The notes below the pieces were generated by a model. The model saw nothing but the letters and a program-made list of their open reading frames with translations, searched no databases and was not told where the DNA came from. The position numbers and the translations under genes were made by a program. This document shows, in pieces, positions 1 through 64,000 of a stretch of 64,000 nt of DNA. Source of the stretch: Anaerolineae bacterium (GTDB lineage: Bacteria; Chloroflexota; Anaerolineae; Aggregatilineales; UBA3940); the NCBI GenBank assembly GCA_016926255.1, contig JAFGOY010000035.1:1-64000 (forward strand), given 5' to 3'. The stretch's first letter is position 1, and each line of letters starts with the position of its first letter.

Positions 1-25
1 TCGATACCAACGCAGCGGAGTCAAG

Positions 26-1597
26 ATGGCTAAAGAAAACATCCTCGTGATCGACTACGGCACGCAGAGCGTCCGCGTGCAGATTTTCAACCCGCAGGGC
101 GACCTGCTCGACATGTCGCAGGTACACATCGAACCGTATTATATGCCGCAGCCAAGCTGGGCCGAGCAGGACCCCGATAAGTTCTGGCAGTGGCTCGTCG
201 AAGCCTGTGAGAAACTCTGGGCCTCGACCGAGATCAGCCGCGACTCGCTGGCCGGGGTGGCGATCACCACCCAGCGGGCGACGATCTTCTGCGTCGACGA
301 GGCCGGGAAGCCGCTCCGACCGGCGATCCTGTGGCTCGATCAGCGCCGCACGGAGGGCCTGAAACAGGTCGGCGGCTGGTGGGGGCTGCTGTTCGCGCTG
401 GCCGGGATGCGCGAGACGGCGGCCTACGTGCAGGGCGAGTCCGAAGTCAACTGGATCATGACCTACCAGCCGGACATCTGGGAGAAGACGCACAAGGTGT
501 TGTTCTTCTCCGGCTTCCTCGCTCATCGGCTGACCGGGCGATTCGTCGACTCGGTGGGGAGCCAGGTCGGTTACCTGCCCTTCGATTACAAGTCGAAAAC
601 CTGGGCAAAGCCAAGTGACTGGAAATGGCAGGCCGTCCCGATGGAGCCTGACAAGCTGGTCGCCGACCTGGTGCCGCCCGCCCAGCCGATGGGCGAGATC
701 AGCGCAGAAGCGTCGGCGGCGACCGGTATCCCGGCGGGCCTGCCGGTGATTGCGGCGGCGGCGGACAAAGCCTGCGAGGTGCTCGGATCGGGCGGGGTGT
801 ACCCGAACATCGGCTGCCTGAGCTACGGCACCACGGCGACGATCAACACGACGCACAAGAAATACATCGAGGTGATCCCGCTGATCCCGCCGTACCCGTC
901 GGCAGTGCCCGATGCCTACAGCCTGGAAGTGCAGGTCTATCGCGGCTACTGGATGGTAAGCTGGTTCAGCCGCGAGTTCGGGCTGCGCGAGCAGCAGATC
1001 GCCGAGCGGCGCGGGCTGCCGGTCGAGGGGCTGTTCGACAAGCTGATCGAGGACGTGCCACCCGGATCGCTGGGGCTGTTACTCCAGCCGTTCTGGTCGC
1101 CGGGACTGCGCAAGCCCGGCCCGGAAGCAAAGGGGGCGATCATCGGCTGGGGTGACGTGCATACGCGGGAGCACATGTACCGGTCGATACTGGAGGGGGT
1201 GGCCTACGCGCTGCGTGAGGGCAAAGAAAGCACCGAGCGGCGCAGCCACGTGCCGATCACCGAACTGCGGGTGGCGGGCGGTGGATCGCAAAGCGACGCG
1301 GCGATGCAGATCACGGCGGACGTGTTTGGCTTGCCGGTATCGCGCCCACACACGCACGAGGCGGCGGGGCTGGGTGCGGCAATCGACGCGGCGGTGGGAT
1401 TGGGCTTCCACGGCGATTTCGAGACGGCGGTCGGCGCGATGGTGAGGCTGGGCCGGACCTTCGAGCCGGATGCGGAAGCACACAAAATCTACGATGCCCT
1501 GTACCGGCGGGTGTACAAGAAGCTCTACAAACGGCTGAGTGGGTTCTATCACGAGATTCGGGACATCACGGGGTATCCGGCAAAGTATCGGGGATAG
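26..1597 (+). CDS. FGGY-family carbohydrate kinase
   Basis: Predicted cytoplasmic sugar kinase transferring ATP phosphate to a pentose, polyol or related substrate. The N-terminus carries the ATPase phosphate-1 loop (VIDYGTQSVRV, residues 8-18), followed by LWLDQRR near residue 100, a GTTATINT phosphate-2 loop near 270, and the C-terminal AGGGSQSD adenosine motif with QITADVFGLPV near 425. At 523 residues the length fits xylulokinase/glycerol kinase-type FGGY enzymes. A GGAG lies about 8 nt before the ATG. The partner genes that would reveal the substrate lie left of the window; xylulokinase-like is the closest guess. The family call is firm, the substrate is not. Confidence 0.9.
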   Translation: MAKENILVIDYGTQSVRVQIFNPQGDLLDMSQVHIEPYYMPQPSWAEQDPDKFWQWLVEACEKLWASTEISRDSLAGVAITTQRATIFCVDEAGKPLRPAILWLDQRRTEGLKQVGGWWGLLFALAGMRETAAYVQGESEVNWIMTYQPDIWEKTHKVLFFSGFLAHRLTGRFVDSVGSQVGYLPFDYKSKTWAKPSDWKWQAVPMEPDKLVADLVPPAQPMGEISAEASAATGIPAGLPVIAAAADKACEVLGSGGVYPNIGCLSYGTTATINTTHKKYIEVIPLIPPYPSAVPDAYSLEVQVYRGYWMVSWFSREFGLREQQIAERRGLPVEGLFDKLIEDVPPGSLGLLLQPFWSPGLRKPGPEAKGAIIGWGDVHTREHMYRSILEGVAYALREGKESTERRSHVPITELRVAGGGSQSDAAMQITADVFGLPVSRPHTHEAAGLGAAIDAAVGLGFHGDFETAVGAMVRLGRTFEPDAEAHKIYDALYRRVYKKLYKRLSGFYHEIRDITGYPAKYRG

Positions 1598-1610
1598 ATC
1601 GGCTGACCCC

Positions 1611-1672
1611 CTTCGACCGACCTTCGGTAGGCTGGCAATGTTCTTTATTGCCCATTTCCCCTGTCAGGGGGC
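1611..1672. repeat. Modular palindromic repeat (type B, inverted copy)
   Basis: Read on the minus strand this matches the copy at 44422-44526. It holds a CCCCTGACAGGGG stem, a GGGCAAT/ATTGCC hairpin around AAAGAAC, then a CCGACCTTCGGTAGG-like hairpin and GAAGGGGGTCAG. It sits in the FGGY kinase-SGNH hydrolase spacer. The pyrD 3' flank (8321-8338) carries a similar GGCAAT-AAAAAAC-ATTGC hairpin. Confidence 0.7.
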
Positions 1673-1803
1673 GATCAAGGGCGCGGGTGTGGGGAAAGAT
1701 CACCGGCAGCCTGCCGGAGTATGTTATACTTGTCCCTCGTATGGTCTGGCCTATCTTCGCCGGGACGGACGTGCTGACCCGGCGATCATCGAGAAAATGA
1801 GAC

Positions 1804-2982
1804 GTGGAAAAACGTAAAAAAACATTAACCAATATTGGGATACTGCTGGCATCGCTCCTGTTTTCTCTGGTTCTGGTCGAACTGCTGGCGCGGTTCGCGC
1901 TGTGGAACCTGCTGAACAGCGATGGGTTCAATCACTTCGCCTCGATTACGCAGCTTGAAAAGCGGTATGGTGAGAATTATTTCCTGGGGCCGGATGTCAA
2001 GTATATCCCGCACCGCTACATCGGCTACATCCCCAACCCGGCCTATCACACCGAAACCGACCGCCACAATTCGATGGGCTACCGGGGCGACGAGTTCGAG
2101 GTGCCGAAGCCGGAAGGAACCTTCCGGATCGTCTGCCTGGGCGGATCGACCACCTACTCGTACGGCGTCGACGATTACCATGTCTCGTACCCGTACCTGC
2201 TTCAGCAGGTGTTGAACGAGCGGGGCTATACGAATGTCGAGGTGATCAACGCCGGGGCGGGATCGTATGCGTCGTGGGAGTCGCTGCTCAACCTGGAATT
2301 TCGCGTGCTCGACATCGACCCCGACCTGCTGATCATCTATCACGGTCTCAACGATGTCTACCCGCGCATGGTGTGGCCGCCCGAAGCCTATACCGGCGAC
2401 AACGCCGGTTCGGTCAGGCCGCTGATCGAAGAGGTGCGGGTGCCGCCGATCTGGCAGTATTCGACGGCAGCGCGGATGTTCGCGGTGACGCTGGGGCTGT
2501 CCGAGCCGCAGAGCGCGCTCGACTTCACCCGCCACCGCCGCCCCGATACCTATTACGAGCTTGAGTTCAGGCAGCAGGTGCGGGCGGGCACGTATCCGTC
2601 GGGGTTCTTCACCGAAGTCTCAATCGACGAGATGCTGGAAGCCAACCCGCCGATCTATTATGAGCGCAACCTGCGGGACATGGTGGCGATTGCCGACGCC
2701 CACGACATCCCGATAGTGCTGTCGACCTTTGCCTATTCGATGGAGTTCCCCGAAGACGAGCGCTCGCGCTCGGAATACTGGGACGCCATCGACGAGAACA
2801 ACGAAGCGATGCGGGCGGTCGGGGAGAGCCCCAACGCCTACCTGTTCGATTTTGCGACGATCATGCCGGGGGACGTGGAGTACTTCACCGATGGCCGTCA
2901 CTACACGGCGGAGGGCAATGCATACCGGGCGGAGTTGTACGCCGATTACCTGATCGAGAATGGGCTGATCCCGGAGCCGTAG
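1804..2982 (+). CDS. Membrane-anchored SGNH/GDSL-family hydrolase
   Basis: The GTG start gives a Lys-rich N-terminus and one membrane segment (residues about 9-35), so the rest is probably outside the cell. The SGNH blocks are visible: GGSTTYSYG with nucleophile Ser115, GAGS near 151 for the oxyanion glycine, GLND with Asn183, and DGRHYTAEGN near the C-terminus supplying Asp and His. Length (392 aa) fits the membrane-tethered SGNH esterases often found with polysaccharide or cell-envelope modification. The substrate is unknown; acyl or acetyl esters on surface glycans are a reasonable guess. A weak hairpin terminator follows the stop. Confidence 0.8.
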   Translation: MEKRKKTLTNIGILLASLLFSLVLVELLARFALWNLLNSDGFNHFASITQLEKRYGENYFLGPDVKYIPHRYIGYIPNPAYHTETDRHNSMGYRGDEFEVPKPEGTFRIVCLGGSTTYSYGVDDYHVSYPYLLQQVLNERGYTNVEVINAGAGSYASWESLLNLEFRVLDIDPDLLIIYHGLNDVYPRMVWPPEAYTGDNAGSVRPLIEEVRVPPIWQYSTAARMFAVTLGLSEPQSALDFTRHRRPDTYYELEFRQQVRAGTYPSGFFTEVSIDEMLEANPPIYYERNLRDMVAIADAHDIPIVLSTFAYSMEFPEDERSRSEYWDAIDENNEAMRAVGESPNAYLFDFATIMPGDVEYFTDGRHYTAEGNAYRAELYADYLIENGLIPEP

Positions 2983-3008
2983 ACAACTGACAGTTCATCA
3001 GTTGTTTT
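2983..3008 (+). terminator. Hairpin terminator after SGNH hydrolase
   Basis: ACAACTGA and TCAGTTGT form an 8-bp stem around a 7-nt loop, followed by a short T run. It starts at the stop of the SGNH gene. Modest strength because the stem is AT-containing and the T run is short. Confidence 0.5.
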
Positions 3009-3010
3009 GG

Positions 3011-3120
3011 TTTCGCCTTCGGCGAAACATCCATGAGCCTTTTATCGATCCCGGGGCTGAAGCCGCCGGGCTAAACATCTGGGGGCGACCTACGACCGAT
3101 GGTCGTACAGTGTCGCCCCT
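3011..3120. repeat. Intergenic nested hairpins (TTTCGCC/GGCGAAA and GCGACC/GGTCG modules)
   Basis: Two stem-loops fill the convergent SGNH-LysM spacer. TTTCGCC-TTC-GGCGAAA is at 3011-3027. At about 3084-3119 an outer GGGGCGAC/GTCGCCCC stem encloses an inner ACGACC-GAT-GGTCGT hairpin. The CGACC-nnn-GGTCG unit recurs at many spacers in this window. Confidence 0.6.
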
Positions 3121-3157
3121 TTGAAGATCGATATACCGAATTTGGGTTAGTGGGGCG

Positions 3158-4777
3158 CTAATTGAAATCCGCCGGGGTGAAGGCGTTGAGATACTCGCCG
3201 CCAGCATGCGCTTCGCGAGTTCTATCGCCGTTCACCAGCGCACCATAATACTCACCTCCGAACGAAACCGCCGTCCAGCCGTCGAAGTTCAACTGCGGGG
3301 CCGGGATCGTCAGGGGGCATTGGCTGCAATCAGCCGGTATCCATACGCCGTTGTAGCGCCGCGCGATATGCAGGTGTGTTGAGTAGCTTACGCCGCCTTC
3401 GCAGGAGGGGTGTCCAAGTGGGTCACCCTGGCTGACCGTCTGTCCTTCCACAACTGGCCGATCTTCACTCGATAGATGCAGGTAAAACACCGTCCAGCCG
3501 GTGCCCTCGTAACCATCGCCATCCAGGTCGAGGATCACGATTCCATAGTCGCTCCGTGCGATCACGCCATCGGCCACCGCCCGCGCCCAGGTTGGGGAGA
3601 CATTGCAGCCATTGGCATCGTCTGGTGCAAAGTCAAGTGCTGCCCAGCTGCTGCTCCCCCAGCCGCCGTGCGGCCCGCTGGTGAAGTACCATTTCTCGTT
3701 TGCCGTGTCCCAGGGCATGCTCATTGATGGTTGTGTCAGCCCCGTCGGGATCAATGGTTCGACCGCGTACCGAAACGGGTCACCAAAGAGGCTCCTGTAG
3801 ACCGTAATGAACCCATCCGGCCCGACCGCCGCGCTCCACCGGTAATGGTTTCGAGTCCGGGCCAGCCAGACCTGCACCGCCGCCGTCCCGGCGTTGATCG
3901 CTGGGTCCATCGCGACCCGCAGCCCGTCTTCCAGCACCAGTGTCGAAAGTCCCTGCTCGCGCCAGCCGTAGTAACCAGCTGCCAGCGCCTTCCCCGCCCA
4001 GTCGAGTTGTTTATACAGGCCAACGATCTGATCGGGCTTTTCGGTGTAATCCATCGGGTACCTGATCATCGCATTGGGGAGAGTCGAATGGCTCAGCCAC
4101 TGGCTCTGGTATTCGAGCATCGCCAGCAGCAGCCGGGGGTTGATGCTCTGTTCAACGGCCACCCGCTCGACCAGGTCGACGCCGCTCCACATGATGTCGT
4201 CTATTTCTTCCTGATAGCCTGCGAGAAAACTATCTGGCCGGTTGCTGCTGACCCACTCGCCCACGTCGAAGCCCTTCGCCGCCGGCCCGTAGACCAGTTC
4301 GCTGTCCGGGATGAGTTTGTTCGATGGCCCAACCGTCTCGATCAGGCTGGGTATGATCAACTCGTCCCCCTCCGAGATCAGACTCGCGTTGTAAAGACCG
4401 TTGGCCGCCACGATCATGTCAACCGTGACCCCGTATTGTGCAGCGATTGTCCCCAGTGTATCGCCAGACTGCACCACGTGGACCTGTTCCGTGTTCGGGG
4501 CAGTCACCGCCGCGCGCGTCGGATCGGGGGTGGGGACAAAGTCCGGAATCGGGGGCGGCACTTCAATTGGCGACTCATCACCGATGGCGTCCGCCGAATC
4601 CGCACCACCACCGCCGATCTCTGCCGGGGAACCATTTCCGGCTGACGGTACAAACGTCGGAGTAGCCGTTCCCAGGGTGATGGGGCTGTCATCTGGCTGG
4701 CAGGCGATCAGCGCTGCGAAAGCAATCAGCATAGTAGTCAGAATGAGGATTCTTTTTGGAGTGGTGTCTGGTTTCAT
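3158..4777 (-). CDS. LysM domain and M23-like peptidase lipoprotein
   Basis: Likely lipoprotein (signal peptide with lipobox ALIAC, Cys26), then a Pro/Thr/Gly-rich linker (28-95) and one LysM domain (about 99-143, HVVQSGDTLGTIAAQYG) for peptidoglycan binding. After a roughly 200-residue helical middle region comes an M23/LytM-like fold: LDFAPDD near 383, YLHLSS near 435 and THLHIARR with His468 and His470. The canonical first zinc-site motif HxGxD is not seen; the nearest preceding His is in GPHGGWG, so metal binding is uncertain. It may be a peptidoglycan endopeptidase or a non-catalytic murein-binding lipoprotein. It stands alone on the minus strand, with a weak ribosome site. Confidence 0.8.
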   Translation of the reverse strand: MKPDTTPKRILILTTMLIAFAALIACQPDDSPITLGTATPTFVPSAGNGSPAEIGGGGADSADAIGDESPIEVPPPIPDFVPTPDPTRAAVTAPNTEQVHVVQSGDTLGTIAAQYGVTVDMIVAANGLYNASLISEGDELIIPSLIETVGPSNKLIPDSELVYGPAAKGFDVGEWVSSNRPDSFLAGYQEEIDDIMWSGVDLVERVAVEQSINPRLLLAMLEYQSQWLSHSTLPNAMIRYPMDYTEKPDQIVGLYKQLDWAGKALAAGYYGWREQGLSTLVLEDGLRVAMDPAINAGTAAVQVWLARTRNHYRWSAAVGPDGFITVYRSLFGDPFRYAVEPLIPTGLTQPSMSMPWDTANEKWYFTSGPHGGWGSSSWAALDFAPDDANGCNVSPTWARAVADGVIARSDYGIVILDLDGDGYEGTGWTVFYLHLSSEDRPVVEGQTVSQGDPLGHPSCEGGVSYSTHLHIARRYNGVWIPADCSQCPLTIPAPQLNFDGWTAVSFGGEYYGALVNGDRTREAHAGGEYLNAFTPADFN

Positions 4778-5014
4778 CCGGGATGTAAACTAACTCCGTA
4801 TGTAGGTTTTCTGTATGAAAAGGGAAGGGCCTTGCGGGATACCAGAACCAACCTGCCAGGAACTCCCGGATGGATATTAACACATTTATGGTCACCGTGG
4901 TCTGCATCATTGACGGAATCCCTGTGGTTGTTTCTTTTTTGTATTGATCGCCAAACGAATCTACTATAGAATAAAGATACGTCTTACGATTGTTTGATCG
5001 ATTGAGGAAATGTT

Positions 5015-5221
5015 ATGGAAACCGTGACAGTCTCATCCAAGTTTCAGGTCGTCATACCGAGGCACGTGCGCGAGGCGATGGACATACAGCCGGGGCAGAA
5101 AATGGAGGTCATTCCACTGGAAAACCGGATCGTCTATGTGCCGGTGCGCCCAATCGGGCAGATGCGGGGATTTTTAGAGGGAATCGACACAACTATCGAG
5201 CGGGAGCCTGACCGCGTATGA
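5015..5221 (+). CDS. AbrB/VapB-type antitoxin
   Basis: A 68-residue swapped-hairpin (SpoVT-AbrB) DNA-binding protein: VSSKFQVVIPRHVREAMDI then PGQKMEVIPLENRIVYVPVRP. The C-terminal tail (RGFLEGIDTTIEREPDRV) would be the toxin-binding arm. The stop overlaps the next gene's ATG (ATGA), so it is translationally coupled to the PIN-domain toxin. In such pairs the antitoxin neutralises the nuclease and represses the operon. No clear operator palindrome was found upstream. Confidence 0.85.
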   Translation: METVTVSSKFQVVIPRHVREAMDIQPGQKMEVIPLENRIVYVPVRPIGQMRGFLEGIDTTIEREPDRV

Positions 5222-5598
5222 ACGTTGTCGACTCGTCAGGTTGGATGGAGTATTTCGCCAACGGCCCGAATGCCGATTTCTTCGCCCCGGCGATTGAGGA
5301 TACCGATTCGCTGATCGTGCCCGTGATCTGCCTGTATGAAGTATTCAAGCACATCTTCAAGCAGCGCGGCGAACAGTCGGCGCTGGAAGCGGTCGCGGCG
5401 ATGATGCAGGGCAGGGTGATCGATCTGACGGCGACGCTGGCACTATCCGCTGCGAGGCTGTCGGTTGACCTGGGCCTGCCGATGGCGGATTCGATGATCC
5501 TGGTGATGGCGCGGTCGCAGAACGCGGTCGTGTGGACGCAGGACTCGGATTTCGAAGGACTGGACGGCGTGCAGTACATCAGGCATAAGAAGGGATGA
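5218..5598 (+). CDS. PIN-domain ribonuclease toxin (VapC-like)
   Basis: 126-residue PIN domain, normal length for VapC toxins, which cut tRNA or other RNA using Mg2+. The acidic quartet is present: Asp5 (VVDSSGW), Glu41 (CLYEVFK), Asp91 (MADSMIL) and Asp109/Asp111 (WTQDSDF). It starts by a 4-nt ATGA overlap with the AbrB-type antitoxin, the standard antitoxin-first order. The sequence looks intact, so it is likely active. The RNA target cannot be read from the sequence. A MITE-like element begins 3 bp after the stop. Confidence 0.88.
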   Translation: MNVVDSSGWMEYFANGPNADFFAPAIEDTDSLIVPVICLYEVFKHIFKQRGEQSALEAVAAMMQGRVIDLTATLALSAARLSVDLGLPMADSMILVMARSQNAVVWTQDSDFEGLDGVQYIRHKKG

Positions 5599-5601
5599 AC
5601 C

Positions 5602-5765
5602 TTGATTGCCAGTCAGGTGTGTTCGTGTGATTTGAAGCAAGGACCCCCTCTGAACGACGACTAGCCGTTCATCTCCCCCTTGCAAGGGGGAGATAAGGCG
5701 AGTGGAACGAGCTTGAGAGGGGGTTTTCAGAGCCGTAAAAGCACCATCCCATGAATTAGCAATCA
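5602..5765. mobile_element. MITE-like element, copy 1 (164 bp, terminal inverted repeats)
   Basis: Ends are TTGATTGCCAGT (5602-5613) and AATTAGCAATCA (5754-5765), imperfect inverted repeats. Inside, CCCCCTCTGAACG and GCTTGAGAGGGGG arms enclose the palindrome CTCCCCCTTGCAAGGGGGAG. The copy at 23152-23316, in opposite orientation, aligns along the whole length at roughly 80% by eye. No coding capacity and no clear target-site duplication. Confidence 0.72.
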
Positions 5766-5791
5766 GTGTAATGGATAAGGGAGAGTCTCTG

Positions 5792-6211
5792 ATGAAGTCA
5801 TATCGAAAAGAGCTGTGGTTCAACGTGCCGAATCGACGCGGGTTCGTCAACATCACCGGGGAGGTTCGGGAGGCGCTGCGCGAGAGCGGCATCAAAGAAG
5901 GGTTGTGTCTGGTCAACGCGATGCACATCACCGCCTCGGTGTTCATCAACGACAACGAAAGCGGGCTGCATCACGATTACGAGGAATGGCTGGAGAAGCT
6001 GGCCCCGCACGAGCCGATCGGGCAGTATCAGCACAATCGAACGGGTGAGGACAACGCCGACGCGCACATGAAGCGTCAGGTGATGGGCCGCGAGGTGGTC
6101 GTCGCGGTGACCGATGGCAAGCTCGACTTCGGCCCCTGGGAGGCGATCTTCTACGGGGAGTTCGACGGGCGGCGGCGGAAGCGGGCACTGATTAAGATTA
6201 TCGGAGAGTAA
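5792..6211 (+). CDS. yjbQ: YjbQ/UPF0047 family protein
   Basis: 139-residue single-domain protein of the YjbQ family, some members of which show weak thiamine-phosphate synthase activity. The family signature is clear: [18 protein letters not shown], then [15 protein letters not shown] and [21 protein letters not shown]. The ATG at 5792 was chosen over one 21 bases earlier because GGGAGAG lies about 8 nt before it. It is followed after 10 bp by the patatin-like gene, so the two may be co-transcribed. The physiological substrate of this family remains unsettled. Confidence 0.88.
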
Positions 6212-6221
6212 GGGCGTATCG

Positions 6222-7250
6222 ATGATCCTTCCGAAATTTGTCGACAGGATCAAATCCCGGTTCGATCACGGGTTCAAGAAACGCCTGTACAGGAACCTGG
6301 TATTCAAGGGCGGCGGGGTGCGGGGGATCGCCTATATGGGCGCTCTGGAAGTGCTCGACGACCTGGGCATCGTCGACAATATCGAGCGCGTCGCCGGTAC
6401 CTCGGCGGGCGCTATCGCGGCGGCGCTGGTCAGCTTCCGGCTGAAGGCTGATGAAACCAGAGACCTGTTCAACTCACTCGATATTCCCAGGGTGGCACAA
6501 AGCCTGACCGATGAACGCGATCAGAAGTTCTGGGAGCCGAAACGGGACGACAACTACAGGCGATTCTTCAGCAGCTATGGCTGGTACTCAAGCCAGTACT
6601 TTCATCGATGGCTCGAAGGAGTCATCGTCGGGCAGTGTGATGGCAACGGGCGGGCGACATTCAGGGAGTTCAAGGAACGCGGTTTTCGTGACCTGTATGT
6701 TGTGGCGGCGAACGTTTCGCGCCACCGGGCGGAGGTTTTTTCGGCGGTCGACACCCCCGATGTCGCTGTAGCCGATGCTGTGCGCATGTCGATGTCTATT
6801 CCGATCTTCTTCGAGGCGCTGCGTTTCGACGGACGGCAGCTTGGCCAGGGAGATTACTATACCGACGGTGGCATCTATGACAATTTCCCGATGCACATCT
6901 TCGACGACGAGGCGTATGTCAGCCAGAATTGGGCCTTTCGTGAAGGCATCAACTGGGAGACGCTGGGCCTGTTCCTGTACCCGGAGAAGATCGCAAGCCT
7001 GTCCGAGCCGGAGCTGCCGGAAAACGTGTGGCAGTTCCTGCTCCTGTCGCTGCGAAACATGTACGACGCTCACCAGATATCAAACTACCAGACCAACCCG
7101 GTGGACAAACACCGAACGATTGAGATCAGCGACTGTGGTATAACGGCGGTCGATTTCGACATCGAACTGGGGAGCGAGAAGTATCACCAGTTGTACGCTT
7201 CCGGCCAGCAGTCGGTACGCACTTTCTTCAATCTTGATGATCCATCCTGA
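6222..7250 (+). CDS. Patatin-like phospholipase / acyl hydrolase
   Basis: Serine acyl hydrolase of the patatin/RssA type (342 aa). Oxyanion glycines are in FKGGGVRGIAY (residues 30-35), the nucleophile Ser61 sits in GTSAG, and the dyad Asp215 is in YYTDGGIYDNFP. There is no signal peptide, so it is probably cytoplasmic and acts on membrane phospholipids or other acyl esters. It starts 10 bp after yjbQ and ends 30 bp before pyrD in the same direction. All catalytic residues are intact. Confidence 0.9.
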   Translation: MILPKFVDRIKSRFDHGFKKRLYRNLVFKGGGVRGIAYMGALEVLDDLGIVDNIERVAGTSAGAIAAALVSFRLKADETRDLFNSLDIPRVAQSLTDERDQKFWEPKRDDNYRRFFSSYGWYSSQYFHRWLEGVIVGQCDGNGRATFREFKERGFRDLYVVAANVSRHRAEVFSAVDTPDVAVADAVRMSMSIPIFFEALRFDGRQLGQGDYYTDGGIYDNFPMHIFDDEAYVSQNWAFREGINWETLGLFLYPEKIASLSEPELPENVWQFLLLSLRNMYDAHQISNYQTNPVDKHRTIEISDCGITAVDFDIELGSEKYHQLYASGQQSVRTFFNLDDPS

Positions 7251-7280
7251 CAACACATAACGATTACACGATTAGAGGCC

Positions 7281-8318
7281 ATGACATTTTACGAGTTCAC
7301 CTACAAACACTTCCTATCGAAGCTCGACCCGGAATGGATACACGACGCGGTAGTCGGCGGGCTGCGGATCGCGGGGCAGATCGCCCCGGCGCGGGCGCTG
7401 ATGCGATCCCTGTACGGCGTCCCCTCGATGCCGGTCGAGGCGCTGGGCATGACCTTCGATCACCCGTTGGGGATGGCGGGGGGCTTCGACAAAGAGGGCG
7501 AGTGCCTCGCCGCGACTGCCGCGCTGGGCTTCAGCTTCGTCGAGGTCGGCACGGTGACGCCGCATCCGCAGCCGGGCAATCCGAAGCCGCGAATCTTCCG
7601 GCTGGTCGAAGACCAGGGCTTGATCAACCGGATGGGCTTCCCCGGTAAAGGGATGGACGTGCTGGCGCGGAACCTGGAACGGCAGCGCGTGCCGGGGCTG
7701 CGGATCGGGATCAGTCTGGGGAAGAACAAGGATACCCCGCTCGCCGATGCGCACGCGGATTACAGCGCCGGGCTGCGTCGACTGTACGCGCCGGGCGATT
7801 TCTTTGCGATCAACGTCAGCTCACCGAACACACCCGAACTGCGGAAGCTGCAATCGAGCGAGTACCTCTCGGAGTTGCTGGCGCGGCTCCGGGCGCAGAT
7901 CGGCGAATTAGCGGGCGATGATCGGCCAAAGCCGCTGCTGGTGAAAATCTCGCCCGACCTGGGCTGGGACGAGATCGACGAGCTGCTCGACCTGAGCTTG
8001 CAGCATGGCGTCGCGGGGATCATCGCTACGAACACCACCCGCAGCCGCGAAGATTTGCGCGGGAAGAATCGGGGCGAGGAGGGCGGACTGTCGGGCGCAC
8101 CCCTGCGCGAGCGGTCGACGGCGGTGATCCGGCATATCAGGGAGCAGGTGGGCAACCGGCTGACGATCATCGGGGTGGGGGGCGTGTTCAGCGGTGACGA
8201 CCTGCGGGAGAAGCTTGACGCCGGGGCGACGCTCGTGCAGGCGTATACCGGCTTCATCTACCGGGGGCCTGCCTTCGTGAAGCGGGTGATGTCGGAGTAT
8301 GGGGATTCGATCCGCTAA
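7281..8318 (+). CDS. pyrD: Dihydroorotate dehydrogenase (quinone), class 2
   Basis: FMN enzyme oxidising dihydroorotate to orotate in pyrimidine synthesis with quinone as acceptor. Length 345 aa and the N-terminal helical extension (FYEFTYKHFLSKLDPEWIHD) mark the membrane-associated class 2 form. Signatures: PLGMAGGFDKEGE (63-74), NPKPRIFRL (100-108), INRMGFPGKG, catalytic-serine motif NVSSPNTPEL (178-187), ATNTTRSR, and the phosphate-site IGVGGVFSGDDLREKL near the C-terminus. The second FMN phosphate region AYTGFIYRGP is also present. No other pyr gene is adjacent. Confidence 0.95.
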   Translation: MTFYEFTYKHFLSKLDPEWIHDAVVGGLRIAGQIAPARALMRSLYGVPSMPVEALGMTFDHPLGMAGGFDKEGECLAATAALGFSFVEVGTVTPHPQPGNPKPRIFRLVEDQGLINRMGFPGKGMDVLARNLERQRVPGLRIGISLGKNKDTPLADAHADYSAGLRRLYAPGDFFAINVSSPNTPELRKLQSSEYLSELLARLRAQIGELAGDDRPKPLLVKISPDLGWDEIDELLDLSLQHGVAGIIATNTTRSREDLRGKNRGEEGGLSGAPLRERSTAVIRHIREQVGNRLTIIGVGGVFSGDDLREKLDAGATLVQAYTGFIYRGPAFVKRVMSEYGDSIR

Positions 8319-8484
8319 TTGGCAATAAAAAACATTGCGGCGAATTACGCTAATGATAAGTCTTACCGGGATTATTGGCGCAGGAACGTGGAAGTATCGT
8401 ATCTGTGGGCAGAAAATGATTGTCCACAGATGTCACAGATAAAAAATCTGCGAATTAGAGGGGGCACTGCTCCCTGTGACGGTG

Positions 8485-9048
8485 CTATCTAAACCGTATA
8501 AGATAAATACCTATCAAGGCCGCCGCAGTGACTACCACACCAAGCACGACAAGGGAGCAGCTGATCACTTTCTGCGCACGCGGGACGCGCCACATCGAGT
8601 CGTCTGACAGATCGGGCAGCGGGCCGGTATAGCCATGATCGGTAAGCATGGCCGTGATCCGCTGTGCGACCGCGCGGGTCTGCTTGCGCTCAGGCTTTCC
8701 TGCGCCCCGGATGCGAACCAACGGCCAGCCCTCGGCTTCAGGTTGTTCCAACTGAATAATTGGAAAGTTGACGATACTTCCGGGCATACCGGTCTTTGTC
8801 TCACCGGTGATGATGCCGCCAAGATAGTGGCTGATGAATGTGTGGGGTTCGGCGATTTTTATTATCGTGAAGCGGCATACGGTATCGGGTTTGAATTCGC
8901 AGGTCATTTGATTCCAGAGTATAACCGATTCAAAGCGGAGCGTTCCGTCGCTATCGTCGGTGAGCATCCTTGCCTTCACCCACGTAGAAGTAAAGCCTTC
9001 AGCACCACGCTCGTACTCGATATAAACCTTCGTCGGCTGTGCTGCCAT
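8485..9048 (-). CDS. Hypothetical protein with C-terminal membrane anchor
   Basis: 187 residues with no recognised domain. The first 155 residues are predicted soluble, mixed alpha/beta (begins AAQPTKVYIEYERGAEGFTST; basic stretch GKPERKQTRAVAQRITAML near 120). One strongly hydrophobic segment follows (about 162-184, SLVVLGVVVTAAALIGIYLI), then RFR. This suggests a tail-anchored protein facing the cytoplasm. It is transcribed away from the neighbouring TetR operon. Codon use matches its surroundings. Confidence 0.6.
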   Translation of the reverse strand: MAAQPTKVYIEYERGAEGFTSTWVKARMLTDDSDGTLRFESVILWNQMTCEFKPDTVCRFTIIKIAEPHTFISHYLGGIITGETKTGMPGSIVNFPIIQLEQPEAEGWPLVRIRGAGKPERKQTRAVAQRITAMLTDHGYTGPLPDLSDDSMWRVPRAQKVISCSLVVLGVVVTAAALIGIYLIRFR

Positions 9049-9200
9049 CGATTCCCCCTGGATATGTTGAGAAAGCCTGATCGATCTTACATGTGTCTGA
9101 GATTGAGCACAACAGCGCCATCACCGTTCCTGGGGTTCAACCCACCCAGGAGCTTTTTGTGTTGAGTCAGGAGCATGACCGGATTCCTATAAATTGGGTA

Positions 9201-9262
9201 TTGACCGACCGTCGGTCGGTGTGATATAATGCTGATTGTTAACCGACCGACCGTCGGTCGGT
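9201..9262 (+). promoter_or_regulatory. tetR promoter with two TetR-type operators
   Basis: A consensus promoter, TTGACC (9201-9206) and TATAAT (9225-9230) with an 18-bp spacer, is bracketed by two copies of ACCGACCGTCGGTCGGT: 9204-9220 over the -35/spacer and 9246-9262 just downstream of the start point. Each has 8-bp perfect arms around a central T. This arrangement fits tight autorepression by the TetR protein encoded 20 bp further on. Confidence 0.85.
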
Positions 9263-9282
9263 GAGTAGATAGAGGAAGGGAA

Positions 9283-9906
9283 ATGATGACCCGGATAGTG
9301 AAAGACCCCATCGAGCGCAGGCAGGAAATCGTGGAAGCAGCGCGAGACCTGTTCGATAGGCAGGGCTACAGGAACACGACCATCGCCGATGTGATGGATC
9401 ACCTGGGGATCGCCAAGGGGACGATTTACCACTACTTCAAATCCAAAGAGGAACTGCTGGAAGCGGTCATCGAGATGACGGTCGACGAGAGCATCGAGCA
9501 GATGCGGCGGCTGGTGGATGAGATGGAAGGCAGCGCCCTGGAGAAATTCCGGCGGCTGGTCGAGGCGGGCCGGATGGCCGACGAGCACGACGACATCCTC
9601 GATCACCTGCACCAGCCGGGCAACGTCGGGATGCACACGCAACTGCTGATGGCGGTCATCGCGAAGCAGGCCCCGCTGTACGCGGAGTTGATCCGGCAGG
9701 GCTGCGAAGAAGGCGTGTTCCAGGTGGAACATCCCCTGGAGACGGCGGAATTCGTCCTGATTGGCGTCCAGTTTCTGACCGATATGGGCATTTATCCATG
9801 GGCGGAGGAAGACCTGATGCGCCGGGCGATGGCGATCCCCGCGATGGTTGAAGCGCAGTTGAATGCGCCCGCAGGGTCATTCAACTTTCTGATCGAACAA
9901 CTGTAA
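9283..9906 (+). CDS. TetR/AcrR-family transcriptional repressor
   Basis: 207-residue regulator. The N-terminal HTH domain (about 10-57) reads IVEAARDLFDRQGYRNTTIADVMDHLGIAKGTIYHYFKSKEELLEAV, typical of TetR proteins. The C-terminal helical part would bind a ligand and dimerise. AGGAAGGG lies just before tandem ATGs (9283/9286). It probably binds the two 17-bp palindromes over its own promoter and controls the downstream CPBP protease and MFS transporter. Inducer unknown; the transporter suggests a toxic small molecule. Confidence 0.93.
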   Translation: MMTRIVKDPIERRQEIVEAARDLFDRQGYRNTTIADVMDHLGIAKGTIYHYFKSKEELLEAVIEMTVDESIEQMRRLVDEMEGSALEKFRRLVEAGRMADEHDDILDHLHQPGNVGMHTQLLMAVIAKQAPLYAELIRQGCEEGVFQVEHPLETAEFVLIGVQFLTDMGIYPWAEEDLMRRAMAIPAMVEAQLNAPAGSFNFLIEQL

Positions 9907-9944
9907 TGGAACCATTGAAAACTAAAAACGTAGGAGATATTGAA

Positions 9945-10814
9945 ATGAACGAAAACACAAAGAAAACACTGGCAAACCCCTGGATTTATTTCGCCGTTAC
10001 TTTTGCCTGGACGTGGATCATCTGGGGCATGGCGATTGCGATGGGCGTCAGCATGGAAGACGGCATGGGCATCGTCGTGCTGCTGCTGGGCGTGATCGGC
10101 CCGATGGTGACCGGCATCGCGTTCGTGTACCTCACGCAGGACAAGGAATATCGCCGTGAATACTGGAAGCGCGTGATCAGCTTCAAGCGGATACCGGGGC
10201 CCTGGTACCTGGTGATCTTCCTGTTCGTCCCGATCCTCAACTGCCTTGCGGCACTGATCGATGTTCTGGCGGGCGGCAGCGGGGCGACCTGGGGCGAAGC
10301 GGCGCTCAACGTGCTGACCAATCCCCTGTCGATCATCCCGTCGATTATGTTCTCTTCGCTGATCCCGTTCATCGAGGAACTGGGCTGGCGCGGCTACGTG
10401 CTGGATCGCCTGCAGGAGAAACGGTCGGCGCTGGTATCGAGCATCATCCTGGGTGTGGTTTGGTCGGTGTGGCACCTGCCGCTGTTCTTCGTCGAAGGGA
10501 CGTATCAGGCGGGCCTGGGAGTCGGGACACCGGCTTTCTGGCTGTTCTTCATCGCCATTGTTCCGCTGAACCTGCCCTTCACCTGGATTTATAACAACAC
10601 GAATCGCAGCACGCTGGCGGTGATCCTGTTCCACGCGATGGTCAACTTTACCGGCGAGCTGATCGCAGTCACCGTGCGGGCGGATGGGTTTGCAACGGTG
10701 CTGTGGTTTGTCGCCGCGATTGTGATCACCGTGGTCTTTGGCGCGAAGACGCTGAAGCGTGAGGCGGCAGACAATCGACTGGATGTTAATGCTGCATCAC
10801 CCGATGCTGCTTAA
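9945..10814 (+). CDS. CPBP-family intramembrane metalloprotease
   Basis: 289-residue polytopic membrane protein of the CAAX protease/bacteriocin-processing (Abi) family. Catalytic motifs are intact: EELGWRG (EExxxR), WSVWHLPLFF with the zinc His, and HAMVN (HxxxN). About eight hydrophobic segments. The ATG at 9945 has GGAG about 9 nt upstream, better than one 39 bases earlier. It follows tetR after 38 bp, so it is probably in the repressor-controlled operon. Members act in bacteriocin self-immunity, peptide processing or lipoprotein/anchor turnover; the exact role here is unknown. Confidence 0.9.
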   Translation: MNENTKKTLANPWIYFAVTFAWTWIIWGMAIAMGVSMEDGMGIVVLLLGVIGPMVTGIAFVYLTQDKEYRREYWKRVISFKRIPGPWYLVIFLFVPILNCLAALIDVLAGGSGATWGEAALNVLTNPLSIIPSIMFSSLIPFIEELGWRGYVLDRLQEKRSALVSSIILGVVWSVWHLPLFFVEGTYQAGLGVGTPAFWLFFIAIVPLNLPFTWIYNNTNRSTLAVILFHAMVNFTGELIAVTVRADGFATVLWFVAAIVITVVFGAKTLKREAADNRLDVNAASPDAA

Positions 10815-10874
10815 TATTGCTCTTTTACAAATTAATGAGGTAATCGAATTCGGCGCAGACTACCACGCGTTTCT

Positions 10875-10917
10875 GTTCCCTCTCCCTGACAGGGGGAGGG
10901 ACAGGGAGGGGGTGAAA
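10875..10917. repeat. C/G-rich intergenic palindrome
   Basis: CCCTCTCCCTGACAGGGGGAGGG followed by ACAGGGAGGGGGTG forms overlapping hairpins between the CPBP and MFS genes. It belongs with the window's other CCCCCT...AGGGGG spacers. It could attenuate or stabilise the operon transcript. Confidence 0.55.
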
Positions 10918-11020
10918 ACACCGCTATTTATTGCCTTATTATTTTGAAAATTTTTAATATAGGACTACCAATTGTTCGGGGTAGGTGGATCGCCTGCCCC
11001 GAACGAAACGAGATATTGAA

Positions 11021-12289
11021 ATGGAAAACGTCAAAACGTCAGAAAGTAAATCGATGGGCACGTTCTATGCCATCTGGTCGGCGCAGGCAGTGTCCCTGCT
11101 GGGGAGTCACCTGGTGGGGTTTGCGCTGGTCTGGTATCTCACCGACCTGACCGGGTCGGCGGTGGTGCTGGCCCTCGCGTCGATGATGCAAATGCTGCCG
11201 CAGATCGTGCTGGGGCCGTTCGCCGGGGCGCTGATCGACCGCTGGAACCGGCGGGTGGTGCTGATCGTCGCCGACAGTATCATCGCCATAGCAACACTGA
11301 TCCTCGCCTACCTGTTCCTGGTTGGTGTGGTCGAGATATGGCATATCTATATCCTGATGTTCGTCCGTTCGACCGCCGGGGGATTCCACTGGGCGGCGAT
11401 GCAGGCATCGACATCGCTGATGGTGCCGGAAAATAAACTGCCGCGCATCAATGGGCTGAACCAGTTGCTTCACGGATCGATGATGATCGCTGCGCCGCCG
11501 CTGGGCGCGCTGCTGCTCGACGTGCTGCCGATGCAGGGTATCCTCGCCATCGACGTGGTGACCGCCGTAATCGCCATCACGCCGCTGTTCTTCATCATGA
11601 TCCCCCAGCCGACGCGGGACGGTATCAGCGAGCAGGAAGGGTTCGCCGGGGTGCTGGCCGATATGCGCGAGGGCCTGACTTTCATCTGGGAGTGGAAAGG
11701 GCTGCGGCTGGTGCTGTTCCTGTCGATGCTGCTCAACTTCCTGGTGATGCCCGGTATGGCGGTACTGCCGCTGCTGGCAACCGATCACTTCGGGGGTGGG
11801 GCGCTTCAGTTAGCGTGGCTCGAAGCCTCGTTCGGCCTGGGGATGATCGCCGGGGGGCTGCTGCTCAGTATGTGGGGCGGCTTCAAGGAGAAAATCTTCA
11901 CCGGCATGCTCGGTGTGGTCGGGCTGGGCGTCGGGCTGCTGATCGTATCGGCGGCACCGGGCGCGTATCTGTGGGTTGGCGTGGCCGGGCTGCTGTTCGC
12001 CAGCCTGTGTAATGCCATGGCGAATGGAATCCTGTTTTCGATCCTGCAGATCGTCGTACCAGCCGACAAGCAGGGACGGGTGTTTACGATCCTTGTCTCT
12101 GGCGGCTCGCTGATGACCCCCATCGGTCTGGCGATTGGCGGCCCGGTGGTCGAGACCTTTGGCGTGCTGTCCTGGTTTCTGATCGGCGGGACGGCAGCGG
12201 TGATCATGGGGATCGGCGGGTTGTTCATTCCTGCGCTGAGAAACATGGAATCCGATGGCGAAGCGCGGTTGGCCGAGGGGAGTGCGTAG
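11021..12289 (+). CDS. MFS transporter
   Basis: 422-residue, about 12-helix major facilitator, resembling macrolide-efflux MefA-type (MFS_3) proteins. Motif A-like loop FAGALIDRWNRRVVLIVAD between helices 2 and 3 supports this. The ATG at 11021 is preferred; its GATATTGAAATG context repeats that of the CPBP gene. Third gene of the likely tetR-CPBP-MFS operon, so drug or metabolite export under TetR control is the natural reading. A strong hairpin follows the stop. Substrate not determinable. Confidence 0.88.
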   Translation: MENVKTSESKSMGTFYAIWSAQAVSLLGSHLVGFALVWYLTDLTGSAVVLALASMMQMLPQIVLGPFAGALIDRWNRRVVLIVADSIIAIATLILAYLFLVGVVEIWHIYILMFVRSTAGGFHWAAMQASTSLMVPENKLPRINGLNQLLHGSMMIAAPPLGALLLDVLPMQGILAIDVVTAVIAITPLFFIMIPQPTRDGISEQEGFAGVLADMREGLTFIWEWKGLRLVLFLSMLLNFLVMPGMAVLPLLATDHFGGGALQLAWLEASFGLGMIAGGLLLSMWGGFKEKIFTGMLGVVGLGVGLLIVSAAPGAYLWVGVAGLLFASLCNAMANGILFSILQIVVPADKQGRVFTILVSGGSLMTPIGLAIGGPVVETFGVLSWFLIGGTAAVIMGIGGLFIPALRNMESDGEARLAEGSA

Positions 12290-12335
12290 AGCGACGTTTA
12301 CACACCCTCCGTAAAACCGAACAAAGAGCATCGTT

Positions 12336-12364
12336 AACAGGCCAGCCGATTCGGCTGGCCTGTT
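12336..12364. terminator. Strong hairpin between convergent genes
   Basis: AACAGGCCAGCCGA and TCGGCTGGCCTGTT give a 14-bp perfect inverted repeat with a single unpaired base at the centre, followed by GGCGGTTGTATTTT. It lies between the MFS gene (+) and the beta-helix gene (-), and probably terminates the former. Confidence 0.7.
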
Positions 12365-12397
12365 GGCGGTTGTATTTTAAGATAAGCTGCTGATATG

Positions 12398-13384
12398 CTA
12401 CTCGCCCGGAAAGGGACCCCCGGGTATGGTTTTGTTTGTTCCATCTTCTACGCCGTCATATGGAACATCAAAGCCGCGCACCTTATTGTTTGTGACAGTA
12501 TTATCTGCCCCCCAGTTGCCGAGGCCGTAGTCATACCCTGAGTTCGGGTGATCGGCTCCCTCGTCGAAGATGCGATTGTTGTCATATGTTCCATTGTCCG
12601 CATAGATGTACAGTCCGATGTCCGAATTGCCGCCGATGTTGTTGTTCGAGACATCAACGACATCCGCTTCGTAGATCAGGATGGCTGTCGCCACCCAGTC
12701 GGATGTGCCCATCCACTGGTTGCCATCGATGATGTTTTGTGTCACCGAACCAAGTGCGCCATACCCCAGCTGTATGCTGTTTGCTGCGAGGTTTTCCTGT
12801 GTCGCACTTTTGCCTATTGCATTGTGGTGAATCGAGACTTCTACATCTCCATTCGCTACAATACCCGTCTTCTGATAGTCTTCGACCGTATTGTGCGAAA
12901 TCTCGACGGTGATAGTGCCCGGATGAGTACCATCAAAGGGTTCATTGCGAATTTCTATCCCATTGCCCTCCTGGCAGCCGCTGGCTCCCTGGTTGATGCC
13001 CACAATGGTGCTGTGAGTGATGCTCCCCGATGCGCCTTCAAACATGATGCCGCGCAGGCGATCATCTCCGCTGTCACATACATTGGCAAGATCTGCCGTG
13101 TTTATGTGAAGTCTTGTGACGTATGCCGTTGATCCCTCATTTTGCACCACGGCCCCGACGAAATGTCCGCCTGATGGGTCGACGGCAGTAATTTCGTGGT
13201 TAACCCCGTCCAGAGTGATCCCATCAGGAATCAGTATTGTTTCATCGGTCGTACAGTCGCTATCAAGGCGCCATGTGGCCCCCTTCTCGTTGAAGGTGCA
13301 TGTGTTCGCTGCGCTTACCGCAGGCACCAGAACCATAAGCAGCAAAAGGGGAAGGGCCACACCGATCAGTATTTTCTTTGTCAT
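12398..13384 (-). CDS. Secreted right-handed parallel beta-helix protein
   Basis: 328 residues from the ATG at 13384, which has GGGAG about 10 nt upstream. A signal peptide (KKILIGVALPLLLLMVLVPAVSAAN) is followed by an LDGVNHEITAVDPSGGHFVGAVVQNEG start and repeated parallel beta-helix coils: THSTIVGINQG, VEISHNTVEDYQKTGI, VSIHHNAIGKS, VTQNIIDGNQW, VDVSNNNIGGNSDIGLYIYADNG, VTNNKVRGF. Such NosD/pectate-lyase-like folds bind or cleave polysaccharides, or are structural. No catalytic motif is evident. Probably extracellular; monocistronic. Confidence 0.8.
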   Translation of the reverse strand: MTKKILIGVALPLLLLMVLVPAVSAANTCTFNEKGATWRLDSDCTTDETILIPDGITLDGVNHEITAVDPSGGHFVGAVVQNEGSTAYVTRLHINTADLANVCDSGDDRLRGIMFEGASGSITHSTIVGINQGASGCQEGNGIEIRNEPFDGTHPGTITVEISHNTVEDYQKTGIVANGDVEVSIHHNAIGKSATQENLAANSIQLGYGALGSVTQNIIDGNQWMGTSDWVATAILIYEADVVDVSNNNIGGNSDIGLYIYADNGTYDNNRIFDEGADHPNSGYDYGLGNWGADNTVTNNKVRGFDVPYDGVEDGTNKTIPGGPFPGE

Positions 13385-13797
13385 GTGAATTGCTCCCTTG
13401 TAAGTCGATCTTACTGGTTGGTGAATTTTCCGCATCCACCACGAAAATGGATGCAAAATTCTGACAATAACCGGCAGGCTGCAGTCATTACCTCCTTTAT
13501 CGTTGGTTTGAACTATCCTGAGATCTGTGGCGCTGGAGAATCAGTGGACTATTAACACCAAACAGTCGACGTCGAAGAAGTCAGAGAGAGGTTAACCGGA
13601 GATAGTTATGAGAATTGATGGGATGTTTGCGTGGCCAGATGCGAGTTAAAGATGCATATCATTAGCATTATGATTACATAGTAATGCAAAGTGTCTGTAG
13701 AAGTCAATATTACCACACCGGCAGAATGCCCTGCCGCCAAGGGATATTTTTTAGTCCTCAAACCTGCAGAAAATACACCACTGCTGGCCTGATGTTT
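13385..13797. other. Intergenic region, no gene supported
   Basis: A hairpin GCATCCA/TGGATGC (13433-13455) lies in the leader of the beta-helix gene. A 25-codon minus-strand frame near 13484 follows a GGAGG, but spacing is only 2 nt, so it was not called. The remainder is AT-richer than the surrounding genes and shows no clear feature. Confidence 0.5.
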
Positions 13798-14736
13798 CTA
13801 CTGCGGCAGAGAATACTGCGACACGTATTCCCAGATGACCTTTGCGCCGCTGATCTCCTTGCTGGCGATCCCCAGGTCGCCCCAGTCGTCGTCGGCGACG
13901 CCCGGCCAGGTGTGCCCCGTCCCTTCCATCGTGTAGAAAGGCAGCTCGATTCCGCCATCACAGCCAGTATAGACGGCGCGAATGACACTTGTTCCATCGT
14001 CGAGTTCGTCAATCGGGGGATCAACGGTAGGGGTGGAATCGCAGCCGTTGTGCGCGACCCAGAAATCCATCGCCTCCTGCGCGGTCAGGCCCTGCGTACC
14101 GGGAAGCGTGATCCGCTCATCGAACAGAACGGTCGGATCGGCGGTGCCGTGCATGTGGACAATCGGGATAGGGCGGTCGGCGCTGCATTCCTGGCTGGCC
14201 TTGACCGTGATCGGCCCGGCAATCGCGCCAAAGGCGGCGATCCGGTCGGAGAGTTCGCAGGCCGAGTAGCCGGTGATCATCGAGCCGTTGGAGTGGCCGG
14301 TCATATAGATGCGTGAAGTATCGATGGGTAAATCCTGCTCAAGCTGATCGAGCAGCGCGTTCAGAAAGGCCAGATCGTCCATCGCCCAGGGATCACCGCT
14401 GTGGGATTTCCACCAGCCGGAGGGATTCTCTGGATAGACGACGATGAAGCCTTCCTCCTCGCCGAGTTCCTCGAAGCCAAACTGGTGCAGATCGTCAGCG
14501 CTTGAGTTGTAGCCGTGCATCACCAGCACAACCGGCAGCGCCGCGCTGATTTCTTCCGGCATGTAGACGTAGTAGTGATAGGTGGTACCGGTGACCTTGA
14601 TATCGGCTTCGTAGTCGCGGTATTGATCGGCGTAGGCACCCGGTATCTCGTCGGGTGATGGACTGCAGGCGGCGAGGAGCATGATCGCCGCGATCATGGC
14701 CAGCGGACAGACAATCCCTATGTGCTTCTTCGACAT
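13798..14736 (-). CDS. Lipoprotein esterase of the PHB depolymerase/LpqC family
   Basis: 312 residues from the ATG at 14736 (GGGGGAGGG upstream). A lipobox LLAAC anchors it to the membrane. The alpha/beta-hydrolase core shows LVMHGYNSSADD (oxyanion region), YMTGHSNGSMITGY with nucleophile Ser in GHSNG, HMHGTADPTV with the acid Asp, and GTGHTWPG with the catalytic His. Family members hydrolyse polyhydroxyalkanoate, feruloyl or acetylxylan esters at the cell surface. All triad residues are present; the actual ester is unknown. Confidence 0.85.
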   Translation of the reverse strand: MSKKHIGIVCPLAMIAAIMLLAACSPSPDEIPGAYADQYRDYEADIKVTGTTYHYYVYMPEEISAALPVVLVMHGYNSSADDLHQFGFEELGEEEGFIVVYPENPSGWWKSHSGDPWAMDDLAFLNALLDQLEQDLPIDTSRIYMTGHSNGSMITGYSACELSDRIAAFGAIAGPITVKASQECSADRPIPIVHMHGTADPTVLFDERITLPGTQGLTAQEAMDFWVAHNGCDSTPTVDPPIDELDDGTSVIRAVYTGCDGGIELPFYTMEGTGHTWPGVADDDWGDLGIASKEISGAKVIWEYVSQYSLPQ

Positions 14737-14910
14737 GATTTCCCTCCCCCGTGTAGCGGCCAACCCGGATCAAGTGTACATGACGATCGATGCGTTGGCG
14801 AGGGAATGAAATGCACCGTCCGCTGATTTGTCAGGCGGTGGGGGTGGATGTATAACTCATCTGGCATATCGGGGTTTGGATACTTATCAATTTTGCGAAA
14901 GGGATGTACG

Positions 14911-16881
14911 ATGCAAAACCTGCTGGCAAAGACCCGCGACCTCTCACGGCGAGGGTGGCCCTGGGCACTGGCCGTATTTATCTTACTGGTGATCGTTTAC
15001 CTTCGCACGCTGCTGCCCGGAACAGCCGGGGGCGATGCCGGTGAACTCCAGTATGCAGGGCCGCTGCTGGCGCTTGTTCATCCTATGGGCCAACCTTTGT
15101 ACGTCATGCTCGGATTCCTCTGGTCGCATATCATGCCCATCGGGTCGATAGCTTGGCGCATGAACTTGCTGGCCGCGATCTTCGGTGCCGCGGGCTGTGC
15201 GTTTCTGACCTGGACGATTCACCGGCTCAGCCGGAATCCGATCGTTGCCCTGGCTGCCGGGCTGACGCTGGGATTGGGATCGACGCTCTGGGGGCAGGCT
15301 GTCATTGCTGACAAGTATGGGTTCAATGTTTTCCTGGCCTCGCTGGTAATCGGGCTTGCGTTGTGGTGGGTATCGGAACGGGATCAGCCGCATGGGGATA
15401 AGCTGCTCTACGCGCTTTGTCTGGCTTACGGATTGAGCCTGCTGCATCACCAGAGTATGTTCATGTTTGCGCCGGGATTAGGACTGCTGGTGGTTAGCAT
15501 CGAGAAGCAAAATTTGTGGAAAAACTGGCGCCGGACATTGATCTGTGCGGCGCTGGTGCTGCTGCCCGCTTTGATCATTTACCCGCTGTTTTTGCCGTTT
15601 GCCCAGGCCCGCAATCTTGCCCCGTTTATGTGGAAACCTGAGGGCTTGAAAGAGTGGATCGACTGGTGGTCGGCGCGTCATGTGGTTTCCGACGAACTGC
15701 TGGTATTCGATTCGTGGGCTAACTGGTCAAGCCAGTTGACAATTTATATCGATGCCCTGTTCTGGGATTATACCGTTGTGTTTGTCGTGGTTGCCGTCAT
15801 CGGGTTGATCCTTCTGGGCCGCCGCTTTCCCTTTGCTGTTGTATTTATGCTCGTGACCTATGTTCTGGTTGGTTCCTTGGGAGCTAATTTCCGGGCAAAT
15901 GTACGTCAGTTCACCTACTATCTACCTTCCTTCGTTATATTGGGCTATGCATACGGGATTGGATTAGGCGAAGGCTATCGAATCCTGCGCGAACGTTTCG
16001 GGACAAAGTTCTCAAAATGGCGCCTTCCGGCAGCCATTGTCGGGATCGTGCTGCTGGCAGGCGTGATCGTGATACAGTTCGGGCGGGCTTATCCCCTGCG
16101 GCGAAATGAAGCAGTCTATGGGTACCCGCTTGATGCGTATCGGCAGACACTTAAAACGGGCGATATGGGAGATCGTCTGGTGGCGAATATGGCCGATCTT
16201 CCGCAGTATGCCGTTGTGCTGGCCGATTGGGAGCAGGTCACGATCCTGTGGTACAAGCAGAAAGTCGAAGGGCTGCGGCCTGACCTGACCCTGCGCTATC
16301 CCATCGAGCAGGTGGACGATTTCGCCGGGAGAGGTCAGCCGATCTGCCTGGCGCGCATTCTGCTGGTTGGCGAAGAATGGCATCCAACCAATGTCGGGCC
16401 GCTGGTTTGCCTGAACCGCGAACCGGTCAAAGATATCCCGGAGGGTTTCACCTCGCTCGATAAGCCGCTCGTCACCGAGGAGGGAAATCCGCAGATCGAA
16501 CTGGCCGCCTATCGCCTCGACCAGGCGACCATCCCCGCCGGGCAGTATGTCCCGCTGACGCTCGCCTGGCGCGCGCTGATCGATCACCCGGAGGATTACT
16601 CGATATCGCTGCACATTCTCACCGAGGACTGGCAGCAGGTATGGTCGCAGGACGTTGCCTCCCCGGTGCTGGGCATGTACCCGACGTCGCGCTGGGTGCA
16701 GGATGAGGTAGTGGTGGATTATCACGAACTCGCCATTCCGCGCGAGATGCCGCCTGCCCGATATCTATGGACGGTCGTCGTCTACCAGCAGCGCGAGGAC
16801 GGCAGCTTTGCCCAGCTACGTGACGCCGAGGGGAATATCGAGGTGCTGGGCGGGACGTTCGAGGTTGTTCCGGCACGGTGA
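14911..16881 (+). CDS. DUF2723-family polytopic membrane protein (GT-C-like)
   Basis: 656 residues from the ATG at 14911 (AAAGGGA upstream). The N-terminal two thirds is polytopic (about 11 helices) with GTAGGDAGELQYAGPLLALVHPMGQPLY after the first helix, the hallmark acidic-loop motif of DUF2723, related to protein O-mannosyltransferase-like GT-C enzymes. The C-terminal 200 residues are soluble, probably extracytoplasmic beta-rich (LAWRALIDHPEDYSISLHIL). It likely transfers sugar from a lipid carrier to a protein or glycan. Neither donor nor acceptor can be deduced. Confidence 0.8.
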   Translation: MQNLLAKTRDLSRRGWPWALAVFILLVIVYLRTLLPGTAGGDAGELQYAGPLLALVHPMGQPLYVMLGFLWSHIMPIGSIAWRMNLLAAIFGAAGCAFLTWTIHRLSRNPIVALAAGLTLGLGSTLWGQAVIADKYGFNVFLASLVIGLALWWVSERDQPHGDKLLYALCLAYGLSLLHHQSMFMFAPGLGLLVVSIEKQNLWKNWRRTLICAALVLLPALIIYPLFLPFAQARNLAPFMWKPEGLKEWIDWWSARHVVSDELLVFDSWANWSSQLTIYIDALFWDYTVVFVVVAVIGLILLGRRFPFAVVFMLVTYVLVGSLGANFRANVRQFTYYLPSFVILGYAYGIGLGEGYRILRERFGTKFSKWRLPAAIVGIVLLAGVIVIQFGRAYPLRRNEAVYGYPLDAYRQTLKTGDMGDRLVANMADLPQYAVVLADWEQVTILWYKQKVEGLRPDLTLRYPIEQVDDFAGRGQPICLARILLVGEEWHPTNVGPLVCLNREPVKDIPEGFTSLDKPLVTEEGNPQIELAAYRLDQATIPAGQYVPLTLAWRALIDHPEDYSISLHILTEDWQQVWSQDVASPVLGMYPTSRWVQDEVVVDYHELAIPREMPPARYLWTVVVYQQREDGSFAQLRDAEGNIEVLGGTFEVVPAR

Positions 16882-16892
16882 GGGATTCATTC

Positions 16893-16921
16893 AGTCCACA
16901 GATGACACAGATGGCACGGAT
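16893..16921. repeat. Short dispersed repeat (CCACAGATGACACAGATG type)
   Basis: GTCCACAGATGACACAGATGGCACGGAT occurs here in the DUF2723-SH3b spacer. Related shorter copies are at 8421-8440 (TGTCCACAGATGTCACAGAT) and 23101-23124 (CTGACGACACGGATGGCACAGAT). Function unknown. Confidence 0.5.
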
Positions 16922-17037
16922 ATAGGTAGATAGGAGCATATTGGCGCTGGGGCTTGAAATGGTCGGGTCTGTGGACAGCACAGATTCGACCACGAATAGG
17001 GACGGCATCTTATCAAACCGGCTTAAAATAGATTAAT

Positions 17038-17066
17038 TTGACCCAATTTATCTATTATAGTATAGT
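17038..17066 (+). promoter_or_regulatory. Sigma70-like promoter for SH3b lipoprotein
   Basis: TTGACC (17038-17043) and TATAGT (17061-17066) are separated by 17 bp in an AT-rich stretch. It leaves a 5' leader of roughly 215 nt before the ATG at 17290. Nothing else recognisable lies in this 408-bp spacer. Confidence 0.6.
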
Positions 17067-17289
17067 TGACTCTCGTCGCGGTCGATCATCTATCATTTAC
17101 GTCCTCGTCAGCCTGGAAAAACTCATCTACGGTTGTTTTCGGCATAACTGAAAATCCCGTTCGAACCTGCGCCTGCTCTCCCTGCTTCTGCGACGAGATA
17201 GGCACCCCTAACGCAAGTTGATGCTTATTGGTATGTCAACACAATCAGCGGAATTTATTGGAACATTCAGACACAGGAGGAACAGGTAA

Positions 17290-18702
17290 ATGAAGCGGAG
17301 ATTATGGTTCAATTTGATCGGGTTGGCGGTGGTCGCCGTGCTGCTGGCGGCATGCAGTCTGCTCAGTATGGGCGGTGATTCTTCCGGTGACACCGCCGAA
17401 GAAGAAGACAAGGGCAAACCCGGCGTGGTGATCGATGCGCCGCCCAGCGGATCGACGGCGGCGATGGACGAAGATGTGTTCGTCCAATCTACATCGACCG
17501 ATACGGTGGGCATCACACGGGTCGATCTGCTGGTCGATGATACGGTGGTGCGCAGCGATGTCACCCCTGAAGAGATGCCCCAGACTCAGTTTTCAGTCTT
17601 GCAGGCGTGGAGCGCCACACCGGGCGAGCATACCCTGAGCGTGATCGCCTATCGCGCGGATGGGACAGCGAGTGACCCGGCCAGCGTGACGATCACGGTC
17701 AGCGAAGAGGCAGCCGCTGCTGATGCTGTAGAGGCGGAAGGGTCGTCGGTATGTATGGCCAAAGCCAGCATACAGCTCGCCATCAGGCAGGGGCTAGGCG
17801 TGGACTACCCGGAGATCGGGTATCTGGAGCTTGGGGAGGAACTGGCCGTTTCCGGCAAGAATGCCGACGCTTCCTGGTGGCAGGTCGATTTCAACGGGAA
17901 CGCCGGATGGATTTCCGCCCGCTATACCTACTCAAGCGGCGGCTGTGACACGGTGTCCGTCGCGCAGGCTCCGCCGCTTCCGGCGGGTGACAGTCAATCG
18001 GGCGGCAGTGCGGCCAGCGGCGGGGGAGCCGCTTCGTCAGACAGCCAGATGAGCGACGCGGTTGGCGGCGGCGGTGATAATGCGTCGATGGATGCCGAGT
18101 ATTCGCCGACGCCGAGCACTACGCCAGAAGGTCCAAGCCCGACACCGACCGCCACCTATACGCCCGGCGGCCCGACCGTCACCGCGACCTATACTTACAC
18201 CCCATCGCCAACTGCTACCAACACGCTCCCCGGTCCGACGGCGACTTACACCTACACACCGACTACCGTTGGCCCGACGGTGACCTACACGCCGTCCTAT
18301 ACGCCGACGACAGAACCCGCACCACAGCAGGCCCCCGCCGATGCAAACTTCAACAGCCCGCTGAACATTCCCCTGGACAGCACGGCGAGCGTTACGGATT
18401 TCGTCTCGTATCCGGGCGGCGATACGCAGGATAAGGTGCGGTGGGACATCACCGGGATGAATTCGAATTCTGCGCTGTCAGGCGGACGTGCCCGGCTGAC
18501 CATCGCCGCGTCCTGCTTCGGGCAGGGGATCGAATATGTCGAGTTCTTCACCGGTGGTCAGACCTATTCATGCGGTCAAACACTGGTCGATAAGGAAGTG
18601 ACCTACGACAGCCGCACCGGGCAGGTGACGATCACCGCCACCGGCGGTTCGGAAACCTATGTGCAGTGGGTGCTGACCGGAACGGCGGTGCGGACGAACT
18701 GA
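17290..18702 (+). CDS. SH3b-domain lipoprotein with Thr/Pro-rich linker
   Basis: 470 residues; ribosome site AGGAGGAACAGGTAA precedes the ATG. Lipobox LLAAC at Cys22. An Ig-like strand region (residues about 42-140, VVIDAPPSGSTAAMDEDVFVQS...) is followed by a bacterial SH3 domain (about 155-218: QLAIRQGLGVDYPEIGYLELGEELAVSG...WISARYT), a long Ser/Gly then Thr/Pro linker (230-345) of the kind seen in surface-exposed lipoproteins, and a C-terminal beta domain of about 120 residues. Probably an envelope protein contacting peptidoglycan or glycans. No enzymatic motif. Confidence 0.8.
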   Translation: MKRRLWFNLIGLAVVAVLLAACSLLSMGGDSSGDTAEEEDKGKPGVVIDAPPSGSTAAMDEDVFVQSTSTDTVGITRVDLLVDDTVVRSDVTPEEMPQTQFSVLQAWSATPGEHTLSVIAYRADGTASDPASVTITVSEEAAAADAVEAEGSSVCMAKASIQLAIRQGLGVDYPEIGYLELGEELAVSGKNADASWWQVDFNGNAGWISARYTYSSGGCDTVSVAQAPPLPAGDSQSGGSAASGGGAASSDSQMSDAVGGGGDNASMDAEYSPTPSTTPEGPSPTPTATYTPGGPTVTATYTYTPSPTATNTLPGPTATYTYTPTTVGPTVTYTPSYTPTTEPAPQQAPADANFNSPLNIPLDSTASVTDFVSYPGGDTQDKVRWDITGMNSNSALSGGRARLTIAASCFGQGIEYVEFFTGGQTYSCGQTLVDKEVTYDSRTGQVTITATGGSETYVQWVLTGTAVRTN

Positions 18703-18739
18703 GCGGCCTGGTTTGATACGGTAATAAGGGTGAGTTGTC

Positions 18740-18785
18740 AGGCTCCCAGAATGGATGTATAAACCACCTGGGAGCCTTTACTTTC
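18740..18785 (+). terminator. Terminator after SH3b lipoprotein
   Basis: AGGCTCCCAG (18740-18749) and CTGGGAGCCT (18768-18777) form a 10-bp stem followed by TTACTTTC. It separates the lipoprotein from the TIR-HEAT gene, whose ribosome site begins about 15 bp later. Confidence 0.7.
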
Positions 18786-18802
18786 GTTCGGGAGCGTTGA
18801 CA

Positions 18803-19855
18803 ATGGCCCTTGTATTCATTTCCTTCGAGAAAAGCAATCGCGATTACGCTGGTCTTGTTGACAACATCATTAAGAATCGCACAGATCACGATACTTGGAT
18901 ATGTGATACCGATATTCCCACTGGTAAAGAATGGAAAGATGCAATTGATGACGCAATTGAGAAATGTGCTGCTATGGTTGTCGTGGTTACACCTGCTGCG
19001 GACTCATCGAAGTATGTGACATACGAATGGGCTTTCGCTATGGGGAAAGAAAAGCCCGTATTACCATTGTTATTTGAAGGTGTTGACGATCTTCACGATA
19101 AGTTGCGAGACATTCAGTATCTGGATTTCACAGACTCTACACGCCCCTGGGAAGATTTCGTTGAAGTGTTAGAGGAGAATATCTCTCAATATTACATACC
19201 TGCACATATCCTTAATGCGGCAAAAGCACTAGATAGTCACCGCCGAAGCGAACGTCAAGAAGGGCTTGAACACCTGTTATCTGTAGATCATCCTACTGCC
19301 TACAATGCACTCATTGAAGCACTGGGTCATCACATGGCGGATGTTCGAGAAGCGACCGCAGAGGAACTTGGAAACAGACGCGATGACGCATATGTACCAG
19401 TGCTGATTGAGTTATTAAAGGATGAAAACAATCATGTTCGGCAGACAACAGCTACGGCACTTGGTAGCATCGGCAATAGGGACGCTGTTCCGGCACTAAT
19501 CGAGGCCCTCGTGGATAAAGATGCGGTTGTTCGGCTAACAGTTGCTAGCGTGCTTGGTCACATCGGTGATAGTACTGCCGTTGCGGCACTGGTTAAGATA
19601 CTCAAGGATGAAGAAGCGAGGGTTCGACATAGAGTTGCTGATGCGCTTGGCCGCATCGGTGATAGTGCCGCCGTTCCGGCGCTGATTGAAGCTCTCAAGG
19701 ATGACAATTGGGACGTTCAAATCGCAGCGGCTGAGGCGCTTGGCCGTATCAGAGATAGTAGAGCGATCTCTGCTTTAGAAGATATCCAAAACAAGGCTGG
19801 ACATCATGAAGTTCAGCAGGCTGCGCGAAAGGCAATCGAACTTATAAAAAAATAG
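18803..19855 (+). CDS. TIR domain-HEAT repeat protein
   Basis: 350 residues from the ATG at 18803 (GGGAG upstream). Residues 1-130 form a TIR domain: LVFISFEKSNRDYAGLVDNI, WICDTDIPTGKEWKDAI, VVVVTPAADSSKYVTYEWAFA with Glu75 at the position of the NADase catalytic glutamate, then PVLPLLF. Residues 145-350 are about six HEAT/PBS-lyase repeats of 31 residues (VRxxxAxALGxIGDSxAVPALIEAL). TIR domains in bacteria commonly hydrolyse NAD+ in antiphage defence or signalling; HEAT arrays bind partners. The gene is visibly AT-richer than its neighbours, suggesting transfer. Its 3' end overlaps the convergent gene by 14 bp. No partner gene is evident. Confidence 0.88.
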   Translation: MALVFISFEKSNRDYAGLVDNIIKNRTDHDTWICDTDIPTGKEWKDAIDDAIEKCAAMVVVVTPAADSSKYVTYEWAFAMGKEKPVLPLLFEGVDDLHDKLRDIQYLDFTDSTRPWEDFVEVLEENISQYYIPAHILNAAKALDSHRRSERQEGLEHLLSVDHPTAYNALIEALGHHMADVREATAEELGNRRDDAYVPVLIELLKDENNHVRQTTATALGSIGNRDAVPALIEALVDKDAVVRLTVASVLGHIGDSTAVAALVKILKDEEARVRHRVADALGRIGDSAAVPALIEALKDDNWDVQIAAAEALGRIRDSRAISALEDIQNKAGHHEVQQAARKAIELIKK

Positions 19856-20552
19856 TTCTTTTGCCCTCATACATCCCCCGATAAGCGATCACCGCGATGG
19901 CGACATAGGCCAGTGTCTTGGGGATCATCAGCATGCCGATGATCGTCACGTGGCGCACGAAGAAGATCACCGGCAGGTAGCACGCATACGAGATCAGGAT
20001 GCACACGCCGACCCAGGTGAACAGCCGGTCGGCGTTTTTGTTTGCGTCGCGCAATATCAGGTAGGCTGCACCCAATCCCTGCACCATCAGGGGGATGTTT
20101 CGATACAGCGACATCGGCCAGGGCGGTTCGATGCGATACCACTCGTTGGCCGGGAACGCCATCACCACCAGCCGGACAACCGCCGCAGCGATCAGCAGCC
20201 AGCCGAACCAGCCCAGCGGCTTATCGAAGCGAGCTTTCCAGGTAAAAAGCATAAGCACGTAAAACAGGGTTACCGTGAAAGCGGTCGCCAGAGCGCCGAG
20301 GCCCACCCAGGTGGTCGGGCCGACCGCGGCTTCGAGATCGCCGAGTGCGTAGGCGATCACGCGGAAACCCACATAGCCGGTATCGCCGAGGGCGAGCAGG
20401 GCGAACGCCCAGGTGATCAGCGCCGCGGCGGTGCGATCTTCCGGGGCGACTCGATCCCGCCGGGCGATCATCAATATGACCAGCGCGTAGATGGCGATCA
20501 GGTAGGCGATGTTGAAGGTGATTTCGATCCACATGCGGAGGGATTCGGGCAT
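19842..20552 (-). CDS. Hypothetical seven-helix membrane protein
   Basis: 236 residues from the ATG at 20552, which has AGGAG about 8 nt upstream. About seven hydrophobic segments (e.g. IAYLIAIYALVILMIA, ALITWAFALLALGDTGYVGF, ALATAFTVTLFYVLMLF) with short loops; no signal peptide and no catalytic motif recognised. The last helix is followed by a short basic end (YEGKRTIFL). Its stop lies inside the 3' end of the TIR-HEAT gene on the other strand. It is 66 bp downstream of the SDR start side and could be separately transcribed. Function unknown. Confidence 0.65.
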   Translation of the reverse strand: MPESLRMWIEITFNIAYLIAIYALVILMIARRDRVAPEDRTAAALITWAFALLALGDTGYVGFRVIAYALGDLEAAVGPTTWVGLGALATAFTVTLFYVLMLFTWKARFDKPLGWFGWLLIAAAVVRLVVMAFPANEWYRIEPPWPMSLYRNIPLMVQGLGAAYLILRDANKNADRLFTWVGVCILISYACYLPVIFFVRHVTIIGMLMIPKTLAYVAIAVIAYRGMYEGKRTIFL

Positions 20553-20618
20553 AAGATGGCTCCTGGTTGAGTCGATCATCCCCCTCAAGCAAAGGGGAAC
20601 TCGCAAACGACGGCAATG

Positions 20619-21494
20619 TTATATATTTGTCAATCCGGTCAGCTTCTTGCTGAGTTTCCACAGTTCATGCTGTGCCTCTTCATCGTATGAGGCAGCAGAG
20701 GATTTCCGCGCTTTGCTCTTGTAGAAATACTGGCCGGTCACGCTCTTGACCTCGTCGGAGCTGGCCAGGTAGATGCTGGTCTGCGCGCCTTCTTCCGGGC
20801 TGAGGGCGAAGATCGATGAGAGGGCCATCGCCGGGCGGGTAATCGGGTTGTTCTTCGCGAATCCAGAGGCAACGAACCCGGGGTGGAGCACATTGGCGGT
20901 GACATTCGTCCCCTGTAACCGGCGGGCGAGTTCGTAGGTGAACAGGATGTTTGCCAGCTTCGACTGCCCATAGGCGAGCCAGCCGGAATAGATACCCGGC
21001 GATTGGATATCGTCTAAGACGATCTGCGGGCCATAATGGGCACCCGACGACACATTGACGATCCGCGCTTCGCCATATTGCTCGCCGGTCTGGATGATCA
21101 GGTCGAGGAGGAGATTGGTCAGTAGAAAGTAGGCGAGATGATTAAGGGCAAAGGTCATTTCGATCCCCTCGGCGCTCTCCTTGCGTTTCAGGAAGATCGC
21201 CCCGGCGTTGTTGACCAGCACGTCGAGGCGGTCGTATCGCTGCTTGAACTCGGCGGCCATCGCGCGGATTTCGTCCTGGGATGCGAGATCGGCGAGGAGA
21301 TAGTCAACGGTGTTTGAACCGGTCTCCTCTTTGATCAGGCTGACGGTGTATTCGGCTTTCTCCTGGCTGCGTCCGTGGACGACGACGGTCGCGCCCATCT
21401 GGGCGAGGGCCATCGCGGTGACCCTGCCGATGCCGTTGGTCGCGCCGGTGACGAGGACTACTTTGCCGGTCATTGAATTGTCGATGGTGGTCAT
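20619..21494 (-). CDS. Short-chain dehydrogenase/reductase (retinol dehydrogenase-like)
   Basis: Classical SDR of 291 residues. NAD(P)-binding TGATNGIGR (about 16-24), DLAS near 70, NNAGA near 92, catalytic Ser in NVSSGAHYG, and YGQSKLAN (YxxxK) near 170. The pattern resembles retinol dehydrogenase/WWOX-type SDRs acting on lipophilic alcohols or ketones. The ATG at 21494 has a weak ribosome site; an internal ATG at 21473 (MTGKVVLVTG) is a possible alternative. The substrate is not predictable. Confidence 0.9.
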   Translation of the reverse strand: MTTIDNSMTGKVVLVTGATNGIGRVTAMALAQMGATVVVHGRSQEKAEYTVSLIKEETGSNTVDYLLADLASQDEIRAMAAEFKQRYDRLDVLVNNAGAIFLKRKESAEGIEMTFALNHLAYFLLTNLLLDLIIQTGEQYGEARIVNVSSGAHYGPQIVLDDIQSPGIYSGWLAYGQSKLANILFTYELARRLQGTNVTANVLHPGFVASGFAKNNPITRPAMALSSIFALSPEEGAQTSIYLASSDEVKSVTGQYFYKSKARKSSAASYDEEAQHELWKLSKKLTGLTNI

Positions 21495-21585
21495 ACTGGT
21501 CAGGTGGTCCTTTCAATGGTAAGTCCCCGGAGTGGGGATATTGGGGTACAGGGTAGCGTGAAGATCGAGAGTTGACAAGTAGGCT

Positions 21586-21630
21586 ATCAAAAAAAGGAAC
21601 GGAGGCGATCGGGGTGGGATCGCCTCCGTT
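21586..21630 (-). terminator. Intrinsic terminator of receiver-kinase gene
   Basis: AACGGAGGCGATC and GATCGCCTCCGTT (21598-21610, 21618-21630) form a 13-bp stem with a 7-nt loop. On the minus strand it is followed by a seven-T run after GTTCC. It lies 45 bp past the kinase stop codon. Confidence 0.88.
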
Positions 21631-21674
21631 GGCCTAATAAGGCCCAAACACCAGCCTATTGGGGATGGTGGTGT

Positions 21675-22826
21675 TTACTTCGCAGCGACCGACGCCTGGA
21701 GCGGCAGCGTCAGGCACACGTCGATGCCGTCGTTGGGCACGCTGTAAACTTCGAACTCGGCTCCGTTGGCGGTGGCGACATTGCGGGCGACGGTCAGCCC
21801 CAGGCTGACACCCTTGGGACTGGGTTCCAGCCCGTGATCGACGGTCAGCGGGGCGAGAATTTCTTCGAGATCGTAGGTAGGGATGCCGGGGCCGTCCTGC
21901 CGGATAATCAACCTGACGGCATCGTTGTGGACACGACCGGAAATTTCAATCGACACGTCTTCGTAGTGACCTTCCATTGCGGCCTGTTCGAGACTGAGCA
22001 GCACGTTGCGAACCGCCTGCCAGATTTGGTCAGGCCGGGTGAGAACTTCGGGAAGGGTGTCGGGAACGGAGAGCCTGACCTGGCAGCAGTCCAGCCGTCC
22101 GCTGTCGTTCAGGTCAGCGATGAGCATGGAGAGCAGTTTGTTGAGATTGACGGGCATCTGCTCTTCGGGGGTGATGGCGAGCATGTTGAGCAGGTCGATA
22201 GCCTGGTGAATCTGCCCGGCTGCCTTGCGTATGCGGTCGAGACGCCGCAGGTTTTGCTCGCTCAGTTCTTCCGTCTTTTCGATCAGGTCGGTGGTCATGT
22301 GGACGGTGGTCAGCGGGCTGGAAAGCTGGTGAGCGAGAGCGCGGGCCATCTGCCCGACCAGTGCGACGCTTTCCATCGCGGCAAGCTGCTCACGGGTGGT
22401 TTCGAGTTCGGCATTCTGAACTTCAAGCAGCCGCGTGTAGGCTTCGCGCTCTTTCAGCAGGCGGTGATGTTCGACGGCCCTGGCAACACTCGACAGCACG
22501 ACATCGCGGTCGAAAGGCTTGGTGATGAAGTCGTAGGCCCCGTTGCGGATCGCGGCGATGGCCCGGTTGGTGGTGCCATAGGCGGTGAGAATAATGACGG
22601 GGAGGTTGGGATAGTTTTTCTTGACCTGGGCCAGCAGGCTCAGGCCGTCGAGATCGGGCAGCATAAGATCGAGAATCAATACATCAGGTGGGTCAGAGTC
22701 GAGGATCGTACGGGCAGTCCTGGCATTGTGAGCCGTGATGTGCTCGTAGTTCTTCAGGATGATAGCCAAAAGATCGGTGTTGTATTCCTCGTCGTCGACG
22801 ATCAGGATTCGTGGCGGAGTGTTCAT
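21675..22826 (-). CDS. Receiver-histidine kinase fusion (response regulator first)
   Basis: 383 residues. An N-terminal receiver domain (6-122) has Asp11/Asp12, phosphoacceptor Asp53 (LILDLMLPD), Thr81 and Lys103. A coiled coil (125-155) leads to a HisKA domain with His166 in ALAHQLSSPL, and a HATPase domain ends the protein. The ATPase N-box (AVRNVLLSLEQA) and second glycine box (GVSLGLTVA) are off-consensus, though DGPGIP is intact. No membrane segment, so it is a cytoplasmic phosphorelay protein whose kinase activity may be weak. No cognate sensor or regulator is adjacent. Confidence 0.88.
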   Translation of the reverse strand: MNTPPRILIVDDEEYNTDLLAIILKNYEHITAHNARTARTILDSDPPDVLILDLMLPDLDGLSLLAQVKKNYPNLPVIILTAYGTTNRAIAAIRNGAYDFITKPFDRDVVLSSVARAVEHHRLLKEREAYTRLLEVQNAELETTREQLAAMESVALVGQMARALAHQLSSPLTTVHMTTDLIEKTEELSEQNLRRLDRIRKAAGQIHQAIDLLNMLAITPEEQMPVNLNKLLSMLIADLNDSGRLDCCQVRLSVPDTLPEVLTRPDQIWQAVRNVLLSLEQAAMEGHYEDVSIEISGRVHNDAVRLIIRQDGPGIPTYDLEEILAPLTVDHGLEPSPKGVSLGLTVARNVATANGAEFEVYSVPNDGIDVCLTLPLQASVAAK

Positions 22827-23151
22827 GATTCACTTTACGAGAGCTTCGATTATCCTTACGTTATTTTTGCTGAGTCCGGCTGCTCCTGTGATCGGCCATC
22901 TGAGGAGCAACCTTACTGTAGCAGATAATGTCATGAACCTGTGTGAGTTTTGGTAAAAACCTCGTGAAGATCGCGTGAAAACCAGGTCAAGACGCAAAAA
23001 AGAACACAGGCTGCCGCCTGTGCCGTGCGAGAGTATACCGTGACTCCGGTAAAAAGCCAGATGAATTTTATCCGCGAATTGTGCGGGGCAGGGATCACCC
23101 ACTGACGACACGGATGGCACAGATTTATTCGATTCGTTACATATGATTACC
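22827..23151. other. Intergenic leader upstream of receiver-kinase
   Basis: No gene supported. It contains the minus-strand terminator at 22996-23022 and a short CACGGATGGCACAGAT repeat at 23101-23124. The kinase promoter probably lies here on the minus strand but no unambiguous -35/-10 pair was found. Confidence 0.45.
22996..23022 (-). terminator. Intrinsic terminator or attenuator, minus strand
   Basis: CACAGGC/GCCTGTG (23005-23011, 23016-23022) with a 4-nt loop is followed on the minus strand by TTC and a six-T run. It lies about 170 nt upstream of the receiver-kinase start and far downstream of the GNAT operon, so it may end read-through from that operon or attenuate the kinase. Confidence 0.65.
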
Positions 23152-23316
23152 TTGATTGCCAGTTATCGAAATGTGCTTTTACGGTCTTGAAAACCCCCTC
23201 TCAAGCTCGTTTCACTCGCTTTTTCTCCCCCTTGCAAGGGGGAGATGGACGGCGAGTAGCCGTTCAGAGGGGGTTCTTGCCATTAAATCACACTAACACA
23301 CTCGACTAGCAATCAA
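23152..23316. mobile_element. MITE-like element, copy 2 (165 bp, inverted relative to copy 1)
   Basis: Ends TTGATTGCCAGT and ACTAGCAATCAA are inverted repeats matching in 11 of 12 positions. The interior has AACCCCCTCTCAAGCTCG, CTCCCCCTTGCAAGGGGGAG and TTCAGAGGGGGTT, the reverse complement of the 5602-5765 copy. No ORF. An ATGATTA occurs near both flanks but does not abut the ends, so no duplication is claimed. Confidence 0.75.
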
Positions 23317-23334
23317 AGCATGATTATGATCTTA

Positions 23335-23425
23335 TCTGCCCCCTGAAAGGGGGAAGTGGCGCGCAGCGCCGAAGGGGGTCAGAGCAACTGGAAAACCAGT
23401 TTCCGACCGCAGGTCGGGCGAAGGG
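23335..23425. repeat. Modular palindromic repeat (type B)
   Basis: CTGCCCCCTGAAAGGGGGAAG, then GGCGCGCAGCGCC, GAAGGGGGT, ACTGGAAAACCAGT and CCGACCGCAGGTCGG in series: five hairpins in 90 bp. The first two modules and the outer GAAGGGGG arm match 44422-44526, where GGCGCGAAGCGCC replaces the second. ACTGGAAAACCAGT recurs at 57594-57607. Confidence 0.75.
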
Positions 23426-23431
23426 AGCGGG

Positions 23432-23456
23432 GTGGGCGGGGTAGTTCCCCGCCCAC
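23432..23456. terminator. GC hairpin after GNAT operon
   Basis: GTGGGCGGGG-TAGTT-CCCCGCCCAC, a 10-bp all-perfect stem, lies 15 bp past the stop of the second tandem-GNAT gene. There is no T run on the minus strand, so it may act as an RNA-stabilising 3' end or factor-dependent terminator. Confidence 0.55.
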
Positions 23457-23470
23457 TTAGAATGCTATCC

Positions 23471-24496
23471 TCAGCAGAACGGCCTGCGGTAGACGATCTG
23501 CATTTCGACTATACGGTAGCCGAGCTTCTCGTACAGCCCGTAGGCCCCGTTCCTGTTTTCGGTGTGAACGCCGAGCGCCGCTTCTTCCATCCCGCGCTCT
23601 TTGAGTTCCTGGAGGCTGAGATTGATCAGCGCGGTGGCGACACCCTTCTTACGCCACGATTTGTGGGTCGAGATTTCCTCGGTGTAACCGCGCTTGCGGT
23701 TATATCGCTCGTTCTCTTCGACGTTGATGTAGGGCTTCACCTGCCCGGCGACCCTGTCGCCGTCCCAGGCGATCTTCCACAGGCTGGCATCCATGTGCGG
23801 GAAATCCAGATAGTTCTGGAACGCCTTGTCCAGATCGTCCGCCTCGATGAAGCCAAAGTGATCGCGGAAGGCTTCCTGATCGGCATCGAAGATGGGCCGC
23901 AGGTGGCTTTCCTCGACCGGGCGAAGTTCAAGCCCTTCGGGCAGCACCGCCTCCGGGATCGGCTCGCTGAGCGGACGAACCATGATTGCACCGTAGGTGA
24001 ACGGCTGATAACCTCGCGACTCGACCAGCGCCTTCTTGTCGGTCTCGGTATCGAGAATCCACGACTGGAAGTACTGCTCGTGACCGGTCTTGTTCCGGGC
24101 AGCCAGCGCCCGGAGATGCTTCTCGGCATAGTCGAGCAGGATCGACTCGATGCGCCTGCCGCGCCAGTCGGGTGCGACCAGCAGCCACCAGTGATAGATG
24201 CGCTCGTCGTTTGGCTCATCGGCCCAGGTCATGCCGCAGTAGGCAACCGGGCGATCTCCGTCGAAGGCGAGAACCATGTCTCTTTTCAGGTCGAAGTTCA
24301 CGAACCAGTTGTAAAGGTGCTCCAGTTCCTCAGCCGTCGGCAGCATTTGCGCTTTGTCGACCGTGTTCGAGTCGGAAAGCACCTGCCAGATGTTGAAAAG
24401 GTCTTCTTTTCCTCTTGCCAGCCGGATGGTCAGGCCGGGCAGGGTTGGTAAAGCGGGTAGTTCGGTATGAATGCGATACCCGTCGATTGCTAACAT
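23471..24496 (-). CDS. Tandem-GNAT N-acetyltransferase B
   Basis: 341 residues with two GNAT folds in one chain (about 20-165 and 185-341), an arrangement known from mycothiol synthase MshD and related acetyltransferases. The C-terminal copy has the acetyl-CoA loop SWRKKGVATALI and the NRNGAYGLYEKLGY end motif. The N-terminal copy has DWRGRRIESILL, which looks degraded at the CoA loop. It begins 6 bp after the stop of its paralogue 24503-25579, so the two form an operon behind the long leader at 25580-26094. Acceptor substrate unknown. Confidence 0.87.
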   Translation of the reverse strand: MLAIDGYRIHTELPALPTLPGLTIRLARGKEDLFNIWQVLSDSNTVDKAQMLPTAEELEHLYNWFVNFDLKRDMVLAFDGDRPVAYCGMTWADEPNDERIYHWWLLVAPDWRGRRIESILLDYAEKHLRALAARNKTGHEQYFQSWILDTETDKKALVESRGYQPFTYGAIMVRPLSEPIPEAVLPEGLELRPVEESHLRPIFDADQEAFRDHFGFIEADDLDKAFQNYLDFPHMDASLWKIAWDGDRVAGQVKPYINVEENERYNRKRGYTEEISTHKSWRKKGVATALINLSLQELKERGMEEAALGVHTENRNGAYGLYEKLGYRIVEMQIVYRRPFC

Positions 24497-24502
24497 GATC
24501 GT

Positions 24503-25579
24503 TTACTCCTCTTTCGTTGGTTCTGCAAAAGCGGACTCTTCTTTCCGCTCGTCGTCGTCAATTGTGGTGGTCATCAGATCGATGCCGGGCCGGAGTGTTT
24601 TCTCCATGAGCGTCAGCTGGTTGAGCTTCCGCATCCCGGCTTTCTCGTACAGCGCCGTCGCATTGGTCAGGTTTTGACTGTCGACCGACAGCCCGACCTG
24701 GCGGTAACCACGCCCCGCAAACTCACGAAAAGTGTGATGGAGCAGGGCCAGCGCGATCCCGCGCCTGCGCCAGGGACGCTTGACGCCCAGGCTTCGCACC
24801 CAGGCGACATCTTCGCCGAGGCTGTCGTAGGGATTGTTCAGGGCAAACCCGGCGATCTCGCCGCCGTCCATCGCCAGGAACCAGACCGCCGGATCGTGCC
24901 GGTCGTTGTCCAGCGAGTCGTGAAGGAACATTTTGAACTGCTCCTCGAAGGGCTGCTCCACTATTCCCCAGTGATCCTTGAACGCTTCAACGTCGGCCTT
25001 ACAGACTGCGCGGTATTCGTCGATGCCTGCGCCGTATTCGGCCATGGAGATGACTTTGATCCCGTCAGCCCAGACCGGTTCCGGCAGATTGCCGTCCAGG
25101 TTGATGATCATGCGGGTGAAGACGCGGGTCATCTGGTAGCCCAGTTCATCGAGCAGTTCCAGACTCGGCGCGTCGTTGGCGTAGGCATGGGCGACCAGTG
25201 ATACCTTGTAGGCCGGGTCGGCCAGCTTGAGCCGGTCACGGGCCACGCCTTCGACCCAGTTGGTGACGAAGGTGCCGATGCCCAGATCATGGTGATCGGG
25301 GTGGACACGGATGTAGGTGTAGGGGCGCGTATGTGTCGCCACCCGATCCCAGAATTCACCGTAGGCAACGATTGTCCCATCGGGTGCGGCGACCACGCGG
25401 GTAAGCTCGTCGAGATCGTAGCCCGGCTCCTGCCAGTCCTGGACGAGTTCTTCCTCGTCCATCGCGTCGGTGCCGAGCACGGCCTGCGAGTGGGCGTTGA
25501 GCGCCGCTACAACTGTCGCCGCGTCTTCCATCCGGGCGGGGCGGATGATGTAGCCTTCGGGTAGTGTCTGGTTGGTCAT
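24503..25579 (-). CDS. Tandem-GNAT N-acetyltransferase A
   Basis: 358 residues, two GNAT domains. N-terminal copy: YIIRPARMEDAATVVAALN, HPDHHDLGIGTFVTNWV, NDAPSLELLDELGY. C-terminal copy: RPWRRRGIALALLHH with the pyrophosphate-binding RRxGxA/G loop, and NLTNATALYEKAGM. Ribosome site AAGGAAG precedes the ATG. First structural gene after a roughly 515-nt leader containing two tiny ORFs and terminators, so its expression is probably conditional. GNATs acetylate antibiotics, amino-sugars, thiols or proteins; the substrate here is unknown. Paralogous to the next gene, presumably by duplication. Confidence 0.88.
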   Translation of the reverse strand: MTNQTLPEGYIIRPARMEDAATVVAALNAHSQAVLGTDAMDEEELVQDWQEPGYDLDELTRVVAAPDGTIVAYGEFWDRVATHTRPYTYIRVHPDHHDLGIGTFVTNWVEGVARDRLKLADPAYKVSLVAHAYANDAPSLELLDELGYQMTRVFTRMIINLDGNLPEPVWADGIKVISMAEYGAGIDEYRAVCKADVEAFKDHWGIVEQPFEEQFKMFLHDSLDNDRHDPAVWFLAMDGGEIAGFALNNPYDSLGEDVAWVRSLGVKRPWRRRGIALALLHHTFREFAGRGYRQVGLSVDSQNLTNATALYEKAGMRKLNQLTLMEKTLRPGIDLMTTTIDDDERKEESAFAEPTKEE

Positions 25580-25764
25580 TGTTCGCTTCCTTATCGATCG
25601 TTCTTGTCAGCCGGGCCGTGTTCGAACCGGCTGGTGATTTATAAATCTGATTTATCGTCTTTCCCGGCATTGAAGCACCGGGCTGAAATCAATGTGGGCG
25701 GCGAGCGACAGCGGCTCGATCTCCCCGGACGACCGCGAGGGCCGTCCCTGCTAATAATTCCGGG

Positions 25765-25788
25765 TTAACGCAAACGCACTCTGTTCAT
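25765..25788 (-). CDS. Leader peptide ORF 2 (MNRVRLR)
   Basis: Seven-residue ORF Met-Asn-Arg-Val-Arg-Leu-Arg then TAA. GGGGAG lies 7 nt before the ATG, an optimal ribosome site. It is downstream of a strong terminator and 185 nt before the tandem-GNAT gene. The Arg-Val-Arg-Leu-Arg run contains the Arg-X-Arg pattern known to stall macrolide-bound ribosomes in leader peptides such as ErmDL (MRLR). Translation and drug response are inferred, not shown. Confidence 0.5.
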   Translation of the reverse strand: MNRVRLR

Positions 25789-25831
25789 ATTTCTTCTCCC
25801 CTTTTGCTGGCAGTCTCTTCTTCTCGACAAC

Positions 25832-25869
25832 AAAAAAACGCTCCGGAACTTTCGGCAGGTTCCGGAGCG
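25832..25869 (-). terminator. Intrinsic terminator/attenuator in GNAT leader
   Basis: CGCTCCGGAAC and GTTCCGGAGCG (25839-25849, 25859-25869) give an 11-bp GC-rich stem with a 9-nt loop, followed on the minus strand by seven T residues. It lies inside the leader, before leader ORF 2 and the GNAT genes, so read-through is needed for their expression from the upstream promoter. Confidence 0.88.
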
Positions 25870-25906
25870 CGTTCGATGGCGTTGGGTTCGCCGGGCATGG
25901 TGCCCG

Positions 25907-25948
25907 AACAAAACAAAACGGCCACGAGGCTTGTTGCACCCGTGGCCG
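25907..25948 (-). terminator. First hairpin with T-rich tail in GNAT leader
   Basis: CGGCCACG/CGTGGCCG (25919-25926, 25941-25948) forms an 8-bp stem with a 14-nt loop, followed on the minus strand by TTTTGTTTTGTTC. It lies 29 nt after leader ORF 1. A probable second termination or pausing point. Confidence 0.65.
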
Positions 25949-25977
25949 GTAAACGCTTGGTGATTAACTGCTAGGCG

Positions 25978-26049
25978 TCAACGGTCAATAGGCGCACTCC
26001 GGCCTGGGCAGGCAGCGGTGGGAATGCCCGACATCTTGTGATAGACCAT
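25978..26049 (-). CDS. Leader peptide ORF 1 (23 codons)
   Basis: A 23-residue ORF beginning MVYHKMSG and ending SAPIDR, with a perfect GGAGG (26058-26062) 8 nt before the ATG and a consensus promoter about 50 nt further upstream. Two hairpins with T-rich tails follow. The peptide shows no run of one amino acid that would identify an amino-acid attenuator. Probable regulatory leader peptide of the tandem-GNAT operon, though it could be a free small protein. Confidence 0.55.
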   Translation of the reverse strand: MVYHKMSGIPTAACPGRSAPIDR

Positions 26050-26100
26050 AGTGTGCGCCTCCATTTCTTCAAAAGTGTATCGCCGTTGGCGACCAGGGAA

Positions 26101-26129
26101 ACAATAACACGGATTGCTGATGGAGTCAA
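26101..26129 (-). promoter_or_regulatory. Promoter of tandem-GNAT leader
   Basis: On the minus strand, TTGACT (26124-26129) and TATTGT (26101-26106) are separated by 17 bp. The predicted start point near 26094 gives a 45-nt lead to leader ORF 1. Confidence 0.65.
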
Positions 26130-26222
26130 CAGGGAATCGGAGAAGATAGCGTGACAAAGTGTGGGATGAAATGAGACGGGCATATGAACTCTGCTTGAAT
26201 CGCCCGACCAGATACAGTCAAT

Positions 26223-26263
26223 GCCCTCATCCCCGGCCCTTCTCCCTCATATGGGATCGGATA
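26223..26263. repeat. Dispersed CCCTCATCCCC...TTCTCCCTCAT repeat
   Basis: GCCCTCATCCCCGGCCCTTCTCCCTCATATGGG. The reverse complement of a related unit occurs at 54925-54972 (CATGAGGGAGAAGGGG...GGGGATGAGGGC), where a CGACC-GGA-GGTCG hairpin is inserted between the two halves. It lies in the CIA30-GNAT leader spacer. Confidence 0.6.
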
Positions 26264-26330
26264 CAGGCAAGGTTATCCCGGAGAATGATAAGACCCTGGG
26301 GAAAAAGGGAAAGACAATCGGGCCGGTAAA

Positions 26331-26858
26331 TTATGCCTCGCTCTCGCGGTGGGCTTTGATCCAGTCGATTTCCAGACGGAAGGGGCCGGAGCGTTTATCG
26401 GCGATGATGAACCCGAAAGAGCGAATCCGGCTTTTACTCAGGCGCATGAGGGGGAATGCCTGCCCGAAAAGCCGCGCGGTGAGGGCTTCAAAGGGCACAA
26501 TTACCTGTTCCCAGGCGCCGGGTTCGGTGTTGAAGCTGGTTTCGAAGCGATAGGGTGAGGCCATGTCGAGGGTTCGCAGGTTGAAACCGTAGGTCCGGCC
26601 ATCGCCGCGCACCCGCAGCGTGATGCCGTCGCAGCCGGAGAGATTGAATCGACCGGTGCCGCGTGTCAGCACTGAGGCGAATCCGCCGTTGTTCTCGAGT
26701 GAGACATCACCTTCGAAAATGGCAGTCTGGTTCTCTCCGGGGATAAAGCGGCTGCTCGACAGGCCGCCCATCACCACATCGTTCACCGGCTGCCAGGGCC
26801 GGAAATCGGCAGGGGCGGCAAAATCGAACAGGGTATGGAGCATTTCGAGATCATCCAT
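26331..26858 (-). CDS. CIA30-family protein
   Basis: 175 residues matching the CIA30 (complex I intermediate-associated protein 30) fold, a carbohydrate-binding-module-like beta sandwich. Characteristic stretches: WQPVNDVVMGGLSSS near the N-terminus, FEGDVSLENNGGFASVLTRG, ITLRVRGDGRTYGFNLRT and IRSFGFIIADKRSGPFRLEIDWI. Eukaryotic members help assemble respiratory complex I; bacterial members are mostly uncharacterised. No signal peptide, so cytoplasmic. The gene is monocistronic on the minus strand. Confidence 0.87.
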   Translation of the reverse strand: MDDLEMLHTLFDFAAPADFRPWQPVNDVVMGGLSSSRFIPGENQTAIFEGDVSLENNGGFASVLTRGTGRFNLSGCDGITLRVRGDGRTYGFNLRTLDMASPYRFETSFNTEPGAWEQVIVPFEALTARLFGQAFPLMRLSKSRIRSFGFIIADKRSGPFRLEIDWIKAHRESEA

Positions 26859-27037
26859 CAGAACACCTCCCGGTGAGCCGCGGCCAGCATCAGCCGCTTC
26901 TCATTAAAGTTCGTTGTATAGAGAATTTACACCGGGGCGCGGCGGGGTTCAAGGAGGAGGAGAAAAGGAATCGCGCAAAGGCAAGCAACCTTCTGTATAA
27001 TGCTGGCAGATGATCATGCACACGGGGGAAAATCACG

Positions 27038-28096
27038 ATGGCAAATGAACAGGGTTTTAGCTGGGAGGATGTCACAACGCCGGACGATCTCAACCGGCTG
27101 GATAAGGACGGGCTGATCGCATTCCTGAAGAATCACCCAGACCGGAAGGTCAAGTCGGCACTGTGGAACGCCTGGCACGCAGCGAACATCAGCCGCGACC
27201 GGGTGGTCGATCTCTCCGGCGCCGATCTGCAATTTGCGAACCTCTCCAACGTATCGCTGCACCGGGTGAACCTCGCCGGGGCCGCGCTCGGTGAAGCCGA
27301 TCTCTCCGGCGCTGATCTGCTCGAAGCGAACCTCGCCGGGGCCAGCCTGTGGCAGACCCGCCTGCGCAATGTCTCCCTGTCGGAAGTCACCGATGGCGGG
27401 CTGCGCGGCGTCCGGCTCTACCGGGCGAACTTCCGGGGGATTCTCTCGCTGCGCTACGATCAGTTCATCGGCGAGGATGGCCGCTCGACGATCTGGGGGG
27501 AAGCCGAAGGCCGGTTCTACGAGGCGAAGGATGTCTACAAGACGCTCAAGGGCACCTTCGAATCCGCCGGGGATTACGAGGGCGCGAACTGGGCCTACGT
27601 CCGCGAGCAGGTGATGGAAAAGCTGATGTATGCCCGCGCGATGCCGCGCTGGTGCAAGCCCTTCCTCAAGCTGATCTACCCCCGCTGGCGCGATAAGCTG
27701 ATGGGCAAACAGGAGGACGAAGCTCAGGGATCGCTCGAATACCCGATCCTGAACTGGCTGCGTATGGAGTTCTCCGACAAGATCGCCCATTACGGCACGA
27801 GTCTCCTGCTGCCCTTCGCCTGGATGTTCGTCGTGCTGATCGTCTTTGCCGCGATCTACTGGCTCGGCGGGATGGTCACCTACATCGATCTGCACACCGG
27901 GACGCTCACCCCATCGACCCGGAATGTCTGGCACAACCTGATCTTCTCCGCCACGTCGATGTTCACCATCGAGATGGCTGCCTTGCAGCCCGCCACACCC
28001 TTCGTCGGGATGCTGGAAACGGTGCAGGCGTTCTTCGGCTTTGGCCTCACCGGACTGATCGGGTTTGTGCTGGGGAATAAGCTCAGGTATTCGTGA
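27038..28096 (+). CDS. Pentapeptide-repeat protein with pore-like membrane tail
   Basis: 352 residues. After a 55-residue N-terminal region come pentapeptide repeats (about 59-150): VDLSGADLQFANLSNVSLHRVNL and LSGADLLEANLAGASL (A[D/N]LxX periodicity) forming a right-handed quadrilateral helix. A middle helical section leads to two membrane segments (LLLPFAWMFVVLIVFAAIYWLGG near 255-278 and AFFGFGLTGLIGFVLGNKL at the end). Their spacing, with WHNLIFSATSMFT between, mimics two-helix K+ channels, but the TVGYG filter is replaced by TIEMAAL. So it is either a degenerate channel fold or an unrelated anchor. Function unknown. Confidence 0.78.
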   Translation: MANEQGFSWEDVTTPDDLNRLDKDGLIAFLKNHPDRKVKSALWNAWHAANISRDRVVDLSGADLQFANLSNVSLHRVNLAGAALGEADLSGADLLEANLAGASLWQTRLRNVSLSEVTDGGLRGVRLYRANFRGILSLRYDQFIGEDGRSTIWGEAEGRFYEAKDVYKTLKGTFESAGDYEGANWAYVREQVMEKLMYARAMPRWCKPFLKLIYPRWRDKLMGKQEDEAQGSLEYPILNWLRMEFSDKIAHYGTSLLLPFAWMFVVLIVFAAIYWLGGMVTYIDLHTGTLTPSTRNVWHNLIFSATSMFTIEMAALQPATPFVGMLETVQAFFGFGLTGLIGFVLGNKLRYS

Positions 28097-28110
28097 CGGG
28101 GCCAACCTAT

Positions 28111-28230
28111 TTTGCCCCCTGTGGGGGAAATGTCCCGCAGGGACAAAGGGGGTGCTTCTTCACGCACAAAACACAGACCTTCTTGATCACCCCCAAATCT
28201 GGGGGAGATGGGCCAAAGGCCCAGAGGGGG
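28111..28230. repeat. Modular palindromic repeat (type A)
   Basis: Two tandem blocks. Block 1: GCCCCCTGTGGGGGAAA, TGTCCCGCAGGGACA, AAGGGGGTGCTTC. Block 2: TGATCACCCCCAAATCTGGGGGAGATG, GGGCCAAAGGCCC, AGAGGGGG. The linker CACGCACAAAACACAGACC matches the one at 50833. The copy ends about 25 bp upstream of the mazEF promoter region. Confidence 0.78.
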
Positions 28231-28253
28231 TTTCCCTCGTCTCCGTTTTACGC

Positions 28254-28278
28254 TACAATGTATCTACAACGTAGATAC
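28254..28278 (+). promoter_or_regulatory. mazEF operator overlapping -10
   Basis: GTATCTAC-AAC-GTAGATAC (28260-28278) is a perfect 8-bp inverted repeat with 3-bp spacer, immediately after a TACAAT -10 (28254-28259) and 18 bp before the mazE ATG. It is well placed for MazE/MazEF autorepression. Confidence 0.72.
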
Positions 28279-28296
28279 TCTGCAAAGGAACTGGCG

Positions 28297-28533
28297 ATGA
28301 TCACGAACATCAAAAAATGGGGGAATAGTCTCGCGCTGCGACTTCCTAAATCGTTCGCTGCCGAAATCGGCCTTGACGAAAACAGTGAGGTCGAACTGAT
28401 CATCGAAGCGGATCAACTGGTCATCCGCCCGGTGAAACCGGCCACGCTCGATCAACTGCTTGAAGGGATCACACCGGACAACATCCACGGCGAAGTCGAT
28501 ACCGGGTCGCCGCAGGGAATCGAGGCATGGTGA
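28297..28533 (+). CDS. mazE: MazE antitoxin
   Basis: 78-residue AbrB-like antitoxin. IKKWGNSLALRLPKSFAAEIGL and LVIRPV match the MazE DNA-binding domain; the C-terminal LDQLLEGITPDNIHGEVDTG is the acidic toxin-wrapping tail seen in E. coli MazE (LAELVNDITPENLHE). The ATG at 28297 was chosen because it begins the conserved domain; a longer upstream frame crosses the repeat and operator. Overlaps mazF by 7 nt, so translation is coupled. Binds and inhibits MazF and probably represses the operon at 28260-28278. Confidence 0.93.
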   Translation: MITNIKKWGNSLALRLPKSFAAEIGLDENSEVELIIEADQLVIRPVKPATLDQLLEGITPDNIHGEVDTGSPQGIEAW

Positions 28534-28862
28534 TGGCGTCCCCGGATCGTGGCGATGTCGTCTGGCTGGCCTTCAATCCACAGGCGGGTCACGAGCAGGC
28601 GGGCCGACGCCCCGCGCTGGTGCTCTCTCCGGCGGCGTATAACGAGAAAGTCGGGTTGGCACTGCTCTGCCCGATCACCAATCAGGTCAAAGGCTATCCG
28701 TTCGAGGTCGCCATCCCCGACGGACTGCCGGTGACCGGCGTCATTCTCGCCGATCAGGTCAAGAGCCTCGACTGGCGTGCGCGGCAGGCAGATCACATCG
28801 CCACGCTGCCCGATCACGTTGTCGATGAGGTGCTGGAAAAGCTGCGGACACTGCTGTTTTAG
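28527..28862 (+). CDS. mazF: MazF endoribonuclease toxin
   Basis: 111-residue MazF/PemK toxin, close in pattern to E. coli MazF: RGDVVWLAFNPQAGHEQAGRRPALVLSP, CPITNQVKGYPFEV and ILADQVKSLDWRAR are all present. Such toxins cut mRNA at short specific sequences to slow growth. Conserved basic and Thr residues of the active site (QAGRRPA, PITNQ) are intact, so it is likely functional. Start is ATG at 28527 inside the mazE 3' end; ATG 28533 is an alternative. The recognition sequence cannot be predicted. Confidence 0.94.
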   Translation: MVMASPDRGDVVWLAFNPQAGHEQAGRRPALVLSPAAYNEKVGLALLCPITNQVKGYPFEVAIPDGLPVTGVILADQVKSLDWRARQADHIATLPDHVVDEVLEKLRTLLF

Positions 28863-28880
28863 GTTGGAAAACCCTCTTTC

Positions 28881-28945
28881 CTCTTTTGACTTTTATCTTC
28901 CGTTTTTCCTTTGCGATCTCTGCGACCTCTGCGGTTAGTCCTCCC
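28881..28945. repeat. Low-complexity CTCTGCG repeat spacer
   Basis: TCCTTTGCGATCTCTGCGACCTCTGCGGTTA is a short imperfect direct repeat between mazF and the YfhO-like gene. No hairpin or promoter is obvious in it. Confidence 0.45.
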
Positions 28946-29024
28946 ATCAATCGACAATCTCCGCCGACCTTGCTACACTATGCCCCTGATGACTATCGAA
29001 CAACACGCATAAAGAATAGTGACT

Positions 29025-31343
29025 ATGACCCAGGAACAATCGACGGGCGCGGATCGCATCCCGGCCCTGCTCAAACGAATCGTCAGCCACCCGACCTTCA
29101 TCGCGGTCGTCGTGCTGAGCCTGCTGTGGGCGGTCTTCTTCTGGCGCTTCCTGACCCCCAACGCCGTCGACCGCGTGATCCTCGATCAGCGCGGCGACTT
29201 CATCCAGCATTATTACGCCTTCGCCCAGACCCAGGCCGAGCGGCTCTGGCAGGGACAGCTTCCGCTGTGGGATGCCTACAATCACGGCGGGATGCCCTTC
29301 GCGGCCAACATCCAGTGGGCTACGTGGTATCCGCCCCGCCTGCTGGCGATCTGGATCGCCGGGCCGGGCGGTTTTACGGTCGAAGCCTACCAGCTTGAAG
29401 TCGCCTTCCACTATCTGCTGTGCAGCCTGTTCTGCTATGCTTTCTTCCGGGCGATTGTCAAACGGCCCGGCGCGGCGCTGGCAGGCAGCGTGATCTTCAC
29501 CTATGGCGGCTACCTGACCGGCTACCCGATGATGCAGCCGAGCATCGTCGAGGCATCGATCTGGCTGCCGCTGATCCTGCTGGGCGTTCATCGATCCATC
29601 AATGATGACAACGGCTGGCGGATCGCCGGGTGCGCGCTGGCGGGTCTTGCGATAGGATTGTCGATCCTGGCCGGGCATCCACAGACGACGCTCTACATGG
29701 GCTACCTCGCCATCGCCTATTTGATCTTCACCGGCTGGCAGGCGAAACTGCCCTGGCACGCGATTTTATGGCGCGGCGCGCTGACCCTCGCCCTCGGTGC
29801 GGGCTTCTCGGCGGTCCAATTATTCCCATCGATAGAGCTGGCCTCGCTCAGCTCGCGCGTCGCCGATTACGGCTACATGGAAAAGGCGCTCGGCTTCCAG
29901 CCGGGCGAATGGCTGACCCTGTTCTGGCCCAATCCCGACGGGATCGTCTCGCCGCTCTATGTCGGCGTCGCCGGGCTGCTTCTCGCGCTCGGCGCGGTGC
30001 TTCGACGCAAACCGGTTCACCTGTTCTGGCTCGGCACGGCGGCCCTCTCGCTGATGCTCTCGCTGGGTGGCAACGGCGCGGTATATGATTTCTTCTACGT
30101 GCTGGTGCCCGGCTTCAACGTGTTCAGATCGCAGGAGCGCGCCGCGTTCCTGTTCTCCTTCGCGCTGGCTGTTCTCGCCGTCCTTCAGATCGATTGGCTG
30201 ACCGGTGATGACGCGCAAACCGAAGGCGACTCCGCTGCTACCCTCGAAAAGATCGCCGCCGTCTATTTAGGATTCGTCGGCCTGCTGCTGATCGTGATGT
30301 GGTATGTCGGCAAGCTCAACCCGGAGAAAGCGATCGCCGGGGGGCTGCTGAACGCGCTCTCGGTCGTCACGCTGACCGCCGCCCTGTTCTTCGGCTGGCT
30401 GCGCTGGCGGCGGGACGCCGAAGGTCCAACGGGGCAGACGGCTGCCCCGCCATGGCAGGCCGCCGCCCTGCTGATCCCGATCCTCGTGTTTGACCTGTTC
30501 ACGGTGGGGATGCGGCTGGTCAATTACCTGCCCGATACCGAGCAGAACCATCTACAGCCGCCGGAGATATTAGAGATCGTCCAGCCGAAGGGACGAATCC
30601 AGTGGCACGTCGATGGGGCAGCGGGTTTGCAGGGATTCGGCCCCACCTTCGACATCCCCGATATCTACGGCACCGGCCCCTTCACCCTCGAAACCACCGA
30701 CAGGTTGCGCCAGCTTCCCGTCGACCGCTTCTGGGAATTGTTCTCGGTCAAATATGTCACCCTGCTCGACGGTACCAATCCGCCCGAGGCATCGAACGTG
30801 CAGATCATGAGTTATCACACCAACTACAGCGGCGAAGTCTACGTGATCTACGAGGCGCTCGATCCGCGCCCGCTGGGTCATCTCGTCTACGATTATCGCC
30901 CTGCCGGTGACTATGATTACGCCCGCGCGTTGATCGCCGCCCCGGAGGTCAATCTCCGCGAGATGGGAATCACGATGGGCGATCTGCCCATCGAACTCCC
31001 CGTCGAGCGGCCCGCAGTGAGCAAGGCCGAAGCGAAGATGGTCACCCCGGAGCGCATCGAGGTGACGGTCTCGACGACCGAGAACGCGCTGCTGACCCTC
31101 GCCGTGCCGAACTACCCCGGCTGGCAGGCGACCATCGACGGGGAACCGGCGCAGATCGTTGATACCTACGCGGGGCTGATCGGCATCCCGGTGACGCCGG
31201 GCCGCAACCAGTATGTGGTGGTCGAGTTCAAACCGTCGATTGTCCTGATCGGTGGGATCGTCACGGCGATCACTCTCGTCGCAATGATCGTGATCGCCGT
31301 GCTGGCGATCATCGTGCGGCGGCGGGAGAACGCGGCGGCGTAA
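29025..31343 (+). CDS. YfhO-like polytopic membrane glycosyltransferase
   Basis: 772 residues. About a dozen membrane segments occupy the first 480 residues, with LDQRGDFIQHYYAFAQTQAERLWQGQLPLWDAYNHGGMPFAANIQWATWYPP following the first helix, the signature loop of YfhO-family GT-C proteins, including the aspartate that would contact the sugar donor. The C-terminal 280 residues are soluble with the typical FTVEVSTTENALLTLAVPNYPGWQATIDGEPA end domain. YfhO members glycosylate wall polymers or lipids using polyprenyl-phosphate sugars. The ATG at 29025 is preferred to GTG 29019. Likely surface-glycan role. Confidence 0.82.
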   Translation: MTQEQSTGADRIPALLKRIVSHPTFIAVVVLSLLWAVFFWRFLTPNAVDRVILDQRGDFIQHYYAFAQTQAERLWQGQLPLWDAYNHGGMPFAANIQWATWYPPRLLAIWIAGPGGFTVEAYQLEVAFHYLLCSLFCYAFFRAIVKRPGAALAGSVIFTYGGYLTGYPMMQPSIVEASIWLPLILLGVHRSINDDNGWRIAGCALAGLAIGLSILAGHPQTTLYMGYLAIAYLIFTGWQAKLPWHAILWRGALTLALGAGFSAVQLFPSIELASLSSRVADYGYMEKALGFQPGEWLTLFWPNPDGIVSPLYVGVAGLLLALGAVLRRKPVHLFWLGTAALSLMLSLGGNGAVYDFFYVLVPGFNVFRSQERAAFLFSFALAVLAVLQIDWLTGDDAQTEGDSAATLEKIAAVYLGFVGLLLIVMWYVGKLNPEKAIAGGLLNALSVVTLTAALFFGWLRWRRDAEGPTGQTAAPPWQAAALLIPILVFDLFTVGMRLVNYLPDTEQNHLQPPEILEIVQPKGRIQWHVDGAAGLQGFGPTFDIPDIYGTGPFTLETTDRLRQLPVDRFWELFSVKYVTLLDGTNPPEASNVQIMSYHTNYSGEVYVIYEALDPRPLGHLVYDYRPAGDYDYARALIAAPEVNLREMGITMGDLPIELPVERPAVSKAEAKMVTPERIEVTVSTTENALLTLAVPNYPGWQATIDGEPAQIVDTYAGLIGIPVTPGRNQYVVVEFKPSIVLIGGIVTAITLVAMIVIAVLAIIVRRRENAAA

Positions 31344-31385
31344 TGGATGCGCTGCATACTCTAAAATCGAATAAACGGTAAACAA

Positions 31386-31416
31386 AAACGGTGGCTGGAA
31401 ATCCCAACCACCGTTT
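31386..31416. terminator. Bidirectional terminator
   Basis: AAACGGTGG and CCACCGTTT form a 9-bp stem with an inner TGG/CCA pairing. It lies between convergent genes and is flanked by A-rich and T-rich sequence on the two sides, so it can serve both strands. Confidence 0.75.
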
Positions 31417-31435
31417 GATTTAGGCTCGAATAAAC

Positions 31436-33073
31436 CTACACATTCTTCTGCACACTGTGAATCCCCGTCGCACCGTCGGGACGCGGATCGGCCACCGCCG
31501 AGATTTGCGGTGTCAGGTCGCCTTCATAGCAGCGCACCTCGAAGGTGTGCAGACCCGCTTCAAACGGCCAGTCGTAGCGCCACAGCACCCAGGTGGTATC
31601 CGAGAGCGGGTCGAACAGGTGCGCGGTCTGCCACTCGCCGTTGTCGATCCGAACCTCCACCGCGCCGATCTCCCGCGCGCCCGCGTAGGCGATCCCGCCG
31701 ATGGGCACCATCATCGTGCCGTCGGCGGCCTGATACGGATCGGCCACCGTGTCGATCACCGAGGTGGTGCGGACGATGGCCTCCTTCGACCAACTGCGCT
31801 CGACCCAGTAGCCGTCGCGGTCTTCGGCGATCACCTCCATCTCGGTGATCCAGCGCGGCTGCTTCATCCCGAAGCGGTCGGGTATCCAGATGCGCAGCGG
31901 GAAGCCGTGCTCGTGCGTCAGCGGTTGGTCATCCCAGTAGAAGGCCAGCATGATGCGCGGTTCCGATTCGATCAGGTCGAGGGCCACCGTCTCATGGTAG
32001 CCATCGATGCTGCGAATCTCGATGAACTTCGCTCCGTTCTGAATCCCCGCATCGGCCAGGATTTCCTGAAGGCTCGCGCCCGTCCACTTCGTCGTCCCGA
32101 TCAGGTCGCCGCCCACCCGGTTCGAGATGCACGACAGCGTGATGTAGCGTTCGCTGATCGTGTAATTGTTCTTGATCTCGTCCAGCGACAGCGCCAGTTC
32201 GTTGTCGACCATCCCGTTGATGACCAGCTTGTAGGTATCTCCGTCGATCACTGGCGGGCGTGGGTTGATGTCGATCAGGTAGTGGTCGTCAACCGGGGTG
32301 ATCTCCGCGCGGGTGCCCGGAGCCGGTGCCCCCGGCTGATCGCCGCTTGACGGCTGCGGGGTTGGCCCCTGAGAAGTCTGCTCAGGTTCGGCTGCCACAC
32401 CCCATTGATCCTTTGTTCCCAGTGCGAAGCTCAGCCCGGCCCCCACTGCTGTCATCGCGGCGGTCGTGCTGCCCATGCGGATCAAAAATTCGCGGCGGCT
32501 GATCTGCTCGACGACCGTCACTTTCTCGACGGCCATCGCGGATTCATCAGCCAGGACCTCTTTTTCGGGCAGCGCTTCCCACTGGCTGATCCCCCACTCG
32601 ATGATCTGTCCCCAACTGACGAACAGCACGACGATCCACAGGTAGCCGATCACCGCCGGGGCGGTTGAACTGAAAGGCAGGCTGGCATGGATGATGGTAT
32701 TAATCAGTGTGGCGACTAATCCGAGGATCGCGCCGTACCACAGATGGCCTTTCCTGAGCACAAATTGCCGCAGCAGCACGTAGACCAGCACGAGGCTCAT
32801 ACTCGCGCCCAGCGACATCGTCACCGCCATCATCCGTTCGGCGGTCTTGGCCGTCTCGGAAACATCGAACCCGATCAGGATCAGCGTATCGACCATCGAG
32901 TCGATCCCGAAGGTGACCAGCGGGCCGGGCAGGACACGCGTCAGCCAGGCGAATAAATCAAATGGAACCAGGGGTAAACCGAAAAGCACGTCGCCGACGA
33001 AGAACAGGGCGATCAGGGGCGCGGTCGCCATCAACCCGACCAGCAGCCCGATCCATACAAGCGGCTTCTTCAT
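31436..33073 (-). CDS. Membrane molybdopterin oxidoreductase with internal Tat motif
   Basis: 545 residues from the ATG at 33073 (GGAGA about 8 nt upstream). Four to five membrane helices (1-165) precede a twin-arginine motif SRREFLI (192-198) and hydrophobic stretch, then a Thr/Pro/Gly linker and a sulfite-oxidase-type molybdopterin domain with the Mo ligand Cys315 (TLSCISNRVGG), LRIWIPDRFGMKQPRWI, and a C-terminal Mo-co dimerisation domain (GAREIGAVEVRIDNGEWQ). The order means that Sec inserts the first helices and Tat exports the cofactor domain. Substrate and electron partner are unknown. It is transcribed divergently from the methyltransferase leader. Confidence 0.88.
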   Translation of the reverse strand: MKKPLVWIGLLVGLMATAPLIALFFVGDVLFGLPLVPFDLFAWLTRVLPGPLVTFGIDSMVDTLILIGFDVSETAKTAERMMAVTMSLGASMSLVLVYVLLRQFVLRKGHLWYGAILGLVATLINTIIHASLPFSSTAPAVIGYLWIVVLFVSWGQIIEWGISQWEALPEKEVLADESAMAVEKVTVVEQISRREFLIRMGSTTAAMTAVGAGLSFALGTKDQWGVAAEPEQTSQGPTPQPSSGDQPGAPAPGTRAEITPVDDHYLIDINPRPPVIDGDTYKLVINGMVDNELALSLDEIKNNYTISERYITLSCISNRVGGDLIGTTKWTGASLQEILADAGIQNGAKFIEIRSIDGYHETVALDLIESEPRIMLAFYWDDQPLTHEHGFPLRIWIPDRFGMKQPRWITEMEVIAEDRDGYWVERSWSKEAIVRTTSVIDTVADPYQAADGTMMVPIGGIAYAGAREIGAVEVRIDNGEWQTAHLFDPLSDTTWVLWRYDWPFEAGLHTFEVRCYEGDLTPQISAVADPRPDGATGIHSVQKNV

Positions 33074-33248
33074 GATTCTTCTCCAATCGCAAAACCGGGA
33101 GAACATCGACCGTATTTATCCCAAACCATTGTTATGAGTGTAGTGGGAAAAAGACCCCCTGACAAGATGATCGACCGGCCTTTGCGCCAATCATCGTTCC
33201 GGGATACTATTGCGGGGCGATATCCACCAGACGAAAGGAGGTGTTCCA

Positions 33249-33317
33249 ATGATTTTTAACCAATCAATCAACATCGATACCAATCAAAGAGCGCTCCGGG
33301 AGTCTGCGAGCAACTGA
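33249..33317 (+). CDS. Leader peptide upstream of methyltransferase (22 codons)
   Basis: A 22-residue ORF starting MIFNQSINIDT and ending RESASN, with a near-perfect ribosome site (AAAGGAGGTG, 6 nt from the ATG). Its stop codon lies inside a CAACTG-ATC-CAGTTG hairpin (33311-33325). A strong intrinsic terminator follows at 33347-33380, then the methyltransferase. The arrangement suggests a regulatory leader peptide controlling read-through. Whether it is translated is untested. Confidence 0.6.
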   Translation: MIFNQSINIDTNQRALRESASN

Positions 33318-33346
33318 TCCAGTTGTCTCCTTCCTTTTGATGCAGC

Positions 33347-33380
33347 CAGCCGCGAGCGAACACTCGCGGCTGTTTTCTTT
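33347..33380 (+). terminator. Attenuator/terminator before methyltransferase
   Basis: CAGCCGCGAG (33347-33356) and CTCGCGGCTG (33363-33372) form a 10-bp GC-rich stem with a 6-nt loop followed by TTTTCTTT. It lies 30 nt after the leader-peptide stop and about 90 nt before the methyltransferase ATG. Confidence 0.88.
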
Positions 33381-33471
33381 CAAACAACCGTCGATTATCA
33401 ATTGAAGGTTGTCGCTCCCGGCGCTCATTCAACCTGTAATCACCATTCATCACATCAAAGGAGTCTGAAAA

Positions 33472-34269
33472 ATGGGGGACCAATCCTTGCTTGACGTACT
33501 GCTCAATCGACACAACACAACTGCCGAATGGCAGAAAATCCCCTGGCACGATCCCGATTTCAGCCGCCGGATGCTGGCCGAACATCTTTCCCAGGATCAC
33601 GATCTCGCCAGCCGCCGGTACGAGATCATCGATCAACACGTCGACTGGATTCACCGCACGATCCTCGATGCCCAACCCGCCGCGATCCTCGACCTGGGCT
33701 GCGGTCCTGGCCTGTATATGGATCGGCTGGTGAAGCTGGGCCATACCTGCACCGGCATCGACTTCTCGCCTGCGTCAATCGACTACGCCCGGCGCAATCA
33801 TGCCGGAACCTACCGGCTGGATAACATCGTGACCGGCGACTACGGCACCGGGTTTGACCTCGTCATGTTGATCTATGGCGAACTGAACGCCTTTGCACCG
33901 GAGGACGCGCAGAGAATCATCGATAAGACTCACCGGGCGCTCAGGCCGGGTGGTAAACTGCTGCTTGAGGTGATGAGCAGCGAGACTATCAAACAGATGG
34001 CCGGGCAGCCACCCACGTGGTATACCGCCGAAAGCGGCCTTTTCTCCGACCATCCTCACCTGTGTTTGCAGGAATCTCGCTTCGAGTCAGGCCGCCAGTC
34101 GACGACCTACTATGTTATTGAAGAGGACAACGAGGACATCCAGACCTACACGGCGATGCACCATCCCTGCACCGACGACGAGTACCGGCAGATGCTTGAT
34201 GCTTTCGAGCCTGTCATTTTCTACCCCTCGCCAACCGATGGGTTCTTCTGTATTGCCGCCACGAAATAA
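33472..34269 (+). CDS. Class I SAM-dependent methyltransferase
   Basis: 265 residues. Rossmann methyltransferase core with SAM motif I ILDLGCGPGLYMDRL near residue 68, motif II GIDFSPASIDYAR near 95, motif IV DLVMLIYGELNAF and LRPGGKLLLEVMSSE near 165. AAAGGAG precedes the ATG. The long C-terminal beta part with TTYYVIEEDNEDIQTY resembles small-molecule methyltransferases rather than Erm-type rRNA dimethylases, which would show an NIPY motif; none is seen. Expression is likely gated by the leader ORF and terminator upstream. Substrate unknown. Confidence 0.87.
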   Translation: MGDQSLLDVLLNRHNTTAEWQKIPWHDPDFSRRMLAEHLSQDHDLASRRYEIIDQHVDWIHRTILDAQPAAILDLGCGPGLYMDRLVKLGHTCTGIDFSPASIDYARRNHAGTYRLDNIVTGDYGTGFDLVMLIYGELNAFAPEDAQRIIDKTHRALRPGGKLLLEVMSSETIKQMAGQPPTWYTAESGLFSDHPHLCLQESRFESGRQSTTYYVIEEDNEDIQTYTAMHHPCTDDEYRQMLDAFEPVIFYPSPTDGFFCIAATK

Positions 34270-34303
34270 CGAGATTCGTTGAGAACCGTCGATGCAGGGT
34301 GCC

Positions 34304-35539
34304 TCATATACTCTGCATCGATCCTTTTTTGCCGTTCTTGATTGCCATGAACACCCCCAGCCCGACCACGTACCCGCCCAGCGAGAACACATACAGCCAG
34401 TACGCCCCGATCGTCTCGTATATCCACCCGGAGACCGGCCCGTTGAGCAGCAGCACCAGGTTGACCAGCGTCGAAGTGATCACCGTGATTGCAAAAGTTC
34501 GCTGCCCGACCGGTGCGTACTTCCCGATGAACACCACGATGCCCACATATAGAAACGCGCCCGATAACCCGTCGATGGTGCGCACAAGGACGATCACCGG
34601 CACCGACGGAGATGCGACAATCGCCGCGCACGCCAGCCCCCGCGCGATCAGCGCCACGATGATCAACAGGCTCGGCGAACGCCGTCGGCCCAGTTGGTCG
34701 GCCCACAGCATTGCCGGGATTTCGGCCAGCGCCCGCAGTGTGTTGAGCAGCCCCAGTACCGATTCCCCGGCACCGAGCTGATCGAGATAGAGCGGCTCGA
34801 AGTTCCGGAAGCTGCCCTCGATGAAATACCACACGCACACCGCGCCCGCCAGCGCCAGCAGGTTCCGGTTTCCCAGCAGCGTTTTGATCGACCCTGCTCG
34901 TCCGGGTGCCGGGTCGTTCTGATCGTTCCGTGCCCGCTCATCCGGCACCAGGAACAGCAGCAGCGCTGCCCCGATAAAAATCGTCGTAAAGCCATAGAAC
35001 CCGGAAAGGAGCGTCGTCTTTTCAATCAGCCACCCGGCGAACAGCACCGCCACTGCCCAGCCAAGCGATCCCCACATCCGGACGCTGCCATAGTTTTCGC
35101 GGTCGGCGATCCCCAGCGCCAGCGAATCACTCAACGGCAAGACTGCGCAGGAGAGGGTCGCGTTGAGGATCGTCAGCAGGAGCAGACAGAGAAAGACTTT
35201 GTGAAACCCGATGACCAGGGAAATCAGCGCCGTTCCGACCAGCGCGATCTGAAGCAGCCGGGCCGGGTGGGGAGAACGGTCGCTCCACTGGCCCCACAGC
35301 GGGGCGAACAGCAGTGCCACCCCCGATCCAATCGAGACCAGCACGCCGATCTGCATGCCGTTGAGGTTCTGCCGCGCGTAAAACAGGCTGATGAACGGCC
35401 ACAGAAATGCGCCACCGCTCCACATTACAAAGAAATAGAGCCGTAGCAGATTACGTTCCCGGCGGGCCTCTATCGGTGGTGCTGTCAAAGTCCAGTCCCC
35501 GGGATTGAACTTGCCTGCATCATCTTCTTCGAATCTCAC
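34304..35539 (-). CDS. MFS transporter, tandem paralogue 2
   Basis: 411 residues, about 12 helices, of the MFS_1-like/LacY-type group: GGAFLWPFISLFYARQNLNGMQIGVLVSIGSGVALLFAPLWGQWSDRSPHP near the N-terminus and YGSVRMWGSLGWAVAVLFAGWLIEKT in the middle. It starts with GTG overlapping the stop of its paralogue (GTGA), so translation is coupled. High similarity across the pair points to recent tandem duplication; they could form a heterodimer or act on related substrates. The solute is not predictable. Confidence 0.87.
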   Translation of the reverse strand: MRFEEDDAGKFNPGDWTLTAPPIEARRERNLLRLYFFVMWSGGAFLWPFISLFYARQNLNGMQIGVLVSIGSGVALLFAPLWGQWSDRSPHPARLLQIALVGTALISLVIGFHKVFLCLLLLTILNATLSCAVLPLSDSLALGIADRENYGSVRMWGSLGWAVAVLFAGWLIEKTTLLSGFYGFTTIFIGAALLLFLVPDERARNDQNDPAPGRAGSIKTLLGNRNLLALAGAVCVWYFIEGSFRNFEPLYLDQLGAGESVLGLLNTLRALAEIPAMLWADQLGRRRSPSLLIIVALIARGLACAAIVASPSVPVIVLVRTIDGLSGAFLYVGIVVFIGKYAPVGQRTFAITVITSTLVNLVLLLNGPVSGWIYETIGAYWLYVFSLGGYVVGLGVFMAIKNGKKGSMQSI

Positions 35540-36726
35540 GCGGGTTGTTCGACAGCAATGGTTTTTGTTTTGCCATTCTTGATCAGGCTGAACACGCCCA
35601 ATCCGATCAAATACCCGCCCAGCGCAATCACATACAGCCAGTAGGCTCCGAACATTTCATACACCCATCCGGAGAACGGGCCGCTGAGCAGTTTCATCAG
35701 GTTCATAATCGTGATCGTGATGATCGTGATGGCAAAGCTGCGCTGCCCGTTCGGCGCGTACTGCCCGATGAATACCACGATCCCCACGAACATGAAAGCG
35801 TTCGAAATCCCATCGACCGCCCGTGCCATGACGATCACCGGCACCGTCGGGGACATCACAATCGCCGCGCCTGCCGCCGCGCGGATCACCAGCGCCAGGA
35901 CGATCAGCAGGCCGGGCGAATGGCGTCGGCCAAGTTTATCGGCCCAGAGCATCACCGGGATTTCCACCAGCGCACGCAGCGTGTTGTACAGCCCCAGCAC
36001 CGACTCGCCCGCGCCGAGTTGATCGAGGTAGAGCGGCTCGAAGCTCTGAATACCTGCATTGATGAAATACCACACGCAGGCTGCCCCTGCCAGCGCCAAC
36101 AGGTTGCGGTTGCTGAGCAAAGCCCTGACCGTTCCCGACTGGCCCGGCGTATCGGGATGCTCGAAGCGCACGTTTCTGGCCGGTATCAGGAACAGCAGCA
36201 GCATCGAGAGGAACAGCAGCGCGGCAAAGCCGTAAAAGCTAACGAGGATTGTCGTCTTTTCGATCAGCCACCCGGCGAGCAGCACCGTGACCGCCCAGCC
36301 GACCGATCCCCACAGGCGGATGCTGCCGTAATGCTCGCGGTCGGCCAGCCGCAGCGTGAGCGCATCGGTCAGCGGCATGAGCGCGGAAGATGCCGTCCCG
36401 CTGATGATTGTCAGCAGGAACAGCCATAGAAAGGTTTGGCTCATCCCGATGATCAGGCTGATCGCCGCCGCGATGAGCAGCGCGATCTGAAGCAGCCGGA
36501 CCGGTCGAGGCGACCGGTCACTCCAACGCCCCCACAGCGGAGCGACCAACAGCGCGACTCCCGATCCAATCGAGACCAGCACGCCGATCTGTACGCCGTC
36601 GAGGTTCTGGCGCGAATAGAAGAGGCTGATATATGGCCACAGGAAAGCGGCCCCTCCGTACATTACGAAGAAGAAAAATCGAAACAGGTTATGAGCGCGA
36701 TGCGCTTCGGGTGTCGTTTCAGTCAA
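35536..36726 (-). CDS. MFS transporter, tandem paralogue 1
   Basis: 396 residues, 12-helix MFS_1-like transporter nearly collinear with the next gene: GGAAFLWPYISLFYSRQNLDGVQIGVLVSIGSGVALLVAPLWGRWSDRSPRP and YGSIRLWGSVGWAVTVLLAGWLIEKT. Conserved PLWGRWSDR is the motif A loop between helices 2 and 3. First gene of a two-gene unit; ends 4 bp into the paralogue's GTG. No regulator is adjacent. Efflux or nucleoside/sugar uptake are both possible for this group. Confidence 0.88.
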   Translation of the reverse strand: MTETTPEAHRAHNLFRFFFFVMYGGAAFLWPYISLFYSRQNLDGVQIGVLVSIGSGVALLVAPLWGRWSDRSPRPVRLLQIALLIAAAISLIIGMSQTFLWLFLLTIISGTASSALMPLTDALTLRLADREHYGSIRLWGSVGWAVTVLLAGWLIEKTTILVSFYGFAALLFLSMLLLFLIPARNVRFEHPDTPGQSGTVRALLSNRNLLALAGAACVWYFINAGIQSFEPLYLDQLGAGESVLGLYNTLRALVEIPVMLWADKLGRRHSPGLLIVLALVIRAAAGAAIVMSPTVPVIVMARAVDGISNAFMFVGIVVFIGQYAPNGQRSFAITIITITIMNLMKLLSGPFSGWVYEMFGAYWLYVIALGGYLIGLGVFSLIKNGKTKTIAVEQPA

Positions 36727-36856
36727 GATGGGAGTTTCCTTTTTGGTTCAGGGTGGTGTTGGGTATCGGGTTCATGGTGGAGGGATGTTAGTGCGCTGAA
36801 AGGGCACGGTATTGATCCGTACCCTTTCGAATCTTCCGTAGAAACAGCCAGCAGCG

Positions 36857-38008
36857 CTATTCGGCGCTTTCCGCCTCCGCCTCATCGACCGCCTCACCCG
36901 CGTCGGCGGCTTCCTCGTCGACCGGCGGCTGGTAGTCCTCATTCACCGGGCCGATCATCTCGCCCAGCGTGTACCAGGCCACTTCGAGATCGGCGCTGGC
37001 GGTGAACGGGCTTTCCTCGATGGCGTCGTAGGAAAGGCTCAGCCGGTCGATCACCTTCTGCAGGTCGGCCTTCTCTTCATCCGGCGTGATCGTCAGGATG
37101 TAGTTGAGCAGGTCGAGCGCATCCTCGATCTCGTTCCGGGCCAGCCCGGCGTTGTCATCCTGCAGCTGGATCCGCGCCCGCAGAATGCCCTGCCACGCGC
37201 GGATCAATAATAACTGGCGGTCGTATTCGGCGTACTCTGCGACACCCGGCAGGTCTTCCTGAAGCTGGGCGATCTGGTCGTAGGCCGTGTTCAACTCCAC
37301 CGACAGCTGGTCGACCGCTGCCCCCAGGTCGCTGATCAGTGTGTCCTGGTCGTCAAGGCCCTGCTCAGCGTCCCGGAGACGCGCTTCCAGGTCGGCGACC
37401 CGCTGCTCGGCTTCGGCCAGCCGCTGCTCACTTTCCGCCAGCCGGGTAGAGAGTTCCTGCTCGGAATCGAGCATCGCTGATTCCTGGTCGACTTCGGCCT
37501 GGGCCTGCGCTGCTTCCAGCGCGGCAACGTTTGATTCAAGCGTATCGACATCCGATTGCAGGCTGTTGATCTGCCCGGTGTTGTCGGCCAGCGGGGTGAT
37601 CGCGTCACGGTATAACTGCGGGACAAAGAAGAACAGCGCCGCGCCCAGCAGCGCCCCGATGATCAGCACGAATACCCAGGCGAACATCCGCCGCACGAAC
37701 CGCCCCACCCGGTCGCCGAAAGTGACCTTTGGCTGGTCGGCGGCGATCTGCGCGCTGTAATCGACTCTCGGTGCAGCGGGTGGTGGGCCACCTGGGGGTG
37801 GGGGGACGACTGCCGCCGTTGGCGTTGGCGGAGTCGGCGTCGATGCGGCGGTCGGCGTGCTGTCGACTACCGGAGCCGCTGCCGTTGCCTGCTTACCGCC
37901 ATCCGGCGTAGCCGCCGCTTTCGTTCGCCGCGCGCGCGGCTTGTTGTTGGCCGGTTGGCTCTCTTCCTGATCTTCTTCTACCGCGTTCAGATCGTCTTGC
38001 TCAGCCAT
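36857..38008 (-). CDS. Single-pass membrane protein with coiled coil
   Basis: 383 residues. The N-terminal 105 residues are disordered (basic KPRARRTKAAA, then Ala/Thr/Pro-rich with PPPPGGPPPAAP), followed by FGDRVGRFVRRMF and one membrane helix (about 113-138). Residues 145-245 form a long coiled coil with heptads (LESNVAALEAAQAQAEVDQE, LAEAEQRVADLEARLRDAEQ). A helical C-terminal part (260-345, TPR-like) ends in an acidic tail rich in Glu/Ala. Topology suggests cytoplasmic N-terminus and extracytoplasmic coiled coil. No enzymatic signature; possibly an envelope-organising protein. Confidence 0.7.
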   Translation of the reverse strand: MAEQDDLNAVEEDQEESQPANNKPRARRTKAAATPDGGKQATAAAPVVDSTPTAASTPTPPTPTAAVVPPPPGGPPPAAPRVDYSAQIAADQPKVTFGDRVGRFVRRMFAWVFVLIIGALLGAALFFFVPQLYRDAITPLADNTGQINSLQSDVDTLESNVAALEAAQAQAEVDQESAMLDSEQELSTRLAESEQRLAEAEQRVADLEARLRDAEQGLDDQDTLISDLGAAVDQLSVELNTAYDQIAQLQEDLPGVAEYAEYDRQLLLIRAWQGILRARIQLQDDNAGLARNEIEDALDLLNYILTITPDEEKADLQKVIDRLSLSYDAIEESPFTASADLEVAWYTLGEMIGPVNEDYQPPVDEEAADAGEAVDEAEAESAE

Positions 38009-38302
38009 ATCTCACCCTTCTGCTGTGTTTCCTATATCCACTCAACCATTTAATTATACTCGTTCCCGATGCGGTTGTGTATAGGCAGAGAGTCCGGAAA
38101 TTTTGAGCCATGCCCTGAATCGCCAATCGTTGACAGGCAATTTCCCATACCCTATACTGAAATCTAGGAGCTTACTTCTTTCAGTCTCGAACAATTCTAT
38201 CCTCCGTACAGGCCAATTAACACGTGCCGTTCAAACAACTTAATATTCATCTTCCCCCTTCGGTCTGTAGTTTAATCCAACGATTGTTATAAGGAGAATA
38301 CG

Positions 38303-39472
38303 ATGTCTGGCACAGGCAGAGCGTGGAAGCCATTACAGATCGGATTGGCGCTGCTGATTATCGCAGTGACAGCGGGGTGCAGTCACGTTGAAGACCTGCC
38401 ATATGAAACGATCTGCGACCGTGATGCTTTGGCCGATTTGCACGGCAGCGAACTGGTATTGATTCGATTTGACCCGGAAGGTGTTCTGATGCGGGCCGAA
38501 TTGGTCGACGAGGAGCTTGCAACAACCATCGGGGAAGAGCACAAAACAGCTTTCATCGAGGCAATGGCTGAACACTTTGATATTGTTGATATGACGGATG
38601 AGGACATCGTGCCGGAGGGTGATATCCCATCGCCGGACGATCTGGAATCTATTCAGGCGATTCTGGACGAGCTTGGGGCCGATGGCGCGGTGCTGGTGTT
38701 GAACGGCTATGGTTACGAAATGAATCAGGGTGGGGCAATTCTCGATGAAGCTGCGGAGGATGCCGCACAGGATACGCTGGAGACGATCTTAGGCGAGAAA
38801 GCGGGCGACCATCTGCAAAGCCTGACCGGGCCGACCTTTGTAAGTAATTACTATCTGGCATCGGATACCATGATCGTCAACCGGCAGGGGGAGGTCGTGT
38901 GGGAATTTAACGGCAAAGCGGGGTTGATGCCCCGTCCATTGTCAGGATCGGTTGGCGAGGAAGCCGAAACTTTTGCCCGTACCATGGTTGGAGGAGACCC
39001 AACCGAAGGTGAACTGACCAGGGCGATCAGCCTGTTGTACGAGCATTATTCAGCGTACCTGTCCTGGATACTCGATCGGGAACTTGAAGAATCGAGCGCT
39101 ATCAACTACTTCGTCGATTATCCGAACAATCAGGAAAAAGACGGGATAACTGTTTTCCCGGCCAGCGATTCGATACATACACCATTCATTATGACAGCAG
39201 AGGAGCGGGCCGAGTACGAGGAACGGAAGGAAAACAACCTGTGGACGGTTGCTAAAAGCAGCCGGTGGCGCACCTTCTGGCAGTGGCCGCAGGCCTGGGC
39301 AGCACTGAAACTCCTGGGATTGTCGCTGCTGGTAGCACTTCCAATATCATATCTTGGTAACAGGGCGCAGGAGCGCGGCCAGGAACCCCCAGGCTGCGTT
39401 CTGGTGGTCGGATTTGTGGCTGGAATAGCCATGCTGGCATCCATCTTCTTTTTGCTGAAGGCTGTCTTCTGA
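38303..39472 (+). CDS. Hypothetical lipoprotein with C-terminal membrane helices
   Basis: 389 residues; AAGGAG precedes the ATG. Lipobox VTAGC (Cys at about 26), then an acidic domain with LHGSELVLIRFDPEGVLMRAEL and LGADGAVLVLNGYGYEM, resembling nucleotide-free alpha/beta domains but not matched to a family. Two C-terminal membrane segments (LKLLGLSLLVALPISYL and CVLVVGFVAGIAMLASIFFLLKAVF) add a second anchor. Residues between are probably outside. Divergent from the coiled-coil protein gene. Function unknown. Confidence 0.65.
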   Translation: MSGTGRAWKPLQIGLALLIIAVTAGCSHVEDLPYETICDRDALADLHGSELVLIRFDPEGVLMRAELVDEELATTIGEEHKTAFIEAMAEHFDIVDMTDEDIVPEGDIPSPDDLESIQAILDELGADGAVLVLNGYGYEMNQGGAILDEAAEDAAQDTLETILGEKAGDHLQSLTGPTFVSNYYLASDTMIVNRQGEVVWEFNGKAGLMPRPLSGSVGEEAETFARTMVGGDPTEGELTRAISLLYEHYSAYLSWILDRELEESSAINYFVDYPNNQEKDGITVFPASDSIHTPFIMTAEERAEYEERKENNLWTVAKSSRWRTFWQWPQAWAALKLLGLSLLVALPISYLGNRAQERGQEPPGCVLVVGFVAGIAMLASIFFLLKAVF

Positions 39473-39481
39473 CCGGTGAAA

Positions 39482-40363
39482 CTACTGTGTCCCCCCCATT
39501 CCAGCCAGAATCACCCGCGCCGTCTCGACCATCTCCTCCGCCCAGTTGTAGGCTTTCGCCTGCGCTTCCAGATCGTCCCGCCACTTCGCATCGAGTTCGA
39601 TTGCCTTGCGATACTGCTCGATGGCCGGTTCGCGCTTTTTGAGGATGTGCAGTGCGACCGCGTGACCGGCGAACGCATACGACGGCGCATCGGGGAGCGA
39701 GGTCGCCCGCGCCCAGGCCGATTCCGCCCTTGACGCCCGATCCATGACCAGCAGCAAAAACGCCTGGTTGTTGAACCCCTCCGGGTTGTCGGGTACCAGC
39801 CGTGAATATTCCTCGAAGGCTTTCAACGCCGCGTTGAGATTCATCGCCGCGAACAGTGCATATCCCCGCCGCAGGTAGGCGGGAGCGAATCGCGGATCGA
39901 TTTTGATCGCCCGTCCCAGGTCGGCGATGGCCGAATCGAGGTTCTCGCTGCTGGCGTCCGGGTCGCTGAAATCGGTGTAGGTCGCCAGCCCTCGATTGTA
40001 GAATGCGGGGGCCATTGCACCATCCTGCTCGATAGCCTTGCTCAATGTCTCGACCGCCGCCTCAGGATCGCCCATCAATAGATGAAGTGCCCCCTGATTG
40101 CACAACACAGCCGCATTATCGGGCAGCAGTTCGATCAGCTTTTCAGCCGATGTCTGTGCTGCGTCCCGATCTTCCCCGCCCGCCGCCTCGTCGAATGCCG
40201 CCGCCGCCGATTTTACTTCGTCCGATTCTTTGTCGAGCGCTTCGGACAGCCGGATCAGGGCGATCTCACCGGCGAATTGCAGCCGCTCGATTGTCAGGCA
40301 GGGCGCGATGCGCTTCACCGCTGCCCCTGATTTCTTGTTCGGTGCTTTTCTTTTCTTCGCCAC
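39482..40363 (-). CDS. Tetratricopeptide-repeat protein
   Basis: 293 residues from a GTG at 40363 with AGGAGGATAC immediately upstream; the longer frame lacks a ribosome site. Basic N-terminus (KKRKAPNKKSG), then TPR units: AVLCNQGALHLLMGDPEAAVETLSKAIEQ, APAFYNRGLATYTD...LDSAIADLGRAIKI, APAYLRRGYALFAAMNLNAALKAFEEY and AVALHILKKREPAIEQYRKAIEL. TPR arrays mediate protein contacts; no other domain. No signal peptide, so cytoplasmic. Partner unknown. Confidence 0.85.
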   Translation of the reverse strand: MAKKRKAPNKKSGAAVKRIAPCLTIERLQFAGEIALIRLSEALDKESDEVKSAAAAFDEAAGGEDRDAAQTSAEKLIELLPDNAAVLCNQGALHLLMGDPEAAVETLSKAIEQDGAMAPAFYNRGLATYTDFSDPDASSENLDSAIADLGRAIKIDPRFAPAYLRRGYALFAAMNLNAALKAFEEYSRLVPDNPEGFNNQAFLLLVMDRASRAESAWARATSLPDAPSYAFAGHAVALHILKKREPAIEQYRKAIELDAKWRDDLEAQAKAYNWAEEMVETARVILAGMGGTQ

Positions 40364-40500
40364 GTATCCTCCTTGTCGGTGAACTGCGCCGAGTCTATGC
40401 CGCGCCGGGCGGAATCGCAACAAGTGTGGTGGAGGGCGGCGACCTATGGTCGTTTCGCAGCGATGCCGCCCCGTCAGGTGAGGTGATACGGTAATTCAGG

Positions 40501-42252
40501 CTAAAGCTCTGTCTTCTCGTCCAGGACTTTACGCTGGCGCAGTAAATCTACCAGCTGCTCCAGGCTGATGCCATAGCGCGCGGCGATTCGATCCGCGTAG
40601 CTCCGTCCCAAAGGTGGGCTTAACACCACGCGGTAGCTGTAAGGGCCATCCCCGGCAGTGACATCCGCCTGCCCCTCTCCCTCCTCGTAAGAAGCTACCA
40701 TACTGATTACCTGGCTGTCTCCGGTTGTGTTCATGTTCACGTCCTGAACGGTGGCCGCCAGTTCGTGCAGATGGGTGGTAAAGACGGCTCGCAGGCCGAT
40801 CTGGCGGAACGCCCGAACAACGTCCTGCGCCACGTAGAGGCTCTCCCCCATGTTGGTAGTAGAAAGCGATTCATTCAAGAGCACCAGGCTGTAACGAGTG
40901 ACCTGTTCGAAGATGGCCCGGAGGCGGCAGGCTTCATCGCCAAAGCGTCCGGTACCCAGCTCCAACCGTTCCTCTACCGGGTAGTGAGTATAAATCCCAT
41001 CGACAGGGCTGATGCGAGCGCGCCGCCCTGGAATAAAAAGCCCGGATTGTGCCATCACCTGGGCCTGGCCTACAGCCTGCATGTAGGTCGTTTTGCCTCC
41101 CTGGTTAGGGCCTGTCAGGATCACAATTCGGCCACGCGATCCCAGGATCACCTCGTTGGTTACCACCTGCCCGGCCAGGTTTTCCCCCGGCTTCTGGCCG
41201 CTCAGGTGGAGAGCCAACTGGACGTTGTAATTATCCTCAATCTCGCAAACCCGCTCTTCACCGGGAGCGATCTCCGGCAGGCAGAGAGGCAGCCCCAGCG
41301 ACTCCACCTTCCGCGCAAGCTCCACCGCCTGCACAAAAAAAATAATCTCCGGGCGCAGGTTCTTCATGAACTGGCTGTTCAGGTGGACATAGCGTTTTAA
41401 CTCGCGGGCAATGGGTTGAGTTGTCTTCTCCAACACTCCGGACAGGTCCCGGAAGAGGGGAACCATCATCGGCTCGGCACGCCGGGCCGGACCGCTGCTG
41501 GGAAGCCCTCCGGTGATCATGTTGTCGCTTTCGGTGATCATAGGCAGCGAATGTAAAGGGGCTATACCCTTTCCCACAGCCGCGCTTTTACCCAGGAGGC
41601 GATCTAACAGGCCGTGCTCTGTGAACCGCTCCGAATTTACCGAAAGGAGCACGGCCTCTTCCGGGCGTAGATGCTCGTCAAGATTCACTCCCACGGTGAT
41701 GCTCGTGCATGCCCGCAAGTCCGAGAGTATCTCCGGCAGGGCCTTGATGACCCGCTGAAAATCCTTTTCGGTGATGAATCGATCAATGTGGCTTCGCAGC
41801 GTTCGCAGGCCCGGCGAACTTATATCGCCATCCACGCCCTTGAAAGCCTCGCTCAGGAGATGGACGCAATCGACCAGCAGTTGCAGTTCGCCCGCTCGCT
41901 GGATGACCTCCTGAAGAGAAGTGTCGCCAGCAAAGTGAGGATAGGTAAAAAGCACCAGTTCGTCGAGCAGCGGCAGCATCGACTTGAAAGCTTCCACCAG
42001 GATCGGCTGGTGGAGCAGGTCATTCAGGACAGCCTGTCGATAGGCGATCACCGCCGAATCCCGGCACAGTTGATACAAAATCCTTCTGATTGAGTCCCGG
42101 TGAGGGCTGTAAGGGCACATGCCCGCGACAAGGGTCTCCAGGGCGAGGTCGCGGATTACCTCGTTCGAAAGCTGCCCGCCGGATCGCGCTTGCTCTCCAC
42201 CGGGCCAGAGCAGGCTTAAACCCTGTTCACTCTCTCCAGTATTCAGAACCAA
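40501..42252 (-). CDS. MutS-like ATPase (MutS-related subfamily)
   Basis: 583 residues from a TTG preceded by GGAGG. The clamp/core helices come first, then a MutS-family ABC ATPase: Walker A GPNQGGKTTYMQAVGQ near 375, and a Walker B-like VLLNESLSTTN near 460 where canonical MutS has DE-x-GRGT. There is no N-terminal mismatch-binding domain, so it is not a mismatch repair MutS. The NES Walker B is typical of a MutS-like subfamily known in other bacteria, whose role is unclear but probably involves DNA structures. Cytoplasmic. Codon use is slightly less GC-biased than the neighbours. Confidence 0.82.
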   Translation of the reverse strand: MVLNTGESEQGLSLLWPGGEQARSGGQLSNEVIRDLALETLVAGMCPYSPHRDSIRRILYQLCRDSAVIAYRQAVLNDLLHQPILVEAFKSMLPLLDELVLFTYPHFAGDTSLQEVIQRAGELQLLVDCVHLLSEAFKGVDGDISSPGLRTLRSHIDRFITEKDFQRVIKALPEILSDLRACTSITVGVNLDEHLRPEEAVLLSVNSERFTEHGLLDRLLGKSAAVGKGIAPLHSLPMITESDNMITGGLPSSGPARRAEPMMVPLFRDLSGVLEKTTQPIARELKRYVHLNSQFMKNLRPEIIFFVQAVELARKVESLGLPLCLPEIAPGEERVCEIEDNYNVQLALHLSGQKPGENLAGQVVTNEVILGSRGRIVILTGPNQGGKTTYMQAVGQAQVMAQSGLFIPGRRARISPVDGIYTHYPVEERLELGTGRFGDEACRLRAIFEQVTRYSLVLLNESLSTTNMGESLYVAQDVVRAFRQIGLRAVFTTHLHELAATVQDVNMNTTGDSQVISMVASYEEGEGQADVTAGDGPYSYRVVLSPPLGRSYADRIAARYGISLEQLVDLLRQRKVLDEKTEL

Positions 42253-42514
42253 TCCTGCCTCCGCTTGAATTGGGGGTTGAGCAGCAACTGAACATTCGCC
42301 ATTTTCAGTATAATCGGTTTTGAGCGGGCAGAAAACTCTCTTGAAAATAGACGCCTGTTTTCATTTTCGTGGGTAAGCCGCCCCTCGGCACATGGGCAGC
42401 TTTGCGGTGAGCCATAGCCCCAAACTCCCATCCCCGATCCTCAGCGCCAAACCGTCGACTGTGCTACGATAGAAAGAGGGTCATCATTGTCTGGTTTTTA
42501 GGAGGAGTTGAACA

Positions 42515-44338
42515 ATGGGAGTGAAGCGAAAAGTTATAAGATTGAGTTTCATTATTGTCTTGTCGCTGCTGCTGATCACCGCCTGCCAGCCCGGCGAAGG
42601 CGGCGACACCGAACCCACTGCCACCCCGGTTCCACTGTCCACCTGCGCCGCCGCCGATATGGTCGCCCCGGCCCTTACTTCACCCGCATCAGGCGCAGTC
42701 GTCTCCACCGCGCTGCCCATCCTTGAATGGGCGTTCTCCGCGCCCTGCGATCCCGAAAGCTACCGGATCGATCTCTCCGTCACCCCCGATTTTTCCGATA
42801 CCAGTTTGAGCGGTGGCACCGGTAACCCGTCGACAAGCTGGATGCCGGGTGACGATCTCGCCGACTGCACCACCTATTACTGGCAGGTCGCTGCGTTCAG
42901 CGATGGCGGTTTAGGCCCCTTCTCTGAATCCCGCTCGTTCTCGACCGATTTCGGCGGGACGTGCGCCTCGCTGCCCTTCTCGGTGACGGCGGTCAGCGCC
43001 GAAGTCTCCCCGCCGGAGTCGACCGTCCCCTGCGGCGATACGGAGCGATTCACTTTCACCGGGACGATCACCACCGACGGCCCCGGCATCGTCACCTATC
43101 AATGGGAGCGCAGCGACAGCGTATCGTCGCCGGTCGAGACGCTCGACGCGCCCGCAGCGGGCGACCACACCGTCACTGCCACCTGGGATTTGTCGGCTGC
43201 CGGTACGCACTGGGAGCTTCTCCACGTGCTGACGCCCAATGACATATCGTCGGGGCAGGCAGAATTCACGCTGAACTGTACGGGCGGCACCTGCGCCGGG
43301 CCTGATATCGTCGCGCCGGTGCTGTCGATGCCCGCCGATGGTTCGACCGTCAGCGAGTTGTGGCCCCGTCTGTACTGGTCGTATCCCGGTGACTGCAACC
43401 CGGAGGGCTATCGCATCGATCTTGCCACCGATCCGAGTTTCGCCGATACGAGTCTGAGCGGCGGCACCGGCAACCCGTCCACCGACTGGGCACCGGGCGA
43501 TGAACTCGACCCCGGCACGACCTACTACTGGCGAGTCGCGGGGATCACCGGCACCGATCTTGGTCCCTTCTCTGATACGTGGTCGTTCACCACACCGAGC
43601 GCGACCACCGGAGGTGATACAGGTGGTGACACGGGCGGCGAACCCGGATCGGGCGATACCGGCGGTGAACCTGAACCGGAAGAGACCGATCCCGCCGCCT
43701 GCCTGATCGCCCCGGAGCAGACCGCCCCGGCCAACGGATCGACCACCAGCGAGTTGTGGCCCAGCCTGCAATGGCGCTATCTGCCCACCGACTGCGTCCC
43801 CGATCGCTACGTCATCCACCTGGACACCGATCCGGCCTTCAGCAGCGCGGCGCTCAACGGCGGCACCAGCGGCCCCTCGACAAGCTGGGCACCCGGCCAC
43901 GAACTCGAACCCGACACGGTTTACTACTGGCGGGTCGGCAGCGTGCGCGATGACTACCTGGGCGAATGGTCGGCGACGTGGAGCTTCCGCACCCCGCCGC
44001 CCGAACCGGAGGTCTGCGACATGAACGCGCCGACCCTCGACTCGCCCGCCGATGGCGCGATGGTCTACGACGACTGGCCGACTCTCGATTGGTCCTACAA
44101 GGGCGACTGCGCCCCGGAGGGCTACCGGATCGACCTTTCGACCAGTCCGAGCTTCAGCGATACGAGCCTGAGCGGAGGCACCGGCACGACCAACACCCGC
44201 TGGGCACCCGGCGATCCGCTTGACGACTGCGAAACCTACTACTGGCGTGTGGCCGGAATGATCTATACAACGAGCGGCCCCTGGTCGGAGACCTGGTCGT
44301 TCAGGGTCAACGACTCGCGCAAGTGCGTCTGGCGATAG
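42515..44338 (+). CDS. Lipoprotein with four fibronectin-like repeats
   Basis: 607 residues; AGGAGG about 9 nt before the ATG. Lipobox LITAC. Four copies of an FN3-like beta sandwich, each with APxLxSPAxGxxVxxxWPxLxW, C-x-PExYRIDLSTxPSFSDTSLSGGTGNPST and YYWRVAG, at about 48-145, 265-365, 395-495 and 500-600. A distinct Ig-like insert (about 148-255) separates repeats 1 and 2, and a Gly/Asp/Glu linker (365-390) separates 2 and 3. Cys residues at equivalent positions may form disulphides. Probably surface-exposed adhesion or sugar-binding protein; no enzyme motif. A strong terminator follows. Confidence 0.8.
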   Translation: MGVKRKVIRLSFIIVLSLLLITACQPGEGGDTEPTATPVPLSTCAAADMVAPALTSPASGAVVSTALPILEWAFSAPCDPESYRIDLSVTPDFSDTSLSGGTGNPSTSWMPGDDLADCTTYYWQVAAFSDGGLGPFSESRSFSTDFGGTCASLPFSVTAVSAEVSPPESTVPCGDTERFTFTGTITTDGPGIVTYQWERSDSVSSPVETLDAPAAGDHTVTATWDLSAAGTHWELLHVLTPNDISSGQAEFTLNCTGGTCAGPDIVAPVLSMPADGSTVSELWPRLYWSYPGDCNPEGYRIDLATDPSFADTSLSGGTGNPSTDWAPGDELDPGTTYYWRVAGITGTDLGPFSDTWSFTTPSATTGGDTGGDTGGEPGSGDTGGEPEPEETDPAACLIAPEQTAPANGSTTSELWPSLQWRYLPTDCVPDRYVIHLDTDPAFSSAALNGGTSGPSTSWAPGHELEPDTVYYWRVGSVRDDYLGEWSATWSFRTPPPEPEVCDMNAPTLDSPADGAMVYDDWPTLDWSYKGDCAPEGYRIDLSTSPSFSDTSLSGGTGTTNTRWAPGDPLDDCETYYWRVAGMIYTTSGPWSETWSFRVNDSRKCVWR

Positions 44339-44349
44339 TCGACATCAAC

Positions 44350-44384
44350 CGGGGTGGGGTCGGGTAGACTCCACCCCGTTTTTT
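44350..44384 (+). terminator. Intrinsic terminator after FN3-repeat lipoprotein
   Basis: CGGGGTGG (44350-44357) and CCACCCCG (44371-44378) pair around a 13-nt loop and are followed by six T residues. Confidence 0.9.
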
Positions 44385-44421
44385 GACTCGATTCTTGCGC
44401 TTCGTGCCGGGCCTTCCCTAT

Positions 44422-44526
44422 CTCTGCCCCCTGAAAGGGGGAAGTGGCGCGAAGCGCCGAAGGGGGTTGGGGGAAGTGGGCAACAAAGAACGTTGCCAGC
44501 CGACCGAAGATCGGACGAAGGGGATA
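44422..44526. repeat. Modular palindromic repeat (type B)
   Basis: ATCTCTGCCCCCTGAAAGGGGGAAGT, GGCGCGAAGCGCC, GAAGGGGGT, a GGGCAAC...GTTGCC hairpin around AAAGAAC and CCGACCGAAGATCGG in series. The second module differs from 23335-23425 only in the loop (GAA for GCA). The last two modules match the inverted copy at 1611-1672. The remainder of this 308-bp spacer, up to 44646, shows only the ribosome site of the next gene. Confidence 0.75.
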
Positions 44527-44646
44527 AGGCAAAGCCCATCAAAGAAGGATGTCACGAATATTACCTGTCCTGATCCCCTCGCTTGCCAAACAGCCGCCGA
44601 CCATCTACTATGGCTCTCAACGATACACATTCAACCAGAGGAACAA

Positions 44647-45669
44647 ATGAAAGCACTATTCATCGGCGGGACGGGGGTCATCAGTTCGGCGTGTGCGCGG
44701 CTGGCGCTGGATCGGGGTATCGACCTGTATCTGCTCAACCGGGGGCAGTCGACGCGGCCCGTGCCGGACGGCGCAATCGTGCTGACCGGTGACATCCACG
44801 ACGAGGCGAGCTTACAGGCGGCGCTCGGATCGCATCACTTCGACGTGATCGTCGACTGGATCGCCTATACGCCCGATCATATCGAGGCCGATATCCGCCG
44901 CTTTGCCGGTCGGACGGGGCAGTACGTGTTCATCAGCACGGCGTCGGTCTATCACAAACCGGTCATCAGCCTGCCGATCACCGAATCGACGCCGCTGCAC
45001 AATCCATTCTGGCAGTACTCGCGTGACAAGATCGCCTGCGAGGAACGGCTGATCCGCGCCTACCGCGAAACCGGCTTTCCGGTGACCATCGTCCGGCCCT
45101 CGCATACCTACGATCAGACGAAGCTGCCGCTGACCGGTGGCTACACGATTGTCGACCGGATGCGGAAGGGCCGCCCGATCGTCGTGCATGGCGATGGGAC
45201 GTCGCTCTGGGTGCTGACCCATCACACCGATTTTGCGAAGGCATTCATCGGGCTGATGGGACGATCACAGGCGGTCGGGGAGGCGTATCATATCACCGGC
45301 GACGAGGTGCTGACCTGGAACCAGATCGCGCAGGCGATAGCCCGCGCCGCCGGGGCGAAAGCCGAGATCGTCCACGCGGCATCGGAGACCATCGCCAGCT
45401 ACGATCCCGATTGGGGTGCGAACCTGCTGGGCGACAAATCACACAGCGTGATCTTCGACAACACCAAGATCAAGCGGCTGGTGCCGGATTATCAGGCGGT
45501 GATCCCGTTCGAGCGGGGAGTCGAGGAAGTCATCGCCTGGTACGATGCCGACCCCGCCCGCCAGCAGGTCGACGAGGCGTTCAACAGCCTTCTGGATACG
45601 ATCATTGCGGCGCAGGGCCGGGCGATGTCGGGGCAGGCAGGGGCGTTTTCTGATCCAGTTTATATGTGA
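44647..45669 (+). CDS. NAD-dependent epimerase/dehydratase-family protein
   Basis: 340 residues from the ATG at 44647; a longer open frame into the upstream repeat lacks a ribosome site. Extended SDR: KALFIGGTGVISSACARLAL carries the GxxGxxG-like dinucleotide loop, ISTASVYHKP and YSRDKIACEERL supply the Ser/Thr and YxxxK positions, and RPSHTYDQTKLPL follows. Similar proteins are sugar-nucleotide epimerases/reductases or, in plants and cyanobacteria, RNA-binding CSP41-like. The actual substrate is unknown. No neighbouring sugar genes. Confidence 0.88.
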   Translation: MKALFIGGTGVISSACARLALDRGIDLYLLNRGQSTRPVPDGAIVLTGDIHDEASLQAALGSHHFDVIVDWIAYTPDHIEADIRRFAGRTGQYVFISTASVYHKPVISLPITESTPLHNPFWQYSRDKIACEERLIRAYRETGFPVTIVRPSHTYDQTKLPLTGGYTIVDRMRKGRPIVVHGDGTSLWVLTHHTDFAKAFIGLMGRSQAVGEAYHITGDEVLTWNQIAQAIARAAGAKAEIVHAASETIASYDPDWGANLLGDKSHSVIFDNTKIKRLVPDYQAVIPFERGVEEVIAWYDADPARQQVDEAFNSLLDTIIAAQGRAMSGQAGAFSDPVYM

Positions 45670-45679
45670 TGTCTATCAG

Positions 45680-45772
45680 AATCCCCACCTGACTTCGCTG
45701 CGCTCAGTCTTTCCTCCCCCTTGCAAGGGGGAGGTGGACGACCGGAGGTCGGGCGGAGGGGGTTATTCTGCG
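45680..45772. repeat. Modular palindromic repeat (MITE-core type)
   Basis: CTCCCCCTTGCAAGGGGGAG, the same core as in the two MITE-like elements, is followed by GGACGACCGGAGGTCGGGC and GGAGGGGGTT, and preceded by CTGACTTCGCTGCGCTCAG. It fills the spacer between the epimerase and the convergent sensor kinase. TTGATTGC ends are absent, so it is a different assembly of the modules. Confidence 0.7.
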
Positions 45773-45779
45773 GGGGGGC

Positions 45780-48203
45780 TCACGCCACCGGCAGCGTGAA
45801 CGTAAACGTCGATCCCTCGCCCTCTTTCGACTTCACCGATATCTTCCCGCCGTGCGCATCGACCACCTTCTTGCAGATCGACAGCCCCAGCCCCAGCCCG
45901 CCGTGCTTCCGCCGCGATGATCCATCGACCTGGTAGAACCGTTCGAAGATGTTCTGTAACTGGTCTTCCGGAATGCCGATCCCCGTATCGCTCACCGAGA
46001 TAGTCACCCACGGCGGATCGCTCTCGACTTCGATGGTCACCGCCCCGTGTTCGGGCGTGAACTTGAATGCGTTCGAGAGCAGGTTGTCCATCACCTGCCG
46101 TGTAATCTCCGGGTCGATCATCGTGTGCGGCAGATCGGGATCGGGTTCGTAGGTCAGCGTGATATGCTGGCCGTTCGCCACCGACTGCGCCGCCGTGACA
46201 ATCGTCTCCAGCCATTGGTTGGTGTCGGTTCTCCGCCGGTCAAGCCCGTGTTCCTCGATCTGATGCAGCGTAATGAAATCCTCGACCAGTCTTTGCAGCC
46301 GCCTTGACTGTGTGGCAACTACGTTGAGCGTCTGCCTCTGCTCTTCGGTCAGCGGCCCCAACTCCGATGATTGGGCCAGCAGCAGATCGACGTAGGCCAG
46401 CACATAGGTCAGCGGGTTGCGAAATTCATGCGAGATATTCTGGATCAACTCGTCCTTCACCTTATCGACTTCTTGCAGCGCCTCATATGCTGCCCGCAGC
46501 GCCTCTTCCGCCAGCCGCCGCTCGGTCGAATCGCGGACGATCCCCTGGAACCCGACGATTGTGTCCTTCTCGTTGATCGGCGTAATCGATATCTCGACGT
46601 AGCTTTTCGTTTTGTTCTGGTTGTGGATTTCTGCTTCGAACGTTTTAGAGGGCGTGCCCGCCCGTTCGACCTTTTGCAGTTCTCTGTCGAGCCGCTTGCT
46701 CGACTTTTCCGTCATGAATTCCCTGAAGCGCACCCCTCCCAGTTGATCGGCGGTGCGCCCCAGGATGTTGACCAGCGCCTTGTTGAAGTAAACGATCTCG
46801 CCGTCCATGTTCAGTTCGACGTACCCGTCGTCAATCGTCTCGATGATCGTCCGGTGCCGTTCCTCGCTTACCTCCAGTGCTTCCCTGGCTTCGAGCAGGT
46901 CGGAGATATCGGTGAACACAGCCAGCGTGCCGATCACCCGATCACCTTCGAAACGGGGGCTGCCGCTGACCAGGATCGGGATGCGCCTGCCGGTTTTGTC
47001 GAGCACTTCCAGCCTGTACCGGCTCGATACGCCCTGTGCGCGCAGGTTGTCGGCGGCTTTGACCTTTCGGTGCTGGTCGGGGGGAACGATTTCCGTCCAG
47101 TGCATCCCGATCATGCTCTCAGGCTTGTATCCCAGGATCACTCCCGCCGCCGGGTTCACGAAAGTGAAATTGCCCTTCTTGTCCTGAATGGCGACCCCTT
47201 CGATCATCGCCTGGATGATTCCCTCGTTGAACTCCTTCAGCGTCTCGAGCGTCTCCTGTTCCAGGCGGCGGCTGGTGATATCTTCGATCACGTACTGGTT
47301 GGCGGCTTCGCCCTCGAAGGTCGTGGGGATCACAACCATCTCGATGTCACGCGTTTCGCCGCGATGGTCGACAATCTTGAAATACTGCGGGCCAAACTGA
47401 CCTTTCGCCGAGGCCAGGGCCGTTTTGATGTCCTCCACGTTTTCGGGGTGAATAAAGTCGATCACCTGCACCCCGACTGCCTCTTCCGGATTTTCATAGC
47501 CCATCATGTCGAGCAGTGCCCGGTTGGCAAAGACAATCGCGCCGTCAATTTCCACGCTGATCCCGACCGGCAGGCGTTCGATCAGGCTGCGGTAGCGTTC
47601 TTCGCTGCTGACGGTCTTTCTGATCGAGCGTTCGAGCTGATTCTGAAACCTGTGCCGCTGTATCGACGCCGACAGAACGAGGAACATCAGCGTGGTGATG
47701 AACGAAAAAACCATTGCAACCATCGTCAGGTTGACAGGAAACAGGATCAACGCTGACAGTACGAGGATAATGAGGACCGTAACGAAGATGATCGCTGCCA
47801 CCAGCGGGTTGAAAATTAACCCCCCGACGATCACCGGCTGTGCCATCCAGAACAGCCGGGTATGCACATCTGTTTCGGTCAGGCTGTTATTTATGGCGAT
47901 ATCCACAATCGGCCAGGCGGCGAGGACGACGATCAGCAGAACGGCGGCGGCATTGTAATAGCGTGTTCGGCTGAGGAAATACAAGGCAAGAAATAAGAGT
48001 CCGGCAGTGGTGATCACAGGCGAAAACACAGGCCGTGACAAAAGGTCGATGCCGGTCAACACGGCTATTAGCAGGCATAGCCCTGCAACAAGGCGTGCCC
48101 GTTGATAGCTCTGTAATTCGCTGATAGGTTGGAAGGGATCGATCAGCCGGGATAGCAGCCGGTTAAATTGCCGATTCCCTGTCCAGTTTATCTTGTCGCC
48201 CAT
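45780..48203 (-). CDS. Multi-PAS membrane histidine kinase
   Basis: 807 residues. Five or so membrane segments (about 40-180) form the N-terminal sensor, then three PAS domains in series (about 200-320, 325-445, 450-570; e.g. [33 protein letters not shown]), then HisKA with His in [18 protein letters not shown] near 587 and a HATPase with intact [12 protein letters not shown]-box, [12 protein letters not shown] and [16 protein letters not shown] complete class I histidine kinase sensing something in or near the membrane, with PAS domains perhaps sensing redox or ligands. No response regulator is adjacent. Confidence 0.92.
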
Positions 48204-48616
48204 TGTGGTTGCACGATACCATTACAAGGGTGCTTAATTGATTCAAGTGTAGGGCATAGCCCAAAAAAACACAATATGAGCAGGGAATTATAAGATTGCA
48301 GAATCATTACAGGTACAGTACTGAACAATTCTCACCTGAATCAGGTGGCCGCCCCTGACAACCCGAACGATATGCTCCATCCCGCCGGACTGGTCATTAT
48401 CCGACAATCGAATGGTATCACCTAAGTGGCTTTTACAGCAACTCTTTTGAACCGCTGACATTTTTCCCCCGGGAATCACTCTGGCTGGTCTGTTTCTGTC
48501 CCTGTCCGAAATAAACGGGGTGAATTTGCGGATAGGTTATGAAACGTCCCCGGCTTCGACCACGTATAGACATGTGAATAGTGTTTTATCGGTCTTTGGA
48601 TAGGAGTGGTATTTCA
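48204..48616. other. Intergenic region with one doubtful small ORF
   Basis: Besides the uncertain ORF at 48288-48461 there is no supported gene. A few short palindromes occur (CACCTGAATCAGGTGG near 48333). The kinase and Pmp3 promoters presumably lie here but no convincing -35/-10 was identified. Confidence 0.4.
48288..48461 (-). CDS. Doubtful small ORF (57 aa)
   Basis: 57-codon frame beginning MSAVQKSCCKSHLGD and ending YCTCNDSAIL, with GGGGG 5 nt before the ATG. It has Cys-Cys and Cys-x-Cys pairs that could bind metal, and lies where no other gene competes. Nothing recognisable; it may be chance. Included only for completeness. Confidence 0.25.
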   Translation of the reverse strand: MSAVQKSCCKSHLGDTIRLSDNDQSGGMEHIVRVVRGGHLIQVRIVQYCTCNDSAIL

Positions 48617-48802
48617 ATGGGTTTGTTACGAGCGATACTGTGTATCATCTTCCCGCCGCTGGCAGTTCTCGATCGGGGCTGTGGAACCGTGCTTCTGGTT
48701 CTGCTGTTGACCCTGGCCGGATGGGTGCCGGGCACAATTGCCGCCCTGGTGCTCAACTATCAGGCAGTGCAGGCGCATCGCATCCGGCGTGCCGTTCACT
48801 AG
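48617..48802 (+). CDS. YqaE/Pmp3-family small membrane protein
   Basis: 61 residues from the ATG at 48617 (TAGGAGTGG upstream). Two membrane helices: LLRAILCIIFPPLAVLDRGCG and TVLLVLLLTLAGWVPGTIAALVLNY. The FPPLAV-x-x-RGCG loop and GWVPGTIxA motif define the UPF0057/Pmp3 family, small hydrophobic proteins linked in plants and yeast to salt/membrane-potential stress. A strong terminator follows. The family assignment is secure; the role is not. Confidence 0.88.
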   Translation: MGLLRAILCIIFPPLAVLDRGCGTVLLVLLLTLAGWVPGTIAALVLNYQAVQAHRIRRAVH

Positions 48803-48827
48803 CCCGCTGCCAGAGAGGACAATCAAG

Positions 48828-48852
48828 CGGCTCCCTGTGGGGCCGTTTTTTT
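48828..48852 (+). terminator. Intrinsic terminator after Pmp3-family gene
   Basis: CGGCTCC-CTGT-GGGGCCG (one T-G pair) followed by seven T residues. Confidence 0.88.
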
Positions 48853-48916
48853 GTTTTCACGGATTGGTATATAGTTCCTGAAAGGTTATTTTCCCGGTTG
48901 TGAAAGTTGACCAGTC

Positions 48917-49495
48917 ATGGCTGAAACCGATCAAAGCGGCTTTGCCCGCTTCCCGCTGGAAAACGTTGCCCTGGGCCTGCTGGTGCCCGGCCCGAAGCAC
49001 GGCTATGGATTATTCCAGGACTTCGAACAATATTTCGGGTTGATCTGGAAAGCCGGGCAGACCAAGTTTTATCTCACCCTCGCCGATCTCCAGTACAACG
49101 ACTATCTCGATTCGACCATCGAACCGCAGGAAAGCCACCCGCCGCGCAAGGTCTACTGCCTGACCGATCCCGGCAGGGACAAGTTTATGGACTGGGTCAC
49201 CCGGCCCAACCGGTCGGTGCGTGGCATGCGCGTCGAGTTCATCGCCAAGCTGCGCTTCTACAACCTCCTTGATCTCCCCGGCGCCGATACGCTCGTCGAC
49301 TGCCAGCTCGATATCTTCAACACGCTGATGGAAGAATGGTGGCAGGCCTCCCTTCCCGAAAAGCCCGAAGAATCGAAAGACAGACACGATCACTTCGCCG
49401 ACCTCGTTTACTCGTTCCGTATGCAGCAGGTGCAGTCGATCATTACCTGGCTGGAGGAGGTCAGGCAGCGGATCGAGTCGGGCCGCTTTGCCTGA
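48917..49495 (+). CDS. PadR-family transcriptional regulator
   Basis: 192 residues. Winged-helix N-terminal part FPLENVALGLLVPGPKHGYGLFQDFEQYFGLIWKAGQTKFYLTLADLQYNDYLDS matches the PadR fold (HGY motif, short wing with PPRKVYCLTDPGRDKFMDWV). The C-terminal helices would dimerise. PadR proteins typically repress a nearby transporter or detoxification gene in response to small molecules. The next genes downstream (membrane protein, flavodoxin) are candidates. The start is not strongly marked; AAGTTGACCAGTC precedes the ATG. Confidence 0.88.
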   Translation: MAETDQSGFARFPLENVALGLLVPGPKHGYGLFQDFEQYFGLIWKAGQTKFYLTLADLQYNDYLDSTIEPQESHPPRKVYCLTDPGRDKFMDWVTRPNRSVRGMRVEFIAKLRFYNLLDLPGADTLVDCQLDIFNTLMEEWWQASLPEKPEESKDRHDHFADLVYSFRMQQVQSIITWLEEVRQRIESGRFA

Positions 49496-49673
49496 GCGAA
49501 CGCCATCTCCTGCCATCTGCTGATTGGCGATTTAACCGGACACGTTGATACTAAGTGGTTGTAAAGAAATAACGTCGCATTTTCCAATGAGAGTATCAGG
49601 TTCCCTCCCTCAGGGGTAAGGTCAAGGTCAAAAAAGGCGGGCTTATATTTTTACACTTCCTAAGGAGAATGAA

Positions 49674-50042
49674 ATGAAATTAAACGGGAATCTTGTTTTA
49701 CGGGCGGGGATTGCCTGGGCTGTTATCGGGGTCATTTTGATGATCCTGGCCCCGATCTTTGGCTCATCGTTTGGCGTTGAAGGACTGTCATTGTGGGGCT
49801 ATGCAGCGATGTTTGCCGGTGTCCACTACGCCATTCGTTCTGGTAAAGAATGGCTTGAGGCTGTCATCGGGGGCGCGTTAGCCGGGCTGCTTGCCGGGGT
49901 GATCATCGTCCTGGTTCAGATGCTCCTGGGTGGCACCCTGCCGATCCAGGCCAGCGGTGGATTCAACCTGACCGGCCTGTTGGGGGCCTTCATCGCCGGG
50001 CTTGCCGGTGGACTGGGAACCAGGCTCTCGCAGAAATTCTAG
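49674..50042 (+). CDS. Hypothetical four-helix membrane protein
   Basis: 122 residues; TAAGGAGAATGAA places a good ribosome site before the ATG at 49674. Four hydrophobic segments (AGIAWAVIGVILMILAPIF, LWGYAAMFAGVHYAI, AVIGGALAGLLAGVIIVLVQMLL, LTGLLGAFIAGLAGGLG) with Gly-rich faces. No recognised family motif. It lies 178 bp after padR and 87 bp before a flavodoxin, possibly co-regulated with them. Function unknown. Confidence 0.75.
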   Translation: MKLNGNLVLRAGIAWAVIGVILMILAPIFGSSFGVEGLSLWGYAAMFAGVHYAIRSGKEWLEAVIGGALAGLLAGVIIVLVQMLLGGTLPIQASGGFNLTGLLGAFIAGLAGGLGTRLSQKF

Positions 50043-50129
50043 CCGACTGCGACATTCTTGCCAGACTTCCCGTATAGCTGATTGATTCTGGTTATTATTT
50101 ATTTCCCTGATCTAAAAATGGAGGATCAA

Positions 50130-50639
50130 ATGTCAGACAAAGTACTTATCGCCTATGCCAGCAAGCACGGCTCGACCGCCGAGATCGCCGAGAAGATTGG
50201 CGAAGTGTTTGCCCAATCCGGCCTGGAAACTGATGTGCTTCCCGTGAAAAAGGTCAAAGACCTTGCCCCCTACGGGGCGGTGATCCTGGGCAGCGCGGTC
50301 TACATTGGTATGTGGCGCAAAGATGCCGTTCGATTCGTCAATGTCAACCAGTCCGCGCTCGCCGACCGCAAGGTGTGGATATTTTCTAGCGGCCCCACCG
50401 GTGAAGGCGACCCGGTCGAATTGCTAAAGGGCTGGCGCTTGCCGAAGAAAGTCGAACCCATCGTCGAAGCGATCAAGCCTCGCGATACCGCCGTCTTTCA
50501 CGGCAACGTCGATCCCGACACGCTGTCCGGGATGGAGAAAATGATGATCAAACAGGTCGAGGCCCCCACCGGCGATTTCCGCGACTGGGGTATGATCACC
50601 GCCTGGGCAGAAGGCGTCGCCGCAGAACTCAAAGCCTGA
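50130..50639 (+). CDS. Flavodoxin-domain protein (HemG-like)
   Basis: 169 residues from the ATG at 50130 (GGAGGATCAA upstream). FMN phosphate loop YASKHGSTAEIAEKIG near the N-terminus, then VILGSAVYIGMWRKDAVRFV and IFSSGPTGEGDP, the three FMN-contact loops. This length and sequence class matches flavodoxin-like protoporphyrinogen oxidase HemG or menaquinol-dependent flavodoxins, but no haem genes are nearby, so the specific reaction is open. Cytoplasmic. A stable nested hairpin lies just past the stop. Confidence 0.87.
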   Translation: MSDKVLIAYASKHGSTAEIAEKIGEVFAQSGLETDVLPVKKVKDLAPYGAVILGSAVYIGMWRKDAVRFVNVNQSALADRKVWIFSSGPTGEGDPVELLKGWRLPKKVEPIVEAIKPRDTAVFHGNVDPDTLSGMEKMMIKQVEAPTGDFRDWGMITAWAEGVAAELKA

Positions 50640-50673
50640 GCATCAAAACGCAGCACAACTGGCGATATATGAG

Positions 50674-50714
50674 AGCCGGGCGATGTGCGACCAGAGGTCG
50701 CCGGTCGCCCGGCT
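50674..50714. terminator. Nested hairpin downstream of flavodoxin gene
   Basis: AGCCGGGCGA/TCGCCCGGCT (50674-50683, 50705-50714) forms a 10-bp outer stem enclosing a GCGACC-AGA-GGTCGC inner hairpin. A short T run (TTTCGATCTGAG) follows. Probably terminates the flavodoxin gene; the inner unit is one of the recurring repeat modules. Confidence 0.6.
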
Positions 50715-50740
50715 TTCGATCTGAGTTTTACAATTCGTGC

Positions 50741-50960
50741 CGCCCCTGTCCCATATCTGACCCCTGAAAGGGGAAAGTCGGTCGAAGGGGGGCGGAGAGA
50801 TGTCATGTAGTGACAGAGGGGGTGCTTCGCCACGCCCAAAATCAAGCGATTCCTGATCGCCCCCAATACTGGGGGAGATGGCGAACCAGAGGTTCGTTTG
50901 CGAACCGCAGGTTCGGCAGAGGGGGATAATCGGGCGACCGAGAGGGTCGCCCCTACCGGT
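50741..50960. repeat. Modular palindromic repeat (type A, extended)
   Basis: GACCCCTGAAAGGGGAAAG, AGATGTCATGTAGTGACAGAGGGGGTGCTTC, CACGCCCAAAATCAAG, TGATCGCCCCCAATACTGGGGGAGATG, CGAACCAGAGGTTCG, CGAACCGCAGGTTCG, AGAGGGGG, and the GGGCGACC-GAGAG-GGTCGCCCC hairpin. The linker and the CCCCCAAnnCTGGGGGAGATGG block align with 28111-28230; the small stems differ. It fills the 313-bp spacer downstream of the flavodoxin gene. Confidence 0.78.
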
Positions 50961-51189
50961 CGCGTGGGTCGTAAGCCTTTGCAGGTTCGCCAAAGCCATT
51001 CCAGAAGAACCACAATGTGTCACATTTCGGGCATCTCAGCATGGGGACAAAGGACAGATAGAGTTTCTCGGCATCGATTTTCCCGGTGAAGTTATCATAA
51101 TCAACATCCGAGATACACAACCATTGATTGGCGGCTGGTATTCCGGATAGATTCAAGATTTCACCACAGCTACAACCGAATTTGGGCAT
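50953..51189 (-). CDS. Small zinc-ribbon-like protein
   Basis: 78 residues from the ATG at 51189, which has AGGAG 8 nt upstream; the nearer ATG at 51195 would be too close to that site. Metal-binding pattern: CSCG near the N-terminus and RCPKCDTLW near 52-60, giving two Cys pairs for zinc. Acidic middle (ISDVDYDNFTGKIDAEKLYL) and aromatic FFWNGFGEPAK. It begins just past the stop of the glycosyltransferase gene, so is likely co-expressed. The C-terminal residues are encoded within the repeat zone. No family name recognised. Confidence 0.65.
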   Translation of the reverse strand: MPKFGCSCGEILNLSGIPAANQWLCISDVDYDNFTGKIDAEKLYLSFVPMLRCPKCDTLWFFWNGFGEPAKAYDPRDR

Positions 51190-51194
51190 GCTCA

Positions 51195-53483
51195 TTACTC
51201 CTGCCGCCGATTTGATACAACCACCCGATCCCCAAACGCTCCCGACCACACGATCAGCACCAGCACCAGCGCCGCCTTGACATCCGCAGGGATCGCCGTC
51301 AGCCCTGCCGAGACGATCAGGAAGGCGATCATGCCCAGCCAGCCGATCACCAGCACCCCCGCGTGAATCAGCGGCTTTGACCGCACCAGCCGATCCCACA
51401 ACGCATCAATTCGATCCCAGCGCCCGCGCACCTGCGACGCAATCAGCCAGCCGGTGATCGCCGTCCACGCGGCGAAGATCAGGTGGTAGCCCGCAAACAC
51501 GACAAAGAAGTCCGGCTCGAAGCGCCCCAGGATCACCGGGTTGTGACTCTCGTGCTGCCACAGCAGCCGCGCCCCGTTGATCAGCGCCAGCCAGCCGATC
51601 ACCCCCGCCAGCACGATCAGCCAGCGGGCCAGCCGCTCCGATCTCAGGTCGACCGGCTCCGGGGCGGGGATCGACAGCTTATCGCTGCGCATTTTGACCA
51701 GCGCCCACACCATCCCGCCGATCAGCACCGCCGTCCACAGCCACGCGGCGGCGATCAGCCAGGGCCAGCCGCGCTCGACGATCTGCGGGGCGGCGGGTTC
51801 GGGCAGGTTCGGCGCGACGACGCGCATGTACTCGACACCGTCGAAGTTGACGATCAGCAGCGGCGTGATGTCGCCGTAAGCCTCCCACGCCGCCAGCCAG
51901 CGATCGGGCCGCAGCTTGCGCTGCGTGTTGACCGTGTTGAACACGTAGTAATCCAGGTCAAGCGTCGAGTCGCCTTCGAGCATCTGATAATCGCCCGCAT
52001 AATACTGGCTGATCGAGGTCAGCGATTTCGACTCCGCGCCGACCGAATCGGTGCTGAGGTCGGCCTGCTCGTGGATCGCGTTCATGATGTACAGGATGCC
52101 CTCGTTCTGATCGGCACCGATCTCGACCATGTCGATGGCAGTGCGATTCCCGCCGAACAGGTAGTTGTGATGCGCCCCGTAATCGGGCGCGAAGGGGATC
52201 AGCGTGATCGCCTGGAAGCCGACCGCCAGCGCGAGCGGTGCCGTATAGACCATCTTCGATAATCTGTCAGTCGCCGCGACCGAAAAATCCGTGCCGGTCG
52301 CCGCACGCTTAAGCAGATCGGCCAGCGCGACAAGCCCGGCAGCGGCGCAGATCGCCATGATCATCAGTGCAGGCAGCACGTAGCGCGGGTCCTGCTTGGC
52401 CCCGATCTCCATCTGGATGATGTAAAAGACGCCGAACGCGACCAGCAGCCAGTAGGTGACGGGTCGGATCGGGAAGCGAAGCCGCTTCCGGCCAATCGCG
52501 TAGCCGATGATCGACAGGAGCGTCCCGGTGAAGGTGACGAAGCTGGCTTTGTAAAACAGCGATACCGGGTAGAACAGCACGCCCGGGTGCTGAGTCTCGT
52601 TATAGAGCTGCCCGGCGAAGAAGCGCGGGTTGAGGTGCGGCTCGGCGACGTGTTTCGCCGCGTTGAAGTAGAGTTCGTTGAGGATGTAGTCCGGGTTGTC
52701 GATGAAGGCGGGCCACAGCAAAAAGGGCAACAGCGCGATAACGAACCACAGCAGGCCGGGCCGTACCAGCCCGATCCACGTTTCGCGCACAATCCAGCCG
52801 AGGCGTTTATCGGGGTGATCCCCCCATCCCGCCCGCAGCCGCATCAGCAGGACGACGCCGAGCGTCAGGCCGGTGTAGGGCACCAGGAAGACCGCCGGAG
52901 TCTTGGTCAGCAGCGCGAAGCCCGCCACGAGGCCCGACGCCACGAGGTGACGCAGCTTCCCCGATTGGGCGTAGAGCAAAATCAGCAGGCCGGAGAGGAT
53001 CATCAAAAAGGCGACCGGCGCGTCGACGTGGAACGACCGCGACTGTGACAGCACGAATGGGGAGAAGGTCAGCAGGCCGCAGGCGACCAGCGCGAAAGTC
53101 CAGCCGCCTAATCGACGCATCACGGCGGCAATCGCCGTATTCAACGCGGCGATCATCAGCGCAAGGCCCCACACGGCGACGACCATCTTGCAGCCATAGT
53201 CGGTGAGATAGGGCGGCGCGGCGACGTCGAGCAGCGCATCGAAGGCCGGTTTCGCGTGATCGTAAGCCTCAAGCGCCACCGCCCCGACCGCCATCGTCGT
53301 GTAGCCGGGGTGATACATCTGGTAGGTCTGCGGCCAGTCGGCTTCTTCGACCGCCTGCTCGAAGCGGATCGCGCGGGCAAGCCACTGCGGCGGACGCGAG
53401 ATCGGGTACCAGGCGTTGAGTAAGAACGTCACGATGAATATCGCGGCCAGAACCAGCGTTGATTGTCGGCGGGTAAGCTGCAT
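51195..53483 (-). CDS. GT39-like membrane glycosyltransferase (ArnT/PMT superfamily)
   Basis: 762 residues from the ATG at 53483 (GGAGAG upstream). First helix LAAIFIVTFLLNAWYPISRPP, then a loop with acidic residues (RFEQAVEEADWPQTYQMYHPGYTTMAV) of the PMT_2 GT-C type, about 12 helices in all, and a soluble segment (about 440-560) carrying VDYYVFNTVNTQRKLRPDRWLAAWE. These enzymes transfer sugars from polyprenyl-phosphate donors to proteins or lipids at the outer membrane face. Together with the DUF2723 and YfhO-like proteins it suggests active envelope glycosylation. Coupled to the small zinc-ribbon gene. Confidence 0.85.
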   Translation of the reverse strand: MQLTRRQSTLVLAAIFIVTFLLNAWYPISRPPQWLARAIRFEQAVEEADWPQTYQMYHPGYTTMAVGAVALEAYDHAKPAFDALLDVAAPPYLTDYGCKMVVAVWGLALMIAALNTAIAAVMRRLGGWTFALVACGLLTFSPFVLSQSRSFHVDAPVAFLMILSGLLILLYAQSGKLRHLVASGLVAGFALLTKTPAVFLVPYTGLTLGVVLLMRLRAGWGDHPDKRLGWIVRETWIGLVRPGLLWFVIALLPFLLWPAFIDNPDYILNELYFNAAKHVAEPHLNPRFFAGQLYNETQHPGVLFYPVSLFYKASFVTFTGTLLSIIGYAIGRKRLRFPIRPVTYWLLVAFGVFYIIQMEIGAKQDPRYVLPALMIMAICAAAGLVALADLLKRAATGTDFSVAATDRLSKMVYTAPLALAVGFQAITLIPFAPDYGAHHNYLFGGNRTAIDMVEIGADQNEGILYIMNAIHEQADLSTDSVGAESKSLTSISQYYAGDYQMLEGDSTLDLDYYVFNTVNTQRKLRPDRWLAAWEAYGDITPLLIVNFDGVEYMRVVAPNLPEPAAPQIVERGWPWLIAAAWLWTAVLIGGMVWALVKMRSDKLSIPAPEPVDLRSERLARWLIVLAGVIGWLALINGARLLWQHESHNPVILGRFEPDFFVVFAGYHLIFAAWTAITGWLIASQVRGRWDRIDALWDRLVRSKPLIHAGVLVIGWLGMIAFLIVSAGLTAIPADVKAALVLVLIVWSGAFGDRVVVSNRRQE

Positions 53484-53732
53484 GGATGATCTCTCCAAAG
53501 AATATCTCAGCGGGATATTGTATCAGGTCGGTGATGGGGTACCAATTGCCGGAGTTGATTCTTCCTTCCGGTGGAACGAGGTTTGCGTTTACCTGAATGG
53601 TAGACTACATTATCCAGACGGGGTCCGTACTGCACAGCACAATCCACAGACGATTCTTTACCGGTATTTTCCAACAACACCTTTATGCAGCCCTGTTCAC
53701 CTGCGATCAGGATGCCAGGATGGGAGATTCCA

Positions 53733-54695
53733 ATGACAGAGGATCAACAAACAACAAATCAATGTCCCAAATGCGAACTACCGCGCGAGGAAGGCAAAGA
53801 GTTCTGCCCCGAATGTGGCTACGAGTTCGCCACAGGTAAAGAGGGTGCCGGGCCGCACGAGTTCGCCTTCCCTGCGGTCGAAGACGCCTACGAACCCAGC
53901 GGCAAGACGACTGTTAGAGCGGTTCTGCTGATGCTCCTCTTTGGCTTCCTGGCCGGTCTGGTCGGGGGACCGCTGGCCTATCTGGTGATTGCCATCGCGG
54001 CGACTATCGGGGCATGGATCGCCAGTTCGGGCATCTGTATTGCCGGGTTAGCCGCCCTCGTGATCGCTATCGGGGCGTGGCTCATCGCACCGGCTGTCCT
54101 TGGCGGGGTAATCAGCTTGCTGGTCGGCAAAGCTGCCGAAATCGGCAAGAGCCGCAACCCGACCGATCGGACCGTGATTGCGCTCATCTCCGGCCTGGTC
54201 GGGTTTGGATCGTTTCTGGCCGTCTACTATTTCGCCCTCGGCCCGGATTCCTACGATTCATTCTTCGACTTACTGAAGCTGGGCTGGGTGTTGATCGCGG
54301 CGGTCGTCGTCGCCGCGGCGGGTGGTGCAGCGGAGGTTAAGCCTTTCTGTGAGGAATGCGAGGAATGGATGAAACGCCATGTGCTGGCCCGGCGGCCTAT
54401 CCGGCAGGAAAAGGACCTGCTCGACGTGCTCAACGCGGGCGACTTCGAGAAATTGAAGACGTTCCCCGCCGATCCGGTTGCTAAAAGCCATTGCAGCATC
54501 GACGTCTGGCACTGTGGCTGCGAGAACGCACAGAACTATGTCAACATGCATACCTTCCAGCACCGGTATAAATACGCCACCGACCGGAATACCAGGCAGG
54601 TGACTCAGGAGGATGTCGTCCAGGCGCGGCGGGTTTTCTCGAAGGCATTCCCGCACGCGCAGGTCAAGTCCCTGCTGGAGATGCCATCCGAATAA
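53733..54695 (+). CDS. Zinc-ribbon membrane protein
   Basis: 320 residues from the ATG at 53733 (GGGAGATTCC upstream). N-terminal zinc ribbon CPKCELPREEGKEFCPECGYEF (Cys pairs about 10/13 and 25/28), then four to five membrane helices (VLLMLLFGFLAGLVGGPLAYLVIAIAATIGAWI..., GLVGFGSFLAVYYFAL, WVLIAAVVVAAAGGAA) and a C-terminal soluble domain with further Cys pairs (PFCEECEEWMKRHVLARR and SIDVWHCGCENAQNY). Two metal sites flanking a membrane domain. No known function; may act as a membrane regulator or chaperone. Confidence 0.75.
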   Translation: MTEDQQTTNQCPKCELPREEGKEFCPECGYEFATGKEGAGPHEFAFPAVEDAYEPSGKTTVRAVLLMLLFGFLAGLVGGPLAYLVIAIAATIGAWIASSGICIAGLAALVIAIGAWLIAPAVLGGVISLLVGKAAEIGKSRNPTDRTVIALISGLVGFGSFLAVYYFALGPDSYDSFFDLLKLGWVLIAAVVVAAAGGAAEVKPFCEECEEWMKRHVLARRPIRQEKDLLDVLNAGDFEKLKTFPADPVAKSHCSIDVWHCGCENAQNYVNMHTFQHRYKYATDRNTRQVTQEDVVQARRVFSKAFPHAQVKSLLEMPSE

Positions 54696-54715
54696 GGGCG
54701 GCAAACTCGAAATCC

Positions 54716-54739
54716 GTGACCATCAGAGATGATGGTCAC
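54716..54739 (+). terminator. Hairpin after zinc-ribbon membrane protein
   Basis: GTGACCATCA-GAGA-TGATGGTCAC, a perfect 10-bp stem 20 bp past the stop; followed by TTCACTTCACTC, so the T run is interrupted. Confidence 0.6.
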
Positions 54740-54781
54740 TTCACTTCACTCAGGGTGTACGAATAACCTGTCGGGATACCA

Positions 54782-54976
54782 GGTTTGTGTTTTGCCCTCA
54801 CCACTGAATCCTCCTCGTGTGAATTGGCGCATGCCAATTCACTTAGCAATATGGGCAATCTGTTTGCCCATATTGCCACCCTCCTGCATGGCGAGGGGAC
54901 CTGAAAACGGCATTTCCCCTTCGCCATGAGGGAGAAGGGGACGGCGACCGGAGGTCGGCAGGGGATGAGGGCTAAC
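54782..54976. repeat. Composite repeat with three hairpins
   Basis: Three stems in a row: GTGAATTGGC-GCAT-GCCAATTCAC (54819-54842, 10 bp), GCAATATGGGCAA/TTGCCCATATTGC (54846-54858, 54864-54876, 13 bp perfect) and CGACC-GGA-GGTCG near 54947, framed by GCCCTCACCAC and GGGGATGAGGGC. The outer frame is related to 26223-26263. It occupies most of the 323-bp spacer between the zinc-ribbon protein and the Ser/Thr kinase. Confidence 0.7.
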
Positions 54977-55018
54977 AGTGAAATGAGCCACTGACTACTC
55001 GTTCGTAGCCCCCTTCAC

Positions 55019-56674
55019 TCACCGATCCAGGTTCCAGATTCGCAGATTATCGAAGCTGGCTTCCAGCCAGGTATCGGGCGCGAGGTTCTCGGCACCGAAC
55101 ATCAGCCGCCCCTGGCCGACGAGGTCGTCGGTTACCTCCAGGATGTGGCCGCCATTGACCAGGAACGCGAATCGATCACCCTGGGCGATGATGGTCAGGT
55201 GATTCGCGGCTCCTCCAAACCCCCGCGACGCCGTCACAAACTGGTCATCGGCCAGGGGCTGGTGATTCACGCCGTCATTCTTATAAAAACTGAGCAGGCC
55301 GTCGCTGTTCAATATCACGCCATAGTGCGGGTCCTGATCACCTTCGCGGTCATCAAAGCGTATGATCACAAAGATCGACCCCTCTTCGCCTTCGAGCAGC
55401 GTGGTATCGATCTCCAGCACGAAATCGGTCAGCAGCACTGATTCGGGGTAGCCGGGGCCGATGCAGCATTCCCCCTGCGGACGGTACGATGCCCGCACCC
55501 GGTACTCGCCATCCTGATAATCCCACCAATCGCCGCCGGGAAACGATCCCTCGCCCCAGCCGCTTCCGGGATCGTCGAAAGTGTCGACGTAATCAGGCTC
55601 CCGCCCCTCGATGCTTGCCTGCACCGCATCAACCCATTCCCCGGTGGGCAGCGTCTCGGTTGACGTCGACTCTTCGGTGGGTTTCGACCCGGCGAAGAGC
55701 GCCGACACGAGCGAGCGTCCGGTGCCGGTCAGCGCCAGCAGCAGCCCGCCGACGATCACCAGCGCCGCCACCAATGCCAGAATGATCGGCAGGGCGGATT
55801 TTGGTTTGCGTCGGGCGGGCGGCGCGATGTCGATGGTGGGTGACTGGGTGACATCGTCGCTGCTGCGGAGGGCGGCGGCGAACGCGTCGGCCAGCGCCGT
55901 GCAGGAAGGATAACGTGACGCGGGGTCTTTGGACAGCGCCTTCAGGACGACCGTCTCGACCGCTTCGGGCAGGTTGGGCCGGAACTGGCGGGGCAGTGGA
56001 AGGGGATCATAGAGATGTTTGTAGACGATGGCAACGGGCGTATCGGCCTGAAAGGGCGCGCTGCCGGTGAGCATCTCGTAAAGGACAATGCCCAGCGAAT
56101 ACTCGTCGCAGGCCGGGGTCAATTCCTGGCTGCCCTGGCACTGCTCAGGACTCATATAGGCGGGGGTACCGAGTAATTTCTCCCCGGTCAGATTCACCGA
56201 ATCCTCGATGATCTTGGCGATGCCGAAGTCCATCAGGTAGACGTTGTCACGGTCATCCATCAGCATATTGCTGGGCTTGATATCGCGGTGCAGCACGCCC
56301 CGTTCATGGGCATAGTCAAGGGCATCGGCCACCTGGCGCAGCACGCTGGCCGCCAGGGGCAGCGGCAGCCGGTCTTGCTCCAACCGCTCTTTGAGCGTAC
56401 CGGAAGGTAGATAGCGCATCACCAGGAAGGTGTATCCCCGGTCTTCGCCGTAGCTGTGAACCGGCAGGATGTGGGGATGTTCGAGGTGAGAAATGGCCTT
56501 TGCCTCGCGCTCGAAGCGCTGGCGGAACTCCGTGTCACGGGCATAGCGATCGGGCAGGACCTTCAGCGCGACATAGCGATCCATGGCGGCATCGTAGGCT
56601 TTGTACACCGTCGCCATGCCGCCCACGCCGACCTGTTCGACAATACGAAAACCACCCAGCGTTTCCCCGATCAT
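55019..56674 (-). CDS. Ser/Thr protein kinase with extracytoplasmic beta domain
   Basis: 551 residues from the ATG at 56674 (AAAGGAG upstream). Hanks-type kinase domain (8-275): glycine loop GVGGMATVYKA (16-26), Lys38, catalytic HRDIKPSN with Asp131, DFG (149-151) and SPE (175-177). A membrane helix follows (about 287-307), then a Ser/Thr/Glu linker and a C-terminal domain of about 190 residues with DTFDDPGSGWGEGSFPGGDWWDYQDGEYRV, resembling LamG/DUF1080-type carbohydrate-binding sandwiches. So a transmembrane receptor kinase sensing an outside ligand, possibly glycan. All catalytic residues are intact. Confidence 0.93.
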   Translation of the reverse strand: MIGETLGGFRIVEQVGVGGMATVYKAYDAAMDRYVALKVLPDRYARDTEFRQRFEREAKAISHLEHPHILPVHSYGEDRGYTFLVMRYLPSGTLKERLEQDRLPLPLAASVLRQVADALDYAHERGVLHRDIKPSNMLMDDRDNVYLMDFGIAKIIEDSVNLTGEKLLGTPAYMSPEQCQGSQELTPACDEYSLGIVLYEMLTGSAPFQADTPVAIVYKHLYDPLPLPRQFRPNLPEAVETVVLKALSKDPASRYPSCTALADAFAAALRSSDDVTQSPTIDIAPPARRKPKSALPIILALVAALVIVGGLLLALTGTGRSLVSALFAGSKPTEESTSTETLPTGEWVDAVQASIEGREPDYVDTFDDPGSGWGEGSFPGGDWWDYQDGEYRVRASYRPQGECCIGPGYPESVLLTDFVLEIDTTLLEGEEGSIFVIIRFDDREGDQDPHYGVILNSDGLLSFYKNDGVNHQPLADDQFVTASRGFGGAANHLTIIAQGDRFAFLVNGGHILEVTDDLVGQGRLMFGAENLAPDTWLEASFDNLRIWNLDR

Positions 56675-56815
56675 AGCCTGTTTGCTCCTTTGGTATCGCC
56701 GATTCAATTGTGTGCAGCTCAATATCAGTATAAACCCGATTAAGCCGGTTCGGATAGGGGAGGGCGGCGGCGAGGCTGAAGCCTTTAACCCTTTTTTTCT
56801 TTTTCCTCCCACCCC

Positions 56816-56863
56816 TTGACTTTTTTCATCCATGCGATAAAATTTACGGTGTATAATTTATAC
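56816..56863 (+). promoter_or_regulatory. Promoter and TetR operator of ABC-exporter operon
   Basis: TTGACT (56816-56821) and TAAAAT (56838-56843), spacer 16 bp, are followed at the start point by GTATAA-T-TTATAC (56851-56863), a 13-bp inverted repeat. It lies 32 bp before the TetR ATG and is well placed for autorepression. Confidence 0.6.
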
Positions 56864-56894
56864 GCTGTACAAGTTATCGACGAGGGAACTCGCT

Positions 56895-57557
56895 ATGCCG
56901 CGCCCTAAGCGCACCGAAGAAGAAATCGAAGAAATGCGCGAACGCATTCTGGATGCCGCTCACGGCATCCTGACCGAAGAAGGTCCTAACGCGCTTTCCA
57001 TCCGCGCTATTGCCGAGCGGGTCGGCGTTTCCCACATGGTGCTTTACACCTACTTTGATGACCGCGACGCGTTGTTCGCCGCGCTGATCAACCGGCAGCA
57101 CCAGCGCAAGCAGAAGAGTCACAACGCGCGGATGGCACGCGCTACAGAAGGCCAGACCCTCGACGTTATGCGCGAGGTGCTGCAATCCCGCATCGCTTTT
57201 GCCCGCGATCATCCCGAGATGTTTCGCTTCATCTGGCACATGCCCGAACACGCTCGCCGGATGCCGCCTCACCCTCGCCCTCACCCGGCCCAGGGCGATT
57301 GTCGACCGCGCATGGGCATCCACCGGGAGATCGACAACCTGTCCGAATTGATCCAGGTGGGCATCGATCAGGGTGTTTTTGCCCCCCGCGATCCGAATCT
57401 CGCCGCGATTGCCCTGCTGGGACTGATCAACGGAACGATGATCCTTTCACAGTTTCCCGGTATCCTCAAGGATGCGGCCCGCGCCGGTGACCTCGAGCAG
57501 GAAGTCGTCACCGCCGGGATGAATTATCTGACGTCATCGGAGGCAGGTGGCGATTGA
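56895..57557 (+). CDS. TetR-family regulator of ABC exporter
   Basis: 220 residues. HTH region RERILDAAHGILTEEGPNALSIRAIAERVGVSHMVLYTYFDDRDALFAALI (about 15-65) is typical TetR; the C-terminal half is helical ligand-binding with TetR_C_33-like content. GAGGGAAC precedes the ATG. It is followed, after a repeat-filled spacer, by two ABC half-transporter genes in the same direction, so it probably represses them until a substrate drug binds. Confidence 0.92.
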   Translation: MPRPKRTEEEIEEMRERILDAAHGILTEEGPNALSIRAIAERVGVSHMVLYTYFDDRDALFAALINRQHQRKQKSHNARMARATEGQTLDVMREVLQSRIAFARDHPEMFRFIWHMPEHARRMPPHPRPHPAQGDCRPRMGIHREIDNLSELIQVGIDQGVFAPRDPNLAAIALLGLINGTMILSQFPGILKDAARAGDLEQEVVTAGMNYLTSSEAGGD

Positions 57558-57591
57558 ACCCTACATCCACATTTGCCGATCTGGTTTTATG

Positions 57592-57765
57592 CACTGGAAA
57601 ACCAGTTGCCGGTCGCCGCAGCCGTATCAAACCAGGCCAGCCCAATCGCCCCCAGGTTTGGGGGAGATGGGCCGCAGGCCCAGAGGGGGCCGGATGTTTT
57701 GACGCAGTCAAAACTCCTATTTTTCAGCCGAAGGCTGATAGTCCGCGTAGCGCCAGAGGGGGTTG
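57592..57765. repeat. Modular palindromic repeat (type A, long)
   Basis: ACTGGAAAACCAGT, AATCGCCCCCAGGTTTGGGGGAGATG, GGGCCGCAGGCCC, AGAGGGGG, TTTTGACGCAGTCAAAA, CAGCCGAAGGCTG, CGCGTAGCGCCAGAGGGGG in series. Five of the units are small hairpins with 3-6 nt loops. It lies between tetR and the first ABC gene, so it could modulate the operon's read-through. Confidence 0.78.
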
Positions 57766-57846
57766 ACCGGCCTTAACCCGGCGGCTTCGGCCCCGTGATA
57801 TAATCTGTGACTTTGCAATTGTGTCTGATACAGGAATAGAAGGTAG

Positions 57847-59604
57847 ATGAAATATCTTAGAAGAATAACGAGCTACTTGAAACCATACCGGAACTGGATG
57901 CTGATCGCCTTTGGCCTGATCATCATCGAGGCACTGACCCAGTTGATCATCCCGCGCTTGCTGCAGTATGTGATCGACGCGGGGATCACCCCGCGCGTCA
58001 TGCGCGTGATCATCACCGGTTCGCTGCTGATGCTCGGCGCGGCAGCGATTGGCGCTTACGCCACCGTCCAGCGGGCTGTCTACGCCGCCCGCTTTTCCCA
58101 GTCGATGGCCTACGATATGCGCAACGACCTGTTCACGCGCATCCAGACCCTTTCCTTTGGCAATCTCGACCGCATCCAGACCGGCAACCTGATCACCCGC
58201 GTCTCCAACGACGTCGATCAGGTGCGGATGTTCACCAGTCTTGGCCTGATGCTGATCGTCCGTGCCCTGGTTCTGGTCGTAGGCAGTGTTGGCTTTCTGA
58301 TCGCCACCAATGCACGCCTGACGCTCATCGTCGCCGTGCTGTTTCCGCTGATCGGCGTGGTCTTTTACTTCGTCGCCCGGATTGCTCAGCCGTTGTTCAA
58401 GGAACTTCAGGCACGCCTGAGCATCCTCAACACCGTCACCCAGGAAAACCTGGCCGGTGCCGAAGTCGTCCGTGCTTTCGTTCAGGAATCCCACGAGATT
58501 GACCGCTTCGACCAGGCCAATACCAGCTTCACACAGCAGGCGCTCAAGGTCAACCGGCTGATGGCCACCGCTTTCCCGCTCATCTTCATGTTCACCAGCC
58601 TGGGGACGCTGGCGGCGCTGCTGCTGGGCGGGTTGCAGGTGATCAACACCACGATGACCGTTGGTGAATTGGTCGCCTTCAACAACTACCTGATGACCGC
58701 TTCCTTCCCAATCCTGATGCTGGGCATGATCCTCTCGATGATGCCCGCCGCTGACGCTTCCGCCGAGCGCATCCTCGAAGTCCTCGATACCGAGCCAGAA
58801 GTCAAAGAGGCCGATCATCCCCGCGATCCGGGCCAGATTGCCGGTCGAGTCACCTTCGAGAACGTCTCGTTTCATTACAACGGCAGTTCCGACTGTGAAG
58901 TCCTGTGCGACATCGATCTGGAGATCGACCCGGGCCAGCGGGTTGCTTTGCTGGGTGCCACCGGCTCCGGCAAGTCGACGCTCGTCAATCTCATTCCGCG
59001 TTTCTACGATGCGTCATCGGGCCGCGTGCTGATCGACGGAGTCGACGTGCGTGACCTGTCCGAAACGGCTTTGCGTGCGCAGATCGGCTTTGCCATGCAG
59101 CAAACGACACTTTTCAGCGGCACCGTCGCCGAAAACATCGCCTATGGTCGCCCCGATGCCCCGCGTGAGGAGATCATCGCGGCGGCGAAAGCGGCCCAGG
59201 CCCACGACTTCATCACCGCCATGCCCGAAGGCTACGACAGCAAAGTCGAGTCACGCGGCGCGAACCTTTCCGGTGGCCAGAAGCAGCGAATTGCCATCGC
59301 CCGCGCCCTGCTGATCGATCCTGCCATCCTGGTTTTCGACGACTCGACCAGTTCCGTTGATATGGACACCGAGTTCCGCATTCAGGAAGCGCTCGAAGAG
59401 TTGATGGAAGATCGGACGACGTTCATCATCGCCCAGCGGATCAGCAGTGTCCTTAACGCCGACAAAATCGTCATTCTCGACCGGGGCCGGATCACCGCCC
59501 AGGGCACGCACCGGGAGTTGATCAAGTCCAGCCCGATCTACCAGGACATCTATCGCTCGCAGCTTCGTGACGACGCGCTGGTTCAGGCTCCGGTGAGCGG
59601 CTAA
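57847..59604 (+). CDS. ABC exporter half-transporter A (degenerate site)
   Basis: 585 residues: six-helix ABC membrane domain (1-320) and nucleotide-binding domain. Walker A LLGATGSGKST, signature LSGGQKQRIAIARAL and Walker B ILVFDDSTSSVD, where the catalytic Glu is replaced by Asp499. The intact signature with a weakened Walker B marks the non-catalytic partner of heterodimeric exporters such as BmrCD or LmrCD. RBS AGAAGG lies just upstream of the ATG. Paired with the next gene. Exports drugs or lipids. Confidence 0.93.
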   Translation: MKYLRRITSYLKPYRNWMLIAFGLIIIEALTQLIIPRLLQYVIDAGITPRVMRVIITGSLLMLGAAAIGAYATVQRAVYAARFSQSMAYDMRNDLFTRIQTLSFGNLDRIQTGNLITRVSNDVDQVRMFTSLGLMLIVRALVLVVGSVGFLIATNARLTLIVAVLFPLIGVVFYFVARIAQPLFKELQARLSILNTVTQENLAGAEVVRAFVQESHEIDRFDQANTSFTQQALKVNRLMATAFPLIFMFTSLGTLAALLLGGLQVINTTMTVGELVAFNNYLMTASFPILMLGMILSMMPAADASAERILEVLDTEPEVKEADHPRDPGQIAGRVTFENVSFHYNGSSDCEVLCDIDLEIDPGQRVALLGATGSGKSTLVNLIPRFYDASSGRVLIDGVDVRDLSETALRAQIGFAMQQTTLFSGTVAENIAYGRPDAPREEIIAAAKAAQAHDFITAMPEGYDSKVESRGANLSGGQKQRIAIARALLIDPAILVFDDSTSSVDMDTEFRIQEALEELMEDRTTFIIAQRISSVLNADKIVILDRGRITAQGTHRELIKSSPIYQDIYRSQLRDDALVQAPVSG

Positions 59605-59670
59605 CAGCGAAAACACCGGAACGAGACGGATCGGCGAATGATTCGGCTATGACACATTCATCGATCCCGG

Positions 59671-59700
59671 TGGTAGGGGCGACCCTTGTGGTCGCCCGCC
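59671..59700. repeat. GGTAGGGGCGACC hairpin repeat
   Basis: GGTAGGGGCGACC-CTTGT-GGTCGCCC; the reverse complement form is at 50931-50957 (loop CTCTC) and a variant with arms GGGCGGGC/GCCCGCCC is at 61643-61667. It lies between the two ABC genes and may balance their expression. Confidence 0.65.
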
Positions 59701-59779
59701 CGTCATCAGTCACCGACTGGTCGACATAACGACAACAACCTGGGAGATTGATCCCCGGATTAAACAGGAGTAACACACT

Positions 59780-61582
59780 ATGGGATTTGGACACGGACCC
59801 CGCCGGGGCGGGATGAAAATCGAAGACGCTGCCGATCAGCGAAAGGCCATCAGTCGGCTTGCCGCCTACCTGAAACCTTATGCATGGGCGATTGCCGGGG
59901 TGACTCTTCTGATCATCCTGTCGACTCTGGGCAGCCTCGCCGGGCCGATCATGGTCGGCAAGGCCATCGACCTTTATATCATCCCCGGTGACGTGCCGGG
60001 GCTGCTGCGGATGGGAATAATCCTGCTTGGTGTCTACCTCGCGTCCAGCGGCACTTCGATTGCCTACTCGTTGATCATGGTCAATATTTCCCAGAAATTG
60101 ATCAAGAACATCCGCGCCGACCTTTTCAACCATATCCAGACTCTTTCGATGGGCTTCTTTGATGAGCACGAAGCAGGCGACCTGATGAGCCGCATCACCA
60201 ACGACACCGACGCGATCAACCGTGTCCTGTCGAACGGCATGGTTCAGTTGATCTCTAACATCTTGCAGTTGGTCGGAATCCTCATCGCCATGCTCGTCCT
60301 GAACTGGCGGCTGGCGCTCGGTTCGCTGGTCGTTCTCCCGCTGATGGTCCTCGTCACCATGTCGATTGCCAGCCGCACACGCCAGGCGTTCCGCGAGGTT
60401 CAGTTCAACCTCGGCGCGTTGAACGCCAACGCCGAGGAGAACATCTCCGGTGTGCGGGTCGTCCGTGCTTTCGCTCGTGAGAAGGAAACCATCGACCAGT
60501 TCCGCTCGGTCAACCTTAATAACCGCGATGCAGGCATCAAGGCCGAGCGGATCACCGCCCTGCTGATGCCCCTCATCCACGTGATGAGCACCGTCGCCGT
60601 AGCGATCATCGCCGGGCTGGGGGGCTGGCTTGCCCTCCGCGATCTGATATCCGTCGGCGTGATCGTTTCCTTCATTAGCTACAGCTACCAGTTCTTCGGC
60701 CCGATCCGCCAGCTGGCCCAGCTTTACAATCAGCTTCAATCAGCGCTGGCCGGTGCCGAGCGCATCTTCTATGTGATCGACACCTTGCCCACCGTCGCTG
60801 ACAGGCCCGGCGCGGAGCCGCTGCCCCGCATCGCAGGCCGCGTCGAATTCGACCACGTCTGCTTTGCCTATGAGGAAGACAAGCCCGTCCTCAAAGACGT
60901 TTCGCTCGTCGCCGAGCCGGGCCAGACCATCGCCTTGGTCGGCCCGACCGGTGCCGGGAAGACGACCATCATCAACCTGTTGAGCCGCTTCTACGATGTC
61001 AACGAAGGCACGATCCGCATTGACGGGCATGACATCCGCGACATCCAGCAGAAGACGCTGCGCCGCCAGCTTGGGATCGTCCTCCAGGACACGTATCTGT
61101 TCACCGAAACGGTGATGGACAACATTCGCTACGGGCGTCCCGACGCCACCGACGAGGAAGTGATCGAGGCGGCAAAACTCGCCAATGCCGATCAGTTCAT
61201 CAGCCGACTGCCACAGGGCTACCAGACGAAAGTCTCCGAGCAGGGCAGCAACTTCAGCCAGGGGCAGCGGCAGCTTCTCGCCATCGCCCGCGCAGTGCTC
61301 GCCGACCCCGCCATCCTGATCCTCGACGAGGCGACCAGCAGCGTCGATACCCGCACCGAGATGCACATTCAGGACGCGCTGCTGCGTCTGATGGAGGGCC
61401 GCACCGCATTCGTCATCGCCCACCGCCTCTCGACCATCCGCGAGGCCGACGCCGTCCTGGTGATCAACGAGAACGCGATCATCGAGCGCGGCACCCACGC
61501 GGAGCTGCTCGAACAGCGCGGCTTCTACTACGATCTCTACATGAGCCAGTTCCGCCGCGCCCAATCCATCGCCGCAGACTGA
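59780..61582 (+). CDS. ABC exporter half-transporter B (catalytic site)
   Basis: 600 residues with the same architecture as its partner. Walker A LVGPTGAGKTT, Walker B LILDEATSSVD with catalytic Glu517, but a divergent signature FSQGQRQLLAIARA. The residue pattern is complementary to the upstream gene: this protein's Walker B pairs with the partner's good LSGGQ, giving one active ATP site, while the other site combines the Asp-type Walker B with FSQGQ. This is the textbook design of heterodimeric drug exporters. A terminator follows. Confidence 0.94.
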   Translation: MGFGHGPRRGGMKIEDAADQRKAISRLAAYLKPYAWAIAGVTLLIILSTLGSLAGPIMVGKAIDLYIIPGDVPGLLRMGIILLGVYLASSGTSIAYSLIMVNISQKLIKNIRADLFNHIQTLSMGFFDEHEAGDLMSRITNDTDAINRVLSNGMVQLISNILQLVGILIAMLVLNWRLALGSLVVLPLMVLVTMSIASRTRQAFREVQFNLGALNANAEENISGVRVVRAFAREKETIDQFRSVNLNNRDAGIKAERITALLMPLIHVMSTVAVAIIAGLGGWLALRDLISVGVIVSFISYSYQFFGPIRQLAQLYNQLQSALAGAERIFYVIDTLPTVADRPGAEPLPRIAGRVEFDHVCFAYEEDKPVLKDVSLVAEPGQTIALVGPTGAGKTTIINLLSRFYDVNEGTIRIDGHDIRDIQQKTLRRQLGIVLQDTYLFTETVMDNIRYGRPDATDEEVIEAAKLANADQFISRLPQGYQTKVSEQGSNFSQGQRQLLAIARAVLADPAILILDEATSSVDTRTEMHIQDALLRLMEGRTAFVIAHRLSTIREADAVLVINENAIIERGTHAELLEQRGFYYDLYMSQFRRAQSIAAD

Positions 61583-61646
61583 CCAATACAACGGTAAAAG
61601 CGATACTCACTGTGAAATGAGCATCGCTTTCATCAATTCGCCGGTA

Positions 61647-61675
61647 GGGCGGGCCTTGTGCCCGCCCGTTTTTTT
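61647..61675 (+). terminator. Intrinsic terminator after ABC operon
   Basis: GGGCGGGC-CTTGT-GCCCGCCC, 8-bp stem, then G and seven T residues. The same GGTAGGG...CTTGT frame as the hairpin at 59671-59700, with different arm bases. Confidence 0.9.
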
Positions 61676-61725
61676 GTCCATAATTCACACATACAGTACC
61701 CGAAAGCGCACAGTTGGAAATATCA

Positions 61726-61965
61726 ATGGCATTCCTTATTATTCCGCTTGTTTCCATATCCTTGATCGCCTGGCTCTGGCCCGAACGATTCATGCGTTTC
61801 TTCCGAAACCTGGGAGCAGTAGACTCTAAAAGTGATCTGGGACTCTCTCTCTGGGTTACCAGCAAACGTTGGAGAACCGACCGGGTCTATCTGGATTATG
61901 CACGGTACTTGTTTCCACTCATTGCCATATTCTTCATTGTGATGTGGATTCTCTCCGAGACATAA
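61726..61965 (+). CDS. Hypothetical two-helix membrane protein
   Basis: 79 residues from the ATG at 61726 (TTGGAAA upstream, weak). Two hydrophobic ends (AFLIIPLVSISLIAWLW and YLFPLIAIFFIVMWILS) with a basic middle (FMRFFRNLGAVDSKSD, VTSKRWRTDRVYLDYARY). AT-richer than neighbours. No family recognised. Stands alone between the ABC operon terminator and a repeat block. Confidence 0.6.
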   Translation: MAFLIIPLVSISLIAWLWPERFMRFFRNLGAVDSKSDLGLSLWVTSKRWRTDRVYLDYARYLFPLIAIFFIVMWILSET

Positions 61966-61988
61966 ACAAAAACTGGCATACCACCGAT

Positions 61989-62122
61989 CCTGATCGCCCC
62001 CAGAGCTGGGGGAGATGGCGAACCTTAGGTTCGTTATCGGGGGATGGACGTTTTGACGAAGGCAAAACTTCTAATAATCAACCGTCAGGTTGATTAACGA
62101 TGTCGCGCAGCGACAGAGGGGA
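61989..62122. repeat. Modular palindromic repeat (type A)
   Basis: TGATCGCCCCCAGAGCTGGGGGAGATG, CGAACCTTAGGTTCG, TTTTGACGAAGGCAAAA, TCAACCGTCAGGTTGA, TGTCGCGCAGCGACAG, AGGGGAACG in series. Shares its opening block and TTTTG module with 57592-57765 and 62871-62976. Confidence 0.78.
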
Positions 62123-62171
62123 ACGTAACACTACCGCGCTATAATACACCCCACAACGAAAGGAACCGACC

Positions 62172-62702
62172 ATGCCCGACTATCTGATCCGTGAAGCAAC
62201 CCTCGACGATGCCCAGGCATTGCTCGACTATCTGAAAACCCTCGCCGAGGAACCCAACATCCCTCTGCCTCTCGTCCCCGGCTGCGTGAACCTCACTATC
62301 GAAGATGAGCGCGGCTATCTCACCGGCCACATCGAAGCCGATAACGCCACCTACCTCGTCGTCGAAGCCGACGGCCAGATCGTCGGCTCGGCCCACGGCA
62401 CCCCACACCCAAGCCCGATTATGGCCCCGATGGTCTCCCACGTGGTCGAGATCGGCCTGTCGCTGCTGCCGGAATGGCGCGGCAAAGGCATCGGCACCGA
62501 ACTGATGCACCACCTCATCGACTGGGCCAAACAGACCGGCACAATCAAACGAGTCGAGCTTGAAGTCTTCGCCTACAACGAAAAAGCGATCCATATCTAT
62601 GAACGCCTCGGCTTCGAACACGAAGGCCGCCGCCGCAAAGCCTTCTTCCGCGACGGCGAATACCTCGACTCACTGCGTATGGCCCTCTGGATCGGAGATT
62701 AA
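62172..62702 (+). CDS. GNAT N-acetyltransferase (RimI-like)
   Basis: 176 residues. YLIREATLDDAQALLDYLKTLAEEP at the start, HVVEIGLSLLPEWRGKGIGTELMHHLIDWAKQTGT with the acetyl-CoA loop RGKGIG (about 108-113), and NEKAIHIYERLGFEHEGRRRKAFFRDGEYLDSLRMALW. Close in pattern to acetyltransferases that modify ribosomal proteins or small amines. AAAGGAA precedes the ATG. A partial duplicate of its 3' end lies about 70 bp downstream. Confidence 0.9.
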   Translation: MPDYLIREATLDDAQALLDYLKTLAEEPNIPLPLVPGCVNLTIEDERGYLTGHIEADNATYLVVEADGQIVGSAHGTPHPSPIMAPMVSHVVEIGLSLLPEWRGKGIGTELMHHLIDWAKQTGTIKRVELEVFAYNEKAIHIYERLGFEHEGRRRKAFFRDGEYLDSLRMALWIGD

Positions 62703-62714
62703 CCCGCGCCACTG

Positions 62715-62769
62715 AGTCCCCCTTTGTGAGGGGGGACAGCCTATTGCTTGGCGATAGGCTGGGGGGGGG
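62715..62769. repeat. C/G-tract palindrome between GNAT gene and remnant
   Basis: GTCCCCCTTTGTGAGGGGGGAC and AGCCTATTGCTTGGCGATAGGCT hairpins followed by nine G residues. It separates the intact GNAT 3' end from its duplicated fragment. Confidence 0.65.
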
Positions 62770-62770
62770 C

Positions 62771-62824
62771 CGCGACGGCGAATACCTCGACTCACTCACG
62801 ATGGCATTGTGGATCGGTGAATAG
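62771..62824 (+). pseudogene. GNAT 3'-end remnant
   Basis: 18 in-frame codons, RDGEYLDSLTMALWIGE then TAG, nearly identical to the last 18 codons of the intact GNAT gene (62649-62702). The first 26 bases are the same; later positions differ, several at codon third positions. It has no start and nothing upstream, so it is a leftover of a tandem duplication or of repeat-driven recombination. Confidence 0.75.
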
Positions 62825-62870
62825 GTCTTTAATCCAACCCGACTAAACAAACCGTAACTAACAAAGCCAA

Positions 62871-62976
62871 CCCTGATCGCCCCCAAGTCTGGGGGAGATG
62901 TCTTCGCAGGAAACAGAGGGGGATGGAACTTTTGCCACAGGCAAAATTCCCATCAATCAGCCAGCGGCTGATCATC
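62871..62976. repeat. Modular palindromic repeat overlapping PAT-like gene end
   Basis: TGATCGCCCCCAAGTCTGGGGGAGATG, TCTTCGCAGGAAACAGAGGGGG, TTTTGCCACAGGCAAAA and TCAGCCAGCGGCTGA. The last hairpin (62957-62971) lies within the final codons of the minus-strand PAT-like gene. Confidence 0.75.
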
Positions 62977-63564
62977 CACCATCGATTCCCCCGCCCACAG
63001 CGCCCTCAACCACACATCCGATCCCCGCACCGATTTGACCTTCTTCGGCGGCTTCGGCTGGCTCACATGCATACCCAGATCGCGCTGCCACCACCCCACA
63101 TCCCGCCACGCGCCCAGCTTGTACCCCACCGACCGGTATACGCCGACCGGTTCGAATCCCATCGACTCGTGCAGCCCAACACTCCCCGGATTGGGCAGGG
63201 CGATCCCGGCAAACATATTGACGTAGCCCAGCAGTTCGAGCGTTGTGAACAGCGACGTATACAGTGCCTTCGCCACTCCCCGTCGTCTGAATCGTTCATC
63301 GACATACACCGACACGTCCACTGACCATTGATACGCAGATCGCGCCCGGTGCTGACTGGCGTAGGCATACCCCGCCACCTGCCGATCGATCTCCAGCACT
63401 ATCCACGGATAATTGACCGTCGTCTGCTCGATCCGCTCCGCCATCTCCTCGATGGTCGGCACCTCGACTTCGAACGAGATCGCCGTATTCGCCACCACCG
63501 GCCCGTAGATGTCTAAAATCCCCGCGCTGTCATCCCGACTGGCTTCCCGAATAGTCGTTTTCAT
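62953..63564 (-). CDS. PAT-like GNAT N-acetyltransferase
   Basis: 203 residues. IREASRDDSAGILDIYGPVVANTAISFEVEVPTIEEMAERI opens as in phosphinothricin acetyltransferases; then VDVSVYVDERFRRRGVAKALYTSLFTTLELLGYVNMFAGIALPNPGSVGLHESMGFEPVGVYRSVGYKLGAWRDVGWWQRDLG, all family hallmarks (acetyl-CoA loop RRRGVA; catalytic-site SVGYKLGAWRDVGWWQ). Such enzymes detoxify glufosinate-like or arsinothricin-like amino acids, or acetylate methionine analogues. The last 10 residues (SMVDDQPLAD) are encoded by a palindromic repeat. Substrate not certain. Confidence 0.9.
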   Translation of the reverse strand: MKTTIREASRDDSAGILDIYGPVVANTAISFEVEVPTIEEMAERIEQTTVNYPWIVLEIDRQVAGYAYASQHRARSAYQWSVDVSVYVDERFRRRGVAKALYTSLFTTLELLGYVNMFAGIALPNPGSVGLHESMGFEPVGVYRSVGYKLGAWRDVGWWQRDLGMHVSQPKPPKKVKSVRGSDVWLRALWAGESMVDDQPLAD

Positions 63565-63577
63565 TTCTCACCGCCCA

Positions 63578-63616
63578 ACAACAAAGGCCCGGCATGGATA
63601 CCGCCACACCGGGCCT
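63578..63616 (-). terminator. Terminator of HPS-like gene
   Basis: AGGCCCGG (63585-63592) and CCGGGCCT (63609-63616) form an 8-bp stem with a 16-nt loop. On the minus strand it is followed by TTTGTTGTTGGG. It lies 29 bp past the HPS-like stop. Confidence 0.7.
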
Positions 63617-63644
63617 CGATCATCTCACCAATCAACCCAACGCG

Positions 63645-64000
63645 CTATTCAATCGTCTCCAGGAACTGCCGTGACATCGCCCCGACATCCGTATCGGTGC
63701 GGATGCCGGTCCAGGGGTCGCCCGGCCTCACCAGGTTCGCCACGACGATGCTGGCCCCGTTGAAGATTGCGCTGCGCGCCTCTTTCAGATCGACGCCGCC
63801 TGCTGCTGAGATCAGCACCGGGTATTTACTGCGCAGCCGGTTGACGTGTCGATACTGGATTACTATCCCGCGAATCGACTCTTCGTCGCGGCCCCGGTGC
63901 AGCACCACCACATCGGGCGGCGAACTGAGTTGCCGCACCACCTTCAGCGGGTCGTCGACGCCCAGCATGTCGATCATCGACACCATGCCCAGTTTCTGGC
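63645..64000 (-). CDS. 3-hexulose-6-phosphate synthase-like protein (5' end outside window)
   Basis: The visible 118 residues are the C-terminal part of an orotidine monophosphate decarboxylase/HPS (HUMPS) superfamily barrel; the reading frame continues past the right edge, so the start is missing. KLGMVSMIDMLGV matches the conserved Asp strand, VVLHRGRDE the following strand, and ISAAGGVDLKEARSAIFNGASIVVANLVRP the phosphate-binding end. HPS condenses formaldehyde with ribulose 5-phosphate. Whether this protein does so, or is a related decarboxylase/aldolase, needs the missing residues. Confidence 0.75.
   Translation of the reverse strand, partial: QKLGMVSMIDMLGVDDPLKVVRQLSSPPDVVVLHRGRDEESIRGIVIQYRHVNRLRSKYPVLISAAGGVDLKEARSAIFNGASIVVANLVRPGDPWTGIRTDTDVGAMSRQFLETIE

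Follow-up and report, generated by a model that had tools for sequence, protein, structure and literature searches.

Leader translation attenuates transcription of the resistance genes ermK, mef-mel, and bmrCD, and the target of the bmrCD attenuator is an ABC exporter that responds to ribosome-targeting drugs by induction (PMC5418344). In the vmlR leader of Bacillus subtilis, an upstream ORF lies in the anti-antiterminator, and antibiotics that stall ribosomes on this ORF lead to read-through of the ABC-F resistance gene (PMC9226507). The hflXr leader rli80 of Listeria has a 14-codon ORF spanning the anti-antiterminator; an antibiotic-stalled ribosome permits the antiterminator to form, and a start-codon mutation abolishes induction (PMC6310831). 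The actinobacterial whiB7/wblC uORF senses several classes of ribosome inhibitors, and its full translation favours termination (PMC11550727). In the toiL leader of E. coli, tetracycline and retapamulin hold ribosomes on the uORF start codon while other drugs hold them further on, and the start-codon stalling by tetracycline or retapamulin throws the switch (PMC12121999).

Here, we describe a leader upstream of two tandem-GNAT acetyltransferase genes of an Anaerolineae bacterium (Chloroflexota), with a short ORF ending in the peptide motif R-S-A-P. The sequence analysed, referred to as the window, comprises the first 64,000 nt of contig JAFGOY010000035.1. The predicted working principle is that of ermK, vmlR, hflXr, bmrCD, and whiB7. 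As in the vmlR leader, an ORF in the anti-antiterminator is followed by an antiterminator, an intrinsic terminator, and a resistance-type gene. However, the vmlR leader has a three-codon ORF (MIN), one terminator, and no conserved C-terminal peptide, and serves one gene type in Bacilli, whereas the Chloroflexota leader has an RSAP ORF of ∼25 codons, usually two terminators, and many gene families behind it, its response to antibiotics being predicted. The hflXr leader differs in its RLR peptide of the macrolide class and its single terminator, while ermK, mef-mel, and bmrCD are Firmicute single-locus systems with unrelated sequences. The whiB7/wblC and toiL leaders control one locus each (a regulator and a toxin-antitoxin pair, respectively), whereas the Chloroflexota leader is repeated before many effector genes. 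Holding of ribosomes on the start codon, as in toiL, is the kind of event that the layout of the RSAP leader would report. The features that set the RSAP leader apart are the R-S-A-P peptide, the two terminators with related arms, the many gene families, and the phylum.

The peptide itself has parallels in SecM, ApdA, ApdP, ApcA, and YwcI, which, like RSAP, have a short R-x-x-P near the C terminus of the upstream ORF (PMC10951233, PMC10987492, PMC12992588). The R-x-(small)-P of the leader is placed as in arrest peptides of the RAPP/RAGP type, a resemblance of four residues only. The RAPP/RAGP peptides serve to monitor the localization of proteins or are encoded upstream of sacT, whereas arrest at RSAP is a prediction. 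The RSAP motif was looked for in two papers on RAPP/RAGP arrest peptides and did not occur there, and in the literature searched for leader-peptide attenuators of resistance-type genes in Chloroflexota we found no description.

The leader of the tandem-GNAT operon

The leader and the operon are on the minus strand, where all elements listed in the first-pass annotation are present: the promoter, a 23-codon ORF with GGAGG, two T-tailed hairpins, a second small ORF, and the tandem GNAT genes. The annotation overlooked the C-terminal RSAP motif and its complementarity to the Shine-Dalgarno (SD) region and to both terminators. In the order of transcription, the features are as follows.

26101–26129, minus strand: sigma-70-type promoter TTGACT-17-TATTGT (TTGACT at 26129–26124, 17 nt, TATTGT at 26106–26101)
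26053–26062, minus strand: SD sequence GGAGG (26062–26058) and segment 1, AGGCGCAC (26060–26053), complementary to segment 2
25978–26049, minus strand: ORF1, putative leader peptide MVYHKMSGIPTAACPGRSAPIDR*, 23 codons, SD-preceded, its frame conserved elsewhere
25990–26002, minus strand: segment 2, the RSAP codons CGG AGT GCG CCT with the preceding C, as in the codon table of 82 leaders
25909–25948, minus strand: putative terminator T1 (segments 3 and 4) with a T-rich tail, hairpin 25948–25919 plus TTTTGTTTTG
25832–25869, minus strand: putative terminator T2 (segments 5 and 6), hairpin 25869–25839 with a perfect 11-bp stem and a 9-nt loop, then T7
25765–25788, minus strand: ORF2, MNRVRLR, with GGGGAG 7 nt upstream; judged incidental and outside the switch
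25661–25693, minus strand: REP-like dispersed hairpin between ORF2 and the operon, just before the GNAT genes; outside the switch
24503–25579, minus strand: tandem-GNAT acetyltransferase 1, 358 aa, the regulated gene (Pfam GNAT)
23471–24496, minus strand: tandem-GNAT acetyltransferase 2, 341 aa, second gene of the operon, 6 nt past the first (Pfam GNAT)

Segment 1 forms a perfect 8-nt inverted repeat with positions 25997–25990. Segment 2 can pair alternatively with segment 1, with the 5' arm of T1 and, in the window, with the 5' arm of T2. The outer stem of T1 is a perfect 8-bp helix, and its stem-loop has an energy of −21.4 kcal/mol. Taken by itself, the promoter is within chance (two sites against 1.4 expected in a 5-kb scan), and the same scan missed T1 and T2 because its loops were limited to ≤8 nt. 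The promoter, ORF1, T1, and T2 are significant because they recur at ∼80 further loci.

At the gathering score, no Rfam covariance model matched in the window, and the leader family is absent from Rfam 15. With E up to 10, the sole match was a microRNA model on the T2 hairpin (24.5 bits, gathering 80). A long closing pairing in the leader had suggested 6S RNA or another structured RNA. This candidate was rejected: Rfam finds nothing, shuffled sequences fold as well as the 136-nt stretch (z −0.49), and 6S (RF00013) has no match anywhere in the genome.

The RSAP leader family

Plain BLAST with the leader in 61 relatives returned only the REP-like repeat, because the leaders are too diverged, and the route through neighbours of GNAT genes succeeded. 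Relatives of the GNAT protein occur in 56 of the 61 genomes and on four more contigs. At five loci (L012, L014, L020, L037, and L038), the GNAT genes are preceded by a short ORF whose product ends with R-x-[AV]-P and a few further residues, and one or two terminators follow this ORF; the leader of L037 heads an array whose first gene encodes another type of GNAT. A motif scanner requiring an SD sequence, R-x-[AGVS]-P at the C terminus, and a terminator no more than 200 nt away was applied to both strands of 635 kb and matched ORF1 of the window, the five homologous leaders, and one chance ORF.

A covariance model of 94 positions, from the RSAP codons to T1, was built from six sequences. With it, 180 genomes in a class sample of 396 matched at E ≤0.01, a count that uses a rough E-value; the best match outside the window had E of 1.6e-12, and 90 mostly high-scoring matches were inspected. 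In a sample of 400 genomes from the phylum, 39 matched. The best of them belong without exception to the same class, and just six genomes with a match come from outside it (E 2.9e-5 to 0.005). Among the weaker outside-class matches, several precede ABC exporters, and a clean ORF is often missing. Some genomes, e.g. G384 and G262, carry several leader copies before different genes. The leader family is widespread in Chloroflexota and previously undescribed in the literature searched. Weak matches in other classes of the phylum (L151, L153, L155) are found before ABC-exporter-like genes and a phosphotransferase-like gene; they carry sequences such as GRSMPFF and SLTMPFF and possibly belong to a related leader type.

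The typical leader has its own promoter, an SD sequence, and an ORF of ∼18–36 codons ending in (L)P[CS]RSAPxxR*. T1 ends ∼50 nt after the ORF stop, and then there is usually a second terminator, ∼100 nt after, found in 64 of 82 leaders by a search restricted to 190 nt. The SD sequence, start codon, and frame are not part of the covariance model. An SD-preceded ORF was found in the RSAP frame of 79 of the 90 model matches, compared with 6 and 1 in the other frames and 0.7% of control positions. A promoter with a score of at least 10 was found within 110 nt upstream of the ORF in 90% of leaders vs 3.3% of shuffles, the median distance from the −10 element to the start codon being 39 nt. By these two counts the family, like resistance attenuators, has a short ORF that is predicted to be translated.

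Among the 82 distinct leaders, Arg and Ser of the RSAP motif are each present in 73, Ala in 74, and Pro in 75, a conservation partly due to selection of the data, because leaders bearing the motif were used to build the model. Three residues before Arg, 65 leaders have L, V, F, M, or I; the residue two before is Pro in 59, and the next residue is Cys or Ser, also in 59. There are exactly seven codons from Arg to the stop in 57 leaders. The Arg is encoded by CGT, CGC, CGG, CGA, AGA, or AGG, and many codons are in use for the Pro and at the hydrophobic sites, a sign of selection on the peptide. On the other hand, nearly all leaders have AGT for Ser and GCG for Ala; this points to selection on the RNA, although it is partly built into the model.

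The first-pass annotation had stressed ORF2, as a possible leader peptide of the macrolide-arrest kind that would act on translation, or on a later structure, of the GNAT operon. Indeed, R-V-R and R-L-R of this peptide match the +X+ pattern (Arg/Lys-X-Arg/Lys), and RLR occurs also in the hflXr leader (PMC6310831). However, when the 260 nt after T2 were shuffled, 32% of shuffles contained a comparable object, that is, an SD-preceded ORF of ≤40 codons with a +X+ motif. Moreover, ORF2 is located past both terminators, beside the dispersed repeat, and has no counterpart at the other leaders. There, the first gene usually starts ∼110–210 nt after the leader stop, so near that there is no room for ORF2; in the window this distance is 401 nt. 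ORF2 is no better than chance, and the conserved peptide, the predicted sensor, is that of ORF1. Its conserved part is RSAP rather than RLR, and ORF1 of the window has no Arg/Lys-X-Arg/Lys at the conserved site, while ORF2 has the motif and is unconserved. This does not support the proposed assignment to the macrolide +X+ class, and we regard a role of ORF2 as an arrest leader as almost certainly wrong. The broader idea of a ribosome-inducible GNAT leader survives in another form, with ORF1 as the likely controller of a transcription attenuator.

Alternative pairings and the proposed attenuator

To characterize the RNA structure of the family, duplex energies of native partners were compared with those of partners swapped among leaders, with the consensus kept and 5000 permutations. 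The RSAP codons and the 5' arm plus loop of T1 (2:3) had a mean of −15.6 vs −14.1 kcal/mol for swapped partners (z −7.9, 0/5000), the SD region and the RSAP codons (1:2) −12.6 vs −11.8 kcal/mol (z −3.4, 0/5000), and the 3' arm of T1 and the 5' arm of T2 (4:5) −20.3 vs −15.8 kcal/mol (z −11.5, 0/5000). The negative control, the RSAP codons with the 5' arm of T2 (2:5), showed no excess over swapped partners family-wide. Kinship inflates such tests somewhat; in a set of 59 non-redundant leaders, which corrects for it partly, the results for 2:3 (z −6.5), 1:2 (z −2.7, 27/5000), and 4:5 (z −10.2) hold, but the null result for 2:5 does not. In addition, covariation links the third base of the Arg codon to its partner in T1 (complementary in 17 of 29 cases, 7.6 expected, 0/10000), and the T1 stem covaries among the first six leaders. 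Together these data support a six-segment alternative fold, as predicted from sequence, in the leader family.

These complementarities also bear on a simpler reading of the locus, in which T1 and T2 end an independent short transcript, from a gene for a small RNA or a small protein, and a separate promoter past T2 serves the GNAT operon. Both terminators are thermodynamically strong, and in the window the REP-like repeat is closely followed by an AT-rich TATAAA. However, an independent transcript would have no need for SD–RSAP, RSAP–T1, and T1–T2 complementarities that withstand partner swaps, and, across the family, T2 is usually followed directly by the start of the first gene, whose class recurs. 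We therefore regard an independent transcript as improbable.

In equilibrium folding of full transcripts, the mean for T1 was 0.80 with the start codon occupied vs 0.96, and 0.94 in the control with region 2 shuffled. As T1 and T2 win at equilibrium in nearly every state, the switch must act kinetically; since the start-occupied state lowered T1 only modestly, folding was moved to the RNA before the 3' arm of T1 exists, with ribosome-occupied regions masked. In this setting, 2:3 comprised on average 8.1 bp with a ribosome on the start codon, 7.1 bp with a ribosome on codon 5, 5.0 bp on unoccupied RNA, and 0 bp with RSAP occupied; with segment 3 shuffled, the control mean was 2.8 bp. The formation of 2:3 with an early ribosome and its absence with a ribosome at the end of the ORF correspond to the logic of the trp attenuator.

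We consider it likely that the leader is a ribosome-controlled transcription attenuator of the trp type, so that expression of the acetyltransferase operon would depend on the state of translation. The OFF set of pairings would be 1:2, 3:4 (T1), and 5:6 (T2), and the ON set 2:3 and then 4:5. In normal translation, the ribosome would reach RSAP or the stop codon and cover segment 2, and T1 and T2 would form. With no ribosome, 1:2 would form and be followed by the terminators, lowering antitermination. A ribosome held at the start or early in ORF1, as by ribosome-targeting antibiotics, would cover segment 1 and leave segment 2 free; the antiterminators would then form first, and RNA polymerase would read into the genes. 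The 4:5 relay between T1 and T2 would carry the ON state past the second terminator. In addition, an intrinsic pause at RSAP could park the ribosome on segment 2, tightening the OFF state. Sequence analysis backs the conserved ORF with its frame, the promoter, the terminators, the alternative complementarities, and the kinds of genes behind the leader; we infer which way the switch works, that antibiotics are the signal, and that RSAP slows the ribosome onto segment 2.

In another reading, a drug-bound ribosome would arrest at R-S-A-P itself, not early, and so switch the genes on. The conservation at the peptide level, with Arg encoded by both CGN and AGR and Pro and the flanking hydrophobics by many codons, is consistent with this, as is the likeness to the arrest motifs RAPP, RAGP, and RGSP (PMC10987492, PMC12992588). 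Still, when Ala is in the P site, the ribosome sits over segment 2, which makes 2:3 impossible (0 bp) and favours termination, and the nearly codon-fixed Ser AGT and Ala GCG point to RNA pairing for that part, so that we find induction by arrest at RSAP unlikely.

An attenuator of amino-acid starvation, in which the leader ORF senses a scarce aminoacyl-tRNA, would share the 1:2/2:3/3:4 geometry, which is that of the trp and ilv attenuators (PMC13236596), and whiB7 leaders respond to drugs as well as to amino-acid starvation (PMC11550727). By contrast, in the variable part of the 82 leaders no single amino acid forms a run or is strongly enriched, the largest excess being 2.2-fold (Met, Cys) and Trp, Glu, Gln, His, and Leu being depleted; moreover, the controlled genes are non-biosynthetic. 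Sensing of starvation thus seems very improbable.

We return to the proposed attenuator controlled by an early-held ribosome. In the family, the anti-antiterminator, antiterminator, and terminator are predicted to be mutually exclusive; the window copy has a comparatively weak 2:3, and its better-paired target is T2. The window leader is a diverged, atypical member of the family. Its 1:2 pairing is strong (−16.2 kcal/mol), its 2:3 pairing reaches −11.9 (−15.0 if the segments are taken slightly longer) and is formed mainly via GGCCGG/CCGGCC instead of the AGTGCGCC site, and there is hardly any 4:5 pairing (−5.8). Segment 2 instead pairs with the 5' arm of T2 by 10 bp (−23.8, the strongest of 64). 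In the RNA before the 3' arm of T2, the probability of this helix is 0.99 with the start codon occupied, 0.32 without a ribosome, and 0.0 with RSAP occupied. In the window copy, direct pairing of segment 2 with the 5' arm of T2 may replace the weak 4:5. Passage of T1 in this copy is the weakest point of the model.

Two weaker candidates were found in the same genome, L170 on contig C38 and L172 on contig C63 (E 0.05 and 0.14), preceding MFS-like and ABC-F-like genes named by reading their translations. Their ORF apparently starts at or near the 5' end of the transcript, and the RNA segments are found again, in a different reading frame. As the segments are kept and the peptide frame differs, the peptide may not always be needed; if these candidates are real, the RNA segments would be essential and the peptide an addition.

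The putatively controlled genes and the GNAT operon

The first ORFs downstream of the 82 leaders encode an ABC ATPase domain (ABC_tran) in 36 cases, 15 of them with an exporter membrane domain, GNAT proteins in 29, HAD hydrolases in four, ABC-2 membrane proteins in three, and MFS proteins in two. All six ABC-F proteins tested scored above the NCBIfam cutoff for ribosomal protection (414–445 bits vs 380), and one MFS protein comes closest to TetA(P), below the cutoff of that model. Hence, by family assignment, the genes behind the leaders appear to be of resistance types, namely ABC-F ribosomal protection proteins, multidrug ABC exporters, a TetA(P)-like MFS protein, and GNATs. It is mainly because of these kinds of genes that ribosome inhibitors are proposed as the signal, and the RNA switch probably turns drug-resistance-type genes on when ribosomes are blocked.

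Some leaders precede genes of other kinds. In L074, L083, L118, and L122 (and L069), the leader lies before a HAD-like hydrolase with no obvious link to resistance, and in L140 the first gene encodes a RIO1-like protein kinase with no obvious resistance role.

If the proposed attenuator is right, one leader type would govern ABC-F, ABC exporter, GNAT, and MFS genes across the class, and could serve as a sequence handle for uncharacterised ribosome-antibiotic resistance genes in uncultured bacteria. It would also explain the placement of the tandem GNATs behind two terminators, and would provide a conserved R-x-x-P peptide outside the protein-secretion setting, a candidate for ribosome pausing. 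We put forward only tentatively a class-wide module in which an intrinsic pause at RSAP would park every translating ribosome on the antiterminator strand, and any inhibitor that stops ribosomes short of it would open the two relayed terminators. If true, the copies before unrelated resistance genes would form a general ribosome-inhibition regulon with no transcription factor.

The nearest solved relative of acetyltransferase 1 is 3tt2 (E 3.8e-53). The mycothiol synthase MshD was considered as an identity for the GNATs and rejected, as TIGR03448 gave 56.9 and 27.3 bits (cutoff 163.1). In two genomes that lack the leader (L013, and L016 with L040 and L041), the GNAT homologue lies directly behind an ABC-F-like gene, this label being based on a DEPxNHLD motif read from the sequence.

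Several further elements surround the operon. The REP-like hairpin reads TTCCCGG..GAAGCACCGGGCTAAAATC on the other strand (TTCCCGGCGCTGAAGCACCGGGCTAAAATC type), and similar copies occur at several other places in the same genome, as well as one in genome G047. A second short dispersed repeat, at 26142–26199 of the window, lies upstream of the promoter and is ∼83% identical to sites on contigs C2 and C28 of this genome. A CIA30-domain protein is encoded upstream of the leader (26331–26858, minus strand), a pentapeptide-repeat protein at 27038–28096 (plus strand), and overlapping genes of a MazE-like antitoxin and a PemK/MazF-like toxin (Pfam) lie at 28297–28862 (plus strand).
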